Assembly: GCF_006716645.1 (NCBI RefSeq)
Contig: NZ_VFPL01000001.1
Span: 4,588,001-4,652,000, forward strand
Source of the DNA: Arcticibacter tournemirensis
GTDB taxonomy: Bacteria; Bacteroidota; Bacteroidia; Sphingobacteriales; Sphingobacteriaceae
Direction: 5' to 3'
Length of the DNA: 64,000 bases
The position numbers were made by a program, and so were the translations under genes. A model generated the notes under the pieces. That model searched no databases. It saw only the letters and a program-made list of their open reading frames with translations, and was not told the DNA's origin. Shown here piece after piece: positions 1 to 64,000 of this stretch. Position 1 is the stretch's first letter. Each line of letters begins with the position of its first letter.

Positions 1-42
1 CTCCGAACCCTTTCTGAAGCGGGTCCGAAGCGAACGTCAAAA

Positions 43-74
43 TTTGCATATAAACACAAGTTTGGATAAGTTTG
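43..74 (+). promoter_or_regulatory. Bacteroidota-type promoter of the fluoride exporter
   Basis: TTG at 44-46 is followed after exactly 20 bases by TAAGTTTG at 67-74, which matches the known Bacteroidota -33/-7 pattern (TTTG, then TAnnTTTG). The predicted transcription start, near 80, coincides with the first base of the riboswitch aptamer, so the two predictions support each other. Confidence 0.6.
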
Positions 75-78
75 CGGA

Positions 79-131
79 ACGGAAATGGTGTCTTCCGACT
101 TAACCGCCCTAAAAAGCTGATGGCGCCTGCA
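79..131 (+). ncRNA. Fluoride riboswitch (crcB motif) aptamer
   Basis: The RNA has the fluoride aptamer layout: a short hairpin GGAA-AUGGUGUC-UUCC, then AACCGCCC, an A-rich linker, and GCUGAUGGCGCCUGC at the 3' side. The AUGG..., AACYGCC and GCUGAUGGC segments align one after the other with the Thermotoga-type aptamer as I remember it. It lies about 60 bases upstream of a ClC-type fluoride exporter, the classical partner gene. Fluoride binding would be expected to turn the gene on. How the signal is passed on is not obvious here: no U-tract terminator directly follows, but a strong hairpin at 142-160 may be part of the expression platform. Confidence 0.88.
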
Positions 132-141
132 AAATTCAATC

Positions 142-160
142 CGGGAAGGTTTACTTCCCG
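142..160 (+). promoter_or_regulatory. Leader hairpin between riboswitch and coding region
   Basis: CGGGAAG (142-148) and CTTCCCG (154-160) form a perfect 7-bp stem with a 5-base loop. No U-run follows, so it is not a standard intrinsic terminator. It could be part of the riboswitch expression platform or protect the leader, and the start codon is 30 bases further on. Confidence 0.45.
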
Positions 161-190
161 CGAACAATTTATTTGTAGGCAACAATCAAA

Positions 191-1585
191 ATGACAGCAA
201 GAAATATAGCATCCGAACAATTCCCAATCTTAAAAAACCTTGTACGATGGACTGTAATGGTGATTCCGGTTGCTATTGTGACGGGAAGCATGGTCGCGTT
301 GTTCCTCTGGCTGCTCCATTCGGTTACTGATATCCGTTTTAATAATCCATACCTCTTATTTTTTCTGCCTCTGGCCGGACTGCTTATACATATAATCTAT
401 AAGGGTATCGGGCAATCGTCGGAAAAAGGAAATAATCTGATCATCGACGAAATCCACAGTCCGGGAGGAGGAATTCCGAAACGGATGGCCCCTATCGTAT
501 TGTTGTCAACGGTGCTCACTCATCTATTCGGAGGCTCGGCAGGTCGCGAAGGAACGGCAGTCCAGATAGGCGGCAGCATTGCCCAGATGTTCGGAAGCTG
601 GTTTAAGCTGCAAAAGAAGGATATGACCATTCTGCTTACTGCCGGTGTAGCGGCTGGATTCGGTGCTGTTTTCGGAACGCCGCTGACAGGAGCGATCTTT
701 GCAATGGAGGTATTGACCATCGGACGTATTCAATACGATGCCCTGCTGCCTTGCCTCATCGCCAGCATTGCAGGCGACGCAACGGTAAGCGCCTGGGGAA
801 TTCATCACACTACGTATCATATTGATGTTTTTCATTCAGCACCGGGACTGTTCTCTTCTTATTTGTCACCCGATTTCTATCTGCTTTTGAAGGTAATTAT
901 TGCCGCTATTGCCTTCGGTCTGTCGTCTTATCTTTTTTCTATACTTGTATACGGGATCAAAAATTTCTTTGTCAGCAGGTTTACCATAAAGTGGCTGATA
1001 CCGGTAACCGGGGGACTTATTATCATCGGATTAACGTACGTTACCGGTAAACCAGATTATCTGGGCCTGGGCGTTGATTCGCAATATGCCGGTGCGGTAA
1101 CTATACCATCGGCTTTTAAGGCTGGTGGGGCGGATACATGGAGCTGGCTTTGGAAAACCCTTTATACATGCCTGACCCTTGGAACAGGCTTCAAGGGCGG
1201 CGAAGTGACTCCTTTGTTTTATATCGGGGCAACCCTGGGCAACACGCTTTCTATTTTACTGGATGCCCCCGTGGGCCTTTTTGCGGCGCTGGGTTTTATC
1301 GCTGTATTTGCAGGAGCCACCAACACGCCTTTGGCCTGCACCATCATGGGCGTTGAATTATTTGGTAGCGAGTACATCATTTTTTTCGCGACGGCCTGTT
1401 TTGTTGCTTACTTCTTCAGCGGACATTCGGGAATCTACAGCTCGCAGCGCATTGCCGTGCCTAAAATCCTTAATTCACGTTTTTCTGAAGAAACTTCACT
1501 CTCTGAATCGAACCAGCGAAGGGGTCGGCGCATGCGATGGAAGTTAGCGAAGTATATCGTTGCTTTAAAAAATAGAAGGGGATAA
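191..1585 (+). CDS. ClC-type fluoride/proton antiporter (CLC-F, EriC-F)
   Basis: A 464-residue polytopic inner-membrane protein of the chloride-channel fold that would expel fluoride in exchange for protons. The ClC signature segments are present: GREGT around residues 118-122, with the gating-type glutamate E120, and GFKGGEVTP around residues 333-341. GREGT in place of the chloride-type GSGIP/GREGP is a mark of the fluoride-specific branch. The fluoride riboswitch in its leader makes this assignment strong. The C-terminus is a short basic tail without CBS domains. No strong Shine-Dalgarno precedes the ATG. It appears to be a single-gene transcription unit, because the next gene is convergent. 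Confidence 0.9.
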   Translation: MTARNIASEQFPILKNLVRWTVMVIPVAIVTGSMVALFLWLLHSVTDIRFNNPYLLFFLPLAGLLIHIIYKGIGQSSEKGNNLIIDEIHSPGGGIPKRMAPIVLLSTVLTHLFGGSAGREGTAVQIGGSIAQMFGSWFKLQKKDMTILLTAGVAAGFGAVFGTPLTGAIFAMEVLTIGRIQYDALLPCLIASIAGDATVSAWGIHHTTYHIDVFHSAPGLFSSYLSPDFYLLLKVIIAAIAFGLSSYLFSILVYGIKNFFVSRFTIKWLIPVTGGLIIIGLTYVTGKPDYLGLGVDSQYAGAVTIPSAFKAGGADTWSWLWKTLYTCLTLGTGFKGGEVTPLFYIGATLGNTLSILLDAPVGLFAALGFIAVFAGATNTPLACTIMGVELFGSEYIIFFATACFVAYFFSGHSGIYSSQRIAVPKILNSRFSEETSLSESNQRRGRRMRWKLAKYIVALKNRRG

Positions 1586-1616
1586 TAATTACACAGCCAG
1601 TCGACACAAAACGCTT

Positions 1617-2153
1617 CTAATTGTTTTTACTATATCCGTTAAAGATCCAGTACCCCCCTGAGTCTTTCCGGTATTGAACTTCATAGTATTCACCTTCAAT
1701 TGAGAGATTAAAGCTAAAGGACTGCGCCGAACGATCGGTGGGAATATACTGATAAAGGATACCGTCTGCTACCATTTCAATAGCATCTCTCAATTCATCC
1801 CGCTCAATAATGATACGGAGTTCGATATCTGTAAGTTCGAAGATGAGGTTTTGGAAGCGGTGGACGCTAAAAGATTTCGAAAGGACTGTTTTACCGTCCT
1901 TTATGATCTCAAAATTGTCGCCCGTGTGTCTGATATGCCAGGAAGGCAACGACTCTATACTGAACAGACTATGGGCGCTTTCAAAAAAGCCCAGCATCAA
2001 AAGCCATTCATTTGTTAGCGGTACCGGCTTGCAGGTCGTCTCCAGATCTTTCCAGAATTCCGCAGAGCGAAAAGCTTCCACTGATGCTTCAACCGGGGAG
2101 CCATCCTCCAGTCCTATGATATTTCCAATTCTAAGTTCGCTTGCTTTTATCAT
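1617..2153 (-). CDS. Conserved Bacteroidota hypothetical protein (RIGN...PLTNEWL type)
   Basis: 178 residues, cytoplasmic, with no signal or membrane segment. The N-terminus (ELRIGNII) and the later PLTNEWLLMLGF and VHRFQNLIFELT segments resemble a family of small proteins common in Bacteroidota genomes and their phages. These often appear in accessory regions and have no known function. The product lies tail-to-tail with the fluoride exporter and downstream of another small unknown gene on the same strand. A TATCTTTG element at 2178-2185 may be its own promoter. I do not assign a function. Confidence 0.72.
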   Translation of the reverse strand: MIKASELRIGNIIGLEDGSPVEASVEAFRSAEFWKDLETTCKPVPLTNEWLLMLGFFESAHSLFSIESLPSWHIRHTGDNFEIIKDGKTVLSKSFSVHRFQNLIFELTDIELRIIIERDELRDAIEMVADGILYQYIPTDRSAQSFSFNLSIEGEYYEVQYRKDSGGYWIFNGYSKNN

Positions 2154-2177
2154 TGTTATCCCGCCGGGTTAATTCCG

Positions 2178-2211
2178 CAAAGATAACACAAGCATTAACC
2201 TATAGGTCCAA
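2178..2211 (-). promoter_or_regulatory. Possible promoter for the 178-residue gene
   Basis: On the minus strand TTG (2211-2209) is followed after 23 bases by TATCTTTG (2185-2178), about 25 bases before the ATG at 2153. The spacing is at the long end for this promoter class. Confidence 0.35.
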
Positions 2212-2454
2212 AGTTGCTCTTTTCAGATCAAAATTTATCAGGGCCTCGTTAATTATTGATTCTCTTTCCGCCCTGGCTGATTCATCGAGTTCGGCCCACG
2301 AACCTTCCTTGAAAAATTGATCCCAATCCAGAGGCGATTTACGAAACTCGTTCATAAAATATTCCTTAATGTTCTCTCCGTAAGGAACTTTGTTAAGGTT
2401 TGAAAACACCAGCATATCCAGGGCCTGCTTATCTAATACCTGCTCCATAGTCAT
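2200..2454 (-). CDS. Small hypothetical acidic protein
   Basis: 84 residues, no signal peptide or membrane helix, many Glu/Asp/Lys residues, and largely alpha-helical in appearance (FKEGSWAELDESARAERES). It starts with MTMEQ. The nearby downstream gene on the same strand is also unknown, with 46 bases between them. It is plausible as a gene because the frame is open over its full length and the composition is protein-like. I recognise no family. Confidence 0.5.
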   Translation of the reverse strand: MTMEQVLDKQALDMLVFSNLNKVPYGENIKEYFMNEFRKSPLDWDQFFKEGSWAELDESARAERESIINEALINFDLKRATLDL

Positions 2455-2562
2455 TGAATTAAAAGTCCATAGTTAGTATTTTTCGGCAAGTATTCCAAAC
2501 CCGCCGATAAAACTATAGAACTGTGCTTCAAACCTTTTTTCTCATTGCCCGGTTATACCGGT

Positions 2563-3045
2563 ATGTCAAACGAGATATCGAAACCAGTGGAACTGAACAA
2601 CCAAAAGCTGAAGTGGGTGGAGCGCGTCGCTTACCTGATGGATAATCAGTTCAGGCTTCCGGGTACTTCTTTCCGGTTTGGCGTAGATCCGATCGTTAAC
2701 TTTATTCCTTTCCTGGGCGATATTTCAGCTTTTTTAGTTTCAGCGGTTCTTGTGCTGACCATGGCTCGTCATGGTGCAAGCGGCAAAGTACTTATATTAA
2801 TGGTACTGAATATCCTGCTCGACGCGGTAATAGGCGCCATACCTGTCATCGGCTGGATCTTTGATTTCGGATATAAAGCTAACTCCCGCAATATCAATCT
2901 GCTTAAACGGCATTATGTTGAAGGCAAATATCAGGGCAGCGGTAAAGGAATTATCTTTACTATCATTGTAGTTATCCTGGTATTCTTCATTGTTCTGATC
3001 TATTTAATGTGGAAAATACTGGCATGGGCGGCTGATATGATATAG
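2563..3045 (+). CDS. DUF4112 membrane protein
   Basis: 160 residues from the ATG at 2563; the upstream in-frame TTG at 2545 is a less likely start. The segment LPGTSFRFGVDPIVNFIPFL followed by a glycine/aspartate turn and hydrophobic helices is characteristic of the DUF4112 family of bacterial inner-membrane proteins. Three hydrophobic stretches are visible: around residues 48-68, 78-100 and 135-155. The function is unknown. It stands alone between a divergent small gene and a TPR gene that begins 70 bases downstream on the same strand. Confidence 0.8.
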   Translation: MSNEISKPVELNNQKLKWVERVAYLMDNQFRLPGTSFRFGVDPIVNFIPFLGDISAFLVSAVLVLTMARHGASGKVLILMVLNILLDAVIGAIPVIGWIFDFGYKANSRNINLLKRHYVEGKYQGSGKGIIFTIIVVILVFFIVLIYLMWKILAWAADMI

Positions 3046-3115
3046 GGCTTACCCAATGGTACAGGGTTTGTATAGATATATTTATAATATTGTAACAAGT
3101 ACTTAAAGAGGATCC

Positions 3116-4234
3116 ATGAAATTTATAATATACCTTACCTTGCTGATCGTGCCGGGCTCTTTCACTCTTGCTTCAGGGCGGCAGGACAGCACAAGTATTC
3201 GTAATAAGGTTCGCGACTCGCTGTCGGCCAGGGCAGATTATTATATATTGATGGCAACTTTTAACAGCGCTATAAAGCCTGCTGATGCAGTAAAGAGTTA
3301 TAAAAAAGCATTAACGACAGCTCCTGTGCGGAACGAGCTTTGGGAAGCAGACGTCAGGACAGAGATCGGAAAACTTCTCTTTAAATTGAAGAAGGACGAA
3401 GCTATTGCTCAGTTTATAAAAGCAGAGTCACTTTATAAGAAACAATCCAATTTGCGCGGAAGGGCTGATGTTCTGGATATGCTGGCTAAAATATATGAGA
3501 AGAAAGGGATGCTGACAGAAGCACAAAAACAGTACACTGACCTTTATAAAGTACATATGGAAGCTGGCGACGCCGTCTTCGCAGGGAACGTTGCATCACA
3601 TCTTTCTGACGTTTTCTTTAAGAAGAAGAACTACGATGCAGCGTTCTCTTACGCTGCTATGGCCAAAAATTCGTATGAAAGGGTGTGCCGGAGAGATAGT
3701 TTGGGCTCTATCTACCTAAAGATTGCAACCATCAAACGAATTCAGAATAAACCTAAGCTTGCGGAGTATTATGTAATAAACAAGGCTCTGCCCTACTCCA
3801 GTTCAGCTGATGATTTTAAGGGACGGATAAGAAGCTTCGTGTTTCTAGGCAACATGTACAAAGACCAGAAGAGCTATTCTCAGGCGAAGTGGTTTTATAT
3901 ACAAGCGAATACGCAGTCGCGCGCGATCAAAGATACAAGCGGGATAATCAATTCTTTGCTTAATTTAAGTGTGGTAAAAGCCCTCATTGGGAATCCTGTC
4001 CTTGCAAAAAGAGATCTGGCAGAAGCAAGGGCCCTGGCAAAAGGGACTCCCTATTCAGATCTCACAGAAGCATTTAACGACAGATACCCTACTCTCCTCA
4101 GGAGGCTTGGACTAAAGGATCTGGCGGCTGTTACCATGAAGAGGTCTGCCGATCCGGGAGATTTGCCTGTACAGAAGCTGCTCATTCATGATCAGACAAT
4201 TTCGCCCTCTTCTACGCTGGTGTTGAGCGATTGA
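3116..4234 (+). CDS. Secreted tetratricopeptide-repeat protein
   Basis: 372 residues starting with a signal peptide (about 1-20, ending near TLASG), followed by several TPR-like helix pairs across residues 40-310, such as AIAQFIKAESLYKKQSN and EAQKQYTDLYKVHMEAGD. It resembles the periplasmic sensor half of Bacteroidota TPR histidine kinases (compare the kinase at 51.7 kb), but it stops without a membrane helix or kinase domain. It could be a stand-alone periplasmic scaffold or a kinase gene that lost its output domain. The ribosome site AAAGAGG precedes the ATG by 5 bases. Confidence 0.7.
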   Translation: MKFIIYLTLLIVPGSFTLASGRQDSTSIRNKVRDSLSARADYYILMATFNSAIKPADAVKSYKKALTTAPVRNELWEADVRTEIGKLLFKLKKDEAIAQFIKAESLYKKQSNLRGRADVLDMLAKIYEKKGMLTEAQKQYTDLYKVHMEAGDAVFAGNVASHLSDVFFKKKNYDAAFSYAAMAKNSYERVCRRDSLGSIYLKIATIKRIQNKPKLAEYYVINKALPYSSSADDFKGRIRSFVFLGNMYKDQKSYSQAKWFYIQANTQSRAIKDTSGIINSLLNLSVVKALIGNPVLAKRDLAEARALAKGTPYSDLTEAFNDRYPTLLRRLGLKDLAAVTMKRSADPGDLPVQKLLIHDQTISPSSTLVLSD

Positions 4235-4319
4235 TAAATAGAACGATAATACATGGCAATTAAACCGTGGATTCCTGAAGCGGTCCCGGTTGTTCTAGAT
4301 CTGAGAAATGTAAAAAGCT

Positions 4320-4532
4320 TTAAATTATAGTGAGATCGTTCGGACGAATATTTACCGGTTGTCCCTCGGTAACAATAACATTTATTGGATCAACACGATA
4401 ATAAGAGTTGTGATCCAATCCTATAAAATACTCCCCAAAGCGTATCTTATCACTGTTGATCTTGTACTTGTCCCTATCGGTAAGTTCGTTATATTTAGTC
4501 TCAGCCTCTTTATTTGTTAAAATTCTTTCCAT
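4320..4532 (-). CDS. Small hypothetical protein
   Basis: 70 residues with a balanced, protein-like composition. The N-terminal half is charged and helical (NKEAETKYNELTDRDKYK) and the C-terminal half beta-like (VIVTEGQPVNIRPNDLTII). There is no signal, membrane segment or known motif. It is isolated, with non-coding DNA on both sides. Confidence 0.45.
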   Translation of the reverse strand: MERILTNKEAETKYNELTDRDKYKINSDKIRFGEYFIGLDHNSYYRVDPINVIVTEGQPVNIRPNDLTII

Positions 4533-4857
4533 CGCCCTCTTTTTATATTTGCCCCAATTGCTTGCCCTGCAGTTATATTAAATTATCAAAACTCAATAAT
4601 ACAATTATAACACGAACTATGCCACAAACTTTCGTTTCTGTTATATTTTTTATTTTAATGACAGGCGCGGTTTCCGCTCGCGTATTTTCGTTAATCTGCG
4701 TTTGAATAGTTATTGATCCAGGAAATGTTGTACGTATAAATGCTACAGAAGGTTTTGCGGAAAAGATAGACATTCTGTGGAGGACATCCATACCTGATGC
4801 ATAAGCAGTCTTTACATCCTGCTGTACGCACCAGGCAGATCTTTATTATTGATTCAA
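4533..4857. other. Gene-poor 325-base gap
   Basis: No convincing complete gene. A plus-strand TATATTTG element lies at 4544-4551 without a good -33 partner. A short open frame near 4706-4800 reads like a protein fragment (contains IDPGNVVRINATEGFAEKID, then a stop after about 30 codons) but has no start codon or ribosome site. It may be a gene relic. The rest is AT-rich and shows nothing I can name. Confidence 0.4.
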
Positions 4858-5310
4858 TTATTTTGAAAATATAAGCCTCGTAATGAATATACCGGCTCCG
4901 TCTTCTTTTCCTCCATCGCTTTCTACTCCGCTGGTGACAAAGGAAAGCTTCCATCCATCTTTAGCTAACTCATTCATTTTCGACGTAATGATTGCGTCAT
5001 TAGACGCAATGTTCTGGAAATTAATCCCTGCGACACTGAAGAAATTAAGGAGCTTTGTTTCTGCAAAAGAGTCTATTTTGGCATCGCCTCTTTTTACATC
5101 ACCTTGTTTGCTGTCTTTTCCGTCGGTGCGCTCGGTTGTGAAATCAGCAGCATTCACCTCTGTTTTCGTTTCAATAAGCCTCGACCGGCCCAGCCCTCCT
5201 GGTACAATTGATTCGACAATAGTAACTACCTTAAATTGTGGCACCGCCTGCTGCGCAAACGAGCTTAGGCTGAGCGCTATTAAACTGAGTGTTAAATATA
5301 GATTCTTCAT
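4858..5310 (-). CDS. Secreted hypothetical protein
   Basis: 150 residues from the ATG at 5310. This start is preferred over the upstream one because it gives a clean signal peptide (MKNLYLTLSLIALSLSSFAQ) and is preceded by GGGAG. The mature part is about 130 residues and mixed, with a charged middle (KDSKQGDVKRGDAK) and a C-terminal half that looks like a compact domain (MNELAKDGWKLSFVTSGV). The phrase 'MNELAKDGWKL' resembles the DUF4177-like pattern of 'LN..G..GWEL', so a small DUF4177-type fold is possible but unproven. It lies 59 bases downstream of the repeat protein on the same strand. Confidence 0.6.
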   Translation of the reverse strand: MKNLYLTLSLIALSLSSFAQQAVPQFKVVTIVESIVPGGLGRSRLIETKTEVNAADFTTERTDGKDSKQGDVKRGDAKIDSFAETKLLNFFSVAGINFQNIASNDAIITSKMNELAKDGWKLSFVTSGVESDGGKEDGAGIFITRLIFSK

Positions 5311-5369
5311 CTCCCTGAGACGTATGCTACATTCCAAACGTTACAGCTCGCGTGCTGATTCTGTTATCT

Positions 5370-6476
5370 TCAAAATCCGATCTGCAAACCCGCGGTATAC
5401 CCGATGAATAACTGACGTTTGTCGTCTCCTGAATAATCATTCCAGAAATCATTTTCGATCAGTTTCTTCCCGTCGTCAGTATCGGTTGAAGAAAAGTTAA
5501 GAGAAGGACCGCCAAAGAGTTCTATGCGGGGTGTAAGACGGATGGAGGGAAGAACGCGGAAGGTGTTTTTATAGTAGAATCCTTTCTTCCAGTCTTCGAG
5601 ATATAAACTAGTTAACTCTGCATTTATTCTGAAAGAATTCGATAATGGAAGATGCGCACCAAAGCCTCCTTCAAACGCCATGTATGATGTGCTGGTCTTC
5701 CAGTTACCGCCAACACCGATAATGCCATACAGCACCCTGCCTCCCGACCGGAACGAAAGAACGGTTGTTTGTGTCTCATCTATAGTAACTCCGATGCTCT
5801 TCTCGCCATTTTTTATAATATTAACAAGGGCAAGCGAGTGGTCGCTGCTATCGGCGATATTTATAAAGCCGGCAAACTGTAATCCCCGTACCTTTTTAGC
5901 AACATTAACAAAGCCGGCAAACTGAAAGCCTTCCACATCCCTAACCTTATTAACAAAGCCGGCAAACTGGAAACCTTTAAAGTTGCCGCCATCAATATTG
6001 CTGAATCCGGCGAACTGGAAGCCATCTATGTCATTGCGGACGATGTTGCTGAGACCAGCGAACTGAAAGCCTTTGACGGTAGCAGACCGGTTAAGCAGGC
6101 CCGCAAACTGAAAGCCGTCAATTGTATCGACATCATTGTAAATGCCTGCGTACTGAAAGCCCTTCATTGCATTCTTCACATGATTTGAGATTCCTGCAAA
6201 CTGAAAACCTGAAACCTTATCCCTTACTACGTTTGAGATTCCCGCGTAACTGAAAGCCTTCTCCTCCTTTGAAAGGCCGGCAAGGACATGAAAAGAAGCA
6301 TTATTTGTATACTCGCCCGCCCGCGATCCATTCGTGCTGAGAGGATAGCAAAACCCTATATGAACATTACTTACAGGCTCCTGTGCTTTGGCAATATGGG
6401 CGTTAGAAAAAATAAAAAGGCAGACCATCATAAAAACTGATGCTGCCTTTGAAATGTTTTTAAAAGTTAAATTCAT
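5370..6476 (-). CDS. Outer-membrane protein with GFQFAG surface repeats (LA_2272-like)
   Basis: 368 residues. A signal peptide (about 1-31, ending AKAQ) is followed by eight or nine tandem repeats of 15-16 residues with core GFQFAGxxN (about residues 80-210), then a C-terminal part of amphipathic strands ending in GYTAGLQIGF, typical of an outer-membrane barrel. The repeat type matches what is called the LA_2272 surface-repeat family, whose role is unknown. It is paralogous to the protein at 9.8-11.7 kb in both repeats and C-terminus (ELTSLYL... GGPSLNF against ELVGLYL... AGPSVNV). A promoter shared with two other units of this region lies just upstream. Confidence 0.82.
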   Translation of the reverse strand: MNLTFKNISKAASVFMMVCLFIFSNAHIAKAQEPVSNVHIGFCYPLSTNGSRAGEYTNNASFHVLAGLSKEEKAFSYAGISNVVRDKVSGFQFAGISNHVKNAMKGFQYAGIYNDVDTIDGFQFAGLLNRSATVKGFQFAGLSNIVRNDIDGFQFAGFSNIDGGNFKGFQFAGFVNKVRDVEGFQFAGFVNVAKKVRGLQFAGFINIADSSDHSLALVNIIKNGEKSIGVTIDETQTTVLSFRSGGRVLYGIIGVGGNWKTSTSYMAFEGGFGAHLPLSNSFRINAELTSLYLEDWKKGFYYKNTFRVLPSIRLTPRIELFGGPSLNFSSTDTDDGKKLIENDFWNDYSGDDKRQLFIGYTAGLQIGF

Positions 6477-6498
6477 CGTTGTATTGTTGTTTATTAGT

Positions 6499-6528
6499 AA
6501 TACAACCTCCTGAATTCTTACCCCTATG
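6499..6528 (-). promoter_or_regulatory. Candidate ECF-sigma promoter, copy 3
   Basis: Reading the minus strand: CATAGGGGTAAG, ten bases, GTTGTATT. The same two blocks with the same spacing occur before the TonB receptor (9762-9791) and the sigma gene (13297-13326). The TTGTAT block ends 23 bases before the ATG, exactly as for the receptor gene. The sequence directly after it also holds an inverted repeat of GTTGTATT/AATACAAC. Confidence 0.6.
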
Positions 6529-6539
6529 TCCGGTGTTAT

Positions 6540-7376
6540 TTATTCTATCTTTTTTTCTACAGTGCCAACCAGTGAAATACCAAAATATCCGATGACATCC
6601 TTAGAGTTTTCGGTCAGCTTCTTCACATTAGTCCGGGTATTCGTAAGGGGTGAAGCAAAGATGCCACCATTTCTCAACTGGGTTTGCAGGTCGGCCCAGA
6701 AATAATAGGCATTTTCCGTCAGCGACCATACCTCTGCTCTTATAGTATCGCCCGCAGCAAATGCGCTGTCAATTTCAAGTCCCATATCTATATAATTGCC
6801 ATCTACAAATTTATCGGGGAAAATATTGATGTCATCTACGCTGTTAAGGTATCTGTTGTTCTTGAAAAGCTTCACCTGGATAAAATCGTCTTCACCAGGC
6901 AATTCCTGGCCGTGGATGTATGGATAATAACCTTCCTGCTCATAAATGATCGATTTCTCTTCATATTTAAAGGTGAGAGAATCGGGAGCCATAGAAAGAC
7001 GCGGCATTTTCGAAACGGCTTCATAACTGCCTTCGGCGGTCTGGATACGGAGAGTATAGGTTCGTGCCTCTACTCCTCTTATCGCCGATATTTCGTATTT
7101 CCCTGCACTTACTTCCTTAAGCTGTTCAGTATGCCCGGCATCGTCGCTCAATGTGAGTGTTGCATTTCTTACCGGTTCAAAATCATTAGAACCACCAAGA
7201 GGTTTCGTTATGTACAACTTCACGTAGTGATTTTCAGGGCGGTCGGTTAACCAGCCCTCTACCACAAGAGCAGGTTTACCTTCTTTAACATCAATATCTA
7301 TAGGATCTTCGCATGCCGAAAACAAAAGAACGGGAGCAAGAAGAATCAGTATTAATTTCAATATTTTCATGATCAT
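6540..7376 (-). CDS. DUF4249 outer-membrane lipoprotein
   Basis: 278 residues. It has a lipoprotein signal with lipobox FSAC (Cys22), followed directly by EDPIDIDV, the usual beginning of the DUF4249 family. The rest is beta-rich with no enzyme motif. DUF4249 genes normally sit right behind a CarboxypepD_reg-like TonB receptor, and here the start codon overlaps the receptor stop codon in TAATG, so translation is likely coupled. The presumed role is an accessory surface subunit of the receptor; the ligand is unknown. Confidence 0.88.
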   Translation of the reverse strand: MIMKILKLILILLAPVLLFSACEDPIDIDVKEGKPALVVEGWLTDRPENHYVKLYITKPLGGSNDFEPVRNATLTLSDDAGHTEQLKEVSAGKYEISAIRGVEARTYTLRIQTAEGSYEAVSKMPRLSMAPDSLTFKYEEKSIIYEQEGYYPYIHGQELPGEDDFIQVKLFKNNRYLNSVDDINIFPDKFVDGNYIDMGLEIDSAFAAGDTIRAEVWSLTENAYYFWADLQTQLRNGGIFASPLTNTRTNVKKLTENSKDVIGYFGISLVGTVEKKIE

Positions 7377-9739
7377 TAAAATTTAAAGTTCCAGGTAACA
7401 GACGGGATAATTGAACCAAACATTGAAAAGCGGATCGTCTCCAGTTCCGACATGCTGTCTTCGTTCTGACGGAGATACAGGGAAAATGCATTCCGCCGGT
7501 TTAATGCGTTAAACATAGAAACGACCCACTCGCTCGTGTACTTTCGTCCGGGAACGGGTTTCTTTTTAAAGGTAGCCGACAGGTCGAGGCGATGATAAGA
7601 GGGAATGCGGTAGTTATTGCGAAAGTTTCCTGAATTATACTGTACCGGAAAACTGTCAAACTCGAAACGACCGTCGGGTAAAGTGGCCGGTATTCCGGAA
7701 GCGAAATTGTATGTACCCGATAATATAATTCGTGGCTTTAGTTCATATACAGCAACTACGGCGAGAGAATGAGTTTTATCGTATTTAGCCGGATAGTACT
7801 CATTATTGTTGATGCCATCTATTTTCCGTTCCGTACGGCTAAGCGTATAACTTACCCAGCCATTCAGCCGTCCGCTGTTCTTTTTAATATAAAATTCCGA
7901 TCCGTAAGCTCTTCCATCACCAAACAACATATCACCTGGTAAATCCTCGTTAAGCAGGGTTTCGGCACCATTAATAAAGTCCATTTGATTGTGTAGTTTA
8001 CGATAGTATACCTCGGCGGACGCTTCATACTTATTGTTACTGAAATTTCTAAAGTAGCCAGCTGAAACCTGATCAGCAGTTTCAGGCTTCACATTATAGG
8101 AACTCGGCGTCCAGATATCAAGAGGACTGGACGAAATGGTGTTTGACACCAGATGCAGGTTTTGAGCTGTACGGCTTAAAGAAGCCTTTACAGAAGCATT
8201 CTCACCAGTCTTTACTTTAAATGAGAGTCTTGGCTGCAGGTTATGATACCACTTTATGCTTTGCCAGTCGCTGAATGTCCTGGTATTCACCGGCTCCTTA
8301 CGTTCACCTGTAACACCCTCGTAATCGCTTATTTTAGTCTCTCCTTTTGCCAGGCTCTGGAACGCAGAATACCTCAGGCCATACTCGGCCGAAAACACAT
8401 CGGAGAGCGTTATTTCATGATCCCAGTACAGGTTATAGTCGGCAGCACGCTGACCAGGCATTTCCGTGAAGTTAAAGATAGAGCTCTCACTCGCCGGCTT
8501 GGCTGTGCCCGGCATAAAGTCATGAAGTCCTGCTTCTATACCAAAGTAAATGGTATTGCGGGCATCGGGGTACCAGCTATAGGCGTTCTTCAGGCTGTAA
8601 TCAACAATTGACGCATCCCAGGTAAAGCTCGTAGCGGGATCCTGATAGGCACCTAAACGATACTTATAATCAGAGTAGATCACACTCGTATTCGAAAATA
8701 AGCGGGGATTGAAAATATGGTTCCACCTTATGGTTCCCGTTCCATTTCCCCATTGCAGCAAAAACATTTTTGCTGCATCGATATGGTCTTTACCAAAATA
8801 GCCTGAAATGAACAGTCGATCCTTGTCAGACAACGTAAAATTCAGTTTGGCACTCAGATCATAGAAGTAGATGGAATTGTCTTTGATATCAGGGTCGGAC
8901 GACTGTTTAGTAAGGATATCCGTGTACGAACGCCTGGCACTGATGATCATGGAGCTTTTATCTTTTTTTATGGGACCTTCGGCGGTAAACCGGCTTGCTA
9001 TAAGTCCTAGTCCCCCTGCAAAGTTCCACTCCTTATTATTGCCATCCTTCATACGGGTATCCAGTACCGACGATAAGCGCCCTCCAAACCTTGCAGGCAT
9101 TTCCGTTTTATAGAGCGCTGCATCCTTTACCGCATCCGGATTAGCCACAGAAAACAGGTTAAAAAGGTGGGATGTAAAATAAAGCGGAGCTTCATCCAGT
9201 AAAACAAGGTTCTGATCTACGCCTCCCCCTCTTACGTTAAAGCCTGAGGCGCCATCTCCAACAGTACTAACTCCCGGCAGAAGCTGAAAAGACCGGATGA
9301 GGTCTGCTTCGCCAAGAAACGCGGGCAGCTGCTTTACTTCGACCATAGACAAAGGAGCTATGTTCACTGGTTTATTTACATTATCCTTTTTTGATACCGT
9401 ACTCACCACTACCTCGTTCATCATGTTCGAAGCGGGGTTAAGATTTACATTAACTGCCGTATCTCTCCTGAGAACCAGGGAGTGTTCTTCGCGCTGATAG
9501 CCAACATAGGAATAATTCACCTTATAGCTGCCGGAATTCAGCGACAAAGAATAAAAACCATAACTATTTGCTGATGCCTTGATAGCGGTACCCTGAACCG
9601 TTACAAGCGCTCCTGCAAGGCTTTCGCCGCTTACAGCATCTTTAAGATAGCCGCTAATGGTAACTTTCTTCTGAGCGTAGGCTGTTGTCTGCATTGCAGT
9701 AAACAGCAATGCCATGAAAAACAGTTTAATAAATTTCAT
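7376..9739 (-). CDS. TonB-dependent receptor with carboxypeptidase-regulatory-like domain
   Basis: 787 residues. Signal peptide about 1-22, a CarboxypepD_reg-like beta-sandwich about 25-113 (KVTISGYLKDAVSGESLAGA), a plug domain about 125-235 (including VRGGGVDQNLVLLDEAP) and a C-terminal 22-strand barrel. It would import an unidentified substrate across the outer membrane using TonB energy. It has no STN signalling domain of its own. An STN domain is found instead in the separate protein upstream at 9.8-11.7 kb. Partner lipoprotein DUF4249 follows with overlapping codons. It is not a SusC type (length and partner differ). Own promoter of the shared ECF-like type. Confidence 0.93.
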   Translation of the reverse strand: MKFIKLFFMALLFTAMQTTAYAQKKVTISGYLKDAVSGESLAGALVTVQGTAIKASANSYGFYSLSLNSGSYKVNYSYVGYQREEHSLVLRRDTAVNVNLNPASNMMNEVVVSTVSKKDNVNKPVNIAPLSMVEVKQLPAFLGEADLIRSFQLLPGVSTVGDGASGFNVRGGGVDQNLVLLDEAPLYFTSHLFNLFSVANPDAVKDAALYKTEMPARFGGRLSSVLDTRMKDGNNKEWNFAGGLGLIASRFTAEGPIKKDKSSMIISARRSYTDILTKQSSDPDIKDNSIYFYDLSAKLNFTLSDKDRLFISGYFGKDHIDAAKMFLLQWGNGTGTIRWNHIFNPRLFSNTSVIYSDYKYRLGAYQDPATSFTWDASIVDYSLKNAYSWYPDARNTIYFGIEAGLHDFMPGTAKPASESSIFNFTEMPGQRAADYNLYWDHEITLSDVFSAEYGLRYSAFQSLAKGETKISDYEGVTGERKEPVNTRTFSDWQSIKWYHNLQPRLSFKVKTGENASVKASLSRTAQNLHLVSNTISSSPLDIWTPSSYNVKPETADQVSAGYFRNFSNNKYEASAEVYYRKLHNQMDFINGAETLLNEDLPGDMLFGDGRAYGSEFYIKKNSGRLNGWVSYTLSRTERKIDGINNNEYYPAKYDKTHSLAVVAVYELKPRIILSGTYNFASGIPATLPDGRFEFDSFPVQYNSGNFRNNYRIPSYHRLDLSATFKKKPVPGRKYTSEWVVSMFNALNRRNAFSLYLRQNEDSMSELETIRFSMFGSIIPSVTWNFKF

Positions 9740-9761
9740 ACTTTGTGGAATTGTTTTATAT

Positions 9762-9791
9762 AATACAATAAACTCAGCGCTTACCCCTATG
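9762..9791 (-). promoter_or_regulatory. Candidate ECF-sigma promoter, copy 2
   Basis: Minus strand: CATAGGGGTAAG, ten bases, ATTGTATT. The TTGTAT block ends 23 bases before the receptor ATG. The downstream block is part of a near-perfect 20-base palindrome (ATTGTATTATATAAAACAAT). Confidence 0.62.
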
Positions 9792-9829
9792 GCAATTGTG
9801 AAATATTGTTAGTGTGTGCTCTTTTGACA

Positions 9830-11665
9830 TTATTTTGTAAACGGTGTTACACTAATCCCCGCACTCCAGCCTATCCAGTGATATAATTTGTCGTTTTTTG
9901 AACTACGAGACATTTTTATTCTTTCAGTTATCAATGAATATCCGTCAACCTTTTTATCCTGATCGGAATAGAGAACATTTACAGAGGGTCCTGCAAAAAC
10001 GGAAAGAAGCTTATGTACCTTGCAGGTAAGGTTCATATTAAACCTTGTAATGGTATTTGTATAATCCCAGCTGCCCTGGTAAAGATATAAGCCGACCAGT
10101 TCGGGGCTCAAAAACAATCTATTGGATAACTGGTACTGTTTTCCAAAACCCCATCCTCCCATATTACGTGCTCCGTGTATAATTGTGTAGAACTTAGGAG
10201 TGCCGGTTTTAATTAACAGATTCCAGGTAAACATCTCATTTGAACTAACCGATACAGAATGGAGTCCATTTTTACGAACAATGTTAATCAGTCCGACACT
10301 TGCGCCTGAAGATGTATCCGCAACATTAAGGAGGCCAAACTGGAAGCCTTTCTGGTGCCGTGCAAAATTAACGACGCCTATCTGTGCTCCCCGCATATCG
10401 CCACCTGCAATATTGAGGGTTCCGGATACCTGCATTCCCGCCATATTCTGTCCCGCCGCATTCATTAATCCTGCCACCTGAAGCCCCGCCGTATGATTAC
10501 CTGAAATATTCATAAGTCCCGCAGCTTGAATTCCTTTTACCGAACCAAGATCAAAGTTCAGGAGACCGCCCGCCTGTACACCGGAAAACTCGCCTCTTAC
10601 AAAATTCACAATGCCGCCCGCCTGAACCCCTGCGAAGTCCTTGATTACAAAATTCGCTATTCCACCTGCCTGAACTCCCTGAACCGAATCTAAGACACCG
10701 TTATAAATCCCCGCAGCCTGTACTCCCACTACCGACATTCCCACGAGATTGAAGATTCCAGCCGCCTGTACCCCCTTTGCATACTTCTTATTTATATTAA
10801 ACAAGCCGCCCGCTTCCACTCCTTCAACACCTGCGGTATAACCCCCGAAGATATTAATTGAAAATTTGTTGATCACCTGTCCGCTTAACATACCATGAGA
10901 GCTTAGTCCGGGCGTGATGGAAGCCTGAACGGGGCTTTCGGCAATAAAGCCGGGAACGTTCAGCTCCTGGATCTTTTGTTTGTATGAAACCAGCAAACGC
11001 CCTATCGCTGTTCTTTCAGCGACGGAGGCGCCCTCTCCGGAAGCATGATCCGGATCGTCACGGGTACTGCCATCAGAGTTTACATCTACTGATGAAAGGA
11101 TCAGCACAGTGGTGTCACGATAAAGCTCCTTACTTACAGTTAGGGCTATAGAGTGATTCCGCGTGTTGATTTTCATCTCAAAAGAACCATCAGCCTCTGT
11201 CAGGGCAGACCGCAGCAGCTTTTTTTCGTAAACACTGGCTTTCGCTATCTTTTCGCCGGTACGATCATCTATGACAAAACCGCTGATTCGATAAACGCCC
11301 CTGTTGCTTTCAACCTTATCTGTGATTAATGACAATCTTAAAGGAGCATAACGCAGAATGATAAAGCCGGCCGCTTCCTTATATTCAAAACGACCAGCGA
11401 ACAACATGTCGAGGATGTCTTTTATAGTCTGATTGCTGACTGAAAGGCTAATGAGGCTATCCCGGGGAACGATGCTGCTGTTATATGAAAAGCTAAATCC
11501 GCACTTCTGACCTATCCGGTCGAGCACATTTTCCAATGGCAGATGATGTGCCTCAACCGAAATTTTCCGGTAAAGCAGTCCCTGTGCATTCAATTGCTTT
11601 TGGGGAAATAAAAGAACTGTCAGTAATAAGAGAAGGGTTATCACTAACCCTTTATTTTGGAACAT
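9830..11665 (-). CDS. STN-domain surface-repeat protein, candidate signal transducer
   Basis: 611 residues from the ATG at 11665; this start gives a normal signal peptide ending LNAQG. Domains in order: STN (secretin/TonB short N-terminal) about 30-100 (ENVLDRIGQKCGFSFSYNSS, LDMLFAGRFEYKE); carboxypeptidase-regulatory-like about 125-190 (RISGFVIDDRTGEKIAKASV); a linker; ten or so 16-residue repeats of the type GVQAGGIxNF, about 280-450; and a C-terminal strand-rich part. STN domains of FecA-type transducers contact FecR-type anti-sigma factors. The gene lies 10 bases downstream of fecR in the sigma operon. I know of no described STN fused to such repeats. The role as sensor is inference. Confidence 0.78.
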   Translation of the reverse strand: MFQNKGLVITLLLLLTVLLFPQKQLNAQGLLYRKISVEAHHLPLENVLDRIGQKCGFSFSYNSSIVPRDSLISLSVSNQTIKDILDMLFAGRFEYKEAAGFIILRYAPLRLSLITDKVESNRGVYRISGFVIDDRTGEKIAKASVYEKKLLRSALTEADGSFEMKINTRNHSIALTVSKELYRDTTVLILSSVDVNSDGSTRDDPDHASGEGASVAERTAIGRLLVSYKQKIQELNVPGFIAESPVQASITPGLSSHGMLSGQVINKFSINIFGGYTAGVEGVEAGGLFNINKKYAKGVQAAGIFNLVGMSVVGVQAAGIYNGVLDSVQGVQAGGIANFVIKDFAGVQAGGIVNFVRGEFSGVQAGGLLNFDLGSVKGIQAAGLMNISGNHTAGLQVAGLMNAAGQNMAGMQVSGTLNIAGGDMRGAQIGVVNFARHQKGFQFGLLNVADTSSGASVGLINIVRKNGLHSVSVSSNEMFTWNLLIKTGTPKFYTIIHGARNMGGWGFGKQYQLSNRLFLSPELVGLYLYQGSWDYTNTITRFNMNLTCKVHKLLSVFAGPSVNVLYSDQDKKVDGYSLITERIKMSRSSKNDKLYHWIGWSAGISVTPFTK

Positions 11666-11675
11666 AAATATATTT

Positions 11676-12650
11676 CTATTTAAGGGTGATCCTCCGCCCC
11701 TCACGCTCTACCTCTGCATTAAATGTGACACTAAGTACTGTAAGAATATCTTCGAGACTTTTATTGTTAAGCGTAGTACTAATTTTCGAGCCTTCAAGTT
11801 CTTTATTAGCAATAAAAATCTCAACATTATAAGCATCACTCACTGCTGCTGTTAATTCGGGCAGAGGCGTATTGTGACAAATGAATTCCCTGTTCGAATA
11901 GGAATGATACAATGTACTTGTATTAATCCCCTTTGAGAGAACTCCGTTTTTGCCGGTTGTAGCTTTCTCGCCTGCTTTTAACTCTACCCGGTCGTTATTT
12001 TTAAAGACCCTGACAATTCCCGATTCTACAATCACTTCAGTTTTTTGATGACGGCTTTTTATATTAAAAGACGTTCCGACTACGGTAACTGTTACATCGT
12101 TGATCTTAATAATAAATGGATGGCTTTTATCGCCCGCAACTTTAAAAAAGGCTTCGCCCTCCATGGATACATTCCTTGTCTTCCCTGTAAAACGGGAGGG
12201 ATAAGACAGACGGCTGTTCCGGTTCAGCGTAATAACAGACCCGTCCGGAAGGGTATCCGATAGCGTCGAGTCATGGCTTTGCAGCCGAACCATTCTGACA
12301 ATCCTTGAATTTAAATAAACAGAAACAGCTATTCCTCCTGCAGTGGCAATGAGAACCAGTACAGCCGCGATGCGGACCCAGTAGCTCAGAGAGCGAATCC
12401 GTGCAGGCGGTGCCTGCTTTAAGATCACTTTATTTCTAAACCGGTCCCAGGCTGCGTTCTCATCCGCACTGCCTTTCAGCGCTACTGTCTCGCTCTCCTC
12501 CCATATCATCCGGAAATGATTAAAATAACGCTCATTGTCAGAATGCTCACTAATCCACTGCAAAACCGTGCTCTTCTCTGCCTCACTTGCCTCATCTGCA
12601 AGGTACTTTACCAGCAGGTCGTCGTTCATATCAAAACTTTTATCTTTCAC
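11676..12650 (-). CDS. FecR-family anti-sigma factor
   Basis: 324 residues, or 317 if the inner ATG at 12629 is used. The cytoplasmic N-terminus (about 1-80; LVKYLADEASEAEKSTVLQW) would hold the sigma factor, one membrane helix lies at about 90-110, then come the periplasmic FecR domain (about 125-225; DGSVITLNRNSRLSYP, EGEAFFKV) and a C-terminal DUF4974 domain (about 250-320) that resembles STN. It would keep the neighbouring ECF sigma inactive until a periplasmic signal arrives. It lies between sigma gene (15-base gap) and STN repeat gene (10-base gap), so the three are one operon. Confidence 0.92.
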   Translation of the reverse strand: MKDKSFDMNDDLLVKYLADEASEAEKSTVLQWISEHSDNERYFNHFRMIWEESETVALKGSADENAAWDRFRNKVILKQAPPARIRSLSYWVRIAAVLVLIATAGGIAVSVYLNSRIVRMVRLQSHDSTLSDTLPDGSVITLNRNSRLSYPSRFTGKTRNVSMEGEAFFKVAGDKSHPFIIKINDVTVTVVGTSFNIKSRHQKTEVIVESGIVRVFKNNDRVELKAGEKATTGKNGVLSKGINTSTLYHSYSNREFICHNTPLPELTAAVSDAYNVEIFIANKELEGSKISTTLNNKSLEDILTVLSVTFNAEVEREGRRITLK

Positions 12651-12665
12651 TTGTCGTTCCCCCCT

Positions 12666-13238
12666 CTAAAAATTCAGTAATAAAAGTAACAGTACCGGAA
12701 GAAATTCCACCAGCTTCAACCTCAACAACTTCAGGGCCTTGCCCATCTGGTTTTCGACTGTCTTAATCGAAATGCCAAGATGGTCGGCTATCTGCTGGTA
12801 TTTTAACTGTTCAAACCTGCTAAGCTGAAAAATGATCCTGCATTGAGTGGGAAGCTCAGAAAGCGCTTTAGCTATTTGCTTCTCAAGTTCAGAAACGAGT
12901 GCATTCTTTTCACTGTGGTCATATTCACCTTTCATACGCTGCGTATAATATTGCTCATATTCTGCTTTAACTTTATGATGTTTTAAATAGTTGAGACTTT
13001 CATTGTGTACGGCACGATATAAATAGGATTTAAGAGTGCCGTTTACGTCAAGCAGGTCTTTCTTCTCCCATATCCTGCAAAAAACATTCTGAACGATTTC
13101 TTCTGCCGCTACTTCATCTTTAAGGAAAGTAAAGGCATAGGCGTGCAGCCGTTTATAATACTCTTTAAAAACCTGTTCGAATGCACTTTCATTACCCTCT
13201 TTGAGTAACTCTATAACCGTACTGCTGGTAATTTCCAC
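12666..13238 (-). CDS. ECF RNA polymerase sigma factor (FecI-like, Bacteroidota family)
   Basis: 190 residues from the GTG at 13238. The longer open frame to an ATG at 13358 would begin upstream of the candidate promoter at 13297-13326, so the inner start fits better and gives the normal family length. Region 2 spans about 20-90 (FEQVFKEYYKRLHAYAFTFL, AEEIVQNVFCRIWEKKD), and region 4 about 125-180 with the helix-turn-helix YQQIADHLGISIKTVENQM. It would recruit RNA polymerase to surface-nutrient genes when released by the FecR protein encoded next. The hydrophobic tail PVLLLLLLNF is unusual for a soluble protein but occurs in this family. Confidence 0.88.
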   Translation of the reverse strand: MEITSSTVIELLKEGNESAFEQVFKEYYKRLHAYAFTFLKDEVAAEEIVQNVFCRIWEKKDLLDVNGTLKSYLYRAVHNESLNYLKHHKVKAEYEQYYTQRMKGEYDHSEKNALVSELEKQIAKALSELPTQCRIIFQLSRFEQLKYQQIADHLGISIKTVENQMGKALKLLRLKLVEFLPVLLLLLLNF

Positions 13239-13296
13239 GCTTATAATATCCAAATCTGCCGTAAATATATGCTTTAACAATTGTCTGTTTAATACT

Positions 13297-13326
13297 GATA
13301 CAACTGTTTGCCGGATTACCCCTATG
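13297..13326 (-). promoter_or_regulatory. Candidate ECF-sigma promoter, copy 1 (autoregulation)
   Basis: Minus strand: CATAGGGGTAAT, ten bases, GTTGTATC. It has the same geometry as the copies before the TonB receptor and the GFQFAG protein. Its position upstream of the sigma gene suggests that the sigma factor drives its own operon. Confidence 0.58.
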
Positions 13327-13418
13327 CAGATATTAAATAATTCGTAATATTTACTCAAAAAAAAAGACCGCCTTTTCCAGCGATCCTTTTATGAGTAAAT
13401 ACGAAGGGCAGACCAGTT

Positions 13419-13871
13419 CTATAACTGATATTTGAACTTTCTCCCCTCTTTTTCTCCTCTGATTCTATTGGCTTTATGAAGAGCCGATAACTTGACCATA
13501 ACGGCCTTACTAAGTTTATCTGCATCTTTCTCGGGCTCGAGCTCCTTAAGGCGCTCTATAATTTCGGTGTTGAATAACGCACCATTCTTTGATAAGATAA
13601 AGGCAATTTTACTGTCTAGTTTCCCGTTTGAATCAAATTCTTCAGGAACGTCCAAGGGTTTTACAACTTCTTTTTTGGGAGCTGGTTTACGACCTCTTCT
13701 GCTTTTTACTGGTTCTGGGCTCTCAACTACCGCTGGTTTATTTGCAGTAACCGGAGTTGCTTTACCGCTGAAAGCATCTAATGCTGCCTGAGTTTTCTTT
13801 AACTCGGCAGTAAGGGTTGATATCTTATCCCTAAGAAAAGTAATTACATCTTGTTCGGTTACTTTTGCCAT
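13419..13871 (-). CDS. Hypothetical protein with coiled coil and basic AT-hook-like stretch
   Basis: 150 residues. Residues 5-35 form a likely coiled coil (VITFLRDKISTLTAELKKTQ). A Pro/Lys-rich linker follows with SRRGRKPAPKKE, an AT-hook-like GRKP core. The C-terminal half (about 80-150; NTEIIERLKELEP, KAVMVKLSALHKANRI) looks like a small helical or winged-helix domain. This would suit a DNA-associated protein, but this is inference. A TATTTTTG element at 13939-13946 on the minus strand may be its promoter. I do not recognise a named family. Confidence 0.62.
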   Translation of the reverse strand: MAKVTEQDVITFLRDKISTLTAELKKTQAALDAFSGKATPVTANKPAVVESPEPVKSRRGRKPAPKKEVVKPLDVPEEFDSNGKLDSKIAFILSKNGALFNTEIIERLKELEPEKDADKLSKAVMVKLSALHKANRIRGEKEGRKFKYQL

Positions 13872-14061
13872 TTTTTTTGATTTAAATTTAAAGTTAAAGT
13901 TAATATAGCTAAAACAATAATTAACGTAATTAATACGGCAAAAATATAGTTTTAGTTTTTGTTTTAATTTAAAAGCGTTTAAATTTCAATTATTCAATGC
14001 TGACTAGCTTACGGTATTAGACTGGATACAGTCCATGCATATAAATAACAGATATGACTTA

Positions 14062-14069
14062 TATCTTTG
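14062..14069 (+). promoter_or_regulatory. -7 element of the Crp-family gene
   Basis: TATCTTTG matches TAnnTTTG and lies 43 bases upstream of the ATG at 14113. I see no clear TTG partner at the -33 distance. Confidence 0.4.
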
Positions 14070-14112
14070 TTAAAAGCGTGCCGACGGAGAACACGAAACT
14101 CAAATTATACCT

Positions 14113-14682
14113 ATGCAGAAAGAACTAAGGGAACATATAGAAAAGATAGTCACGCTCACCGACGAAGAATACGGGTTTATAATGTCAAACTTTATTGTTA
14201 AACATTATAAGAAACGTGAGTTCCTTTTCCGGGAAGGTGAAGATGTTCCGTATATCTATTTTGTTATTTCAGGTCTTTTAATGTTAGTATATACCGACGA
14301 TACGGCAAAACAGCATATTGTTTCTTTCGCAATGGAAGACTGGTGGGAAAGCGACAATTTAGCCTATTTCACTCAAACTAAAGCGACGATGTCTTTGCAA
14401 TGCCTCGAAGACACGTCTGTTCTTTGTCTCCCGCTTGAAAGTTACCGGCTCCTCTGTGCCGAACTTCGAAAAATGGAGTATTTTTTTCTTCAAAAGGCTA
14501 ATGCCGGTCATATTGCGGCACAAAGAAGGATATTATCTTTCCTTACTTCTAATGCCGGAGAACGTTATGAACAATTACTTAAACGGTATCCCTCCTTATA
14601 TCAAAGAGTACCGAAAACGTTGCTTGCTTCCTGGCTAGGTGTTTCACGTGAAACCCTAAGCCGCCTTTGGCGTACTTCATAG
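14113..14682 (+). CDS. Crp/Fnr-family transcription regulator
   Basis: 189 residues. The cyclic-nucleotide-binding-type beta-roll covers about 5-120 (FLFREGEDVPYIYFVISGLLML). It lacks the RSA phosphate-binding signature of true cAMP receptors. The C-terminal helix-turn-helix covers about 160-188 (LASWLGVSRETLSRLWR). The recognition helix SRETLSR is close to that of E. coli CRP (SRETVGR), whose Arg/Glu/Arg residues read TGTGA. A perfect TGTGA-N6-TCACA lies 22 bases after this gene and before ridA, so it likely controls that gene. Confidence 0.88.
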   Translation: MQKELREHIEKIVTLTDEEYGFIMSNFIVKHYKKREFLFREGEDVPYIYFVISGLLMLVYTDDTAKQHIVSFAMEDWWESDNLAYFTQTKATMSLQCLEDTSVLCLPLESYRLLCAELRKMEYFFLQKANAGHIAAQRRILSFLTSNAGERYEQLLKRYPSLYQRVPKTLLASWLGVSRETLSRLWRTS

Positions 14683-14703
14683 CTTGCTCGTCGTTTTTAT
14701 AAT

Positions 14704-14719
14704 TGTGATGTTTGTCACA
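14704..14719 (+). promoter_or_regulatory. CRP-type operator, TGTGA-N6-TCACA
   Basis: Two perfect half sites, TGTGA (14704-14708) and TCACA (14715-14719), are separated by 6 bases, the classical CRP arrangement. The site lies between the Crp-family gene and ridA, 85 bases before the ridA ATG. The neighbour's recognition helix has the residues expected to read this sequence. Confidence 0.6.
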
Positions 14720-14804
14720 CCAGAAAGTTCATAATTGTGTCCATTTTTGCTTCGTACAATTTTATTAATCCCGGTGTCGCGCGGCTCCAAAAACTATTAA
14801 AACA

Positions 14805-15194
14805 ATGGAAAAACGAATAATTAATCCCTGGCAATGGCAGGATTCGCGCAGCTATGTGCAGGCAGTTGAAGTAAAACACGCTGAAGGCACTCTTTATTGC
14901 GCAGGGCAGGCCGCTGTTCTGGCCGATGGCAGCTCAAGCACAGATGACATGAGGAACCAATTGATTCAGGCAATTGAGAATCTGGAACAGGTGATCACTG
15001 AGGCAGGATATGAATGCAGGAATATCGTCCGTTTAAATATCCTGACAACCTCATCGGCCGAATTCTTTAGTAGCTTCGATATCCTGCAGCAATGGATAGC
15101 CAAACATGGCATTAAACAGGCAAGTACATTTTATGAAGTGAGCAGTCTTTTCGAAACGTTGAAAGTTGAACTTGAAGCAACGGTAGTCAGGTAA
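14805..15194 (+). CDS. RidA-family reactive-intermediate deaminase
   Basis: 129 residues, the standard length of the RidA/YjgF/UK114 family. It has the typical strand-helix pattern, including YCAGQAAVLADGSS, a long helix DDMRNQLIQAIENLEQVITEAG, NIVRLNILTTSSAEF with the conserved arginine, and the closing KVELEATVV. Members hydrolyse enamine/imine intermediates formed by PLP enzymes, usually as trimers in the cytosol. Members differ in exact substrate, so only the family is claimed. The CRP-type site upstream suggests control by the neighbouring regulator. Confidence 0.85.
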   Translation: MEKRIINPWQWQDSRSYVQAVEVKHAEGTLYCAGQAAVLADGSSSTDDMRNQLIQAIENLEQVITEAGYECRNIVRLNILTTSSAEFFSSFDILQQWIAKHGIKQASTFYEVSSLFETLKVELEATVVR

Positions 15195-15289
15195 AACAGG
15201 AATCGAATAGTTTTCTATCAGGGCTGGTTCAGAGCCTGTCCTGATGGAAGCTATTTTACTCTGCTGGCAACGAGACGTTCGGCAATCGC

Positions 15290-16093
15290 TTATATCTCAT
15301 AGAATACCTGATTGTTAGCTTCAAGATGGGGCAATTCAATTTTATTCTTGAAAATGCCATAAACCGACGATCCGCTCCCGCTCATTGAAGCATACAGAGC
15401 TCCAGCTTCGTATAGTTCAGCTTTTACTCCTCTTATTACAGGATGATTTCTAAATACGGATTCTTCGAAGTCGTTCTTCATTAAATACTTCCATTCTTCA
15501 AGAGGTTCGCCGACAAGTTCCCGCAAGGATATATTAGGATTAGCGGGCTTCACTCCGCTGTATGCTTCGCCGGTGGATACGTGAACGGGCGGCATAACCA
15601 GCACTAAAAAAAAGTCTTTTAAAGTCAATGAAATATCTTCAAACTCATCGCCTTTTCCATACGCAAATACAGGTTGATTTTTAATGAAGAAAGCGCAGTC
15701 TGCTCCTAATTCCCTTGCGTAATTCTGCATTGTTTCGACATTCATATTCAAATTAAACTTACTATTCAACAGTTTAATAAAAAATGCAGCATCCGCTGAC
15801 CCCCCTCCGAGGCCCGCACCGATTGGGATTTTTTTATGAAGATGAATACTTACCGGGGGCAATTTAAAATCATTCTTTAGCCTTTCGTATGCTTTAAGAC
15901 AAAGGTTTTCGTTGGCGTGACCGGGTATCTCAATTCCGCTGGCATTAAAACTTAACTCGGGCGACTCTACCACTTCGATAGCGTCTTTTATATTTACAGG
16001 ATAGAAAACGGTTTCGAGGTTGTGATACCCGTCTCTTCGCCTGCTAATGACATTGAGCCCTATATTTATTTTTGCATTAGGAAACGCTATCAT
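15290..16093 (-). CDS. ispE: 4-diphosphocytidyl-2-C-methyl-D-erythritol kinase
   Basis: 267 residues, a GHMP kinase of the MEP isoprenoid pathway that phosphorylates CDP-methylerythritol. Visible are the N-terminal AKINIGLNVISRRRDGYHNLET, the ATP-binding PIGAGLGGGSADAA (about 94-107) and the C-terminal SMSGSGSSVYGIF (about 236-248). The length is near the family norm. It is divergent from thyA, with 120 bases between the starts, and appears to be transcribed alone. Confidence 0.95.
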   Translation of the reverse strand: MIAFPNAKINIGLNVISRRRDGYHNLETVFYPVNIKDAIEVVESPELSFNASGIEIPGHANENLCLKAYERLKNDFKLPPVSIHLHKKIPIGAGLGGGSADAAFFIKLLNSKFNLNMNVETMQNYARELGADCAFFIKNQPVFAYGKGDEFEDISLTLKDFFLVLVMPPVHVSTGEAYSGVKPANPNISLRELVGEPLEEWKYLMKNDFEESVFRNHPVIRGVKAELYEAGALYASMSGSGSSVYGIFKNKIELPHLEANNQVFYEI

Positions 16094-16213
16094 CTTTTAT
16101 AAACATTATTGATTTCTTCACAATAGTAGGATGGTAAAAATACATTTATTTTCTTTGCATAAATAAGGTAAGAACAGAAAGGTTCGTGTTTACCGTCATA
16201 CATATACGACTAA

Positions 16214-17008
16214 ATGAAGCAATATCTTGATCTGATGAAACATGTGCTGGATCATGGCACACAAAAACACGATCGTACGGGAACGGGGACTATAAGCGTG
16301 TTCGGATATCAGATGCGGTTTAATCTGAAGGAAGGTTTCCCTTTAGTTACTACGAAGAAATTACACCTTCGCTCTATTATCCATGAACTGATATGGTTTT
16401 TAAGGGGCGACACGAATATAAGCTATCTTAAAGAGAACGGCGTTAGCATCTGGGATGAATGGGCCGATGAGGCCGGAGAATTAGGCCCCATTTACGGGTA
16501 TCAGTGGCGGTCGTGGCCTCGTCCCGACGGCACACACATCGATCAGATTCGTCAGCTCGTCAGTCAGATTAAAAATAATCCTGATTCAAGGCGGCTCATC
16601 GTTTCGGCATGGAATGTGGCCGACATTGAAAAAATGGCCCTCCCCCCTTGTCATTGCTTCTTTCAATTTTATGTGGCCGATGGTAAATTAAGCTGTCAGC
16701 TGTACCAGAGAAGCGCCGACATCTTTTTAGGTGTGCCATTCAATATTGCATCATATGCCCTGCTGACCTTAATGATTGCACAGGTATGCGACTTAGAACC
16801 AGGAGACTTTATTCATACCCTGGGGGATGCTCATCTCTACAACAACCATATTGAGCAGACCCAGCTTCAGCTAAGCAGGGAACCGAGACATCTTCCGGTG
16901 ATGAAGATAAATCCTGAAGTCAAAGATCTGTTTGATTTCAAGTTTGAAGATTTTAAGCTTGAGAACTATGACCCTCACCCTCATATTAAGGCGCCGGTAG
17001 CGGTATAA
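16214..17008 (+). CDS. thyA: Thymidylate synthase
   Basis: 264 residues, exactly the length of E. coli ThyA. It converts dUMP to dTMP with methylenetetrahydrofolate. The active-site segment [13 protein letters not shown] holds the catalytic cysteine, [13 protein letters not shown] and the dUMP-binding [19 protein letters not shown] are intact, and the C-terminus ends in the usual [11 protein letters not shown]. It forms an operon with folA 4 bases downstream, so the dihydrofolate made here is recycled by the next gene. Confidence 0.98.
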
Positions 17009-17012
17009 AACG

Positions 17013-17513
17013 ATGGTTAATTTAAATATTATAGTCGCAACCGATAGTAAGGGAGGAATTGGCAAGAACAATGCTTTGCCATGGCATCTGCCGGCTGATC
17101 TGAAGTATTTTAAAGCTTTGACTACTGGTCATACCATCATTATGGGCCGAAAAACCTTTGAAAGCATTGGTAAAGCTCTTCCTAACAGACGTAATATTGT
17201 CATTACCCGTCAGGATCTGAAACTTAGCGATGCCGAAGTGGCTCACTCTTTAGAATCTGCCATTTCGCTATGTAACGAGGACGACGACGTGTTTGTGATA
17301 GGAGGTGCGGAGATATTCAGACTGGCACTGCCAAAAGCTAACCGACTCTTTATTACCTTGATACATCATGAGTTTGATACCGACACCTTTTTGCCGGAGA
17401 TTGAACGGGGAACATGGAAAGAAGTAAAAAGAGAAGACAAGCAGCCTGATGATAAAAACCGGTTTTCGTATTCTTTCCTAACCTTCGAAAAGGCCCCGAT
17501 AACAGAGGACTGA
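17013..17513 (+). CDS. folA: Dihydrofolate reductase
   Basis: 166 residues. It reduces dihydrofolate to tetrahydrofolate with NADPH. Motifs: the N-terminal GGIGKNNALPWHLPADLKYF with the acid residue D27-equivalent, GRKTFESIG, and the NADPH-binding VIGGAEIF. It is co-transcribed with thyA, which produces its substrate. Confidence 0.97.
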   Translation: MVNLNIIVATDSKGGIGKNNALPWHLPADLKYFKALTTGHTIIMGRKTFESIGKALPNRRNIVITRQDLKLSDAEVAHSLESAISLCNEDDDVFVIGGAEIFRLALPKANRLFITLIHHEFDTDTFLPEIERGTWKEVKREDKQPDDKNRFSYSFLTFEKAPITED

Positions 17514-17553
17514 TATTTCTGAATTAAAGAATTTTATAAATTAAAAATTTACT

Positions 17554-17561
17554 TAGATTTG
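17554..17561 (+). promoter_or_regulatory. -7 element of secDF
   Basis: TAGATTTG matches TAnnTTTG and lies 53 bases upstream of the secDF ATG. The -33 region is AT-rich without a clear TTG. Confidence 0.42.
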
Positions 17562-17614
17562 CCGTCTTATTCAGAAAAGACTTATTATAAATATACTATA
17601 TATCATAAACAAAA

Positions 17615-20581
17615 ATGCAAGGTAAAGGTTTGATTAAATTCGTTGCTGTCGCCTTAACGATCGGGTGTCTGTATTCTCTTTCGTTTACGTGGGTCGCAAA
17701 ACAGGTTGAAAAAGATGCTCGGGAGTATGCAAAAGGAGATCCTGAAAAAGAAAGAGCATATCTTGACTCTATGGCTACCCAGCCGGTATTTAACCTTGGG
17801 TTTGCAAAGTTCAATTATCAGTATGTAAAAGAACGTGAAATTCCTCTGGGGCTTGACCTTGCAGGTGGGATGAACGTTACTATGGAAATTTCCCTTACCG
17901 AGCTGGTAAAGAACCTGGCAAACCACAACAGCGATGCCACCTTCAATAAGGCTCTAAGCAATGCTGAAGGCAGATTAAAAAACAGCCAAAAAGACTTCAT
18001 CACCTTATTTGGTGAAGAATATCAGGCTCTTAGTCCGAACGCAAAACTTGCCTCTATTTTTGCCACGCGCGAAAACGCAGCTTCCATAAAACCGGATGCG
18101 AGCAACAGCGAGGTTATACAGTTTTTACGTACGCAGGCAAACAGCGCTGTTGACAGGTCGTTCAATATCCTTCGTACACGTATTGATAAGTTCGGAGTAA
18201 CCTCCCCTAACATTCAGCTGCAGGCAGGTACGCACCGAATTCTTATTGAACTTCCGGGAGTATCGGATGCTGAACGCGTAAGAAAGCTCCTTCAGGGATC
18301 TGCTCAGCTTGAATTCTGGGAAACATATGATAACAGCGAAATTTTCCCGTTACTGGAAAACATAAATAAAACATTAGCCGCAACTCAGGCTACATCAAAG
18401 GATACCGCAACTGCAAAAACCGCTTCAGCGAAATCTGATTCTGCAGGCGCAGGTAAACTTGCCCAACTTGGGGCACGGAAAGATTCGGCAGGAAAAGATA
18501 CTTCTGCGCTTGCACAGTCGCAAGCTCGTCAGAACCCGTTGTTTGCTGTTTTAAATCCTAATATTGGCCAGGGCGAAAACGGACAGAGCGTTTTAGGAAG
18601 AGGACCGGTGATTGGTTACGCGGCTCAGAAAGATACTTCAAAGGTAAACGCCTATTTCAACTCTCCTGCTATCCGTTCTATTATTCCAAATAACGTAAAG
18701 CTTCTTTGGGGTGTTAAACCCGTTAGTCCCGAAAGCCGGGTGTTTGAGCTTTATGCTTTAAAGACAAGCGGATTTGAAGGAACAGCGATCATGGGCGGCG
18801 ATGTCATTACTGATGCCCGTGCCGACGTTGAACAGGGCAATCCTGAAGTGGTCATGTTTATGAATTCTACCGGAGCACGCCAGTGGAGACAAGTTACCGC
18901 AGCAGCTTCTGCTGATCCTAACAACAAACGTTCAATTGCTATCGTACTTGACAACAACGTTTATTCTGCTCCAACTGTACAGAACGAAATCCCCAATGGT
19001 ATTTCTTCTATCACTGGTAAATTTACACAGAACGACACCAAAGACCTTGCGAATGTTCTTAAGGCAGGCAGACTGCCTGCTCCGGCTAAAATCGTAAGTG
19101 AATATATTGTAGGTCCGTCATTAGGTCTTGAATCAATTAATAAAGGATTGATCTCCTCCTTAGTTGGTGTTATTGTTATCCTTCTTTTCATGGGCCTTTA
19201 CTACAGCAAGGCTGGTTGGGTAGCAAATGCAGCCCTGCTTGTTAACTTGTTCTTCCTTATGGGAGTAATGGCCTCCTTAGGCGCTGTTTTAACCTTGCCT
19301 GGTATTGCAGGTATCGTACTTTCATTAGGTATGGCAGTTGATGCCAACGTACTGATCTATGAACGTGTCAGGGAAGAGCTGGCCTTAGGAAAAAGCCTGA
19401 GAATAGCAGTATACGAAGGCTACAGCAAAGCGATGTCTTCGATCCTTGACTCTAACATCACTACATTCCTGACAGGTGTGATCCTTTATGTGTTTGGAAG
19501 CGGCCCGATCCTTGGATTTGCCACTACTTTGATGCTGGGTATCATCACTTCATTGTTCTCTGCAATCTTCATCAGCCGCCTGATTTTTGAATGGATGCTC
19601 GGTAAACAACAGAGTATCAGCTTCTCAATTAAGGCAACAGAGAACCTGTTTAAAGATACCAAGTTCGATTTTATCTCCGGACGCAGAAAGTTCTACCTCC
19701 TTTCAGGTGCTATCATTGTAGCTGGGTTGGTATCGATGTTCACCAGGGGATTCAGTCTTGGTGTCGACTTCAAAGGAGGACGTTCGTACTTTGTAGAGTT
19801 CGATAAGCCTGTAAGAACCGATGCTATACGTGATGTACTGCTTGACGAGTTCGATGTTGCTCCTGAAGTAAAAACCTACGGCTCAAGTAATGAGGTGAAG
19901 ATCACCACCTCTTATATGATTGACAATACAACGGAAGACGGTGAAGCTATTGTAGCCAAAAAACTTCATGATGGTTTAGCTAAGATAAATCCTAACTTCC
20001 AGATAAAAGACGCCCAGAGAGTGGGTCCAACGATCGCGAATGACATCAAGATATCAGCCGTTTACTCGGTGATCTTTTCGATCCTCGTAATCTTCCTGTA
20101 TATCCTTATCAGGTTCAGGCGCTGGCAGTTTGGGGTATCTGCGATTATCGCATTAGCGCATGACGTGCTGGTGCTGCTGTCGATTTTCACCTTGCTGAAT
20201 GGCATTGTTCCATTCTCCCTTGATATCGACCAGGCATTTATTGCTGCGATCCTGACGGTAATGGGATATTCCATTAACGACACGGTGGTTGTATTCGACC
20301 GTATCCGCGAATACATTAACCAGCACCATAGTAAGAACGAGGATATGCCGACGGTAATTAATAACGCCTTAAACAGCACCTTAAGCCGTACAGTAGTAAC
20401 CGGTATTTGCGTTATTGCGGTACTTATCATCATCTTCATCTTCGGTGGTGAGATTTTAAGAGGCTTCTCTTTTGCGATGCTTATCGGTGTTGTATTCGGT
20501 ACTTATTCGTCACTGTTCGTTGCTACACCGTTCGTAGTGGAACTCATTAAGGAAAAAGACAAAGAAAGCTTCAAAGCTTAA
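17615..20581 (+). CDS. secDF: Fused protein translocase subunit SecDF
   Basis: 988 residues, SecD and SecF in one chain as usual in Bacteroidota. The protein sits in the inner membrane and uses the proton gradient to pull secreted proteins from the SecYEG channel. SecD half: N-terminal helix about 7-24, GLDLAGGMN (about 80), periplasmic domain to about 500, then a helix bundle with GMAVDANVLIYERVREEL (about 580). SecF half from about 680: SLGVDFKGGRSY and the helix bundle with GYSINDTVVVFDRIRE (about 886-901). The SecD periplasmic domain carries an Ala/Ser/Thr/Lys-rich low-complexity insert at about 258-305. No Shine-Dalgarno precedes the ATG. Confidence 0.96.
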   Translation: MQGKGLIKFVAVALTIGCLYSLSFTWVAKQVEKDAREYAKGDPEKERAYLDSMATQPVFNLGFAKFNYQYVKEREIPLGLDLAGGMNVTMEISLTELVKNLANHNSDATFNKALSNAEGRLKNSQKDFITLFGEEYQALSPNAKLASIFATRENAASIKPDASNSEVIQFLRTQANSAVDRSFNILRTRIDKFGVTSPNIQLQAGTHRILIELPGVSDAERVRKLLQGSAQLEFWETYDNSEIFPLLENINKTLAATQATSKDTATAKTASAKSDSAGAGKLAQLGARKDSAGKDTSALAQSQARQNPLFAVLNPNIGQGENGQSVLGRGPVIGYAAQKDTSKVNAYFNSPAIRSIIPNNVKLLWGVKPVSPESRVFELYALKTSGFEGTAIMGGDVITDARADVEQGNPEVVMFMNSTGARQWRQVTAAASADPNNKRSIAIVLDNNVYSAPTVQNEIPNGISSITGKFTQNDTKDLANVLKAGRLPAPAKIVSEYIVGPSLGLESINKGLISSLVGVIVILLFMGLYYSKAGWVANAALLVNLFFLMGVMASLGAVLTLPGIAGIVLSLGMAVDANVLIYERVREELALGKSLRIAVYEGYSKAMSSILDSNITTFLTGVILYVFGSGPILGFATTLMLGIITSLFSAIFISRLIFEWMLGKQQSISFSIKATENLFKDTKFDFISGRRKFYLLSGAIIVAGLVSMFTRGFSLGVDFKGGRSYFVEFDKPVRTDAIRDVLLDEFDVAPEVKTYGSSNEVKITTSYMIDNTTEDGEAIVAKKLHDGLAKINPNFQIKDAQRVGPTIANDIKISAVYSVIFSILVIFLYILIRFRRWQFGVSAIIALAHDVLVLLSIFTLLNGIVPFSLDIDQAFIAAILTVMGYSINDTVVVFDRIREYINQHHSKNEDMPTVINNALNSTLSRTVVTGICVIAVLIIIFIFGGEILRGFSFAMLIGVVFGTYSSLFVATPFVVELIKEKDKESFKA

Positions 20582-20602
20582 ATAACAGAATTTGTTTAAA
20601 GT

Positions 20603-20640
20603 AAAAGGCCGGGATTGTAAGACCCCGGCCTTTTTGTTTT
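20603..20640 (+). terminator. Intrinsic terminator after secDF
   Basis: AAAAGGCCGGG pairs with CCCGGCCTTTT across a 10-base loop, followed by TTTTTGTTTT. It is 22 bases after the secDF stop codon. Confidence 0.85.
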
Positions 20641-20758
20641 ACTAAGTTTTCTGAATCAGACTTCAACGAAGCGTCATCTTCTTCGAATAGGACGTGCAAG
20701 AGACAACATTTCTGCGTGATTAGGGTTTAAATAGTATAAGCATTCTAATTATTAAAAT

Positions 20759-22063
20759 ATGGAAGCAGGATCGTCTTCAGTAAGTTTTCCAAGAGTAATC
20801 ATTATAGGAGGAGGGTTTGGCGGGATACAGTTAGCCAAGCATCTGAAAGACAAAGAGGTTCAGGTTTTAATGCTCGACAGGCATAATTATCATACATTTC
20901 AGCCTCTTTTATATCAGGTGGCAACGGGTGGCCTGGAGGCTGACTCTATCGCATTTCCACTGAGAAAAATATTTAAAGGTCAGAAAAACTTCATTTTCAG
21001 GAACGCAGAAGTATTATCGGTCATTCCTGAACGTAAAGCTGTTGAAACCAATATAGGTGAGTTTTATTATGACTATTTAGTCATTGCAACCGGATCGGAT
21101 TCAAACTTCTTTGGATCCAGGGAATTGGAGCATTATACCATGCCCATGAAGACCATTCCTGAATCACTTAACCTCAGGAGCATGATCCTTCAGAATCTTG
21201 AAGAGTCACTTATTGAAACCGATCCTGTGAAGAAAGCAGCGCTTTTGAACTTTGTTGTAACGGGCGGAGGTCCTACCGGAGTGGAACTTGCCGGTTCGCT
21301 TGCTGAGCTAAAGCGCCATGTACTCCGTAAAGATTATCCTGAGCTCAACATGGATGATATGAATATTTATCTGGTTGAAGGCTCTCCCGTACTGCTGGGC
21401 CCAATGTCGCCCCAGTCGCAGAGGAGTTCCTGCCAGTTTCTCGAAGAACTGGGAGTGAAGGTTATGACCGATATGCGGGTGTCGTCTTACGACGGAAGCA
21501 AAATTGTACTCTCCAACGGAACCGAGATCGTAACAAAGAACGTGTTATGGTCCGCTGGTGTAAAGGGAGTAGTTCCGGGAGGAATACCGATGGACAGAAT
21601 AGTAAGAGGCGGAAGAATAAAAGTAGATGAGTATAACCGGGTTAGCGGCTACATCGACATTTTTGCTATCGGTGATGTTGCTTCCATGTCTACAGAGGAT
21701 TATCCTAACGGCCATCCCGGTGTGGCGCCGGTAGCTATGCAACAGGGAAAACTGCTTGCAGAAAATCTTGTCCGAATTATTAACAGGCAGGAGCCTGTTC
21801 CTTTTAAATATAGAGACAAAGGCTCAATGGCCACTATAGGCCGTAACAGAGCTGTTGTAGACATTGGGAAAATTCGGTTCCAGGGTGTGTTTGCCTGGTT
21901 CGTTTGGATGTTTGTACACCTCATGAGCCTGGTAGGGTTCAGGAATAAACTGGTAGTACTGGTTAACTGGATATGGAGTTATTTCAGCTACGACCGCGGC
22001 ACCCGTTTAATCATTCGCCCCTTTAACAGGCAGTCGATGACAGAGGATACACAAACGAAATAA
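20759..22063 (+). CDS. ndh: Type II NADH dehydrogenase
   Basis: 434 residues, a single-subunit, non-proton-pumping NADH:quinone oxidoreductase at the membrane. FAD-binding Rossmann motif VIIGGGFGGIQLAKHL (about 14-29), quinone-side segment HNYHTFQPLLYQVATGGL (about 42-59), second Rossmann NADH motif VVTGGGPTGVELAGSLAEL (about 165-183), and FAD-binding IFAIGDVA (about 301). The hydrophobic C-terminal part (about 372-415) would attach it to the membrane. It works with the cydAB oxidase found elsewhere in this window. Confidence 0.92.
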   Translation: MEAGSSSVSFPRVIIIGGGFGGIQLAKHLKDKEVQVLMLDRHNYHTFQPLLYQVATGGLEADSIAFPLRKIFKGQKNFIFRNAEVLSVIPERKAVETNIGEFYYDYLVIATGSDSNFFGSRELEHYTMPMKTIPESLNLRSMILQNLEESLIETDPVKKAALLNFVVTGGGPTGVELAGSLAELKRHVLRKDYPELNMDDMNIYLVEGSPVLLGPMSPQSQRSSCQFLEELGVKVMTDMRVSSYDGSKIVLSNGTEIVTKNVLWSAGVKGVVPGGIPMDRIVRGGRIKVDEYNRVSGYIDIFAIGDVASMSTEDYPNGHPGVAPVAMQQGKLLAENLVRIINRQEPVPFKYRDKGSMATIGRNRAVVDIGKIRFQGVFAWFVWMFVHLMSLVGFRNKLVVLVNWIWSYFSYDRGTRLIIRPFNRQSMTEDTQTK

Positions 22064-22064
22064 G

Positions 22065-22484
22065 CTAATACAACACCATCTTATAGTGCAGTATTCCGGC
22101 TTCTTCGAACTGGTTGCCTTCAGCCACAAAGCCCAGTTTACTATATAGTCCCATAGCGGGCACCTGAGCATGAAGATAAATATATTGTGCATCAGCGGGA
22201 AGATCGGCGAGTACCGCTTTTACAAGGGCCTGCCCTACTCCCATCCCTCTGAATTCTTTTAGCACAGCGAAGCGCTCAAGTTTATACCCTTTTTCTGTAC
22301 GTCGCCAACGTGCAGCGCCTGCTGGCTGACCATCATGCCGCGCAAGGAAATGGATTGATTCATCCTCAAATTCCCATTCCAGCTCGGGAGGGCAGCATTG
22401 CTCGTCAACAAAAACAGTTCTGCGGATAGCGAACACTAACTGGAGCTCCTCATCGCCGGTAACCTTTGTTATCTCTATTCCCAT
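22065..22484 (-). CDS. GNAT-family N-acetyltransferase
   Basis: 139 residues from the ATG at 22484. An earlier TTG at 22496 lies inside the T-run of the terminator of the upstream gene and is unlikely. It has the acetyl-CoA loop FRGMGVGQALV (about 67-77) and the YSKLGFVAEGNQFEEAG end typical of YjcF/ElaA-like GNAT proteins. The substrate cannot be read from the sequence. Convergent with ndh, only one base apart. Confidence 0.85.
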   Translation of the reverse strand: MGIEITKVTGDEELQLVFAIRRTVFVDEQCCPPELEWEFEDESIHFLARHDGQPAGAARWRRTEKGYKLERFAVLKEFRGMGVGQALVKAVLADLPADAQYIYLHAQVPAMGLYSKLGFVAEGNQFEEAGILHYKMVLY

Positions 22485-22494
22485 AAACTTATTC

Positions 22495-22521
22495 AAAAAA
22501 AAACCATCTCATAAGAGATGG
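22495..22521 (-). terminator. Intrinsic terminator after fructose-bisphosphate aldolase
   Basis: Minus strand: CCATCTC-TTAT-GAGATGG, then nine T. It is located 25 bases after the aldolase stop and directly before the acetyltransferase start. Confidence 0.85.
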
Positions 22522-22545
22522 CCTTTTTATATAACCTACTTAGTG

Positions 22546-23625
22546 TTAAAGTTTACTATTAACATCAATACAGTTCAGATCTTCAAAAGCGGCAGACAGA
22601 CGCTTAACGAAAGTCTCTTCGCCTTTACGTAACCACACGCGTGGATCGTAATATTTTTTGTTCGGAGAATCAGGTCCTTCCGGATTTCCGATCTGGCTTT
22701 GAAGATATCCTTCTTTTGATTTGTAGTAATCTTTTATACCTTCCCAATATGCCCACTGCATATCGGTATCTATATTCATTTTAATAGCACCGTAAGAAAT
22801 CGCTTCGCGAATTTCCTCCTGTGACGAGCCCGATCCACCATGGAATACAAAGTTGATTGGTTTTTCTGCCTCAAGACCAAGTTCTTTTCTAAGATATTCC
22901 TGAGAATTCTTCAGAATAATGGGCTGAAGTTTTACGTTACCTGGTTTGTAAACACCATGAACATTTCCGAACGCTGCTGCAATGGTAAAGCGGTGACTTA
23001 CGCTGCTAAGTTCTTTATAAGCGTAAGCAACTTCTTCGGGTTGTGTATATAGTTTAGAGCTATCAACATCTGAATTATCTACACCATCTTCTTCTCCTCC
23101 GGTTACGCCGAGTTCGATTTCAATAGTCATTCCCAGCGCTTTCATACGCTCAAGATAGGTCTTGCTTACTTCGATATTTTCTTCAATCGGCTCTTCAGAA
23201 AGGTCGAGCATGTGTGAAGAAAATAAAGGCTTTCCAAATTGCTTGTGGAAACGTTCTCCATGAGATAACATTCCATCGATCCATGGCAGAAGTTTCTTTG
23301 CAGCATGGTCTGTATGCAAGATTACTGCTACACCATAATGTTCGGCAAGTAAATGTACGTGTCTTGCTGCGGAAACAGCTCCCAGAACGCAGGCCTGAAG
23401 ATTTGAATTATCTAAGGATTTACCTGCATAAAATTGCGCTCCTCCGTTTGACAACTGTATAATCACCGGCGAATTCACAGCTTTAGCTGTTTCCATTACG
23501 GCATTGACAGTGTTGGTTCCAATGGTGTTTACTGCTGGTAAAGCGAATTGGTGCTTCTTTGCCTGTTCAAAAAGTTCCTGAACCGCATCTCCATACAAAA
23601 CGCCTTTATAATTTTTCAGATTCAT
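22546..23625 (-). CDS. fbaA: Class II fructose-bisphosphate aldolase
   Basis: 359 residues, the length of E. coli FbaA. A zinc-dependent enzyme that splits fructose-1,6-bisphosphate in glycolysis. Zinc-binding region ILHTDHAAKKLLPW (about 104-117), EIELGVTGGEEDGVDNS (about 175-191), phosphate-binding FVFHGGSGSSQEEI (about 267-280) and NIDTDMQWAY. The length and extra segments identify class IIA. Transcribed alone, ending at a clear terminator. Confidence 0.96.
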   Translation of the reverse strand: MNLKNYKGVLYGDAVQELFEQAKKHQFALPAVNTIGTNTVNAVMETAKAVNSPVIIQLSNGGAQFYAGKSLDNSNLQACVLGAVSAARHVHLLAEHYGVAVILHTDHAAKKLLPWIDGMLSHGERFHKQFGKPLFSSHMLDLSEEPIEENIEVSKTYLERMKALGMTIEIELGVTGGEEDGVDNSDVDSSKLYTQPEEVAYAYKELSSVSHRFTIAAAFGNVHGVYKPGNVKLQPIILKNSQEYLRKELGLEAEKPINFVFHGGSGSSQEEIREAISYGAIKMNIDTDMQWAYWEGIKDYYKSKEGYLQSQIGNPEGPDSPNKKYYDPRVWLRKGEETFVKRLSAAFEDLNCIDVNSKL

Positions 23626-23811
23626 ATTATAACGTCTTTTAAGAAATCCCGAAATTAAGGATTTTAAGTTTAACTCAAGTGATATAGATCATTAATTTTA
23701 TTGTTATAGAAAACACATTTCAAAATAAGAGATAAAAGATTTTTATCTAAGTTTATTAAAAGAGCTCTTTTCTTAAAAAATTCGTTTATTTGCAAGCTTA
23801 TTTCCATTCGT

Positions 23812-24657
23812 ATGGCTTGGTTTAAAAGAGAGAAAAAAGGAATTATTACTTCTACGCACGAGAAAAAAGAAGCTCCTGACGGTATATGGAACAAGTGCCC
23901 GGAATGCAAAAAACCCTTGCATTATGCCGAGCAGGTGGAAAATAAATACGTATGTCACTATTGCGGATATCACCTGAGAATCGGATCCAAAGAATATTTT
24001 TCGGTCCTTTTTGATAATAATGAGTTCACTGAGTTGTTTGAAAATATACGCTCAGCCGATCCTTTAAATTTCACTGATACGAAACAATACACCGAGCGGC
24101 TTAAAGAAAGCTATGCAAAAACAGGACTTAAAGATGCCATCCGGGCGGCTCATGGCACCCTTAAGGGGCATGAACTCGTTATAGCCTGTATGGACTTTAA
24201 CTTTATCGGGGGCTCTATGGGATCGGTAGTAGGCGAGAAGATTGCCAGATCTATAGATTATTGTATTGAAAAGAAAATACCGTTCCTGCTGATCTCAAAA
24301 TCGGGCGGTGCAAGAATGATGGAGGCGGCTTTTTCGCTAATGCAAATGGCAAAGACCTCGGCCAAACTTGCCTTATTAAGCAAAGCGAAAATACCTTACA
24401 TTTCTCTTCTGACCGATCCTACTACAGGTGGCGTCACTGCATCGTATGCCATGCTTGGCGATATCAATATCGCTGAACCCGGCGCACTTATCGGATTCGC
24501 AGGACCCAGGGTAATTAAAGAAACGATTAAAAAGGACTTACCGAAAGGATTTCAAACATCGGAATTCGTTCTGGAACACGGTTTTCTGGATTTTATAACA
24601 GACCGTCGTGAAATGAAAGACAAACTGGCAACCTTCCTTTCTATGATGAAAGGATGA
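23812..24657 (+). CDS. accD: Acetyl-CoA carboxylase carboxyltransferase subunit beta
   Basis: 281 residues. It transfers the carboxyl group from biotin carrier to acetyl-CoA, the first step of fatty-acid synthesis, in complex with AccA (not in this window). The N-terminal four-cysteine zinc finger has CPEC at about 28-31 and CHYC at about 49-52. The crotonase-type core includes [20 protein letters not shown] and [19 protein letters not shown]. Complete by length. Confidence 0.97.
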
Positions 24658-24818
24658 GATGGGTTGTGAGTTATGAGTTATGAGATAATAGATATGAGAC
24701 GTGAGAACATATTGTTTATAATCCACACCCAACTCCGGCGCCTAATAATTCATATCTCAAATCTCAACATAACTCATAACTCATAACTCATAATTCATAA
24801 TTCATAACCCATAACTCC
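24658..24818. repeat. Simple-repeat inverted array between convergent genes
   Basis: The left part is made of TGAGTTATGAG-type units (24667-24690), the right part of repeated ATAACTCATAACTCATAA and ATTCATAA units (about 24768-24818). The two halves are roughly complementary and could form a long imperfect hairpin around a GC-richer middle (24725-24750). Convergent genes on both sides suggest a role as two-way terminator, or a product of slippage. Related units occur at 40018-40072. Confidence 0.6.
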
Positions 24819-24986
24819 CTACGTTCTTTGATTACCGAGCGTAGGATCCTTACCAGTGGAGTTAAATCCACTGTCGCGGTCAATCTTTCTTCTTCCCTTC
24901 TTCTTAGGCGGATGAGTAAGCTTCTCCGTAGGAGCATCAGAAGGTTGCTGACCTGTGTGATTGTGTTTGGCCTTGTCGTCCGACAT
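24819..24986 (-). CDS. Small basic hypothetical protein (55 residues)
   Basis: An open frame of 55 codons from ATG at 24986 to TAG, starting only 6 bases after the stop of the acidic protein. The product is polar and disordered, with a basic centre (HPPKKKGRRKIDRD) and a Gly/Asn/Thr tail. It has no membrane or signal segment. The tight spacing and protein-like, non-repetitive composition support it being real. A charge-based interaction with the acidic neighbour is possible but only inferred. Confidence 0.5.
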   Translation of the reverse strand: MSDDKAKHNHTGQQPSDAPTEKLTHPPKKKGRRKIDRDSGFNSTGKDPTLGNQRT

Positions 24987-24992
24987 ATAGAA

Positions 24993-25637
24993 TTAAATTT
25001 CGCTTCCCAGCCCTCCGGGGATCCCCGGTTCATGACCTACCATGCGGCCTGTATTACGAACTTCCTGGCGGGATGAAACTCCGGAATCAGACGTATCAAA
25101 CGTTTGAGGCGCATTGGTGGCTGTTGTTGGCCGGTCGCCGCCAGCATCCAGATCCTCATCGTCAGACAGATCATCGTCTTCGAACACCTCGTCGTCATCG
25201 TCCGTTAACGAAGTATCCGGAATCGCATCTGGGTTCTCAATTTCATCGTCATCATCAAGAAGGAGATCATCATCGTCGTCGTCAGCTAAAAGGTCGTCAT
25301 CGTCATCATCCGGGTCATTCTGCTGACTGGTCGTAATATCTACGATCTCATCCTCGTCATCCACATATGTTTCTGTCTCTACATCGAGATCATCATCATC
25401 CGAAAGCAGGTCGTCATCATCATCAAGCGGACCACCGAAAGTCTTAATGTCATTTATGTTATCATCGTCCAGGTCATCTCCCAAAGGAGTGATCTCCGAA
25501 TTTTCTCCCAGGTCGTCGTCGTCATATGAAAGGTCCTCATCTTCATTGGGCTCTTCAGGTGCAACTCTCAGGTTTACGGGAGCATCAATTCTCAAATCTT
25601 CCTGAACATCCAGGGAATTTTCATGAAATAGTTTCAT
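24993..25637 (-). CDS. Highly acidic, Asp-run protein
   Basis: 214 residues. The first 25 and last 45 residues are normal in composition, but the middle (about 30-165) is dominated by runs of 3-6 aspartates separated by Leu, Glu or short spacers (DDDDLL, DDDDDD). The pattern of LLxDDDD units suggests tandem expansion of a GAY-codon repeat. It is likely disordered, strongly negative, and may bind cations or basic proteins. It has no signal peptide. It forms a pair with the small basic gene just downstream. I know no function. The opposite strand shows Ser-rich open frames that are shadows of the repeat. Confidence 0.7.
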   Translation of the reverse strand: MKLFHENSLDVQEDLRIDAPVNLRVAPEEPNEDEDLSYDDDDLGENSEITPLGDDLDDDNINDIKTFGGPLDDDDDLLSDDDDLDVETETYVDDEDEIVDITTSQQNDPDDDDDDLLADDDDDDLLLDDDDEIENPDAIPDTSLTDDDDEVFEDDDLSDDEDLDAGGDRPTTATNAPQTFDTSDSGVSSRQEVRNTGRMVGHEPGIPGGLGSEI

Positions 25638-25696
25638 AGGTTAATAGCTTAAGTTTCTACTTGTATAGTAAACACTTAGCATTACCCTGTTTGTTT

Positions 25697-25741
25697 GAAT
25701 AAAGAAAAAATAATTATGCTCCTCCCCTGCTTAGGAGGCGC
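25697..25741 (-). terminator. Terminator-like hairpin at the end of the cysteine desulfurase gene
   Basis: Minus strand: GCGCCTCC-TAAGCAGG-GGAGGAGC (one mismatch), then ATAATTATTTTTTCTTTA. The stem overlaps the gene's stop codon. Confidence 0.55.
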
Positions 25742-26861
25742 ACAATCCTTTAAGTTTCTCTATTGTATAATCAATTTCTTCAAGAGTATTAAACTTACTA
25801 AAGGAGAATCGTACGGCCGGACGACCGGGGTTAGCCCCTATGGCCTCGAGAACGTGCGAGCCTATATTGGATCCCGAGCTGCAGGCGCTTCCTCCGGAAG
25901 CTGAAATCCCTGCAATGTCCAGACTAAAAAGTAACATATCAGCCATTTCCATTTCAGGAAAAGAAACATTGAGTACGGTATATAAACTCTTTTCGGGGTC
26001 GGTCTCTCCGTTAAACTGCACGTCTTTAATCTCCTTTTCCAGCCGTTCTTTCATATAACTCTTAAGTCCCTGAACATGCTCCTGGTGCCCTGCCATATCA
26101 CGATATGCAATTTCGAGAGCTTTAGCGAGACCCACTATCCCATATACATTTTCTGTCCCGCCGCGCATATTGCGTTCCTGTGAGCCCCCTAAAATTAATG
26201 GGTTAATCTTAATGGCATGGTTAACATACAAAAAGCCAGCTCCTTTGGGTCCATGCAGCTTGTGTGCCGCGCAGGTTATGAAATGCACTTTTAAACGCTG
26301 CAGATCGTGGGGATAGTGCCCCATGGTTTGAACTGTGTCACAATGAAAAAGAGCATCATACTGTTCACAGAGGTCGCCAACTGCTTCTATGTCGGTTAAG
26401 GTACCAAGCTCATTGTTCGCATGCATTAAAGAAACGAAGCTTCTTTCATTCGACGACAGGAGCTCGTTAAGATGTGACATGTTAATATTACCCCTGGTAT
26501 CGGTATCTACATAGCTTAGTTTTATCACTCCGCTTTTCTCCAGCGCTTCGAAAGTATGAAGGACGGCATGATGCTCTGTACGAGCCGTTATAGCATGTTT
26601 AATTCCGTAATCAGCAATACCTGAACGGATGGCCATGTTATCAGCTTCAGTACCGCCTGAGGTAAAGAAAATTTCGGCGGGCGATGCGTGAAGCAAATTA
26701 GCAACCGTTTTCCGGGCCTTCTCTATAGCCGTACGTACTTCCCTGCCATGAGAATGGATTGAGGATGGATTACCAAACTGGTTCTCCATCATATAAAACA
26801 TTTCCTTCAGTACCTCTGAATCAATAGAAGTAGTGGCTGCGTTGTCAAGATATACTCTCAT
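25731..26861 (-). CDS. Cysteine desulfurase (NifS/IscS family)
   Basis: 376 residues, a PLP enzyme that takes sulfur from cysteine for iron-sulfur cluster or tRNA thiolation. YLDNAATTSID at the N-terminus, SGGTEADNMAI (about 68), the PLP lysine in CAAHKLHGPKG (about 198), and the persulfide cysteine in SGGSACSSGS (about 325). The compact active-site loop (SACSSG) places it with group I-like IscS/NifS enzymes. It starts 1 base after glmM stop, thus is co-transcribed, though the functions are unrelated. Confidence 0.92.
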   Translation of the reverse strand: MRVYLDNAATTSIDSEVLKEMFYMMENQFGNPSSIHSHGREVRTAIEKARKTVANLLHASPAEIFFTSGGTEADNMAIRSGIADYGIKHAITARTEHHAVLHTFEALEKSGVIKLSYVDTDTRGNINMSHLNELLSSNERSFVSLMHANNELGTLTDIEAVGDLCEQYDALFHCDTVQTMGHYPHDLQRLKVHFITCAAHKLHGPKGAGFLYVNHAIKINPLILGGSQERNMRGGTENVYGIVGLAKALEIAYRDMAGHQEHVQGLKSYMKERLEKEIKDVQFNGETDPEKSLYTVLNVSFPEMEMADMLLFSLDIAGISASGGSACSSGSNIGSHVLEAIGANPGRPAVRFSFSKFNTLEEIDYTIEKLKGLCAS

Positions 26862-26862
26862 T

Positions 26863-28260
26863 TCAGTTTACCGTACCCTCTCCTAAAAACTCTTTGATAT
26901 CTGAAATGATCTTGCCGGCCAGGTTATTTGCAACTGTTTCCGAATTTCCTTCCGAATATATGCGGATGATGGGCTCTGTGTTAGAACGCCGCAGATGTAC
27001 CCACTCCTTGTCAAACTCAATCTTCAGTCCGTCTATCGTAGAATGAGGCTGATTTTGGTATTTAATGCGAACCTTCTCCAATAGACCATCTATGTCCATT
27101 CCCGGAGTTAAAGTGATCTTATTCTTTGATATAAAATACTCGGGATAGGAACTGCGAAGTGAGGATACCGTCATGCCCGATTGTGCAAGATGAGTGAGGA
27201 ACAATGCTATTCCCACAAGTGCGTCGCGGCCATAATGTAATTCGGGATAAATAACCCCCCCGTTTCCTTCTCCTCCGATAACAGCATTTGTTTCTTTCAT
27301 CTTCGTAACAACGTTCACTTCACCTACAGCTGATGCATTGTAAGAGACTCCTGCCCGTTCGCTGACATCGCGAAGAGCACGGGTGGATGAAAGGTTGGAT
27401 ACCGTATTTCCCTTATTGTGCTTTAAAATATAATCTGCCACTGCAACAAGGGTATATTCTTCACCAAACATATTACCATCTTCGCAAACAAAGCACAAAC
27501 GATCAACATCGGGGTCAACGGCGATGCCCAGATCAGCTTTTTTACTGGTCACCTCCTGGGATAAGGCCACCAGATTTTCCGGCAAAGGCTCCGGATTATG
27601 AGGAAAATGCCCGTCGGGTGTACAATATAATTCATGAATCGTTTCTACACCCAATGCCCGAAGAAGGGCTGGCACAAAAATGCCGCCTGTAGAATTAACA
27701 CAATCAATTGCTATTTTAAACTTTGCCTTCCTGATGGCTTCAACGTCAACCAGAGGCAAGGCCAGAATTTTATCTATGTGTTTTTGAAGATAGGATTGAT
27801 CGGAGGTCACCGTCCCCAGCTCATTCACTTCCGAAAAAGAGATATCTGCCTGTTCGGCAAGTTCAAGAACTTCTTTTCCATCCTGATCACTAATAAACTC
27901 GCCCGAAGAATTAAGGAGTTTCAATGCATTCCACTGTCGCGGATTATGGCTTGCAGTGATGATAATCCCTCCGCCGGCGTTTTCTTCCGTAACGGCAATT
28001 TCCACCGTTGGAGTGGTAGAAAGACCCAGGTCAATAACATCTACGCCAATGCTCTGCAGCGTTCCTGTAACAAGGTTGCGAACCATTTCTCCCGAAATGC
28101 GTGCATCTCTTCCGATAACGATCTTATTTTTCCCACTCTTAAGGGTAATCCATTTTCCAAAGGCTGCGGTAAACTTGAGTATGTCTGCGGGAGTAAGAGC
28201 GTCTCCCGGTTTACCTCCTATAGTTCCTCTGATTCCTGATATTGATTTAATTAGTGTCAC
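26863..28260 (-). CDS. glmM: Phosphoglucosamine mutase
   Basis: 465 residues from the GTG at 28260. The longer frame to 28365 adds a hydrophobic, Arg-rich start not found in the family. It converts glucosamine-6-phosphate to glucosamine-1-phosphate for peptidoglycan and lipid A. Motifs in order: SISGIRGTIGG (about 6-16), the phosphoserine loop IITASHNPRQWNALK (about 102-116), the metal loop DPDVDRLCF (about 248), GEGNGGVIYPE (about 325) and the phosphate site RRSNTEPIIRIY near the C-terminus. The ASHNP loop lacks the usual Gly after Ala-Ser-His-Asn-Pro, which is normal for Bacteroidota enzymes of this type as far as I know. Confidence 0.9.
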   Translation of the reverse strand: MTLIKSISGIRGTIGGKPGDALTPADILKFTAAFGKWITLKSGKNKIVIGRDARISGEMVRNLVTGTLQSIGVDVIDLGLSTTPTVEIAVTEENAGGGIIITASHNPRQWNALKLLNSSGEFISDQDGKEVLELAEQADISFSEVNELGTVTSDQSYLQKHIDKILALPLVDVEAIRKAKFKIAIDCVNSTGGIFVPALLRALGVETIHELYCTPDGHFPHNPEPLPENLVALSQEVTSKKADLGIAVDPDVDRLCFVCEDGNMFGEEYTLVAVADYILKHNKGNTVSNLSSTRALRDVSERAGVSYNASAVGEVNVVTKMKETNAVIGGEGNGGVIYPELHYGRDALVGIALFLTHLAQSGMTVSSLRSSYPEYFISKNKITLTPGMDIDGLLEKVRIKYQNQPHSTIDGLKIEFDKEWVHLRRSNTEPIIRIYSEGNSETVANNLAGKIISDIKEFLGEGTVN

Positions 28261-28375
28261 GATTTGTGCTTTAAGGTGCTCAAAAATAAAGAATAAAAGC
28301 GGTAAGAAAAAGAAGTCGGAAGGCTCAGGCAGAACACGCAATACCGGCCGCCGCCTTTCTGTCAAACTCTTTGCT

Positions 28376-28383
28376 TATATTTG
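28376..28383 (+). promoter_or_regulatory. -7 element of the methyltransferase operon
   Basis: TATATTTG fits TAnnTTTG and lies 21 bases before the ATG at 28405. The divergent glmM start is 116 bases away. No clear -33 partner. Confidence 0.5.
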
Positions 28384-28404
28384 CAACATTGTAATTTTTA
28401 TTTT

Positions 28405-29142
28405 ATGCCGGATAAATGGTATCAAAACTGGTTCAACTCTCCTTACTATCATATATTATACAATCAGCACAATAATGCGGAAGCAGAGTTCTTTATTGAT
28501 AATCTCTGTTTATTGTTAAATCCGGGGAAAGGAACACGGATACTGGATATTGCCAGTGGAAGAGGAAGGCATTCTGTTTACCTTAATAAAAAGGGATTTG
28601 ATGTCACGGGCATTGATCTTTCGCGGGCTAATATCGAATTCTCCAAACAGTTCGAAAATGAGCATCTGCACTTTTACATTCACGATATGAGGCAGTTGAT
28701 GAATATCAATTACTTTGATATCGCGCTCAACCTCTTTACAAGTTTTGGTTATTTCGAAACCGAAAAAGACCATGTAAATGCGCTGCGCTCATTCAGGAAA
28801 TCACTCAAGGCAGGCGGAACACTTGTGCTCGACTATTTTAACAGCAAGAAAATCCTTCATCAACTTAAAAAAGAAGAAACAAAAGTAATAGAGGGCATCG
28901 CTTTCAATATAACCAAGAAAGTGGAGAAGGGGAAAATCATTAAAAGCATTGATTTTGAAGCCAATAACCACAACTACCATTATCAGGAAGAGGTACAGGC
29001 TTTTTCCTTTTCCGACTTTGAAAGGCTCCTCACACTAAGCGGGTTTAAAATAGTGAACTTCTTCGGCGATTATGCGTTACGCCCATTTGATGAGGATAAT
29101 TCGGACCGTTTAATTTTTATTTGCCAGAAAGCTGATGTTTGA
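28405..29142 (+). CDS. Class I SAM-dependent methyltransferase
   Basis: 245 residues from the ATG at 28405 (an in-frame TTG at 28381 lies inside the promoter). Motif I ILDIASGRGRHSVYLNKKGF (about 46-65), then the acidic post-I residue in VTGIDLS and motif IV region FDIALNLFTSFGYF. The substrate is unknown; the sequence suits a small-molecule methylase. First gene of an apparent operon: the next gene begins 8 bases before this one ends. Confidence 0.86.
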   Translation: MPDKWYQNWFNSPYYHILYNQHNNAEAEFFIDNLCLLLNPGKGTRILDIASGRGRHSVYLNKKGFDVTGIDLSRANIEFSKQFENEHLHFYIHDMRQLMNINYFDIALNLFTSFGYFETEKDHVNALRSFRKSLKAGGTLVLDYFNSKKILHQLKKEETKVIEGIAFNITKKVEKGKIIKSIDFEANNHNYHYQEEVQAFSFSDFERLLTLSGFKIVNFFGDYALRPFDEDNSDRLIFICQKADV

Positions 29143-29716
29143 GCAACTAATACAATTTGATCATCAGGCATTCCTGGGAGTGAACCAGGGAATGGCCAAT
29201 CCTTTTTTCGATTGGATAATGCCTCTTTTGCGGAACAGGTATTTCTGGGCGCCGCTATATCTTTTTCTCATAATCTTCCTGGTGAAGAATTACAAACAGA
29301 ACGGGTGGATTTGTATCGTTTTTTTACTGATCACGTTTGCTATCGCTGATTATTTCAGCGCTTCTGTCCTGAAACATTTGTTCGAACGCCTCCGTCCTTG
29401 TAATGAGCCGGGGTTTAAGGACGAGATTCGGCTTCTGGTAGCTTGCGGAAGCGGCTTTAGCTTCCCCTCATCGCATGCCACCAATCATTTTGGTATTGCC
29501 ATGTTCCTGATCACGGTTTTCCATCAGCGGTGGAAGCCGATAGTCCCTCTCGGCCTTTTCTGGGCTTTCAGCATAGCCTTTGCCCAGGTTTATGTAGGCG
29601 TTCATTTTCCTTTGGATGTAACAACAGGAGCGCTTGTAGGCTGCCTGGTAGGTTACGTTACGGGCACTATATTCTTAACTTCATACATGCATAAAACATG
29701 GAATACTGGAAGCTGA
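29135..29716 (+). CDS. PAP2-family phosphatase
   Basis: 193 residues with about five membrane helices. Motif 1 KHLFERLRP (about 79-87), motif 2 PSSHA (about 110-114) and motif 3 AQVYVGVHFPLD (about 149-160) are visible. The His and Asp of motif 3 are kept, but its usual arginine (SRxxxxxH) is a glutamine, AQVYVGVH. It probably removes phosphate from a membrane lipid such as undecaprenyl pyrophosphate, phosphatidylglycerophosphate or lipid A. Overlaps genes on both sides (8 and 19 bases). Confidence 0.86.
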   Translation: MFEQLIQFDHQAFLGVNQGMANPFFDWIMPLLRNRYFWAPLYLFLIIFLVKNYKQNGWICIVFLLITFAIADYFSASVLKHLFERLRPCNEPGFKDEIRLLVACGSGFSFPSSHATNHFGIAMFLITVFHQRWKPIVPLGLFWAFSIAFAQVYVGVHFPLDVTTGALVGCLVGYVTGTIFLTSYMHKTWNTGS

Positions 29717-30411
29717 TTGTTCTTTTTGTCAGTTGTTTTGCCGGGGGCGTCAGCGTTTTCTTTTTCCAAAAGGACAATACAAAACGGCTTAAGCTTATTC
29801 TTTCTTTCAGTGGCGCCTATCTCTTCGGAATCACTGTTTTACATCTTATTCCCGACGTATATCATACCGAAAGCCACAGCATTGGACTGTACGTATTAGG
29901 CGGTTTCCTTTTTCAGGTTATCCTGGAGCAGTTTTCTGAAGGTATTGAACACGGTCACATTCATAAAGCGTCGCATGAACATTCTGTATTCCCCTATGGA
30001 ATTATGGTTAGTTTATGCCTGCATGCTTTCCTGGAAGGGATGCCTCTCGCCGAAAGAAAAAGTAATGAACTTTTATTTGGTATAGCGCTTCACCATATAC
30101 CTGCTGCGTTTGCTCTTTCAAGTGTATTACTTCAAAACCACTTGAGCCGACGAAGGATCATCAGTCTGGTAGTCCTGTTCTCTTTGATGTCGCCTCTCGG
30201 ACTGATATTGAGCAGTGGCATCAGTAACGGGGTTATAGGTAATATAAACGCATACTTCGACCGTATAATGGCAGTAGTGATTGGTATTTTTCTGCATATC
30301 TCTACAACCATACTTTTTGAATCCAGCGTAGATCATCATTTTAACAAGCGGAAACTTATTGCAGTACTCGCCGGAACACTGATTGCTATGCTAAGCCTCG
30401 TGGGGCATTGA
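29698..30411 (+). CDS. ZIP-family metal transporter
   Basis: 237 residues with seven or eight membrane helices. A His-rich loop follows helix 3 (EGIEHGHIHKASHEHS, about 81-96), helix 4 has SLCLHAFLEGMPL (about 105-117) and helix 5 has GIALHHIPAAFAL (about 129-141), the His/Glu pairs that form the metal path of ZIP proteins. It would bring zinc or another divalent metal into the cytosol. Its start lies 19 bases inside the PAP2 gene, so translation is likely coupled. Confidence 0.88.
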   Translation: MEYWKLIVLFVSCFAGGVSVFFFQKDNTKRLKLILSFSGAYLFGITVLHLIPDVYHTESHSIGLYVLGGFLFQVILEQFSEGIEHGHIHKASHEHSVFPYGIMVSLCLHAFLEGMPLAERKSNELLFGIALHHIPAAFALSSVLLQNHLSRRRIISLVVLFSLMSPLGLILSSGISNGVIGNINAYFDRIMAVVIGIFLHISTTILFESSVDHHFNKRKLIAVLAGTLIAMLSLVGH

Positions 30412-30464
30412 TAAGGAAAGCGTATACAATTGTCAACTGTCATTGTCAATTTTCAATTGCCGAA

Positions 30465-30914
30465 CTACCCTCTCAGCTTATCAAGCAAGAGGTTTAGCTG
30501 AGCGGCTTCTTCTTCTGTGATATTCTGTTTCAGAACATCCTCGGGAGTGATAACAGGATCAAGGTCTTTTAAAACATCCAGTCCTTTTTCCGTTATCAAA
30601 ATATCCACAGCCCGGCGGTCCGTCTTATTAATGGTACGGGTGACGAGCTCTTTCTGTACCAATCGCTCGACAATACGCGAAGCATCCGACATTTTATCGA
30701 GCATCCGTTCTTTCAGAAGATTAATGGTAGCTGGTTTAGGATATTGCCCGCGCAGGATACGCAATATGTTATACTGTTGTAACGTGACTTCCTGTTTACT
30801 CAGGCGCTCTTTTACAAGTCCGGTTACCCAGCTGTATGAATAAATGATGTTCACTACTATCTTGTGATAGTCGTTCTTAAACTTAGTTTGATGGATCTCC
30901 TTCTCTAACTCCAT
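30465..30914 (-). CDS. MarR-family transcription regulator
   Basis: 149 residues with a winged helix in the middle (about 42-110): LKERMLDKMSDASRIVERLVQKELVTR, followed by the wing TDRRAVDILITEKGLDVL. The MarR signature DRRAVDI..TEKG is clear. N- and C-terminal helices would form the dimer. Ligand and targets are unknown; no palindrome stands out in its upstream region. Confidence 0.88.
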   Translation of the reverse strand: MELEKEIHQTKFKNDYHKIVVNIIYSYSWVTGLVKERLSKQEVTLQQYNILRILRGQYPKPATINLLKERMLDKMSDASRIVERLVQKELVTRTINKTDRRAVDILITEKGLDVLKDLDPVITPEDVLKQNITEEEAAQLNLLLDKLRG

Positions 30915-30991
30915 GGGTCTTTAATGCTAATATCAGGTTTCTACTATTTTCTGCCCAAGGTTTCATAATTTCAAATATCCCCATAGATGTA

Positions 30992-31933
30992 TTAACTTAA
31001 AATTTTAACGGGAAGAGTATCAGCAAAATGCGCTTTTAAATATTCTCCTCTGCCATGTAATGTCCAAACCTCTGCTGGTTCTGACCTTCCTATAAAGCCT
31101 AAAATATCTCGCCAGTCGGCATGGTCGGAGATGTACAACTCCATATCGTTCTGCGCCTGCAATCTTCTCCAGCCTGACGCGAATACCCTCAAAACACCTT
31201 TCGCCCTGTAATAACAGTCAAATGTAAGAGGAGGAACGATATAAACAAATCCCTGGCCGGGAGATTTCATTAATTTTCTGTTATAAGGCAGATAATTGCC
31301 CGGCGGATACCCATATTCATCATACACTTTGGTTACCGGGAGTATCGAATGATGCAGCAATACCGTTCTTTGCGGGCAGAAGCGGTTAATCAGATTAATG
31401 AGCCGCTGGCTTTTCCCAAGTGCATATGCTCCCAATAATACGTTATGATTGGATGAATTCAGTTTCTGTATCTCCGCGATTGTATCAGGATGAGCCACAG
31501 ACGGATCGGCAAAAGTAGTTTCAGTAATGAGCACATCAGCCTTTACTATTTCCGCAGGTTCGCACGTAGGATCTTCCTGAAGCTTAAAATCGCCGGTATA
31601 CAGGTACCTTACTCCCTCATACTCCATCAGAACCTGGGCCGATCCAAGGATATGTCCGGCAGGAACAAAGGTTATTCTCACTCCGTTAATTAAAAACGGC
31701 TCATGAAAGTTAAAGATCCTGAACGATCCCCCGGCATTTTTCTTTAATCGCAACCGCATGATCGAAGCAGTTGGAGCAGTGCAGAATATCGTGTCGTTGG
31801 AGGGGCATGCATGATCACCGTGGGCATGAGAAATTACCGCCTGCTTTACAGGCTTCTGCGGGTCGAGGTAAAAATCTCCTGCTTTACAATACAAGCCATA
31901 CTCATCGAATACCAGAAAATCTTGTCTAATCAT
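30992..31933 (-). CDS. Metallo-beta-lactamase-fold exonuclease-like protein
   Basis: 313 residues. Zinc motif SHAHGDHA (HxHxDH; about 35-42), then PAGHILGSAQVLMEYEG (about 92), YTGDFK (metal Asp), ITETTF and the C-terminal SDHADWRD and LHGRGEY. This order belongs to the beta-CASP-like group that includes the ligase-associated exonuclease and mRNA 3'-processing enzymes. Its usual DNA-ligase neighbours are absent here. It overlaps coaE by 8 bases and ends a six-gene minus-strand cluster. Confidence 0.8.
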   Translation of the reverse strand: MIRQDFLVFDEYGLYCKAGDFYLDPQKPVKQAVISHAHGDHACPSNDTIFCTAPTASIMRLRLKKNAGGSFRIFNFHEPFLINGVRITFVPAGHILGSAQVLMEYEGVRYLYTGDFKLQEDPTCEPAEIVKADVLITETTFADPSVAHPDTIAEIQKLNSSNHNVLLGAYALGKSQRLINLINRFCPQRTVLLHHSILPVTKVYDEYGYPPGNYLPYNRKLMKSPGQGFVYIVPPLTFDCYYRAKGVLRVFASGWRRLQAQNDMELYISDHADWRDILGFIGRSEPAEVWTLHGRGEYLKAHFADTLPVKILS

Positions 31934-32537
31934 CGTTCGCTGTCTTTACACTACTGAGTTCAAGTAGCTTATGATGAAGATTGATTACCTGAGGAATTAA
32001 TAACTCCCGCTCATCGTTTCGGATAATAAAATCAGCAAGCTCAATTTTCTTCTCATCGCTCAGTTGTTTATCCATCCGTTTCTTTACTTCTTCCTCAGAG
32101 ACTTTGTCCCGGCTTATTACTCTCCTTATACGTATGTCAGGTGGTGACGTTACAAGAATAGTGAAATCGCAATCTTTATCAGATCCGCTTTCAAAAAGGA
32201 TTGCGGCTTCTTTCAGCACATAAGGCGATTTTTGCTTCAGCGACCAGGAATCAAAATCTCTGAACACTGCAGGATGAACTAAGGAGTTTAACTTCTCCAG
32301 CAGCCCTGCATTATTAAAAACTACTCGCGCCAGCTCTTTCCGATTAAGACGACCGTCTTCCAAATAAACGGATTCGCCAAAAGCCTCCTTAATGCTATTA
32401 ACAAGCACTAAATCGGTGTTCATCAGAAGCTTTGCCCGGTCGTCTGCATAAAATACCGGAATACCCTGTAGCTCAAAAAGGTGGCATACAGTTGTTTTTC
32501 CGCTCCCAATACCGCCTGTTATTCCCACTTTAAGCAT
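31926..32537 (-). CDS. coaE: Dephospho-CoA kinase
   Basis: 203 residues; it performs the last step of coenzyme A synthesis. P-loop GITGGIGSGKTTVC (about 5-18), ADDRAKLLMN, HPAVFRDF (about 87) and the LID segment VISRDKVSEEEVKKRMDKQL. Length fits. It lies 1 base after the YbbR-domain gene; this coaE-ybbR-yajC-nusB group is a common arrangement in Bacteroidota. Confidence 0.95.
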   Translation of the reverse strand: MLKVGITGGIGSGKTTVCHLFELQGIPVFYADDRAKLLMNTDLVLVNSIKEAFGESVYLEDGRLNRKELARVVFNNAGLLEKLNSLVHPAVFRDFDSWSLKQKSPYVLKEAAILFESGSDKDCDFTILVTSPPDIRIRRVISRDKVSEEEVKKRMDKQLSDEKKIELADFIIRNDERELLIPQVINLHHKLLELSSVKTANDD

Positions 32538-32538
32538 A

Positions 32539-33483
32539 TTACTTTCGGATAAAGAAATCGACCACCTGCGGCTCGGTTTTTACTAGAGTGCAAAACTTAG
32601 GAATCTTACTTAAAACTACCGGCAGCTGAGTATATCCTTTTTCTGACCATCCGGCCAGATCAACTGTCGCTACAAGGGAGTCGCGGTCTAATAAGGGATA
32701 GTTGCTTAACGCAGCGAGGATAGTAATTTTCACCTTCTCCGGCAATAATTTTACATCTCTCCCCTTGCCATTAAGCACTTTCAACGGTACCTCAATAATC
32801 TTCTCTGTAAACCGGTCGATAGGGATCTCTGCTTTTACAGACTGTGGGTAGATATCGATATTATTTGCTTTTGCAGGAGCGAATCCAACCTTTACAGAAA
32901 GATCAGTGCTGACGTTCTGGAGATTTAAAATTGTCGTAGGCCAATAGGTAATCTTTCTTAGATCCTCTGCAGCGCCATTTACTGTAACATACGAAGGATT
33001 GAGTTTCGGCGGGCCTGAAATGCCGTAGTTTTTTTTGAACGTTAGATTATATTCTAATTTAACAGGAACCTTCTTTACCGTCCTCTTCGAAAAGTCGAAG
33101 AACAGCGTATCAGGAGATACAGATATCACTCTTTGACTTGATTCGAACTGGCTATTCAAATCATTCAACTGACCTGAAAAAACAATATAATTCCTGGAGT
33201 TGAGACTTCGCAAGCTTACGTTTACAGATTGCGGGTTGAGACGAAGTCTGGAAAAAAGAAGCTGCCAGCCTGTGCCTTCGATCTCAAGGGATACACTATC
33301 ATCCTGCAAAGGATGAAATGCCTTACTTTCCGGAGGATCTGTATAATTTATTTTGGTATCGACCGTATACTTATACCTTCCCGAGAGCGCTATCACCAAC
33401 CATATCAGGACAGCCGTAATTAAACAGCTTAAGAAAACTGTCATTCTGCGTCTCTCAATACGGTTAAGCGTAATCAGGGCCAT
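32539..33483 (-). CDS. YbbR-like domain protein
   Basis: 314 residues. One N-terminal membrane helix (about 15-33), then a beta-rich extracytoplasmic part with two or three YbbR-like repeats (for example VKKVPVKLEYNLTFKKNYG and EKIIEVPLKVLNGKGRDV). In other bacteria YbbR-domain proteins (CdaR) regulate a di-adenylate cyclase (cdaA); no such gene is present here, so that role is not claimed. It sits between yajC and coaE. Confidence 0.82.
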   Translation of the reverse strand: MALITLNRIERRRMTVFLSCLITAVLIWLVIALSGRYKYTVDTKINYTDPPESKAFHPLQDDSVSLEIEGTGWQLLFSRLRLNPQSVNVSLRSLNSRNYIVFSGQLNDLNSQFESSQRVISVSPDTLFFDFSKRTVKKVPVKLEYNLTFKKNYGISGPPKLNPSYVTVNGAAEDLRKITYWPTTILNLQNVSTDLSVKVGFAPAKANNIDIYPQSVKAEIPIDRFTEKIIEVPLKVLNGKGRDVKLLPEKVKITILAALSNYPLLDRDSLVATVDLAGWSEKGYTQLPVVLSKIPKFCTLVKTEPQVVDFFIRK

Positions 33484-33697
33484 ACCAATATGATTTTGTA
33501 TAAGATGCCAGTATCAGGATACTAGTATCAGGATATTAGTATCAAGTATCGGGATATTAGTATCAAGTATCAGGATAGGATGCCGTTGCAATAAACTCGT
33601 TTTCAAGGCCATCTTGAAATACCAGTATTTTAATGCAAGTCTTGCTACTAGTATCTTGATACCTGATACTAACCTGAACTACCCCCCGGTGCTAAAA
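33484..33697. repeat. Tandem TAGTATCA(A/G)GTATC intergenic repeat
   Basis: Between yajC and the YbbR gene, units of about 20 bases repeat: CAGGATACTAGTATCAGGAT, ATTAGTATCAAGTATCGGGA and ATTAGTATCAAGTATCAGGA (about 33512-33580). An inverted, looser set (CTAGTATCTTGATACCTGAT, about 33649-33672) follows after 60-70 ordinary bases. The two arms could pair. There is no gene and no unique spacer pattern as in CRISPR. Confidence 0.6.
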
Positions 33698-33982
33698 CTA
33701 AGCTTTCGTAGCATTCAGCGCTTTTGATGCTTCAAGCGAAATAGCTGATTTATCAAAACGTATCTTCGTTCCGCTTTCTACTTCAATTAAGAAAGTTGTA
33801 TCCGTAATATCTACAATCTTGCCGTGAATACCTGCAGTGGTAATGACCTTATCGCCACGTTTCAATTCGTCAATATACTTTTTCTGGTCTTTTGCTTTCT
33901 TCATCTGAGGACGGATCATAAAGAAGTAAAATACTACTATGATTAGTCCAAACATTATCATTTGCTGCATTCCTGGATTCAT
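33698..33982 (-). CDS. yajC: Preprotein translocase subunit YajC
   Basis: 94 residues. One membrane helix near the N-terminus (IMFGLIIVVFYFFMIRPQMK, about 8-27) and a cytoplasmic part with the conserved KKYIDELKRGDKVITTAGIH pattern. An accessory of the Sec translocase, working with SecDF. Part of the nusB-DUF1573-yajC operon; the gap to DUF1573 is 24 bases. Confidence 0.95.
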   Translation of the reverse strand: MNPGMQQMIMFGLIIVVFYFFMIRPQMKKAKDQKKYIDELKRGDKVITTAGIHGKIVDITDTTFLIEVESGTKIRFDKSAISLEASKALNATKA

Positions 33983-34006
33983 ATAATTAATTTTTAGTGA
34001 TTAAAA

Positions 34007-34456
34007 CTATTTAGTAGCGCTCTGAACTTCACCAACGAGAAAGATCTCTGTGGTAGAAGGTGAGGCATTTGTTGTAAGCGTTACAGCTTTATGTTGCTGC
34101 CCGTTTTTACCAGAACTGTTAAATACAACCTTTATAACGCCACTCTCTCCCGGAGCAATGGGCTGATGGGGATAGTCGGGTACGGTACAACCGCAACTTG
34201 TGGACGCATTGGAGATAATCAGCGGGCTTTTACCGGTATTGGTGAATTTAAAGTCATAAGAAACCTTTTCGCCTTCTTTAATCTTACCAAAGTCGTAGGT
34301 ATCCTCTTCGAAATTAATAACAGGCAATCTCGATGCGTCGGCAGAACTCCCCGCGGTTTCGGTCTGAGGAGCACTCCCATTAGTGGTACCTTTATTTTTA
34401 CACGATGTAATACTAACTGCTATCCCCGCTAGTATTGCGATAAAAACAATTTTCAT
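34007..34456 (-). CDS. DUF1573 lipoprotein
   Basis: 149 residues from the ATG at 34456 (the upstream in-frame codon is a TTG). Lipoprotein signal with lipobox ITSC (Cys19), a short Ser/Thr/Gly linker, and a DUF1573 immunoglobulin-like domain (about 50-145) with the hallmark SCGCTVPDYP and GVIKVVFNSSGKNGQQ. Function is unknown, although it is very common in Bacteroidota envelopes. It starts 4 bases after nusB ends. Confidence 0.92.
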   Translation of the reverse strand: MKIVFIAILAGIAVSITSCKNKGTTNGSAPQTETAGSSADASRLPVINFEEDTYDFGKIKEGEKVSYDFKFTNTGKSPLIISNASTSCGCTVPDYPHQPIAPGESGVIKVVFNSSGKNGQQHKAVTLTTNASPSTTEIFLVGEVQSATK

Positions 34457-34460
34457 ATTA

Positions 34461-35408
34461 TTATTCAATTAAACCTCTTCCAGTTTTACGAATTTTACCG
34501 GCCTGTTTAAGGTCATCTAAAATTTTGTCTAAAATACCATTAATAAACAAATTACTTTTAGGAGTACTGAATTCTTTTGCTATTTCAATATACTCATTCA
34601 TAGTAACCTTTACAGGTATCGACGGGAAATGTACTAATTCTGTAATTGCCATTTTCATAAGCAACACATCAATAATAGCTATACGTTCGGCATCCCAGTT
34701 CCTGGTTTTATCCGAAATATACTGCTGGTATTCTTCATCAAAAGAGATGGTACGCCCCAAAAGATCAAGGATAAATTCGCGGTCTTCGTGCCATGCAGGA
34801 CTTATCTGGGCAAGTTTATTCTCGGCTGCGTTCTCACTCTGAAAATTGCTGAATGTTTTGGCGAGCATCGCTTCCAGCACTTCCTTATCTACAGGCCAGT
34901 TAATGAATTTTTCTTCAAACACCTGTTCAACCGAAGGAGTAACCTTAATGATCTTTTTATAGATATATTTAATTATTTCTTTCTCCGAACGCAGAGAAGA
35001 ATCGGAGTTATTAAGATAAGCTTGATATTGTTCGGATTCCTTTAAGATATTAAATATCGTTTTAACAACTTCGGGGTCAAAGCTCCACGACACTTTATAT
35101 TTCTTTAGAAGACTTTGATAGTCGTTATGCTCTTTTAAAAGGTTAATGAACTTATTTGAATGCAATTTGACATTTGCATTCAGGTCATTTTCGGTAGGCA
35201 GGTATTTGTTGGCCCGTTCATCGGCGTCAATCATTGCGTAATCCGACACTTCAGCCAGTAAAGCAAGGAGCCAGATATACATTTCATAAACTTCATCAAC
35301 GCTTTCGAGAAGCCTTTTCTCCAATACCTTTACTACTTTGTTTTCTGATAAATGGTAGGCATACAATGCCTGCAACACTTTTACCCTCAGATGCCTTCTG
35401 TTTAACAT
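34461..35408 (-). CDS. nusB: Transcription antitermination protein NusB (long Bacteroidota form)
   Basis: 315 residues. The first about 180 residues are a Bacteroidota-specific extension that begins with the NusB-like MLNRRHLRVKVLQALYAYHLS, and the classical NusB core is about 200-305 with DRTISFDEEYQQYISDKTRNWDAERIAIIDVLLMKMA and EYIEIAKEFSTPKSNLFINGILD. It binds boxA RNA together with NusE to help transcribe rRNA operons. First gene of the nusB operon. Confidence 0.92.
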   Translation of the reverse strand: MLNRRHLRVKVLQALYAYHLSENKVVKVLEKRLLESVDEVYEMYIWLLALLAEVSDYAMIDADERANKYLPTENDLNANVKLHSNKFINLLKEHNDYQSLLKKYKVSWSFDPEVVKTIFNILKESEQYQAYLNNSDSSLRSEKEIIKYIYKKIIKVTPSVEQVFEEKFINWPVDKEVLEAMLAKTFSNFQSENAAENKLAQISPAWHEDREFILDLLGRTISFDEEYQQYISDKTRNWDAERIAIIDVLLMKMAITELVHFPSIPVKVTMNEYIEIAKEFSTPKSNLFINGILDKILDDLKQAGKIRKTGRGLIE

Positions 35409-35438
35409 GTTATAAGAACGATTTGTATAAAAAAATTA

Positions 35439-36527
35439 TTAATGTGATGCTTTAATCTTACGTATATCAGCGATGCGCTTTTCGGCAATAATATCTGCCG
35501 CTTTATTTGCAGGTATATTTTCTTCTTTGGATTTCTTCAGTACTTTTCTGGTAGCCGAATAGATATTTTCAGCTAGCTGCATGGTTCTCTTGCGGCTGTA
35601 ACCTGATAATTCCGAATAGCAATTGATCATCCCTCCCGCATTGATAAGATAATCAGGTGCGTAAAGAATGCCACTATCCAGAAGCATCTTCCCGTGAAGC
35701 TCTTCATCAGCAAGCTGATTATTAGCCGACCCGGCGATAATAGAGCACTTCATCCGGGGGATAGTTTCTGAATTTATGGTTCCACCAAGAGCACATGGTG
35801 AATAAACATCAAACTCAAGGTCGAGTATATTATTATTCGAAACGGCCTCTGCCCCATATTTCCTCGCTACCTGTACCAGGCGGTCTTCGTTAATATCACT
35901 GACGTAAACCTTCGCATTTTCTTCTCTTAAGAGATATACGAGGTTCTCGCCTACCTGTCCGATGCCCTGTACTGCCACCGAACGACCTGCAAGACTATCG
36001 TTGCCATATTGCTCTTTAATGCAGGCCTTGATGCCCATGAGTACGCCTTTGGCTGCAATAGGTGAAGGATCGCCACTACCTCCCATTGATTCGGGTACCC
36101 CGGTAACATACTTTGTTTCCATGCGGATATACTCCATATCGCGCGGATTAGTACCCAGATCTTCGGCCGTGATGAATGAACCATTAAGGTTCCTGATAAA
36201 CTGGCCAAACCGGCGCATCAAAGCTTCAGACTTGTCTGTCCTGTTATCTCCGATGATAACAGCGCTCCCGCCTCCCAGATTAAGCCCGCTAATGGCGGCT
36301 TTATAGGTCATTGTTCTCGACAAACGCAAAACATCCTGAAGCGCATCCGCCTCGGTTTTATATGCCCACATCCTTGTGCCGCCTAAAGCCGGCCCTAATG
36401 TGATATCGTGAATAGCAATAATGGCTTGCAGTCCGGTATCTTCATCACTGCAAAAAACCACGTTTCGATGAGAACACTTACTTAACTGATTGAATACGGA
36501 ATTTTCTTCAAAAGACTTTAAAGACAT
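35439..36527 (-). CDS. Leucine-dehydrogenase-like protein lacking the catalytic lysine
   Basis: 362 residues, full length for Glu/Leu/Phe/Val dehydrogenases. The substrate-lysine segment MTYKAAISGL (about 72-81), the ITAEDLGTNP aspartate, the Rossmann motif GRSVAVQGIGQVGENL (about 180-195) and the C-terminal APDYLINAGGMINCYSE are intact. However, the usual GGGK of the active site reads GGGS (LGGGSAVIIGD), replacing the lysine needed for catalysis in known leucine dehydrogenases. The codon is AGC, two changes away from Lys, so a sequencing error is unlikely. It may be inactive or changed in function. A -7-like TATTTTTG lies at 36551-36558 on the minus strand. Confidence 0.85.
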   Translation of the reverse strand: MSLKSFEENSVFNQLSKCSHRNVVFCSDEDTGLQAIIAIHDITLGPALGGTRMWAYKTEADALQDVLRLSRTMTYKAAISGLNLGGGSAVIIGDNRTDKSEALMRRFGQFIRNLNGSFITAEDLGTNPRDMEYIRMETKYVTGVPESMGGSGDPSPIAAKGVLMGIKACIKEQYGNDSLAGRSVAVQGIGQVGENLVYLLREENAKVYVSDINEDRLVQVARKYGAEAVSNNNILDLEFDVYSPCALGGTINSETIPRMKCSIIAGSANNQLADEELHGKMLLDSGILYAPDYLINAGGMINCYSELSGYSRKRTMQLAENIYSATRKVLKKSKEENIPANKAADIIAEKRIADIRKIKASH

Positions 36528-36819
36528 ACTTAGCGGACGGAATTTGATTGCAAAAATACTATTTTTTTAACAAATGCGGGCCCGCATCAGGTATTTTCAG
36601 GGGAAATCTCTTCAAAAGAGCCCAGCCACCTGCATTTCCTGGTCTTGCAGTCTATCCCTCGCAGGCCCGGGGTTTTATCCAGTCCACCAGGTTAGGTAAG
36701 GAATGAGAAAAGACATAGATTATTCGGTACACGTCATCGTCAGCGGGGGATCAAAAAGTCGCCGTCCGAAGGCAGTTTAACTAATTCTTTTCTAAAATCC
36801 TTACTTTTGCCCCACTGGA
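36528..36819. other. Divergent intergenic region with perfect palindrome
   Basis: 292 bases between the dehydrogenase-like gene and the ABC exporter. Contains a perfect 14-base palindrome ATGCGGGCCCGCAT at 36574-36587 in an otherwise AT-rich setting. The segment 36600-36690 is GC-rich with several short complementary stretches but no clear RNA family. A 42-codon plus-strand frame begins in the palindrome, has no ribosome site and looks random. Confidence 0.5.
36802..36809 (+). promoter_or_regulatory. -7 element of the ABC exporter gene
   Basis: TACTTTTG, matching TAnnTTTG and followed by CCCC, ends only 10 bases before the ATG. The transcript would be nearly leaderless. Confidence 0.5.
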
Positions 36820-38610
36820 ATGAAAGATCTTGCATATCTGAATAAATTCTTCTACAAATACCGGTGGCGACTTGTGCCTGGGATTATTTTCGTGATCATT
36901 TCGAATATTTTCGGCGTTTTACCAGCCCAGGTAGTTCGTATTGCTTTTGATCTCGTTACAGAAAACATCAGCATATACCGTCTCTTCAACGGCTTTAACA
37001 GGCAGGAGCTTATCTATCAGATCTTCGGCTACAGCCTGTTGCTGTTCGGCGCAACCGTTTTGTTACTGGCTTTGCTGCGCGGGATCTTCCTGTTCTTTAT
37101 GCGTCAAACCATCATCCTGATGTCGAGGCACATAGAGTACGATCTCAAAAACGAAATATATCAGCATTACCAGGACCTGTCGATGAGCTTTTATCGCAGG
37201 AATAATACCGGCGACCTGATGAACCGCGCAACTGAAGATGTAAGCCGTGTAAGAATGTACGTCGGTCCGGCTATTATGTATGCCATCAATACCGTAGTTC
37301 TTTTTATCCTGGTTATTGTTTTTATGGTGAATGTCAACCTGAAACTTGCCCTTTACAGCATCTTGCCTTTACCAATACTTGCGTTGACAATTTATAAAGT
37401 TCACAACACAATCAACCTGCGGAGTGAACGCATACAGCAACAGCTCTCGAAATTATCGGGATTCGTACAGGAAACATTTTCGGGAGTCAGAGTAATTAAA
37501 GCCTATGGACGCGAGGACGAAATACGAAACAAATTCGCGGGCGAAAGTGAAGAATATAAAAAAACATCACTTGACCTGGTGCAGGTACAAGCGCTTTTTT
37601 ATCCCTCAATGCTTCTTCTTATCGGACTGAGTACTATTATTACGATCTATATCGGCGGCATTGAAGTAATGAACGGCACAATCACTTCTGGTAATATCGC
37701 CGAGTTTATCGTATATGTTAACCAGCTAATGTTTCCGGTGATGTCGCTTGGATGGGTCACTTCCCTTGTTCAGAGAGCAGCTGCTTCCCAAAAAAGGATT
37801 AACGAATTTCTGAACACTTCTCCAGAGATCGTATCGGCTGAATCTTCAAAGTTGGATGTGAAAGGCCATATTAAGTTCGAAAACGTCAGTTTCGTATACC
37901 CCGATACGGGAATAAAAGCGCTCGACGATATTTCTTTTGAAGTTAAACCAGGAGAATTTCTGGCTATCATCGGAAGAACAGGGTCAGGGAAGTCGACTAT
38001 TGCCAATCTTTTGCTCAGGATGTATGATGTTACATCCGGCAACATATTCGTAGACGGCAAACCGATAAAGCGACTTGATATCCGGCAATACAGAAGCCAG
38101 ATAGGCTTTGTTCCTCAGGAGGTGTTTCTGTTTTCTGATACTATTTCAAATAATATTGCCTTCGGCCGCAATAAAACCGATAAAGAGGAAGTAGAACAGG
38201 CAGCAAAGGAAGCAGCGGTTTATGATAACATCATCCAGTTTGAACACGGATTTGATACGCTCGTAGGAGAACGGGGAATCACCCTTTCGGGCGGACAAAA
38301 ACAACGTATCTCCATCGCACGCGCACTGATAAAAAAACCACAAATTCTGATCCTCGACGATTGTCTTTCGGCGGTAGATACAAAAACTGAAGAAGAGATT
38401 TTATCGCGACTCGGAAAAAATATGAGTGAAAAAACCAGCATAATCATCGCTCATCGTGTTTCCACTATAAAAAATGCCGACAAAATACTTGTTTTGGAGG
38501 ACGGCAAGATCGCAGAACAGGGAAGTCACCAGCAACTAATGGCCAAAAGGGGCGTTTATCTAAATCTTTATGAAAAACAACTACTTGAAGAACAGGAACC
38601 TCTAGGTTAA
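36820..38610 (+). CDS. ABC exporter, fused membrane and ATPase domains
   Basis: 596 residues. Six membrane helices (about 15-310), then the ATPase: Walker A GRTGSGKST (about 386-394), Q-loop GFVPQEVFLF, signature LSGGQKQR (about 489), Walker B ILILDDCLSAVD and H-loop IIIAHRVST. The residue after the Walker B Asp is Asp, where most exporters have the catalytic Glu. This DDxLSAVD version is known from the degenerate partner of heterodimeric exporters such as MdlA/YheI-type, but no partner gene is adjacent. The substrate is unknown; drug or lipid export is likely. Confidence 0.9.
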   Translation: MKDLAYLNKFFYKYRWRLVPGIIFVIISNIFGVLPAQVVRIAFDLVTENISIYRLFNGFNRQELIYQIFGYSLLLFGATVLLLALLRGIFLFFMRQTIILMSRHIEYDLKNEIYQHYQDLSMSFYRRNNTGDLMNRATEDVSRVRMYVGPAIMYAINTVVLFILVIVFMVNVNLKLALYSILPLPILALTIYKVHNTINLRSERIQQQLSKLSGFVQETFSGVRVIKAYGREDEIRNKFAGESEEYKKTSLDLVQVQALFYPSMLLLIGLSTIITIYIGGIEVMNGTITSGNIAEFIVYVNQLMFPVMSLGWVTSLVQRAAASQKRINEFLNTSPEIVSAESSKLDVKGHIKFENVSFVYPDTGIKALDDISFEVKPGEFLAIIGRTGSGKSTIANLLLRMYDVTSGNIFVDGKPIKRLDIRQYRSQIGFVPQEVFLFSDTISNNIAFGRNKTDKEEVEQAAKEAAVYDNIIQFEHGFDTLVGERGITLSGGQKQRISIARALIKKPQILILDDCLSAVDTKTEEEILSRLGKNMSEKTSIIIAHRVSTIKNADKILVLEDGKIAEQGSHQQLMAKRGVYLNLYEKQLLEEQEPLG

Positions 38611-38611
38611 A

Positions 38612-38629
38612 TTAGTGTTGCAACGCTAA
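38612..38629. other. 18-base near-perfect palindrome
   Basis: TTAGTGTTG/CAACGCTAA, with a single G-T wobble, lies directly after the ABC gene stop codon and 66 bases before the DUF3276 gene. It could be a binding site for a regulator of the downstream gene or a weak terminator (A-run follows, no T-run). Confidence 0.35.
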
Positions 38630-38694
38630 AAAATGTATTTTGAAGATTAAAAATTATTCCATTATATTTACCGCAACCAAACTTTAACTATAAC

Positions 38695-39024
38695 ATGGGA
38701 GATTTTGAAAACAAAGAGAGAGAAGAGGTTTTTTCAAAAAAAGTAAGAGCCGGAAAGCGTACCTATTTTTTCGATGTAAAGGCAACACGTTCAAATGACT
38801 ATTACATCACGGTAACAGAGAGCAAGAAACGTTTAGAGGACGGCGTTTTCGTGAAGCATAAGATTTTCTTGTACAAGGAGGATTTTGAAAAATTTTCTGA
38901 GGGGCTGAAGGAAACTGTGGAATACATCAAAGCGAATCAGGATGTTGTAGAGAAGAGATATGAGTTTACGGAAGGTCATGCAGAGCCGGCAAAGGCTGGA
39001 GATGATTTTTCCTTCGAAATATAG
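38695..39024 (+). CDS. DUF3276 family single-domain PUR-alpha-like protein
   Basis: 109 residues. The layout RTYFFDVKATRSNDYYITVTESKKR, then KHKIFLYKEDFEKFSEGLKETVEYI, is that of DUF3276/PUR-alpha-like nucleic-acid-binding proteins of Bacteroidota and spirochaetes. One such protein in Borrelia is known to bind DNA and RNA. No membrane or signal segment. A strong terminator follows, so it is a single-gene unit. Confidence 0.88.
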   Translation: MGDFENKEREEVFSKKVRAGKRTYFFDVKATRSNDYYITVTESKKRLEDGVFVKHKIFLYKEDFEKFSEGLKETVEYIKANQDVVEKRYEFTEGHAEPAKAGDDFSFEI

Positions 39025-39044
39025 CCGTACACTTAACGGACAAT

Positions 39045-39079
39045 AACCATTCTGGCATACCGGGATGGTTTTCTTTTTT
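39045..39079 (+). terminator. Intrinsic terminator after the DUF3276 gene
   Basis: AACCATTCTGG pairs with CCGGGATGGTT (11 bp, two G-U pairs) with a CATA loop, followed by TTCTTTTTT. Located 21 bases after the stop. Confidence 0.85.
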
Positions 39080-39106
39080 ATAGGGCAGCCGCAATTACAT
39101 ATTTCT

Positions 39107-39114
39107 TATCTTTG
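39107..39114 (+). promoter_or_regulatory. -7 element of the agmatinase gene
   Basis: TATCTTTG followed by CCC lies 16 bases before the ATG at 39131. Confidence 0.5.
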
Positions 39115-39130
39115 CCCTTTTATTTTTCTC

Positions 39131-40009
39131 ATGAAGGCGCTAGATCGTAATAACTTTTTAGGATTGACAGACAAGTCTCACTGCGATTATGCTAATTGCA
39201 GCGTTATTATTCAACAGTTTCCTTATGAATACACGTCATCCTACCTTCCCGGCTCGTCGAAGGGTCCGGCGGCAATAGTTAAAGCGTCGGAGTTTGTTGA
39301 AACGTACGATGAAGAAATAGACGCCGACATTGCAGAAAAAATAGGAATAGGCACTTTAGTTCCTGCAAGCTTTAACGACAAGGTTAATGAAGATGCAGTG
39401 AATTTTATTGCAGATGAGACGTCGGAGCTTCTTAGTGACAATAAGTTTGTGGTTTCGATTGGAGCAGAACATACTGTCACCTTCGGGATTGTTAAAGCTT
39501 TTGCGAAAAAGTACCGCAATCTTACTGTTCTACAGATCGACGCGCATTCTGATCTCAGATTCAGCTATCATGATAATATCTATTCACATGCTTCTGTTAT
39601 GGCTCGCATCCATGAAATGGGGTTGACCATTTGCCAGGCTGGTATCAGAGCACAGTCACGTGAAGAAGCTGACCTGATTAAGAAAGCAGACAATATACAT
39701 ACGTTTTATGCTCACCAGATAAGGCAAAATCCCTTGTGGATGGAAGAATTAATAGCACCTATGAGCAATGACGTTTATATCACAATTGACGCAGATGGCT
39801 TCGACCCTTCGGTCATACCAGCCGTTGGCACAGCAGAGCCAAACGGACTTTTTTGGGGTGAAACGCTAGAACTGCTTAAGATGGTTTGCAAGGAAAGAAA
39901 CGTAGTAGGCTTCGATGTAGTAGAATGCGCCCCTGTTGAAGGAAGCATATTATCGGAATACACGCTGGCGAAACTGATATATAAACTTATCGGATACCGC
40001 TTCAGCTAA
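39131..40009 (+). CDS. speB: Agmatinase/arginase-family ureohydrolase
   Basis: 292 residues from the ATG at 39131. The frame is open further upstream, but the earlier part spans the terminator and promoter. Metal motifs: GAEHTVTFG (the usual GGDHS place, about 117-125), IDAHSDLRFSY (DAHxD, about 141-151), and TIDADGFDPSVIPAVGTAEP (DxDxxDP, about 219-238). It probably hydrolyses agmatine to putrescine and urea, starting polyamine synthesis; a close ureohydrolase with another substrate cannot be excluded. Confidence 0.85.
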   Translation: MKALDRNNFLGLTDKSHCDYANCSVIIQQFPYEYTSSYLPGSSKGPAAIVKASEFVETYDEEIDADIAEKIGIGTLVPASFNDKVNEDAVNFIADETSELLSDNKFVVSIGAEHTVTFGIVKAFAKKYRNLTVLQIDAHSDLRFSYHDNIYSHASVMARIHEMGLTICQAGIRAQSREEADLIKKADNIHTFYAHQIRQNPLWMEELIAPMSNDVYITIDADGFDPSVIPAVGTAEPNGLFWGETLELLKMVCKERNVVGFDVVECAPVEGSILSEYTLAKLIYKLIGYRFS

Positions 40010-40017
40010 AAAAAATC

Positions 40018-40072
40018 AAGAGAAGAATCAAGAATCAAGGCTAATATCTCATAACTAATATCTCATAACTAT
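40018..40072. repeat. Short direct repeats before ychF
   Basis: TAATATCTCATAAC occurs twice (about 40042-40070), preceded by two or three AGAATCAAG units. The TCTCATAACT element is the same as in the array at 24658-24818. Confidence 0.55.
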
Positions 40073-40074
40073 AA

Positions 40075-41175
40075 ATGGCTTTACAATGCGGAATCGTTGG
40101 TTTACCCAACGTTGGAAAATCAACTCTCTTTAATTGTTTATCAAATGCGAAGGCTCAGGCAGCGAACTTCCCGTTCTGTACCATAGAACCCAACATCGGG
40201 GTAATAACGGTTCCGGATGATCGTCTGACTAAATTAGCGGAACTTGTTAACCCCAACAGGATAGTTCCAAACACGATAGAGATTGTTGACATAGCCGGGC
40301 TGGTGAAAGGTGCAAGCAAGGGCGAAGGGCTGGGAAACCAGTTTTTGGGCAATATCCGGGCTACTAATGCGATTATCCATGTATTGCGCTGCTTTGATGA
40401 CGGCAATGTAGTTCATGTTGACGGCTCCGTAGATCCGATACGAGATAAGGAGATTATCGACACTGAGTTACAGCTAAAAGACCTGGAAACTGTTTCTAAA
40501 AAGATCCAGAAGGTGGAAAAAATGGCTAAAACCGGCGGTGATAAGGACGCAAAAAAAGCATATGAGGTTTGCACGATTATAAAGAACCATCTTGAATCAG
40601 GTAAATCGGTACGCACAGCGCCTATTTCTGAAGAAGATAAAGAACATATCGCCGATCTGTTCCTGCTCACATCAAAACCGGTGATGTATGTCTGTAATGT
40701 AGACGAAGGATCGGTTACCAATGGTAATGCATATGTAGAGCAGGTGAAAGAGGCCGTGAAAGAAGAAAATGCTGAAGTGCTGGTTATTTCGGCAAAGATA
40801 GAGTCCGAGATTGCCGAACTTGAAAGCTACGAAGAGCGGGAGATGTTCCTGAATGACCTAGGCTTGGAAGAGTCGGGTGTGAGCCGGCTTATACGAGCTG
40901 CCTACAAACTACTTAACCTGGCTACTTACTTTACGGCCGGAGTTCAGGAAGTAAGAGCATGGACGATTACACAGGGCTTTACTGCACCGCAAGCGGCAGG
41001 GGTCATCCATAGCGATTTCGAGAAAGGCTTTATCAGGGCCGAGGTTATCAAATACGAGGACTTCATTAAACTTGGATCTGAAGCAGCCTGTAAAGAGGCT
41101 GGCAAGTTAAGCGTGGAGGGTAAAACGTATGTTGTTGAAGACGGCGACATCATGCACTTCAGATTTAATGTTTAA
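40075..41175 (+). CDS. ychF: Redox-regulated ATPase YchF
   Basis: 366 residues, Obg-related P-loop protein that prefers ATP. G1 GIVGLPNVGKSTLFNCLS (about 6-23), G3 VDIAGLVKGASKGEGLGNQFL (about 72-92), coiled-coil middle, and C-terminal TGS domain ending GDIMHFRFNV. The family is bound to ribosomes and stress control. Full length. Confidence 0.97.
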   Translation: MALQCGIVGLPNVGKSTLFNCLSNAKAQAANFPFCTIEPNIGVITVPDDRLTKLAELVNPNRIVPNTIEIVDIAGLVKGASKGEGLGNQFLGNIRATNAIIHVLRCFDDGNVVHVDGSVDPIRDKEIIDTELQLKDLETVSKKIQKVEKMAKTGGDKDAKKAYEVCTIIKNHLESGKSVRTAPISEEDKEHIADLFLLTSKPVMYVCNVDEGSVTNGNAYVEQVKEAVKEENAEVLVISAKIESEIAELESYEEREMFLNDLGLEESGVSRLIRAAYKLLNLATYFTAGVQEVRAWTITQGFTAPQAAGVIHSDFEKGFIRAEVIKYEDFIKLGSEAACKEAGKLSVEGKTYVVEDGDIMHFRFNV

Positions 41176-41180
41176 GTCGC

Positions 41181-41211
41181 TTGCCGCGTAAAGGCGGATT
41201 ATATATATTTG
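41181..41211 (+). promoter_or_regulatory. Promoter of the tRNA-Arg gene
   Basis: TTG at 41181-41183, 20 bases, TATATTTG at 41204-41211. This is the same layout and spacing as at the fluoride-exporter promoter. The predicted start (about 41217) is 15-16 bases before the tRNA. Confidence 0.6.
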
Positions 41212-41232
41212 CGGCATCATTCGTTGATGCAC

Positions 41233-41304
41233 GCTTCCGTAGTTCAATGGATAGAATGTCAGATTCCGGTTCTGATGATGGGGGTTCGAATCCCTTCGGG
41301 AGCA
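41233..41304 (+). tRNA. tRNA-Arg (anticodon CCG)
   Basis: A 72-base cloverleaf. Acceptor GCTTCCG with CGGGAGC, D-arm GTTC-AATGGATA-GAAT, anticodon stem TCAGA/TCTGA with loop TTCCGGT (CCG at positions 34-36), 4-base variable loop, T-arm GGGGG-TTCGAAT-CCCTT, discriminator A. CCA is not encoded. It reads CGG codons. Confidence 0.95.
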
Positions 41305-41310
41305 CTGAAT

Positions 41311-41342
41311 GCGATTAATCGACAGGTTAATCGCATTTTTTG
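41311..41342 (+). terminator. Intrinsic terminator of the tRNA gene
   Basis: GCGATTAA (41311-41318) pairs perfectly with TTAATCGC (41327-41334), followed by ATTTTTTG. Confidence 0.88.
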
Positions 41343-41360
41343 TTTATAAAAGATAGACAA

Positions 41361-42224
41361 TTACTTCGCGTAGTTCTCCTTATCTGTTTTAGCTCCTTTT
41401 GATCTGCTGAAATAGGTTTTGGGCGGTACCCCGGAGAATCGCCGGAAGTCCTTTATAAAATGGTTGTCGTCATAATAACCATTATCTATGGCGATTTCTA
41501 AAAGCTCTTTAGAGGTTAAAGAATCCAAATCAATGTAAGCATTCAGAAAACGTCTTATCAAGAGGTAGTTTTGCGGCGAGATACCTAAGTGCTTTTTAAA
41601 GTTCCTTTCCAGCCATTTATAGTTCAGGCGAACCGCATAGCCGTCCATAACATCCCTAACCGTAAGGTTACCACGTCTATCGATATATTTCTGTATGTCG
41701 AGAAGGACTTTCGGGTATGAATAGGTATTCACCTTCTCCGAAAGAAACCTCACAGTTATCTTCATTCGCTCTTCCAGGGAAGAACCATGATAATAAGCTT
41801 CTTCGAACTGTTCAAACCCATATCCGGCTATTTCCGAAAAATCGAAGACCTGTTTTTGGTGGAAATAATCTTCATTAATGCCAAATAACTTGAAGAAAGT
41901 TACTGCGTAAAAGCGAATAACGAAGCAATCCTGGAAATCAAGTCCGGATTCGCAATAAGTGTTCCTCAGCACACCACCGCAAACCCATGCATTGCCAACA
42001 CTTTTCATATGCCCATCGATACTCACGCTCACGTTCTCGTTCCTGTTTTGCATAAGAGCTATCACAGGGTAGCCGTCGTTAAAGAACAGCTCTCTCTCTA
42101 CTCTATATCCTGCCTTAAATACATAAAAGCCTTCCACAATCTCCTTTAAATGCTCAAGAGGAGCGATCCTGAGGATATGATCGTCATTGTGAACAGCCAG
42201 ATGTTTAAAAAAGTTAATAGGCAT
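41361..42224 (-). CDS. AraC-family transcription regulator
   Basis: 287 residues. The N-terminal about 170 residues form a sensor-like beta domain (DUF6597 type: HLKEIVEGFYVFKAG, VERELFFNDGYPVIALMQ). The C-terminal about 185-270 is an AraC helix-turn-helix pair; the second half is clear in LLEIAIDNGYYDDNHFIKDFRRFSGVPPKTY. Ligand and targets are unknown. A TATCTTTG (42230-42237 minus) adjoins the start codon, so the transcript may be nearly leaderless. Confidence 0.86.
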   Translation of the reverse strand: MPINFFKHLAVHNDDHILRIAPLEHLKEIVEGFYVFKAGYRVERELFFNDGYPVIALMQNRNENVSVSIDGHMKSVGNAWVCGGVLRNTYCESGLDFQDCFVIRFYAVTFFKLFGINEDYFHQKQVFDFSEIAGYGFEQFEEAYYHGSSLEERMKITVRFLSEKVNTYSYPKVLLDIQKYIDRRGNLTVRDVMDGYAVRLNYKWLERNFKKHLGISPQNYLLIRRFLNAYIDLDSLTSKELLEIAIDNGYYDDNHFIKDFRRFSGVPPKTYFSRSKGAKTDKENYAK

Positions 42225-42329
42225 CTATGCAAAGATATTCAATTTCGGGGCTAGAAAATGTTTAAATGTCTAAGTTATACTATCAACGGACGTTCCTTTT
42301 CGCCTAATTTCGGGCAACATATAAGATTT

Positions 42330-43094
42330 ATGATCATAGAAAATGAAACAGACCTGGCAGGAATGAAAGAGGTAAGTGATGCCGTGGCATTAACATTAAG
42401 GGATATGCGCGCATATGCCTGCCCGGGAATGAGCACCAGGGATTTGGATAATTATGGCGGCGGCTTACTGAAGAAATTTGGTGCAAAGTCTGCTCCCTAC
42501 TTAACCTACAAATTTCCCGGCAATACCTGCATCAGCATCAATAATGAGGTGTGTCATGGCATCCCTTCTGACAAGAGGATTATCCAGGAAGGAGACTTGC
42601 TCAATATCGACGTTTCAGCTGAACTGGCAGGCTTTTGGTCAGACAATGGTGGTTCATTTATTGTTGGCCAGGATATCCATGGTAAGGCTCACCTAATCGA
42701 CACTTCCAGGGAAATACTGAAAAAAGCGATCACCATGATAAAAGGAGGCGTTAAAATAAATGAAGTCGGCGGGCTGATCGAAAATGAAGCTAAAAAAAGG
42801 GGATATAAAGTTATTAAGAACCTGGGAGGACACGGAATAGGAAGAGCTCTGCATGAACGACCTGATGCGATATTGAACTACCGTGATCGATTAGATCAAA
42901 GAAGGTTCCGTAAGAATACCGTTGTGGCTATCGAGACATTTATAGCAACTGATTCTTCTTTGGCTATAGAACTCTCCGATGATTTCACCTTAGTTGGCGA
43001 TAAAGGCGGCTTTAGCGTCCAGCACGAGCATACTATAGTTGTTACAGACGGATTTCCGATTATTCTGACCGAACAAAACGGAATCTGGGAATGA
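42330..43094 (+). CDS. map: Type I methionine aminopeptidase
   Basis: 254 residues from the ATG at 42330; the longer frame from 42258 adds 24 residues with no family match. It removes the first methionine of new proteins. Metal ligands: two aspartates in NIDVSAELAGFWSDN (about 93-107), His in GHGIGRALHERP (about 169), Glu in VAIETFIA and Glu in VQHEHTIVV. The residues between the two aspartates differ slightly from the common DVTV..GYHGD pattern, and it may be an accessory Map rather than the main one of the ribosomal-protein operon. Confidence 0.9.
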   Translation: MIIENETDLAGMKEVSDAVALTLRDMRAYACPGMSTRDLDNYGGGLLKKFGAKSAPYLTYKFPGNTCISINNEVCHGIPSDKRIIQEGDLLNIDVSAELAGFWSDNGGSFIVGQDIHGKAHLIDTSREILKKAITMIKGGVKINEVGGLIENEAKKRGYKVIKNLGGHGIGRALHERPDAILNYRDRLDQRRFRKNTVVAIETFIATDSSLAIELSDDFTLVGDKGGFSVQHEHTIVVTDGFPIILTEQNGIWE

Positions 43095-43151
43095 GATGTA
43101 TTGATTGACATAGCATCTCCGAAAACCGGCTGCAACGGAAATATCCATCTC

Positions 43152-43985
43152 TTATCCAGGTATCCGGGTTACAATTGTATAAACCTCCTGGGGAGTTTCA
43201 TGTAGCGAGAGCTTAAAATCCTGAATTCGATAAGTAGTAATCTTGTCATTACCAACGGTTTCTTCGGAAATTAGTGTAACACCATCTACCGAAGCAATCT
43301 CTGCTCGTGTTGTGGCTGGATTATAATCTGTATCTACAATTTTTTCTCCATGCGAGATTTTTATATTCTGTAATACCCCGTTGGCAAATTCAAGAACATA
43401 ATTTCCACTCAGACCATTAATAAACGGTTTTTGCTGGACCATAAGCGCGGGTCGGCTGGTAAGGAAATAAAGTCCAAAACCTGTATAGGGCTCTGCATAA
43501 CGGAAAGTATTAACCTGAACATGCCCTTCATTACTTCTATCGACTCTAAACAAGATGGTGGAGAGGTAATCCTTTTGAAGACTATTCCAAACGCCGGCTA
43601 AGGTAAAATCATTTACAAATCTTAAAGCCAACTGCTGTTCAACCACTTCCTGACCGTTATCGATAACCACCTTTAGCGGGAAATCTCCCGCCTGGCCGAC
43701 AGGCTGAAATCTGAATACCATCGTCGTTCCTTCTAATTCGGCGGACGTCTCACTTTGTAATGCCCCGGTCTGTCCGTTTAATGTAAGCGAGACTTTATCG
43801 TGATCAGTGTAATCTTTAAAATATCTCACAGCAACATCAAAGGCCACACCTTTTCGTTGAATAATCATTTCAGGCGCAATTAATATCCTTTCTATATTCT
43901 TTTTCGGTACAGGATTCTCGGTTTTCCCGCACGAAACAGTGATTAAAATATAAGCTATAAGTAAAGGTGTAAAATATCTGACCAT
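43152..43985 (-). CDS. Hypothetical lipoprotein
   Basis: 277 residues. Lipobox TVSC (Cys19) right after a hydrophobic stretch, then a mature chain of beta strands with two likely immunoglobulin-like modules: about 30-130 (VAFDVAVRYFKDY, GDFPLKVVIDNGQE) and about 140-270. No enzyme motif. Found between map (convergent) and the flotillin gene (same strand). Function unknown; surface display is likely. Confidence 0.7.
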   Translation of the reverse strand: MVRYFTPLLIAYILITVSCGKTENPVPKKNIERILIAPEMIIQRKGVAFDVAVRYFKDYTDHDKVSLTLNGQTGALQSETSAELEGTTMVFRFQPVGQAGDFPLKVVIDNGQEVVEQQLALRFVNDFTLAGVWNSLQKDYLSTILFRVDRSNEGHVQVNTFRYAEPYTGFGLYFLTSRPALMVQQKPFINGLSGNYVLEFANGVLQNIKISHGEKIVDTDYNPATTRAEIASVDGVTLISEETVGNDKITTYRIQDFKLSLHETPQEVYTIVTRIPG

Positions 43986-44102
43986 ATCCCTGATGCCTAA
44001 AGGCCTTTAAATTTTCAAAAAACAACGCAAATAAACGGAATTAGATTTTGGAGGTAGAAAGCCAAAAATAATAAAAATATAGAATTCATGGTAGACTGAA
44101 AT

Positions 44103-44133
44103 CAGGAGTTGTACCGCTATGATACAACTCCTG
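44103..44133. terminator. Hairpin after the flotillin gene
   Basis: A perfect 11-bp stem, CAGGAGTTGTA / TACAACTCCTG, with a 9-base loop, starting 9 bases after the flotillin stop codon. The T-run on the minus strand is short (ATTTCAG), so a Rho-independent terminator is only moderately convincing; RNA stabilisation is another option. Confidence 0.5.
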
Positions 44134-44141
44134 GCTCTGCA

Positions 44142-45710
44142 CTAATCTTTTTTATCTTCGGGAAGCACTTCTGACCCGGCCTCCTGAGCGGGCTTTCCTT
44201 CGCCTTTCAGATAATGAGGAAGTTCCATACCAGCCATATTAAACAAGTCGTTCAACGGAGGTACGGATTGCATCATGCCTGATATAAAGTTAGAAGTAGA
44301 GGTTTTTCCAGTACCATTGTTATTACCGTCCCAAACAGTTATTTTATCGATCTTGATATTCTTCACTGCTTCCACCTGGGTTTTTACTAATTCAGGAAGC
44401 TTATCGGCAATAAGGAAGGTAATAGCTTGCTTGGGATCTCCTCCGGCAGCCTTCACGATTTGCTCGTACCCCTCAGCCTGCTTTGTTAAAATCTCATAGA
44501 TACCTTTTGCTTCTGCTTCCATTTTTGCAAAGATGGCATCGGCCTGTCCTTTAGCTTCTCTCCTCACCTTTTCAGCCTCCGCTTCAGCATCAATGATCAT
44601 CTTTTCTTTATCAATTTCGGCGGGAACTACAATATTTGCTTTCTGAGACGCTCTTTCGCGTTCAGCCCTCGCCATTTCTGCAAGCTTTTCTGCGTTATAG
44701 GCTTCCTCCAGCGCTTTAGCTTCCTGAACTTTTTCGGCAGCGATAGCGATTCTGTTTGCTTCTGCTTCTTTTTCCCTCCTCAATGCGTCCGAACTAGCTA
44801 TGGCAATTTTTGCAGAGTTTTCACCCTCTACGGCGCTTGCGTTATTGGATGCAATTTTAATACGGGTATCACGACCAGTTTCTGCTATGCGTATATCCCT
44901 GTCGCGTTCTGCCTCGGCCTTCCCTATCGCTTCATCCCTTTTTGCAGCAGCTATTAACACTTCACGGTCCTTTACTGCATTGGCGATCTGTGAATCGCGG
45001 TCGCGCTGTGTCTCCGATATTTTGATATCCTTATCGCGGTCCGCTTCGGCTTTACCGATTTCACCGTAACGTTCCTGTTCTGCAACACTCTTCTTCGCTT
45101 CATTAATTGCTTTAGCGGCTGCTTCTTTTCCTAAGGCTTCAATATAACCCGATTCATCACGAATATCAGTTACGTTCACGTTGATAAGTTTCAATCCGAT
45201 CTTTCGGATCTCTGCATCTACGTTGTTAGTTACATTCGCTAAGAACTTGTCGCGGTCGTTATTAATCTCTTCGATATCCATCGTAGCGATCACAAGTCGC
45301 AGCTGTCCGAACAGTAAATCTTTAGAAAGCTCCTGGATCTGCTCCATTGTAAGGCCGAGAAGTCTTTCGGCAGCATTGCTCATAACCTCAGGCTCTGTTG
45401 ATATACCGACAGTGAAGCGGCAGGGAACATCTACCCGGATATTCTGTTTTGAAAGTGCATTGGTGAGGTTCGCTTCGATTGAAATGGGCTTTAATTCGAG
45501 AAAGGCATAATCCTGAAAGACTGGCCAGATAAAAGCGGCTCCTCCGTGGACACACCGCGCAGTGGAAATTCCTCCTTCTTTGTTCTTTCCGGTACGTCCA
45601 TAGACAACAAGAATGCGATCGGAAGGGCATCTTTTGTATCGCGACAAAATAGCTGCAAACGTAACAAAGATTACGACAGCGAAAACAACAACAATAATAA
45701 GTGGATTCAT
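44142..45710 (-). CDS. floT: Flotillin-family SPFH protein
   Basis: 522 residues. N-terminal membrane helix (about 3-22), SPFH/band-7 domain (about 30-210; LVVYGRTGKNKEGGI, IRDESGYIEALGKEAAA), then a long Ala/Glu/Lys/Arg-rich coiled coil (about 210-420) with several near-repeats such as DRDKDIKISETQRDRDSQIANA and KRDEAIGKAEAERDRDIRIAET, and a C-terminal tail. It would form membrane microdomain scaffolds. The gene just upstream encodes the NfeD-like partner, the normal pairing. Confidence 0.93.
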   Translation of the reverse strand: MNPLIIVVVFAVVIFVTFAAILSRYKRCPSDRILVVYGRTGKNKEGGISTARCVHGGAAFIWPVFQDYAFLELKPISIEANLTNALSKQNIRVDVPCRFTVGISTEPEVMSNAAERLLGLTMEQIQELSKDLLFGQLRLVIATMDIEEINNDRDKFLANVTNNVDAEIRKIGLKLINVNVTDIRDESGYIEALGKEAAAKAINEAKKSVAEQERYGEIGKAEADRDKDIKISETQRDRDSQIANAVKDREVLIAAAKRDEAIGKAEAERDRDIRIAETGRDTRIKIASNNASAVEGENSAKIAIASSDALRREKEAEANRIAIAAEKVQEAKALEEAYNAEKLAEMARAERERASQKANIVVPAEIDKEKMIIDAEAEAEKVRREAKGQADAIFAKMEAEAKGIYEILTKQAEGYEQIVKAAGGDPKQAITFLIADKLPELVKTQVEAVKNIKIDKITVWDGNNNGTGKTSTSNFISGMMQSVPPLNDLFNMAGMELPHYLKGEGKPAQEAGSEVLPEDKKD

Positions 45711-45733
45711 AATTGTGGATTAGGTATTACTAT

Positions 45734-46315
45734 TTAATTCATTTTTTCAACAAGCAACAGTCGACCGTCTACGATATCCGTGACGGTTACAAACTCGCCG
45801 CTCTTCAAAGATTCGCCTAAAGTAACAGCATCTAGTTCCCTGATATTGCCCTGCAGCCGTATGTGTACTTTGCCAATTCCGGTTTTCCGTGGAGGAATAG
45901 TAAGATAAACTTCAGCAGTCTTGCGAACCGCGTTTCGAAGATCCATGCTGCCGTCCTGAGCCATACCGGTAAGCCAGAAGAAAAGATACATTACAATGGC
46001 GACCAGAACCAGTCCGATTGCAGCTGCGGTAACGACAAGTAAGAGTTGATTCGTAATGGTACTTTTCAGGGCAATTACCGACCAGCCAAAGCCAAGAAAA
46101 AAGTTTATAAAATTACGGAAAGTGAACAGCTGGAAGGGCGCCCCGTCCCCCGAACTACTGTCCAAATCGCCGTCAAAATCAGCGTTCAAATCACTATTGC
46201 TGTCCATTCCTGCAAAAGTGAGGATCAATTCTATAATAAATATTACAGTAACGGGAATGGTTATTAGCCAAATTATCTTATCAAATAATGATAATGCAGA
46301 CCACCAGTCAGACAT
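45734..46315 (-). CDS. NfeD/YqiJ-like membrane protein, flotillin partner
   Basis: 193 residues from the ATG at 46315. N-terminal helix (about 12-34), an acidic, Ser-rich loop (NSDLNADFDGDLDSSSGDG), two further helices (about 60-115), and a C-terminal OB-fold-like domain (about 130-190; GKVHIRLQGNIRELDAVT, GEFVTVTDIVDGRLLLVE). NfeD-type OB domains partner with SPFH proteins. 23 bases separate it from the flotillin gene, so they form one operon. Confidence 0.82.
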   Translation of the reverse strand: MSDWWSALSLFDKIIWLITIPVTVIFIIELILTFAGMDSNSDLNADFDGDLDSSSGDGAPFQLFTFRNFINFFLGFGWSVIALKSTITNQLLLVVTAAAIGLVLVAIVMYLFFWLTGMAQDGSMDLRNAVRKTAEVYLTIPPRKTGIGKVHIRLQGNIRELDAVTLGESLKSGEFVTVTDIVDGRLLLVEKMN

Positions 46316-46632
46316 GTTAGGTTTTTTTCTGCTAATGTAATATTTTTTCAATTACATAGTGGAAAAGTTGTAAGTAATAAGTTTGGCATGGATAGGTGGT
46401 AAAACAATTGCAAAAGGCCGTCTATTAACGCTGTAAGTAGTATTATTGATGACTTTATAACTATTTGCATACCCCATCGCCAAAAGATATCAAATAATTG
46501 TTATAACATTTAAAATAATTGTAACCCTATACGCAAAGAATAGTATAAGGATAGTGTAAGGGGTTTTGAATAGTGTAGAGGGATTTGTTAAAGTAGGTAA
46601 AGATAAGGAAGGGTAATGGTTTGGTTGGATGA

Positions 46633-48396
46633 GGGTGTCCAAAAAGTAAGGACACCCTTTTTTGTTTTCCCATTAATTCGTAAATTAATGGTGCTAATGA
46701 AAACAAGATCAAATGTACATTTTAAGGCGTTAACCTCGCAGCAGGTTGTGCTTTTTCCCTCGAACATAGGGGATCGGATTCCATCAGATCATCCTGTCCG
46801 TATTGTTAACCAAGTTGTTGAATCACTTAATATCGATGATATTCTTTCAGGATATAAAGGCGGCGGTACCAGCAGCTTTCATCCCAGAATGCTAATTAAA
46901 GTACTTTTCTACAGTTACTTCTGTAATATTTATTCTTGTCGAAAGATGGCTCAGGCCCTGCAGGAAAATATCCACTTCATGTGGCTATCAGGCAACAGTA
47001 CCCCTGATTTCCGCACTATTAACGATTTTCGTGGTAAGCGGTTAAAGGATAAGATCCAGCATCTGTTTGCAGAACTGGTCCGTTTGATGGCTGATCTTGG
47101 CTATGTCAGTCTTGATATCCAGTATGTGGACGGCACCAAGCTGGAATCGGCTTCGAACCGGTATACCTTTGTATGGAAAGGCTCTACAGAGAAGAATAAA
47201 GCAAAGCTGGAAGAAAAAATAACCGGAGTACTTGGGGATATAGATAGGTCTATAAAGCATGATAAAGCGGAACTGGCCTCACCGGAAAAGCCAGGCGTTC
47301 CTGTAAGTTCAACGGAACTTAAGAACAGGATAGATGAACTGAACGGTCGTTTGGCAGAGCTGAACAAGCAACAAAAAAAAGAGGTTAAGAAGCTTGAAAA
47401 AGATGCACTTCCCCGACTTGAGAAATATGAAGCGCAACTGGAAACTTTAGGCACACGCAACAGCTACAGCAAGACCGATCAGGATGCTACTTTCATGCGG
47501 ATGAAGGAAGACCATATGAAAAACGGCCAGCTTAAACCGGCTTATAATACCCAGATTAGTACCGAGAATCAGTTTATTACCAACTTTTCCATTCACCAGC
47601 GTGCCGGAGATACTGCCACTTTGACCCTCCACCTGGAGCAGTTCAAAGCACATTACAATAAACAATCAAAGAAAGTAGTGGCAGACTCAGGGTATGGAAG
47701 CGAGCAGAACTACCAGTGGATGGAGGATAATGATATTGAGGCTTTTATCAAGTACAATTACTTTCATAAAGAACAAAAACGCAGCTTTAAAAAGAATATA
47801 TATCATGCCTCAAACCTGCCCTACGATGTGCAAGGGGATTACTTTATATGTCCGGCAGGCAAACGTATGATCAAAATGGAGGAATCTGAGCGCATCTCAG
47901 AGCTGGGGTATAAATCTAAGGTGAGCTGTTACAAAACAGAGAGCTGCCAGGGCTGTCCGCTCAGGAAAATGTGTTATAAAGGCGATGAAGACCGTAAAAT
48001 TGAGGTCAACCATGCCTTAAGGGCCTTTAAGGAGAAAGTGAAGCAAAAGCTGTTAAGTGAAGAAGGTGTTAGGCTCAGAAAGAACAGAGCGATAGAACCA
48101 GAAGCTGTATTTGGTCAACTAAAAAGCAATAACAGGTTCAATCGATTCAGACTACGTACACTCCCTAAAGTAAATATCGAGTTCGGACTGGCCGCCATAG
48201 CACATAACTTAAGGAAAATGGCAGCAAAAGCTGCTTAAAAAGCCTAAATTGACGCGATTCATCATGATAACACAATGTCTATACGATCTAATGCAGCAAT
48301 TAACTGCATTAAACATAAAGTGAAAAGCTATTTCATAAGAATCTGAAAAACTCCTACTCTCTTGTAAAAGGAAAGAGGGTGCCTTTTTGGACACCC
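46633..48396 (+). mobile_element. IS1182-family insertion sequence, complete
   Basis: 1764 bases bounded by perfect 14-base inverted ends GGGTGTCCAAAAAG (46633-46646) and CTTTTTGGACACCC (48383-48396), with an intact transposase between. No clear target duplication is visible at the edges. Left end folds as GGGTGTCC/GGACACCC followed by six T, right end as GGGTGCC/GGACACCC followed by CCTTTTT, so both ends look like intrinsic terminators. Inserted between the NfeD-like gene and a broken small gene, without disrupting a recognisable long gene. Confidence 0.88.
46688..48238 (+). CDS. IS1182-family transposase
   Basis: 516 residues from ATG 46688 (ATG 46697 is also possible). N-terminal DUF772-like region (PRMLIKVLFYSYFCNIYSCR), the catalytic region beginning with YVDGTKLESASNRYTFVWKG, a coiled-coil insert (about 160-265), ADSGYGSEQNYQWMED (about 345) and a C-terminal region with the cysteine group CQGCPLRKMCYKG and ERIRKNRAIEPEAVFGQLK-like end. 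The DDE-type transposase appears intact and free of stops, so the element may still move. Confidence 0.94.
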   Translation: MVLMKTRSNVHFKALTSQQVVLFPSNIGDRIPSDHPVRIVNQVVESLNIDDILSGYKGGGTSSFHPRMLIKVLFYSYFCNIYSCRKMAQALQENIHFMWLSGNSTPDFRTINDFRGKRLKDKIQHLFAELVRLMADLGYVSLDIQYVDGTKLESASNRYTFVWKGSTEKNKAKLEEKITGVLGDIDRSIKHDKAELASPEKPGVPVSSTELKNRIDELNGRLAELNKQQKKEVKKLEKDALPRLEKYEAQLETLGTRNSYSKTDQDATFMRMKEDHMKNGQLKPAYNTQISTENQFITNFSIHQRAGDTATLTLHLEQFKAHYNKQSKKVVADSGYGSEQNYQWMEDNDIEAFIKYNYFHKEQKRSFKKNIYHASNLPYDVQGDYFICPAGKRMIKMEESERISELGYKSKVSCYKTESCQGCPLRKMCYKGDEDRKIEVNHALRAFKEKVKQKLLSEEGVRLRKNRAIEPEAVFGQLKSNNRFNRFRLRTLPKVNIEFGLAAIAHNLRKMAAKAA

Positions 48397-48404
48397 CCTT
48401 TTTA

Positions 48405-48616
48405 TTACCCGCCTTTTCTAAACAGCGTTTCTTTGAATTTCTTAAATTTTGACATATCACCGCCGGTGCTGAATAACCCAAATAATTCAAGTCCGACGCC
48501 CGTACCCATTAACAGCCGTAAATAAAGTCAGGAAGATCAGCTAAGTAATGCTTTGCTATCAATGCGGTTGAAACTAACAACATACCTGCGCCTAGCATTT
48601 TGCCCGGTTTTCTCAT
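48405..48616 (-). pseudogene. Frame-broken small membrane protein gene
   Basis: Minus strand: a 35-codon frame from ATG 48616 (KPGKMLGAGMLLVSTALIAK...LADLPDFIYG) stops at 48509. A second frame of 34 codons starts in the overlapping TAATG (GTGVGLELFGLFSTGGDMSK ...) and stops at 48405. One extra C at the junction would join them into one protein of about 70 residues with two hydrophobic stretches and a basic tail. So this is a single-base deletion, or two coupled small genes. The IS ends 9 bases after the last stop. Confidence 0.5.
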
Positions 48617-48699
48617 ATTGTCCTTCAGGATTAATTAAATAAAGAGCAATTATAGCACATATTTTCAATACTGCTACTTATCCGCTATAGTATGCTGTA

Positions 48700-50193
48700 T
48701 CAAATGACCACTTTTTTCAGTGGATTGATTGCGGGGCCCTCCAGCACGTCGCCATGTTTAGAAAAGCGGCTTCCATGGCATGGGCAGTCCCAGGATTGTT
48801 CGGCGGTATTCCAGTGAACCACACAACCCATGTGCGGGCAGATAGCAGTGACTATATGTAGCTCGCCATCCCCGTCGCGATGAACGGCATATTTTGAACC
48901 CTCGAGCTCCATTATCTTCCCCTCATAGGTTCTTACTTCGGCAAAGCTGTCGGCATCTGTGGTCAGGAGATCCTTAACCATTTCATATGCCACGTTCGCA
49001 TTTTCTTTAATGAAGTTAGATGCCGATGCGAGAAGCGTGATACGGGATGCATCATAGGTTTTGCTCCACTTGTTTGGCTTTTCTAAAATGCTATCACTGA
49101 TAATCATAGCAGCGAGCGTTCCGTAGACTAAACCATCGGCACCAAACCCGGTAGCTATATACGTTTTTGAATCGCCCGAACTCAGGCCAATATAGGGGAT
49201 ACTATCAGCAGGTTTATACTGCTGTGCTGACCATCGGTACACAACATCGCCCACATCAAATCGCTTTCTTAAAAACGCTTCAAGCTTATGATAACACTCA
49301 AGGTTTTCTTCCTTCTGTCCAACCTTATGCATTTCACCAAGAACCATAATAATCTTCCCATGAGGTGAATCGTAAGTCCGCACGGAATAATGCTCTGTTT
49401 CCTGCATTTCCCAGTAAATTCCTGCCTCAGGATACGATCCAGTAGCTATAGCAGCAACAGCATACTCGCGGTATGGCCCCATAGAAGCATGTACCATATA
49501 AAGTCCCTTAGGAGTGTGAGTTGCCATGATCACTTTGGGGGCAGTCACTTTTCCATGCTCTGTTTCGACGGTACAAGTCTCTCCTTCTTCCACTTTCACT
49601 ACCCTGCTATGCTCGAAAATGCGGCAGGATTCCGAGTCAATTTTTGAAGCCAGAGAAACTACATATTTTAAAGGGTTAAACTGCGCCTGGTTAGGGACAG
49701 CAAAACCATCTTTGACGGGTGAAGTATATGGAACATGAGACGAGACGGTCAGTCCGGCTACCGCAGCCGCGGTCCTTTCGTCGTTTATAAACGACTGGCG
49801 CTGCCCTTCTACGGAAAACAGATTCCAGGAAACTCTTTTAAAATCACATTCGATATCATTTACAGCTATGATCTCTTCAATAAGATCAACGGCGGCGGCC
49901 CTTGATTCAACAACCTCTATTAATTTAGCTTCATTAAACTTAGAAGATATCGAATGCAGACCCTCTCCTCCTACTGAGGCATATAAGTTTCCGGTCGAAA
50001 AACCAGTAGAGCTTTGTCCAACTTTATTTGACTCAAGCACGACAACCGACTTCCCGGCTATTGATAGTAAATATGCAGCAGTGATCCCGGTGATGCCACC
50101 GCCAATAATTACCACATCCGCGCTAATGTCGCCGCTTAATTGGGGAAATGCAGGAGAATGTACTTCGTCCCGCCATACTGAAGGGTTTTCCAT
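48700..50193 (-). CDS. FAD-dependent oxidoreductase with C-terminal Rieske domain
   Basis: 497 residues. DAO-type FAD Rossmann motif DVVIIGGGITGITAAYLLS (about 26-44), Ser/Gly-rich stretch SSTGFSTGNLY, and IATGFGADGLVYG near the end of the FAD part. The C-terminal about 100 residues form a Rieske [2Fe-2S] domain with CPHMGC and CPCHGS carrying two Cys and two His ligands. The substrate is unknown; the domain pair is common among amine or amino-acid-type oxidases of soil bacteria. No partner gene is visible. Confidence 0.9.
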   Translation of the reverse strand: MENPSVWRDEVHSPAFPQLSGDISADVVIIGGGITGITAAYLLSIAGKSVVVLESNKVGQSSTGFSTGNLYASVGGEGLHSISSKFNEAKLIEVVESRAAAVDLIEEIIAVNDIECDFKRVSWNLFSVEGQRQSFINDERTAAAVAGLTVSSHVPYTSPVKDGFAVPNQAQFNPLKYVVSLASKIDSESCRIFEHSRVVKVEEGETCTVETEHGKVTAPKVIMATHTPKGLYMVHASMGPYREYAVAAIATGSYPEAGIYWEMQETEHYSVRTYDSPHGKIIMVLGEMHKVGQKEENLECYHKLEAFLRKRFDVGDVVYRWSAQQYKPADSIPYIGLSSGDSKTYIATGFGADGLVYGTLAAMIISDSILEKPNKWSKTYDASRITLLASASNFIKENANVAYEMVKDLLTTDADSFAEVRTYEGKIMELEGSKYAVHRDGDGELHIVTAICPHMGCVVHWNTAEQSWDCPCHGSRFSKHGDVLEGPAINPLKKVVI

Positions 50194-50273
50194 AAAATAT
50201 TCAAGGTAGTTTTAATGATAATTAAAAAACTGCGGCTAAAGTTTTAATTTTTTACTATTAGTCTTAAGCTGTT

Positions 50274-51542
50274 TTACCGGGCAGCATGACGGGTACTTTT
50301 CCCAACGACTGTTAAAAGGGACACACCACAAAACGCGAGAATACTTAATGAAAGGACGAATGCAGTCCAGCCCCAGTGATGCATTATAATTCCGGTAACA
50401 GTGCCTAGTATACTAGACCCCAAATAGTAAAAAAGCAGATAGATTGAAATGCTCGTTGAGCGTTCAAAGGGGATGTACTGGGCCACGACGCGACTAGCTA
50501 TAGCGTGAGCTCCAAAAAAAGCGAATGTAAAAACACCAAGTCCCGCGGCAACAAGAAGAATATTACCCGGAAGTAGAAAAAACAAGGCAAAAAGCATTAA
50601 AACGAGCATGAATATCAGTGTTTTTTGAACCCCATGGCGATCAGACAATACACCACCGGCCATCGAGCCGATACTTCCCAATATGTACATCAGATAAATT
50701 GAAGCGATGACTTCATGAGGCAGATCGAATGGATGATTTTCAAGGCGGAAACCCAGATAGTTGTATATGCTTACAAAACATCCGAGCAGTATTGCACCCA
50801 GTAAGAACATAGACAATAAAGGGACCGCACTCAGATGTCGCTTCATCTCCTTAATTTTATCACCGGCATTGATCTTAACTGGCCTGAAATGGAGTGATTC
50901 AGGTGCTGTCCATGCGAACAGCAAGCCGCAACCCAGGCAGAATATTCCAACAGTACAAGCTGCCCATTCCCAATCCAGCCAGCCCGTGAGTAAGGTTGTG
51001 ACAATACGTCCGCTCATACCACCGACAGCATTGCCTGCAATATTCATGCTCGTAACGGTACCCAGAACTCCAGGATGCACTTCTTCGGCAATATAGGCAA
51101 CTACTACAGATGCCGATCCGGCAAGTAAGATCCCTTTTACTGTATTTATTGATATAAGGACCCAGAAATATCCGGCGAACGAGGAGAGGATTGTGAGGAC
51201 TGAAGAGCTGATTAAGGCTATGCTGATCAACTTTTTTCTCGAAATGCGATCAGCAAAGAAAATTCCGCTGAAAAGTCCTACGGCCATTCCCATGGTTGAA
51301 AATGATACAGCGAAGCTGCTTTCGGCAGGATTTATGTGAAACTGTCTGGCAAGCTCAGGCATGATCGGCTGGAACAGATACAGTTGTGCGAAACAGGACA
51401 ATCCGGCAAGAAAGATACAAAGACCTATTTGTTTAACGTTTTTCCGATCATCCCCCTCATTAACATTGCTTGTACGCACCTCGCTGTGCTCATATTCCAT
51501 GCGACAAAATTGTAAGGGTTTGATGAATAAACCTAACGACAT
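50274..51542 (-). CDS. MFS transporter (YnfM-like)
   Basis: 422 residues with twelve predicted membrane helices. A hydrophilic start of about 35 residues may be shortened if the inner ATG at 51500 is used. Features: the loop after helix 2, GIFFADRISRKKLI (DRxxRK), and in the second half GGVLSDRHGVQKTL. It is close to the drug/sugar efflux branch including YnfM. The substrate is unknown. Same strand as, but 80 bases from, the FAD/Rieske gene, so co-transcription is uncertain. Confidence 0.86.
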   Translation of the reverse strand: MSLGLFIKPLQFCRMEYEHSEVRTSNVNEGDDRKNVKQIGLCIFLAGLSCFAQLYLFQPIMPELARQFHINPAESSFAVSFSTMGMAVGLFSGIFFADRISRKKLISIALISSSVLTILSSFAGYFWVLISINTVKGILLAGSASVVVAYIAEEVHPGVLGTVTSMNIAGNAVGGMSGRIVTTLLTGWLDWEWAACTVGIFCLGCGLLFAWTAPESLHFRPVKINAGDKIKEMKRHLSAVPLLSMFLLGAILLGCFVSIYNYLGFRLENHPFDLPHEVIASIYLMYILGSIGSMAGGVLSDRHGVQKTLIFMLVLMLFALFFLLPGNILLVAAGLGVFTFAFFGAHAIASRVVAQYIPFERSTSISIYLLFYYLGSSILGTVTGIIMHHWGWTAFVLSLSILAFCGVSLLTVVGKSTRHAAR

Positions 51543-51685
51543 TTAATTTATTACCGGGAAATTACGAACTTTCTTTTTTGAGCAGGCAATTCATAGTATT
51601 ATTACAAATATTTCGCATGCTCGGCGTAACCTCCTATCTTTAACAGATTTTATGCTGTTGTCATAAAAGCATTACTGTGGTTTAA

Positions 51686-53659
51686 ATGCTGTTTTACAGG
51701 TTAATTCTTTTTTTCACTTTACTGACCCAAACATTACTCAGTTACTGCTGGCGGAATGATCAACATCCTGAACGTTCAGCTAAAAAAAACTTTACCGTTA
51801 GCGAATATGAGGCATTAGTAAAACAGTATCGCTACAATAAGCCCGACTCTGCATTGTATTATGCAGAGAAAGCTATTGCCCTGGCGGAAAGGGAGAAAGA
51901 CAGTGTCGGCCTGGCAACAATGCTTAATCAGCTGGGCATGATCGGCGATAACTTTGGGAAGTTCGAAGAATCAAGGCAAAACTATCTCAGAGCCGCAGCT
52001 ATTTACAGAGCACTAAGATCCAAAAAAGGCGAAGCAACCGAAACGGTGCGGCTGGGCGTAGTGGAACTAAGGAAAGGTAACTATGACGAGGCCATAGGAT
52101 ACTTTCTGAAAGCAATGGAATTAAGCGAGCAGATAAACGACCGGGCGGGTATTATGGAGGCGAATATTACTCTCGGTGAAGTTTATATCGCCCGAAAACA
52201 ATATGATACTGCGTTAAGATATTTAAAATCGGCTGAAAAGCTCGACAAGACCTTACCGTTCTCGAGCCTCTCATTAAACCTCTGCAGCAACTTCGGAATT
52301 GTTTACAGGGAGAAAGGCGATTTCAAGCTTGCAAAGGCTTACATTCAAAAAGGAATAAACCTGAGCAACAAGCCGCAGCTCTGGGGGCTTCATATTACGT
52401 TAATTAATAATCTTGCTTCAGTGTATGCGAAAGCCGGATTCAGGGAAAAATCAATAAGCCTTCAGAAAACGGCTTTGGAAAAATCAAGGGAGATTCAGAA
52501 CTATATCCGCGAGCTGCAGACGTTAACCACCCTGGCAGACACCTATGGCAACGACAACATTGATTACTGCTTGTTTTACTTAAAGCAGGCGCTTGCTCTT
52601 GCCGAAGAGAAAGGAGCAATTAAACAGAAGATCGATATCCTGCAAAGGCTGGGTGATGTGTACAAATACCTGAAGAACTATAAAGAGGCGCTGAAAATGA
52701 AAGAGCAGGAACACGCTCTGGCTGACAGTTTTTTTTATAGGGATATGTCTAAACAGATCGCTAACTTACAGTCGGAGTATGAGCTGAATAAGTCGAAAGC
52801 AAGAGTTCAGGAACTGAAATATGAGAACAACCGGCAGGCTCTTGAAAGAAAAATCATTCTTTTCATAACCGCTGGAATTGCCATTCTACTTCTGGTCGTC
52901 GCTTTCCATTACTTTAGAACAAAGGAGCTTAACCGGCTTCTAAACAGAGCCAACGCAGAGTTAAAAGACTCGAACACCGTAAAAGACAAACTATTTTCTA
53001 TTCTCGCACATGATCTGCGGCAACCTATCGCATCCGTAATCAACTTTTTGTACATTATCGATGATGACTCTCTGACGCCAGATGAAAAACATGATGTCAT
53101 CAACAAATTGATTGTTAATAGCAATGCCTCTCTTGATACGTTAAACCAATTGCTTAAATGGGGGGAAATGCAGATAAAAGGAGTTGTGATTAATCCGGTA
53201 GTATTCTGCCCTAAAGAGATCATAGAAAGAAATGTCAACCTTCTTTCGGCCGCCGCAGATAGCAAGTCAATTCATATTGATAATACCGTTACTGATACTA
53301 TCAGAATATACTGCGATGCCGACCACTTTGACTTTACGATCAGGAATCTATTGTCGAACGCTATTAAATTCACCCCAAATGGTGGCAGAGTGTTTATCAC
53401 TGCGGAACGAAAATCGGAAACTACTGTAAAATTCTCGGTAAAAGATACCGGCGTAGGCATCAGCAACGATCGGCTTGACAGCATCTTTAAAATAAACAAT
53501 ATCAGTACCCAAGGTACCAACAACGAAAAAGGCACGAGTCTGGGTCTTGCAATGTGCAAGGAGTTTATCGAGGCTAATAACGGCACGATAGAGGTAGTAA
53601 GCGAAAAAAACAGAGGATCTGAGTTTATCTTGTACATTAAAGCTAGCTCTGAAGGATAA
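51686..53659 (+). CDS. TPR-containing sensor histidine kinase
   Basis: 657 residues. Signal/anchor (about 1-22), a periplasmic domain of about seven TPR units (about 40-370), a membrane helix (IILFITAGIAILLLVVAFHYF, about 392-412), a short coiled coil, HisKA with H-box FSILAHDLRQP (about 437-447) and HATPase with N-box NLLSNAIKFTPNGG (about 557), VKDTGVGIS and TSLGLAMCKEF. It lacks a receiver domain, so a separate response regulator is needed; none is adjacent. It lies 118 bases upstream of cydAB on the same strand and might sense conditions for it; this is only positional. Confidence 0.93.
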   Translation: MLFYRLILFFTLLTQTLLSYCWRNDQHPERSAKKNFTVSEYEALVKQYRYNKPDSALYYAEKAIALAEREKDSVGLATMLNQLGMIGDNFGKFEESRQNYLRAAAIYRALRSKKGEATETVRLGVVELRKGNYDEAIGYFLKAMELSEQINDRAGIMEANITLGEVYIARKQYDTALRYLKSAEKLDKTLPFSSLSLNLCSNFGIVYREKGDFKLAKAYIQKGINLSNKPQLWGLHITLINNLASVYAKAGFREKSISLQKTALEKSREIQNYIRELQTLTTLADTYGNDNIDYCLFYLKQALALAEEKGAIKQKIDILQRLGDVYKYLKNYKEALKMKEQEHALADSFFYRDMSKQIANLQSEYELNKSKARVQELKYENNRQALERKIILFITAGIAILLLVVAFHYFRTKELNRLLNRANAELKDSNTVKDKLFSILAHDLRQPIASVINFLYIIDDDSLTPDEKHDVINKLIVNSNASLDTLNQLLKWGEMQIKGVVINPVVFCPKEIIERNVNLLSAAADSKSIHIDNTVTDTIRIYCDADHFDFTIRNLLSNAIKFTPNGGRVFITAERKSETTVKFSVKDTGVGISNDRLDSIFKINNISTQGTNNEKGTSLGLAMCKEFIEANNGTIEVVSEKNRGSEFILYIKASSEG

Positions 53660-53777
53660 TATACAGCGATTGATAATGATCGTTTAATTATCTAATATTG
53701 TGCAGTCAAATGTCGTCGCATCCAGGCAGCCAACTGTTCCAGATACAACGGCCTAAGCGTCAAACCTTCTTTGAGAT

Positions 53778-55112
53778 ATGAACGACTTTATAGCAGCACG
53801 GTCACAGATGGCCCTTTCTCTCGGTTTCCACATTATTTTTTCATGTATCGGTATGGTAATGCCTTTTTTTATGGCTGTATCGCATTACTACTGGCTTAAA
53901 ACAAATAATGTAGTCTACAAAAACATCACAAAAGCATGGAGCAAGGGCGTTGCTATTTTTTTTGCAACAGGCGCTGTTTCGGGAACCGTATTATCATTCG
54001 AGCTCGGCCTGCTCTGGCCAACGTTCATGTTGCATGCCGGACCTATTTTTGGCATGCCGTTTTCCCTTGAGGGTACTGCGTTTTTTATTGAAGCTATCGC
54101 CCTGGGCTTCTTTCTTTATGGGTGGAACAAATTCAATCCATGGTTTCACTGGGTAACTGGCGTGGTAGTGGGCATTAGCGGACTCGTATCCGGCATCCTT
54201 GTAGTAGCGGCAAACGGCTGGATGAACAGTCCCTCAGGTTTCGATTACGTAGATGGTAAATATATCAATATAGATCCTGTTAAAGCCATGTTCAATGATG
54301 CCTGGTTTTCGCAGGCCTTGCATATGAGCATTGCCGCATTTGTCGCAACTGGCTTTGCGGTGGCAGGCGTACATGCTTTTATGATATTGAAAGGGAAGAA
54401 TGTTCTTTTTCATGCTAAGGCATTTAAAATAGCAGCGGTATTTGGTTGTATTGCGGCCGTACTCCAGCCCTTGAGTGGCGACATATCCGCCAAGGATGTA
54501 GCAGAACGCCAGCCGGCCAAGCTTGCAGCAATGGAAGCCCACTTTCATACCGGAAAATCGGTGCCTCTTATTGTCGGGGGCATACCAGACGTCAAAGAAA
54601 AAAAAGTCGATTACGCTATAAAAATACCAGGACTCCTGAGTTTTATGGTGGCTGGCGACCTGAATGCTGAGGTAAAAGGTTTAGACAGCATTCCACCTGA
54701 AGATCATCCGCCTGTAGCGATCACACACTACGCATTTCAGATCATGGTTGGAATAGGAATGCTGTTGCTGTTCGTTGCGGTCTTATATTTCATAGCCCTT
54801 TGGAAGAAAAAGATCTGGCTGGAAAGAAGATGGCTACTTATACTTTTTGCTGCTGTTACTCCGCTTGGCTTTATAGCTGTTGAGGCTGGCTGGACTGTAA
54901 CCGAGGTGGGCAGGCAACCATGGATCATACAGGGAATTATGCGGACTGCCGACGCCGTGACACCAATGCCCGGTATCGTATATTCCTTTTATATCTTCAC
55001 CGGTGTTTATATTTCTCTGGCTATCATTGTTGTATTTATGCTGTACCGTCAGATAAAGATGGTCGACAAAATATACGATATTCCTTCAAACTCAGATCAA
55101 TTGAAAGGCTAA
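53778..55112 (+). CDS. cydA: Cytochrome bd-type quinol oxidase subunit I
   Basis: 444 residues with about nine membrane helices. His ligands in LGFHIIFSCIG and QALHMSIAA, the glutamates in PFSLEGTAFFIEAIALG, and the conserved GRQPW (about 385) near the C-terminus are all visible. The quinol loop is short, which places it in the compact (short-loop, often called CIO-like) class, not the E. coli type. It reduces oxygen to water at high affinity with menaquinol. Followed by cydB 4 bases later. Confidence 0.93.
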   Translation: MNDFIAARSQMALSLGFHIIFSCIGMVMPFFMAVSHYYWLKTNNVVYKNITKAWSKGVAIFFATGAVSGTVLSFELGLLWPTFMLHAGPIFGMPFSLEGTAFFIEAIALGFFLYGWNKFNPWFHWVTGVVVGISGLVSGILVVAANGWMNSPSGFDYVDGKYINIDPVKAMFNDAWFSQALHMSIAAFVATGFAVAGVHAFMILKGKNVLFHAKAFKIAAVFGCIAAVLQPLSGDISAKDVAERQPAKLAAMEAHFHTGKSVPLIVGGIPDVKEKKVDYAIKIPGLLSFMVAGDLNAEVKGLDSIPPEDHPPVAITHYAFQIMVGIGMLLLFVAVLYFIALWKKKIWLERRWLLILFAAVTPLGFIAVEAGWTVTEVGRQPWIIQGIMRTADAVTPMPGIVYSFYIFTGVYISLAIIVVFMLYRQIKMVDKIYDIPSNSDQLKG

Positions 55113-55116
55113 TATT

Positions 55117-56148
55117 ATGTTGTACGTCGTAATTATTTATCTCTGGGCTGCTATCTTATTATATCTTCTTTTAGGAGGCGCCGATTTTGGAGCAGGAATT
55201 ATTGAGCTTTTCACTTCACCGAAGAACCGAAAACGTACCCGAAAGGTTATGTACAAGGCGATTGGGCCGGTATGGGAGGCTAACCATATGTGGCTGATCA
55301 TTACAATCGTAATCCTGTTTGTGGGCTTCCCCGAAATCTATTCGACGATGTCTGTATATCTGCATATACCGCTTGTAATTATGTTAATGGGTATAATTGC
55401 CAGGGGCACAGCATTTACGTTCAGACACTACGATGCAGTGGTAGACGATATGCAGGTTTTATACAACCGGATTTTCGTCTATTCCAGCTTTGTGACACCT
55501 CTTTTTCTTGGGATCATTGCAGGAACTGCTGTATCAGGAAAAATAGACCCTCACGCATCAACATTTCTCCCGGCGTATATCTATAGCTGGCTTCATTGGT
55601 TTTCAATATCCGTAGGTCTTTTTACAGTAGCAATCTGCGGATTTCTTGCGGCCATTTATCTTATTGGCGAGGCAGAGAACGAACCGGACAGACTGCGGTT
55701 TATTCGAAAAGCAAAGCAAATGAACGTCGCTGCAGTATTATCCGGCGGACTGGTTTTCATCACAGCCTACCTGGAGAAAATTCCTTTAATTGAATGGATT
55801 TTTGGTAATGCAGCGGGGCTTTCAGCCATTATTGCTGCTACCCTCTCCCTTGTACTCTTATGGTATTTATTAGCCAGGGGGAAGACCCGGGTGCTTCGAC
55901 TGCTCGCAGGCTTCCAGGTTACTATGATCCTGTTCGCTACAACGGTGAGGCACTTTCCCAACATCGTAATGCTAAAAAACAATGCTTATCTTTCCCTGCT
56001 GGAACACAGCGGGCATGAAAAAGCGATCAATATGCTGGGCATGGCATTGTTACTGGGAAGTATCTTTATCCTGCCGGCTCTTTTTTATCTAATCTATAGC
56101 TTTCAGAAAAAAGATCCTGAAAAACTGCGGCCGTCCGCCAAGGGGTAA
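55117..56148 (+). CDS. cydB: Cytochrome bd-type quinol oxidase subunit II
   Basis: 343 residues with about eight membrane helices. N-terminal GGADFGAGIIELF, and AIGPVWEANHMWLIITIVILFV (with the conserved WEANH) define CydB. It supports subunit I. Translated directly after cydA. The ATG follows TAATATT. Downstream, 126 bases separate it from the serine acetyltransferase gene, so they may not be co-transcribed. Confidence 0.94.
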   Translation: MLYVVIIYLWAAILLYLLLGGADFGAGIIELFTSPKNRKRTRKVMYKAIGPVWEANHMWLIITIVILFVGFPEIYSTMSVYLHIPLVIMLMGIIARGTAFTFRHYDAVVDDMQVLYNRIFVYSSFVTPLFLGIIAGTAVSGKIDPHASTFLPAYIYSWLHWFSISVGLFTVAICGFLAAIYLIGEAENEPDRLRFIRKAKQMNVAAVLSGGLVFITAYLEKIPLIEWIFGNAAGLSAIIAATLSLVLLWYLLARGKTRVLRLLAGFQVTMILFATTVRHFPNIVMLKNNAYLSLLEHSGHEKAINMLGMALLLGSIFILPALFYLIYSFQKKDPEKLRPSAKG

Positions 56149-56274
56149 CGAATTCGATATGTTCTGGCAAACTGAAGCATATGCGTGATTAACAGCTTTT
56201 TTTACAAATAAACAATATTCTTTTTCCTAACATTGCAACAAATAATACTTGTTTCGGAAAGAGAAGAATGTGGC

Positions 56275-57081
56275 ATGAATAAAGACTTCTATAAACATAT
56301 TTTTGATAAACATCAGGACATAGAGGCGGTTCCCTCGAACAAAGAGATCGCAACATGGGCTCTGGGACTTATTCGTCTTTTATTTCCCGAACAGTCAAAA
56401 CGCCTGTTTCATTCGGTAAAGGAGATTGAAGACGAGCTGGAATCGTCTGAAGTTCAGTTGAGGAAGATCATGGATTCTACAGGCGCGTGTCACAATTGTG
56501 ACAACAAAGAGAAAGCTGCCAAATTCTTCAACGATATTCCTGAACTGTATCGGCTGTTAAATACGGATGTAGCTGCAATTCTTGATGGGGACCCCGCTGC
56601 AAAGAGCGAATTTGAGGTAATAAGGGCTTATCCGGGCTTTTATGCTATTTCCTTTTATAGAGTGGCAAACGCTTTATTTCTTTTGGAGATACCACTGCTT
56701 CCGCGCATTCTCACAGAATATGCCCATTCGAAAACGGGCATCGACATTCACCCTGGCGCGCAAATAAGTGAGTACTTGTACATAGATCATGGTACCGGCA
56801 TTGTAATAGGAGAAACGGCACAGATAGGGCATCATGTCAAGTTATATCAGGGAGTAACGTTGGGGGCACTAAGTGTAGAAAAGAGTATGGCCTCTGTTAA
56901 GAGGCATCCCACCGTTGGAGATCACGTGGTAATCTATTCAGGGGCGACGATTTTAGGGGGAGATACAGAAATAGGCAGCCATAGTATTATTGGCGGTAAC
57001 GTATGGTTAACAAAAAGCGTTCCTGCAGGTTCTGTTGTATATCATGAGTCGCAGATTAAAGTACTCGAACGCAAATTTTAA
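56275..57081 (+). CDS. cysE: Serine O-acetyltransferase (EpsC type)
   Basis: 268 residues from the ATG at 56275; the longer frame starts 42 bases earlier without family support. N-terminal helical part (about 1-150), then left-handed beta-helix of hexapeptide repeats (GIDIHPGAQISEYLYIDHGT, GIVIGETAQIGHHVKLYQGV). It makes O-acetylserine, the substrate of the next gene, 9 bases downstream. Confidence 0.94.
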   Translation: MNKDFYKHIFDKHQDIEAVPSNKEIATWALGLIRLLFPEQSKRLFHSVKEIEDELESSEVQLRKIMDSTGACHNCDNKEKAAKFFNDIPELYRLLNTDVAAILDGDPAAKSEFEVIRAYPGFYAISFYRVANALFLLEIPLLPRILTEYAHSKTGIDIHPGAQISEYLYIDHGTGIVIGETAQIGHHVKLYQGVTLGALSVEKSMASVKRHPTVGDHVVIYSGATILGGDTEIGSHSIIGGNVWLTKSVPAGSVVYHESQIKVLERKF

Positions 57082-57090
57082 TTTAGAAAG

Positions 57091-57963
57091 ATGGCTGGAA
57101 TAATTAACCTTGTTGGAAATACGCCCCTGGCGGAAATCACAAAGCTTCACACTAATAGAAATGTAAAGATATACGCAAAACTAGAGGGAAATAACCCTGG
57201 TGGAAGCGTTAAAGACAGGGCTGCTCTGTTTATGATAAAAAGGGCTATTGAGCGCGGCGAAATTAAGCCAGGAACTAAACTGATTGAAGCGACGAGCGGA
57301 AATACCGGTATTGCATTAGCAATGATGGCGCGCTTGTTCGATCTGGAAATTGAGCTGGTTATGCCTTCCAACTCCACGCGGGAAAGAACTCTTACCATGG
57401 AAGCCTTTGGCGCTAAAGTAATCCTCATGGATAACATGGAGATATGCCGTGACTATGCTGAAGAAAAAGGCGCAGGCTCCGGCTATTTTCTTCTCAATCA
57501 ATTTTCAAACCCGGATAATTACATTGCTCATTATAATACAACGGGGCCAGAGATCTGGCGTGATACAGAAGGCTCTGTTACGCACTTCGTGAGTGCTATG
57601 GGCACAACCGGCACTATTATGGGCACTTCTATGTTTTTGAAAGAGCAGAATCCAGATATACAAATAGTTGGATGCCAGCCTACAGAAGAGTCGTCAATAC
57701 CCGGGATTCGCCGTTGGCCGGCAGCATATCTGCCTAAAATATTTGATGCCAGCAGAGTAGACTCGGTAATTGATATTTCGCAGAAGGACGCAACAGACAT
57801 GACGCGGAAACTCGCTAAAATGGAAGGCATCTTTGCAGGGATGAGCAGCGGCGGCGCAGCTTATGCTGCATTACAAGTAGCAGAAAAACTTGAATCGGGT
57901 GTTATTGTCTTTATTGTTTGCGATCGTGGCGACCGATACCTGAGCAGCGACCTGTTCGGCTAG
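57091..57963 (+). CDS. cysM: Cysteine synthase, PLP enzyme (CysM/CysK type)
   Basis: 290 residues. PLP lysine in GGSVKDRAALFM (about 33-44), the TSGNTGIALAMMARL loop, STRERTLTMEAFGA (CysM-like rather than CysK-like), and SAMGTTGTIMG. It makes cysteine from O-acetylserine and sulfide. Paired with cysE, so the pair supplies cysteine. A hairpin AAGTAGA/TCTACTT (about 57989-58016) lies between it and the next gene. Confidence 0.94.
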   Translation: MAGIINLVGNTPLAEITKLHTNRNVKIYAKLEGNNPGGSVKDRAALFMIKRAIERGEIKPGTKLIEATSGNTGIALAMMARLFDLEIELVMPSNSTRERTLTMEAFGAKVILMDNMEICRDYAEEKGAGSGYFLLNQFSNPDNYIAHYNTTGPEIWRDTEGSVTHFVSAMGTTGTIMGTSMFLKEQNPDIQIVGCQPTEESSIPGIRRWPAAYLPKIFDASRVDSVIDISQKDATDMTRKLAKMEGIFAGMSSGGAAYAALQVAEKLESGVIVFIVCDRGDRYLSSDLFG

Positions 57964-58014
57964 AAATAACAGTAATGCAAACAATTTAAGTAGATATTTC
58001 TTTTTATTCTACTT

Positions 58015-58452
58015 ATGAAATTATTATCAGCTATTGGAGGTGGCCTTGCTGGAGCCATTGCAGTCACCCTGATTCATGAAATCGTTAAAAGAGTAGAGTC
58101 TGACGCGCCCAGAATGGACCTTCTGGGGATGGACGCGTTGTCGAAGATCCTTAAACATTCCGACCAGCCAGTGCCCGAAAGCGACACCTTGTTTAAGGCA
58201 ACGCTTGCAGGTGATATAATCAGCAATGCGGCTTATTATAGTTTCGCGGTTGCATCAAACAAAAAAATATGGACACGCGGATCGTTGCTTGGCCTTGCAG
58301 CAGGTATAGGAGCCGTCGTATTACCAAAATATCTGGGTTTGAATCCTGTATACAGCAACAAAACCGCTAAAACTAAAGTTATTACCACCTCTCTTTATCT
58401 TGCAGGTGGCATTATTGCATCTGCCGTTGCAAAATCACTTGATTCTAAGTAG
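58015..58452 (+). CDS. Small hypothetical membrane protein
   Basis: 145 residues. N-terminal hydrophobic Gly-rich stretch (LLSAIGGGLAGAIAVTLIHE, about 3-22), a polar middle (about 25-55), and two further hydrophobic segments (about 85-105 and 118-138). Ends in a short basic tail. No family recognised. It begins 51 bases after cysM and closes at a perfect 26-base palindrome. Confidence 0.65.
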   Translation: MKLLSAIGGGLAGAIAVTLIHEIVKRVESDAPRMDLLGMDALSKILKHSDQPVPESDTLFKATLAGDIISNAAYYSFAVASNKKIWTRGSLLGLAAGIGAVVLPKYLGLNPVYSNKTAKTKVITTSLYLAGGIIASAVAKSLDSK

Positions 58453-58472
58453 TAAGTTATAACTTACTACTT
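58447..58472. terminator. Perfect 26-base palindrome between convergent genes
   Basis: AAGTAGTAAGTTA followed at once by its exact complement TAACTTACTACTT. It overlaps the stop codon of the membrane protein gene, with convergent threonine aldolase 12 bases further on. T-rich sequence flanks it on the right. It fits a two-way terminator, although a loopless palindrome of this sort is unusual. Confidence 0.55.
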
Positions 58473-58484
58473 TTAACTTTCAAC

Positions 58485-59513
58485 TCAGAGAGTGCGGGCC
58501 AGGTTCTTTAGTACATCTGCTGTATGATGTATCATCGTTTCGTTAACATCGAGATGGGTTACAAAGCGTATGGACTGGTGGCCGAATTTGCTACAGAGTA
58601 TACCTTTTGCAGCCATTCGTTCTGTGAAAGAATCGGCTTCTATATCGTCGGTGAGCTTAAATATTACAATATTTGTTTCTACGGTTAAAACGCTGGCAAC
58701 AAACGGCAGCCCCGTTAGAACATCGCTGATCACCTTAGCGTGGTAGTGATCCAGCCTGAGGCGTTCAATGTGATTATCAAGGGCATAAATTCCAGCCGCT
58801 GCAAGATAGCCAACCTGTCGCATCCCTCCTCCGAGCACTTTACGGATGCGCTTCGCCTTCTGTATGGTTTCAAGGCTTCCCAAAAGGACAGAACCTGCCG
58901 GCGCACCAAGTCCTTTTGAAAGGCAAACAGACATGCTGTCGAATAAACGCCCGTAATCCTTTGGCGCATCGCCGGTTTCGACTAAAGCATTAAAGATTCT
59001 TGCTCCATCAAGGTGCAGACGAAGCTTCTTGAGCCTGCACAGATGATAGATCGGTTCAATATCGTCTATTGTATAGCAGCTTCCTCCCCCTCTGTTTACA
59101 GTATTTTCGAGTACGATCAAGGAGGTATGAGGGTAATGAATATCGGCAGGATTAATATGGGGCTCGATCATCTCAGACGATAACCTGCCCCTGTTGCCAT
59201 GAAGAAGCCTCACGGAAGCACCGGAATTAAATGCAATTCCGCCCCCTTCGTAGCGATATACATGTGATAGCTCGTCGCATATAACTTCGTCCATCGGTTG
59301 TGTAAAACACTTTATTGCAATCTGATTTGTCATTGTACCCGATGGACAGAACAAACCGGCTTCCATCCCAAAGATTTCCGCGAGCCTTTCTTCAAGCTTG
59401 ATAACGGTTTCGTCTTCGCCGAAAACATCATCACCAACTTTTGCTGAAAACATCGCCTCCAGCATCCCTGCGGTAGGCTTTGTAACTGTATCACTTCTAA
59501 GGTCTACTATCAT
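58485..59513 (-). CDS. ltaE: Threonine aldolase (low-specificity type)
   Basis: 342 residues, PLP-dependent, converts threonine or allo-threonine to glycine and acetaldehyde. N-terminal VDLRSDTVTKPTAGM, GDDVFGEDETVIKLEERLAE, SGTMTNQIAIK (about 58-68), and the PLP lysine in SVCLSKGLGAPAGS (about 193-206). Complete length. Confidence 0.95.
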   Translation of the reverse strand: MIVDLRSDTVTKPTAGMLEAMFSAKVGDDVFGEDETVIKLEERLAEIFGMEAGLFCPSGTMTNQIAIKCFTQPMDEVICDELSHVYRYEGGGIAFNSGASVRLLHGNRGRLSSEMIEPHINPADIHYPHTSLIVLENTVNRGGGSCYTIDDIEPIYHLCRLKKLRLHLDGARIFNALVETGDAPKDYGRLFDSMSVCLSKGLGAPAGSVLLGSLETIQKAKRIRKVLGGGMRQVGYLAAAGIYALDNHIERLRLDHYHAKVISDVLTGLPFVASVLTVETNIVIFKLTDDIEADSFTERMAAKGILCSKFGHQSIRFVTHLDVNETMIHHTADVLKNLARTL

Positions 59514-59644
59514 ATTAACCAGATCTTATTTTAAATATCGGAACAATAAAGAATTTAAAAAAACAAAGTTTTTTATACAATCTTAAAGAATTATTTACTT
59601 TTAGCCTTTTATTTGAGGTACTTTAATTTTATTCAGTAATAACC

Positions 59645-60499
59645 ATGATTATCATAGCCGACGGAGGTTCTACAAAGACGAACTGGTGTCTCCTTAATAA
59701 GGACAACCAAAAAATTTATTTTAATACAGAAGGGTATAATCCGTACTTTGTTTCAAAAGAATATGTTATTGATTCCCTTAAGAAGAATTTACCCAACGAC
59801 TTAGATGTTGCAAATATAAAAGAGGTAAATTTTTATGGTGCCGGAGTACATAACGATGAGAAAGTTGCTGTGCTCGAGGAAGCCCTCAGAACAGTCTTTA
59901 CCAGCAGCTCCATTTTTGTAGGACATGATCTCTTAGCTGCCGCGCGTGCTTTGTTAGGATCCAAATCCGGCTTTGCTGCGATTCTTGGAACAGGCACGAA
60001 CACCTGTATTTACGATGGAGAAGGAATAGAATATCAGATAGACTCAGCTGCGTACATACTGGGTGACGAAGGAAGTGGCTGCTATATCGGTAAAAAACTT
60101 TTAACCGACTATCTGCGCGGATATATGCCCAAGGCCGTTCGTGAAACATTCTGGAATACGTATAAGTTAACACCGGACGATATCCAGGAGAACGTTTACT
60201 CTAAGCCACTGGCAAACCGTTTCTGTGCAAGCTTCAGCAAGTTTGTATACGACAACACTGATAATATTGAATATACCCACAACCTTGTTAAAACGTCATT
60301 TAACGACTTTTTCAAGAATCTGGTAAGCCACTACCCAAGCTATCAGGATTATGAATTTAACTGTATCGGTTCTGTAGCTTACAACTTCAGAAATGTACTG
60401 GAAGAAGTTGCAACTGAATATGGAATGAAAATGGGTACGATTATTCGTTCGCCTATAGACAATCTGGTGAAGTTCCATATTGAACACCCCGGTAAATAG
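59645..60499 (+). CDS. BadF/BcrA/BcrD-type sugar kinase (N-acetylglucosamine-kinase-like)
   Basis: 284 residues of the ASKHA (hexokinase-like) fold. Phosphate-1 loop ADGGSTKTNWCL (about 5-16), GHDLLAAARALLG with the catalytic Asp (about 98-110), phosphate-2 loop AILGTGTNTCIYDG (about 116-129), and GDEGSGCYIGKKL. Full motif set, so a working kinase is likely; GlcNAc or another amino sugar is the probable substrate. Ends in a strong terminator. A related gene lies 1.9 kb downstream. Confidence 0.86.
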   Translation: MIIIADGGSTKTNWCLLNKDNQKIYFNTEGYNPYFVSKEYVIDSLKKNLPNDLDVANIKEVNFYGAGVHNDEKVAVLEEALRTVFTSSSIFVGHDLLAAARALLGSKSGFAAILGTGTNTCIYDGEGIEYQIDSAAYILGDEGSGCYIGKKLLTDYLRGYMPKAVRETFWNTYKLTPDDIQENVYSKPLANRFCASFSKFVYDNTDNIEYTHNLVKTSFNDFFKNLVSHYPSYQDYEFNCIGSVAYNFRNVLEEVATEYGMKMGTIIRSPIDNLVKFHIEHPGK

Positions 60500-60510
60500 A
60501 CATCGATCTT

Positions 60511-60554
60511 TAGCTGTTAGCGATAGGCTTAACGCCTGGCTAACAGCTATTTTT
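60511..60554 (+). terminator. Intrinsic terminator after the first BadF-type gene
   Basis: TAGCTGTTAGC pairs perfectly with GCTAACAGCTA, with an inner AGGC/GCCT stem, followed by TTTTT. It starts 12 bases after the stop codon. Confidence 0.88.
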
Positions 60555-60557
60555 ACG

Positions 60558-61304
60558 TTACTCCTTAATAAAGGAAAGTTCCTTCTGAAATAATTTATTA
60601 TACTTACGCCTGTCGAATTTATAATAGGTAGCAGCACGATACGAAACACCCTGCTGCTTTTCATCAAGCTCTTTTAAGATCCCATAGTTAAGCATCTTCT
60701 TACGAAAATTCCTTTTGTCCAGCTTTTTGTTGAGAATTGCTTCGTATAAGTTTTGAAGCTGGGTAAGGGTAAACTTTTCGGGCAGAAGCTCGAACGCTAT
60801 CGGCCGGTAGGTGATCTTCCTTTTAATTTTCTGAAGGCTTTTCTCAAAAATCTGGGTATGATCAAAAGCAAGCTTAGGTAAATCGGATACCGGATGCCAG
60901 AATGCTTTTTTTACGAATGGAGAAGTGGGCTTTAAATCCTTCTTTCCGTTAAGTTGTATCATTGCATAGTAGGCTACCGTTATGAGCCGTCCTTGCGGAT
61001 GCCTGTCTACATCGCCGAAGGTATAAAACTGCTCCAGGAATATATCTCTTAAACCGGTGAAGGTGTAAAGTATCCGCTTTGCCGCTTCTTCAATACTTTC
61101 GTCGCGGTCAACGAAATATCCGGGCAAAGCCCACCAATCTTTAAAAGGCGGATCGTTCCGCTCGATTAAAAGAATTTTAAGCACGCCATCCTCGAAACCG
61201 AAGATTACACAGTCTATCGAGAAGACCGATTCAAATTTAGGCAGTTCTGGTTCCAAAACAATTTCTATTATGATTGTTGTCACAAAAATGGAAAAAATAA
61301 TCAA
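60558..61304 (-). CDS. Nudix-domain transcription regulator (NrtR/AraR-like)
   Basis: 248 residues. Nudix fold about 25-155; the Nudix box region (DWWALPGYFVDRDESIEEAAKR) lacks the catalytic REXXEE pattern, as in regulator versions. A C-terminal winged helix covers about 165-245 (LQNLYEAILNKKLDKRNFRKKML). The start may be further inside, because the first residues (MIIFSIFVTTIIIEIV) do not look like this family. In Bacteroidota such regulators bind sugar phosphates or nucleotides. Divergent from pfkA, with an inverted repeat between them. Confidence 0.85.
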   Translation of the reverse strand: MIIFSIFVTTIIIEIVLEPELPKFESVFSIDCVIFGFEDGVLKILLIERNDPPFKDWWALPGYFVDRDESIEEAAKRILYTFTGLRDIFLEQFYTFGDVDRHPQGRLITVAYYAMIQLNGKKDLKPTSPFVKKAFWHPVSDLPKLAFDHTQIFEKSLQKIKRKITYRPIAFELLPEKFTLTQLQNLYEAILNKKLDKRNFRKKMLNYGILKELDEKQQGVSYRAATYYKFDRRKYNKLFQKELSFIKE

Positions 61305-61316
61305 AACTTTCGCTTA

Positions 61317-61331
61317 GTGTAACACATACAC
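61317..61331 (+). promoter_or_regulatory. Candidate operator between Nudix regulator and pfkA
   Basis: GTGTA, five bases (ACACA), TACAC: a perfect inverted repeat, 12 bases upstream of the regulator start and 33 bases before pfkA. The location in a short divergent promoter region fits autoregulation plus control of pfkA. Confidence 0.5.
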
Positions 61332-61364
61332 CTTATATTCGCCAATAATTAAAAAAAATCAATA

Positions 61365-62348
61365 ATGGCCAGTATAAAAAAGATCGGTGTTTTTACTTCA
61401 GGGGGAGACGCACCAGGCATGAATGCTTGTGTTCGTGCAGTTGTACGTACCGGCATTTATCTTGGAAAACAAGTAGTTGGTATACATCAGGGCTACCAGG
61501 GGATGATTGATAAGAAGTTCATTAACATGGACGCCCGCTCGGTAAGGAATATTATTCAATTAGGAGGAACAGTACTTAAAACAGCCAGATGCGCAGAATT
61601 CAGAACTCCTGAAGGCCGCGAGAAGGCATATAAAAATCTCGTTGAAGAAGGGATTGATGCTCTTGTACCAATCGGTGGTGATGGAACGTTCACAGGGGCT
61701 GAGTTTCTTTCGAGAGAGTTCGGTATTCCTGTAATTTGTGTTCCGGGAACGATTGATAACGACCTTTATGGTTCGGACTTCACTCTTGGCTACGACACTG
61801 CTACCAATACAGTAATTGAGGCTATCGACAAAATCAGGGATACAGCAGCGTCACACGACAGGCTTTTCTTTGTTGAAGTTATGGGCCGCGATTCAGGATG
61901 TATCGCTCTGCATGCCGGTGTTGCCGGAGGAGCAGAAGCTATTCTTCTTCCTGAAAAAGAAACGGCTATTGACGACCTTATCGTTAAACTCGAAGAAGGA
62001 GCATTGAGTAAAAAGAGTTCCTGCATTGTTATTATTGCAGAGGGTGATAAAAACGGCGGCGCTTATAATGTGGCTAAACGAGTGAAGGAGAAGTTTGATT
62101 TTTACGATATTAAAGTAACTATCCTCGGACACCTTCAACGCGGCGGTACACCAAGCAGCTTTGACCGGGTGCTGGGTAGCCGTATGGGTTATGCTGCAGT
62201 AAAAGCTTTAATTGCCGGTGAAACAAGGAAAATGGTTGGCTTAAAAGGTAACATGATCCAGCTAACCGACCTTGAAGAAGCAATTCATAATCACTCCTTC
62301 AAGCTGGAAGAAGACTTATTAGAAATGGCTACGATATTGTCTATTTAG
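61365..62348 (+). CDS. pfkA: ATP-dependent 6-phosphofructokinase
   Basis: 327 residues. GGDAPGMNACVRAVVR (about 14-29), GGDGTFTGA (about 105), catalytic PGTIDND (about 128-134), MGRDSGC and LGHLQRGGTPSSFDR. The residue after GGDG is Thr rather than Lys, and Gly is found in the ATP loop, both consistent with ATP rather than pyrophosphate use. It phosphorylates fructose-6-phosphate. Its own regulator candidate is encoded divergently. Confidence 0.96.
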   Translation: MASIKKIGVFTSGGDAPGMNACVRAVVRTGIYLGKQVVGIHQGYQGMIDKKFINMDARSVRNIIQLGGTVLKTARCAEFRTPEGREKAYKNLVEEGIDALVPIGGDGTFTGAEFLSREFGIPVICVPGTIDNDLYGSDFTLGYDTATNTVIEAIDKIRDTAASHDRLFFVEVMGRDSGCIALHAGVAGGAEAILLPEKETAIDDLIVKLEEGALSKKSSCIVIIAEGDKNGGAYNVAKRVKEKFDFYDIKVTILGHLQRGGTPSSFDRVLGSRMGYAAVKALIAGETRKMVGLKGNMIQLTDLEEAIHNHSFKLEEDLLEMATILSI

Positions 62349-62356
62349 TTATTAAT

Positions 62357-64000
<1,644 letters not shown>

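Follow-up and report, generated by a model that had tools for sequence, protein, structure and literature searches.

Can a FecR-type anti-sigma factor be governed by an outer-membrane barrel that is independent of TonB, and does the phylum Bacteroidota monitor its outer membrane through such barrels? These questions are raised by a locus of Arcticibacter tournemirensis, which was analysed here in a stretch of 64,000 nucleotides (contig NZ_VFPL01000001.1, positions 4,588,001 to 4,652,000; hereafter the window, whose own coordinates are used throughout). To our knowledge, Bacteroidota genomes carry dozens of ECF sigma factor genes, few of which have a known promoter. For one sigma family, sequence alone yields a sharp candidate promoter, a list of predicted targets and a putative sensor of unexpected make-up. 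An earlier sequence-only reading of the window had noticed the same bipartite motif before three of its genes and proposed an ECF-sigma regulon.

Gene organization of the locus

The genes described first all lie on the minus strand. The ECF sigma factor gene (12666 to 13238, GTG start, 190 amino acids) scores 177 bits against TIGR02985, the FecI-like sigma family of Bacteroidota (cut-off 126.4), and has Sigma70_r2 and r4_2 domains. Its start by homology is the GTG at 13238, 60 bases after the -10 box described below; a longer frame (12666 to 13358), which overlaps the motif, was rejected as the sigma gene because homology places the start at 13238. The next gene (11676 to 12650) encodes a FecR-type anti-sigma factor matching PF04773 and PF16344, both over cut-off, and the third (9830 to 11665) encodes a protein of 611 amino acids, the proposed outer-membrane signal transducer, composed of an STN domain, a CarboxypepD_reg domain, a low-confidence linker and an LA_2272-repeat beta region. 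We refer to this protein and its orthologs as STN-barrels. The TonB receptor gene follows (7376 to 9739), with CarboxypepD_reg and Plug domains in Pfam. Pfam finds no STN domain in this receptor, which looks like an output of the system and not its sensor. The start of a DUF4249 gene (6540 to 7376; PF14054, 96.5 bits) overlaps the stop of the receptor gene. The last of the main genes (5370 to 6476) encodes an STN-less GFQFAG-repeat protein of 368 amino acids, modelled as all beta, which has no Pfam or NCBIfam match of its own and is 37–74% identical to LA-type genes of relatives (tblastn, most loci).

A small gene (4858 to 5304, minus strand) lies after the 368-amino-acid gene, possibly in one unit with it; it matches no Pfam or NCBIfam family and has an 83% identical relative at the same place in a related locus, L041. 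Before the sigma operon there is a gene of 150 amino acids (13419 to 13871), likewise with no Pfam or NCBIfam match, and L041 has a relative of it (73% identity) some 1 kb upstream of its sigma gene. Elsewhere in the window, a fluoride riboswitch (RF01734; 72 to 136) is located just before the gene of a 464-amino-acid membrane protein (191 to 1585), which we take to resemble a ClC-type channel.

A bipartite motif precedes three transcription units

The pattern CATAGGGGTAAK-N10-RTTGTATY has three matches in the window, all on the minus strand, and none in 100 dinucleotide-preserving shuffles. The copies at 13297 to 13326, 9762 to 9791 and 6499 to 6528 are the proposed promoters of the sigma/FecR/STN-barrel operon, the TonB receptor/DUF4249 unit and the STN-less LA_2272-type barrel gene, respectively, and each is conserved in relatives. 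The three sites, the ten-base gap and the lack of a fourth full copy in the window had been read by eye, and the pattern search recovered all of them. The distance from TTGTAT to ATG is, as also claimed before, 23 bases for both the TonB-receptor gene and the GFQFAG gene. The gap of 11 bases between GGGGTAA and TTGTAT, which the sequence-only reading gave for a genome-wide search, was an error; it is 12. With this gap, the core GGGGTAA-N12-TTGTAT matched only the three window places in the whole genome (5,655,817 bases, two contigs, completeness 100), and the reversed control gave no match.

Allowing one mismatch in the core added 10 further sites, and up to two mismatches gave 162 sites against 151 for the reversed control, so that no wider regulon is shown by the core pattern in this genome. 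Two extra weaker sites (L142 and L143) are both inside open frames. A wider regulon was rejected on these two grounds, and for the same reasons three promoters are proposed here. The form supported by the comparison is a predicted ECF-type bipartite promoter with a -35 box TAGGGGTA, 13 bases and a -10 box TTGTAT. A G-rich -35 box and a GT-containing -10 box agree with ECF promoters of other phyla.

The gene set and its footprint are conserved in relatives

When the 611-amino-acid protein was searched in 100 related genomes, 65 matched at E up to 0.001, many of them through the STN domain only. Of the thirty stretches fetched, 29 surround STN-barrel genes from 28 genomes, with one paralog each from the window's own genome (G000) and from G001 among them; the last is a further contig of G004 and carries an STN-less gene. 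In all 29 of the former, the STN-barrel gene is immediately preceded by the sigma and FecR genes. Seventeen of the 30 stretches have a gene labelled as a separate STN-less gene; in L064 another such gene, the eighteenth, matched the STN-barrel query better. The collection of named genomes gave one relative, a metagenome-assembled Sphingobacteriales bacterium, and the window's own genome was perhaps outside that search.

The upstream sequences of most fetched loci contain a common box pair, conserved as TA[A/G]GGG(TA)-N13-nTGT[C/A] with fixed spacing. The pattern TA[AG]GGG-N15-N[TC]GT[ACT] was then counted in 31 stretches (the 30 fetched and the window), from 30 bases inside to 160 bases before the start of a sigma, STN-less barrel or TonB-receptor gene. 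Forty sites of this one spacing were found before such genes in 27 of the 31 stretches and in 25 of the 28 genomes with a fetched system, at 11–132 bases from the gene starts. The third motif base was G in 35 sites and A in 5, and the variable -10 base was C in 28, A in 11 and T in 1. Four stretches had no site before the three gene types (L052, L057, L065 and L067). In L052 and L057 the motif stands before a DUF6134 gene, and in L057 the sigma gene follows this gene immediately; in L067 a TAAGGGTA form is close to the sigma gene and was masked in the count by the chosen gene start; in L065 no footprint site of any form was found.

The spacing itself was scanned from 8 to 19 bases with the window's own boxes (up to three mismatches of 14) in 29 stretches, the window and L040 being excluded. 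The peak was at 13, where 34 of 89 sites lay upstream; other spacings gave 0 to 20 upstream sites, and 200 shuffled motifs tested at spacing 13 had on average 1.2 upstream sites and never more than 8. The 20 upstream sites at spacing 16 may be an echo of the spacing-13 sites, with a T-rich stretch after the -10 box.

The -10 base was compared with a sigma tree. Five loci with A at the sigma, barrel or receptor genes form one group with weak support (82/69). G003, of the window's own genus, has C, and its sigma groups with another genus. G011 has A at the sigma gene and C at the barrel and receptor genes, L052 has A (before the DUF6134 gene) and a sigma outside the A group, and L057 (A) is absent from the tree. 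Six alignment positions separate the A and C sigma groups, none of which could be linked to promoter recognition. In view of the mixed G011 and of the L052 sigma, the -10 base was rejected as proof of recognition by the sigma factor of the locus.

A second type of box was found before the sigma genes. The housekeeping consensus is TAnnTTTG in the accessible part of PMC9723704, and it was searched as TA, two or three bases and TTTG. Among 29 sigma genes, 14 have such a box in the 80 bases before them, where shuffles predict 2.75; the 14 include those of L043, L044, L046, L050 and L056, and the window's own sigma gene is not one of them. Of 18 STN-less barrel genes, none has the box before it (1.67 expected). 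This arrangement would mean a basal supply of sigma factor with sigma-dependent output.

The window's own genome has a second sigma/FecR/STN-barrel set (L067; G000:C1:1571500-1589500, sigma gene at 6512-7078), with a TAAGGGTA-N13-TTTGTC-type site near the sigma gene and an STN-barrel gene that matches in two frames. This genome has 54 matches to the TIGR02985 sigma family, 24 of them over cut-off. A relaxed motif was checked before the 30 of these 54 that had been assigned loci, and it was present before four: the sigma gene of the window, that of the paralogous L079 (the same gene as in L067), and those of L087 and L100, where the sites are weak TTGTT variants.

Distribution of the motif follows the system

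In the 100 relatives, TAGGGGTR-N13-TTGTM gave 66 sites against 68 for the reversed control (summed by hand), so the number of sites alone proves nothing; it is their placement that carries the argument. By hand count, 29 of the 66 are in fetched loci or the window and 37 elsewhere.

A wider search with TAGGGGTA-N13-TTGTC covered 201 genomes of the family, 140 of which had not been used before. It gave 60 sites, of which the 140 new genomes contain 39; the reversed control, summed by hand, gave 46. STN-barrel genes were found in at least 50 of these held-out genomes (profile, E up to 1e-50). The motif was present in 24 of the 50 with an STN-barrel gene and in 4 of the 90 without (Fisher p 1.5e-9, a value that overstates independence because the genomes are related); 26 of the 50 had no exact match. 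At least 18 of the 39 sites were within 8 kb of an STN-barrel gene, a neighbourhood that makes up about 0.17% of the sequence. The proposal of an ECF-sigma regulon made by the sequence-only reading gains support, as far as sequence comparison can give it, from a motif unique to the locus in its own genome and from the same boxes and spacing before the same genes in relatives; the concentration of held-out sites in genomes with the system, near its genes, points further in this direction.

Candidate targets outside the sigma locus

The 37 dispersed sites fall into several classes. Fourteen are clear of any long frame, with the start of an open frame no more than 40 bases away, and two more have such a start at 161 and 166 bases; 7 are inside a frame, 9 are antisense to one and 5 have nothing near. 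Of the 14 gene products, two each are TonB receptors (identity to the window's receptor 68% and 43%), STN-less barrels and DUF2807 proteins. A DUF6134 protein, a lipid A acyltransferase, an FtsX-type permease and an AraC regulator occur once each, and the remaining four products have no Pfam match. The frame at 166 bases encodes a third TonB receptor (48%). Genomes with a fetched system account for twelve of the 14 sites. The remaining two belong to G046 and G058; in G058 a sigma relative (43%) lies within 9 kb of the dispersed site. Within the fetched loci, further motif sites precede genes for DUF6134 proteins (two genomes), lipid A acyltransferases (two genomes), an OMP_b-brl_2 protein and an NAD-dependent epimerase. 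Together with the dispersed site, this makes three genomes in which a lipid A acyltransferase gene (PF03279) follows the motif, at 154 bases (L061:7034-7933), 38 bases (L063:10119-11012) and 25 bases (L134:2127-2978), which may be a hint of a role in the envelope.

Of 21 distant sites in the held-out genomes, 20 were fetched. Eight are free of long frames and lie at most 50 bases from a gene start, one lies 130 bases from a gene start, 7 overlap a frame and 4 have nothing near. Four of the eight genes are copies of one small OMP_b-brl_2 gene in one genus (tested in two of the four), and the others encode a TonB receptor, a PepSY_like protein, an AhpC/TSA protein and a FecR; the site at 130 bases also precedes a FecR gene. 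The four copies of the small outer-membrane barrel gene (L204, L205, L206 and L207), each in a different genome, are away from the sigma locus and have near-identical sites before them. The two FecR genes are those of L219 and L221, where the motif lies 24 and 130 bases before them, respectively, and the genome of L221 (G141) has no STN-barrel match among the matches listed.

The best relative of the window's TonB receptor was inspected in the 30 top genomes. Where the system is present, 7 of 13 of these relatives have the motif before them, against 0 of 17 where it is absent, which agrees with the earlier expectation that the motif would be met before TonB-receptor genes. Four of the seven positives are in the sigma locus itself, one being the window, and the other three (G011, G035 and G012) lie apart from the sigma/FecR/STN-barrel cluster.

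The STN domain is on a putative non-TonB barrel

The sequence-only reading had overlooked that the predicted STN domain is on a non-TonB barrel rather than on the TonB receptor. The 611-amino-acid protein begins with a hydrophobic helix resembling a signal peptide, followed by the STN domain (about residues 34–106; 20.7 bits, below the Pfam cut-off of 28.4) and CarboxypepD_reg (28.5 bits, below the cut-off of 32.2). In its structural model (pTM 0.50), some 70 residues with pLDDT below 50 lead into a long beta region, and the protein scores 46.6 bits against the LA_2272 repeat (NF047436), over the curated cut-off of 25. Among 22 aligned STN-barrel orthologs, STN was detected in 20 (E up to 0.01) and CarbopepD_reg_2 in all 22, and Plug or TonB-barrel models matched none. 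The SusC model matched five of the 22 weakly (best E 5e-4), probably via common N-terminal domains. NF047436 matches 17 of the 22 STN-barrels at E up to 0.01, and only 6 of 18 STN-less proteins, the window's 368-amino-acid protein not among them.

The model of the 368-amino-acid protein is nearly all beta (mean pLDDT 86.6, pTM 0.64). Foldseek found no match at E under 0.001 with either model, and "barrel" is therefore used here as a reading of fold class and not as a statement of homology. For the 368-amino-acid model, natural or designed outer-membrane barrels make up nearly all of the best 50 matches listed. The STN end of the 611-amino-acid model resembles the N0 domain of PilQ (4ar0; 82 columns, rmsd 3.6, E 0.022). 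In a profile search against solved structures, only the CarboxypepD_reg part of SusC homologs matched below 0.001. A C-terminal phenylalanine is usual in outer-membrane barrels; it was found in 14 of 22 STN-barrels, and the window's own STN-barrel ends in lysine.

This domain make-up and the constant place of the gene suggest that the third gene of the sigma operon likely encodes the signal transducer, a role that is moderately supported. The sensor could instead be another protein, the TonB receptor of the locus or a receptor elsewhere, with the promoter read correctly and the STN-barrel merely one of its targets. In several genomes the receptor gene, too, has the motif before it, and in Fec-type systems it is the receptor that senses; against this, the window's receptor is without an STN domain in Pfam and the constant neighbour of FecR is the STN-barrel and not the receptor. 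We regard this alternative as rather unlikely.

Proposed mechanism

We propose that the sigma factor encoded at 12666 to 13238 uses the motif as its promoter and that the STN-barrel is the outer-membrane transducer to FecR, and we hold this explanation as a whole with high confidence. An inner-membrane FecR, as its family suggests, would hold the sigma factor. Docked on the periplasmic part of FecR, the STN domain of the LA_2272 barrel in the outer membrane would relay to it the condition of this barrel or of the outer membrane. A change in the barrel or its surroundings would alter the stability of FecR; a stability change of this type is described for FoxA and FoxR in the available portion of PMC11637429. 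The sigma factor would then drive its own operon (sigma, FecR and STN-barrel), the TonB receptor/DUF4249 unit and the LA_2272-type barrel gene, so that, once freed, it would transcribe its own operon and outer-membrane genes and more barrels and receptors would be made.

The promoter and the regulon are the well-supported part of this prediction. In principle, one other regulator could track the same genes, with the motif serving as the site of a separate activator or repressor, or as an element of a leader RNA. However, the motif consists of two unlike boxes, by eye not inverted repeats, with a spacing fixed to the base and at 11–132 bases before gene starts; the sigma genes themselves are among its targets, its presence tracks the sigma/FecR/STN-barrel genes across genomes, and no Rfam family was found at the motif sites. 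A separate regulator or a leader RNA is accordingly very improbable. The three copies all lie within 7 kb, as a recent local duplication without function would leave them, but their spacers differ from one another and the same boxes with other spacers recur in other genera, by which this origin is effectively excluded.

The recurring barrels, DUF2807 and DUF6134 proteins and lipid A acyltransferase among the candidate targets suggest to us outer-membrane upkeep more than uptake of a single nutrient. A possible function, put forward tentatively, is envelope homeostasis: a non-transporter barrel would sense the outer membrane (barrel assembly or the state of lipid A) and signal via STN and FecR to an ECF sigma factor, which would renew barrels and TonB receptors and, in some genera, also lipid A acylation. 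Such a system would correspond to Dma divided over two proteins and would be functionally analogous to sigma-E of Proteobacteria.

Comparison with known systems

We regard the predicted promoter family as real and specific. ECF-type promoters of Flavobacterium psychrophilum (SM6, with a CGT box at -10; PMC9723704) also have a GT-containing -10 box, unlike the housekeeping TAnnTTTG; the accessible text of that source mentions no GGGG-type -35 box, and its targets are type IX secretion genes. In the present case the two boxes, with fixed spacing, stand before the sigma gene and the targets. A GGGGTAA-type ECF promoter in Bacteroidota was not found among the literature matches listed, nor was an STN domain on an LA_2272 barrel (the matches include PMC12596196, as far as its text is accessible); these matches are mostly from non-subscription sources and are weak evidence of absence.

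In FecI/FecR/FecA signalling (Fec, Fox and Pup, as described in the accessible parts of PMC9249621 and PMC11637429), an ECF sigma factor, a FecR-type anti-sigma factor and an STN-type outer-membrane protein are adjacent, as they are here: the sigma factor belongs to TIGR02985, the FecR gene (PF04773 and PF16344) is adjacent in all 29 stretches, and an STN partner is seen in 20 of 22 orthologs, the window's own protein being below the cut-off. The transducer of Fec-type systems is a TonB-dependent receptor, whereas here the STN domain is on an LA_2272-repeat barrel without Plug, and Plug/TonB-barrel models match 0 of the 22 orthologs. The locus is not a strict FecI/FecR/FecA member because its putative transducer is not a TonB receptor, although by analogy it should work like Fec-type systems. 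The LA_2272 repeat (NF047436), which the 611-amino-acid protein has in common with that family, occurs here in one chain with STN and CarboxypepD_reg domains, in a protein whose gene adjoins that of FecR. The Dma/Das systems of Bacteroides (ECF21; PMC13088901, available in part), likewise of Bacteroidota, also link a non-TonB outer-membrane barrel on a long tether to an ECF sigma factor. As that source describes in its available part, Dma has an anti-sigma domain, helix, tether and barrel in one chain, whereas here FecR and STN-LA_2272 are two proteins from separate genes (11676 to 12650 and 9830 to 11665). We read the locus as FecI/FecR cell-surface signalling with an exchanged outer-membrane part, between the FecA systems and the Dma anti-sigma factors of Bacteroides.
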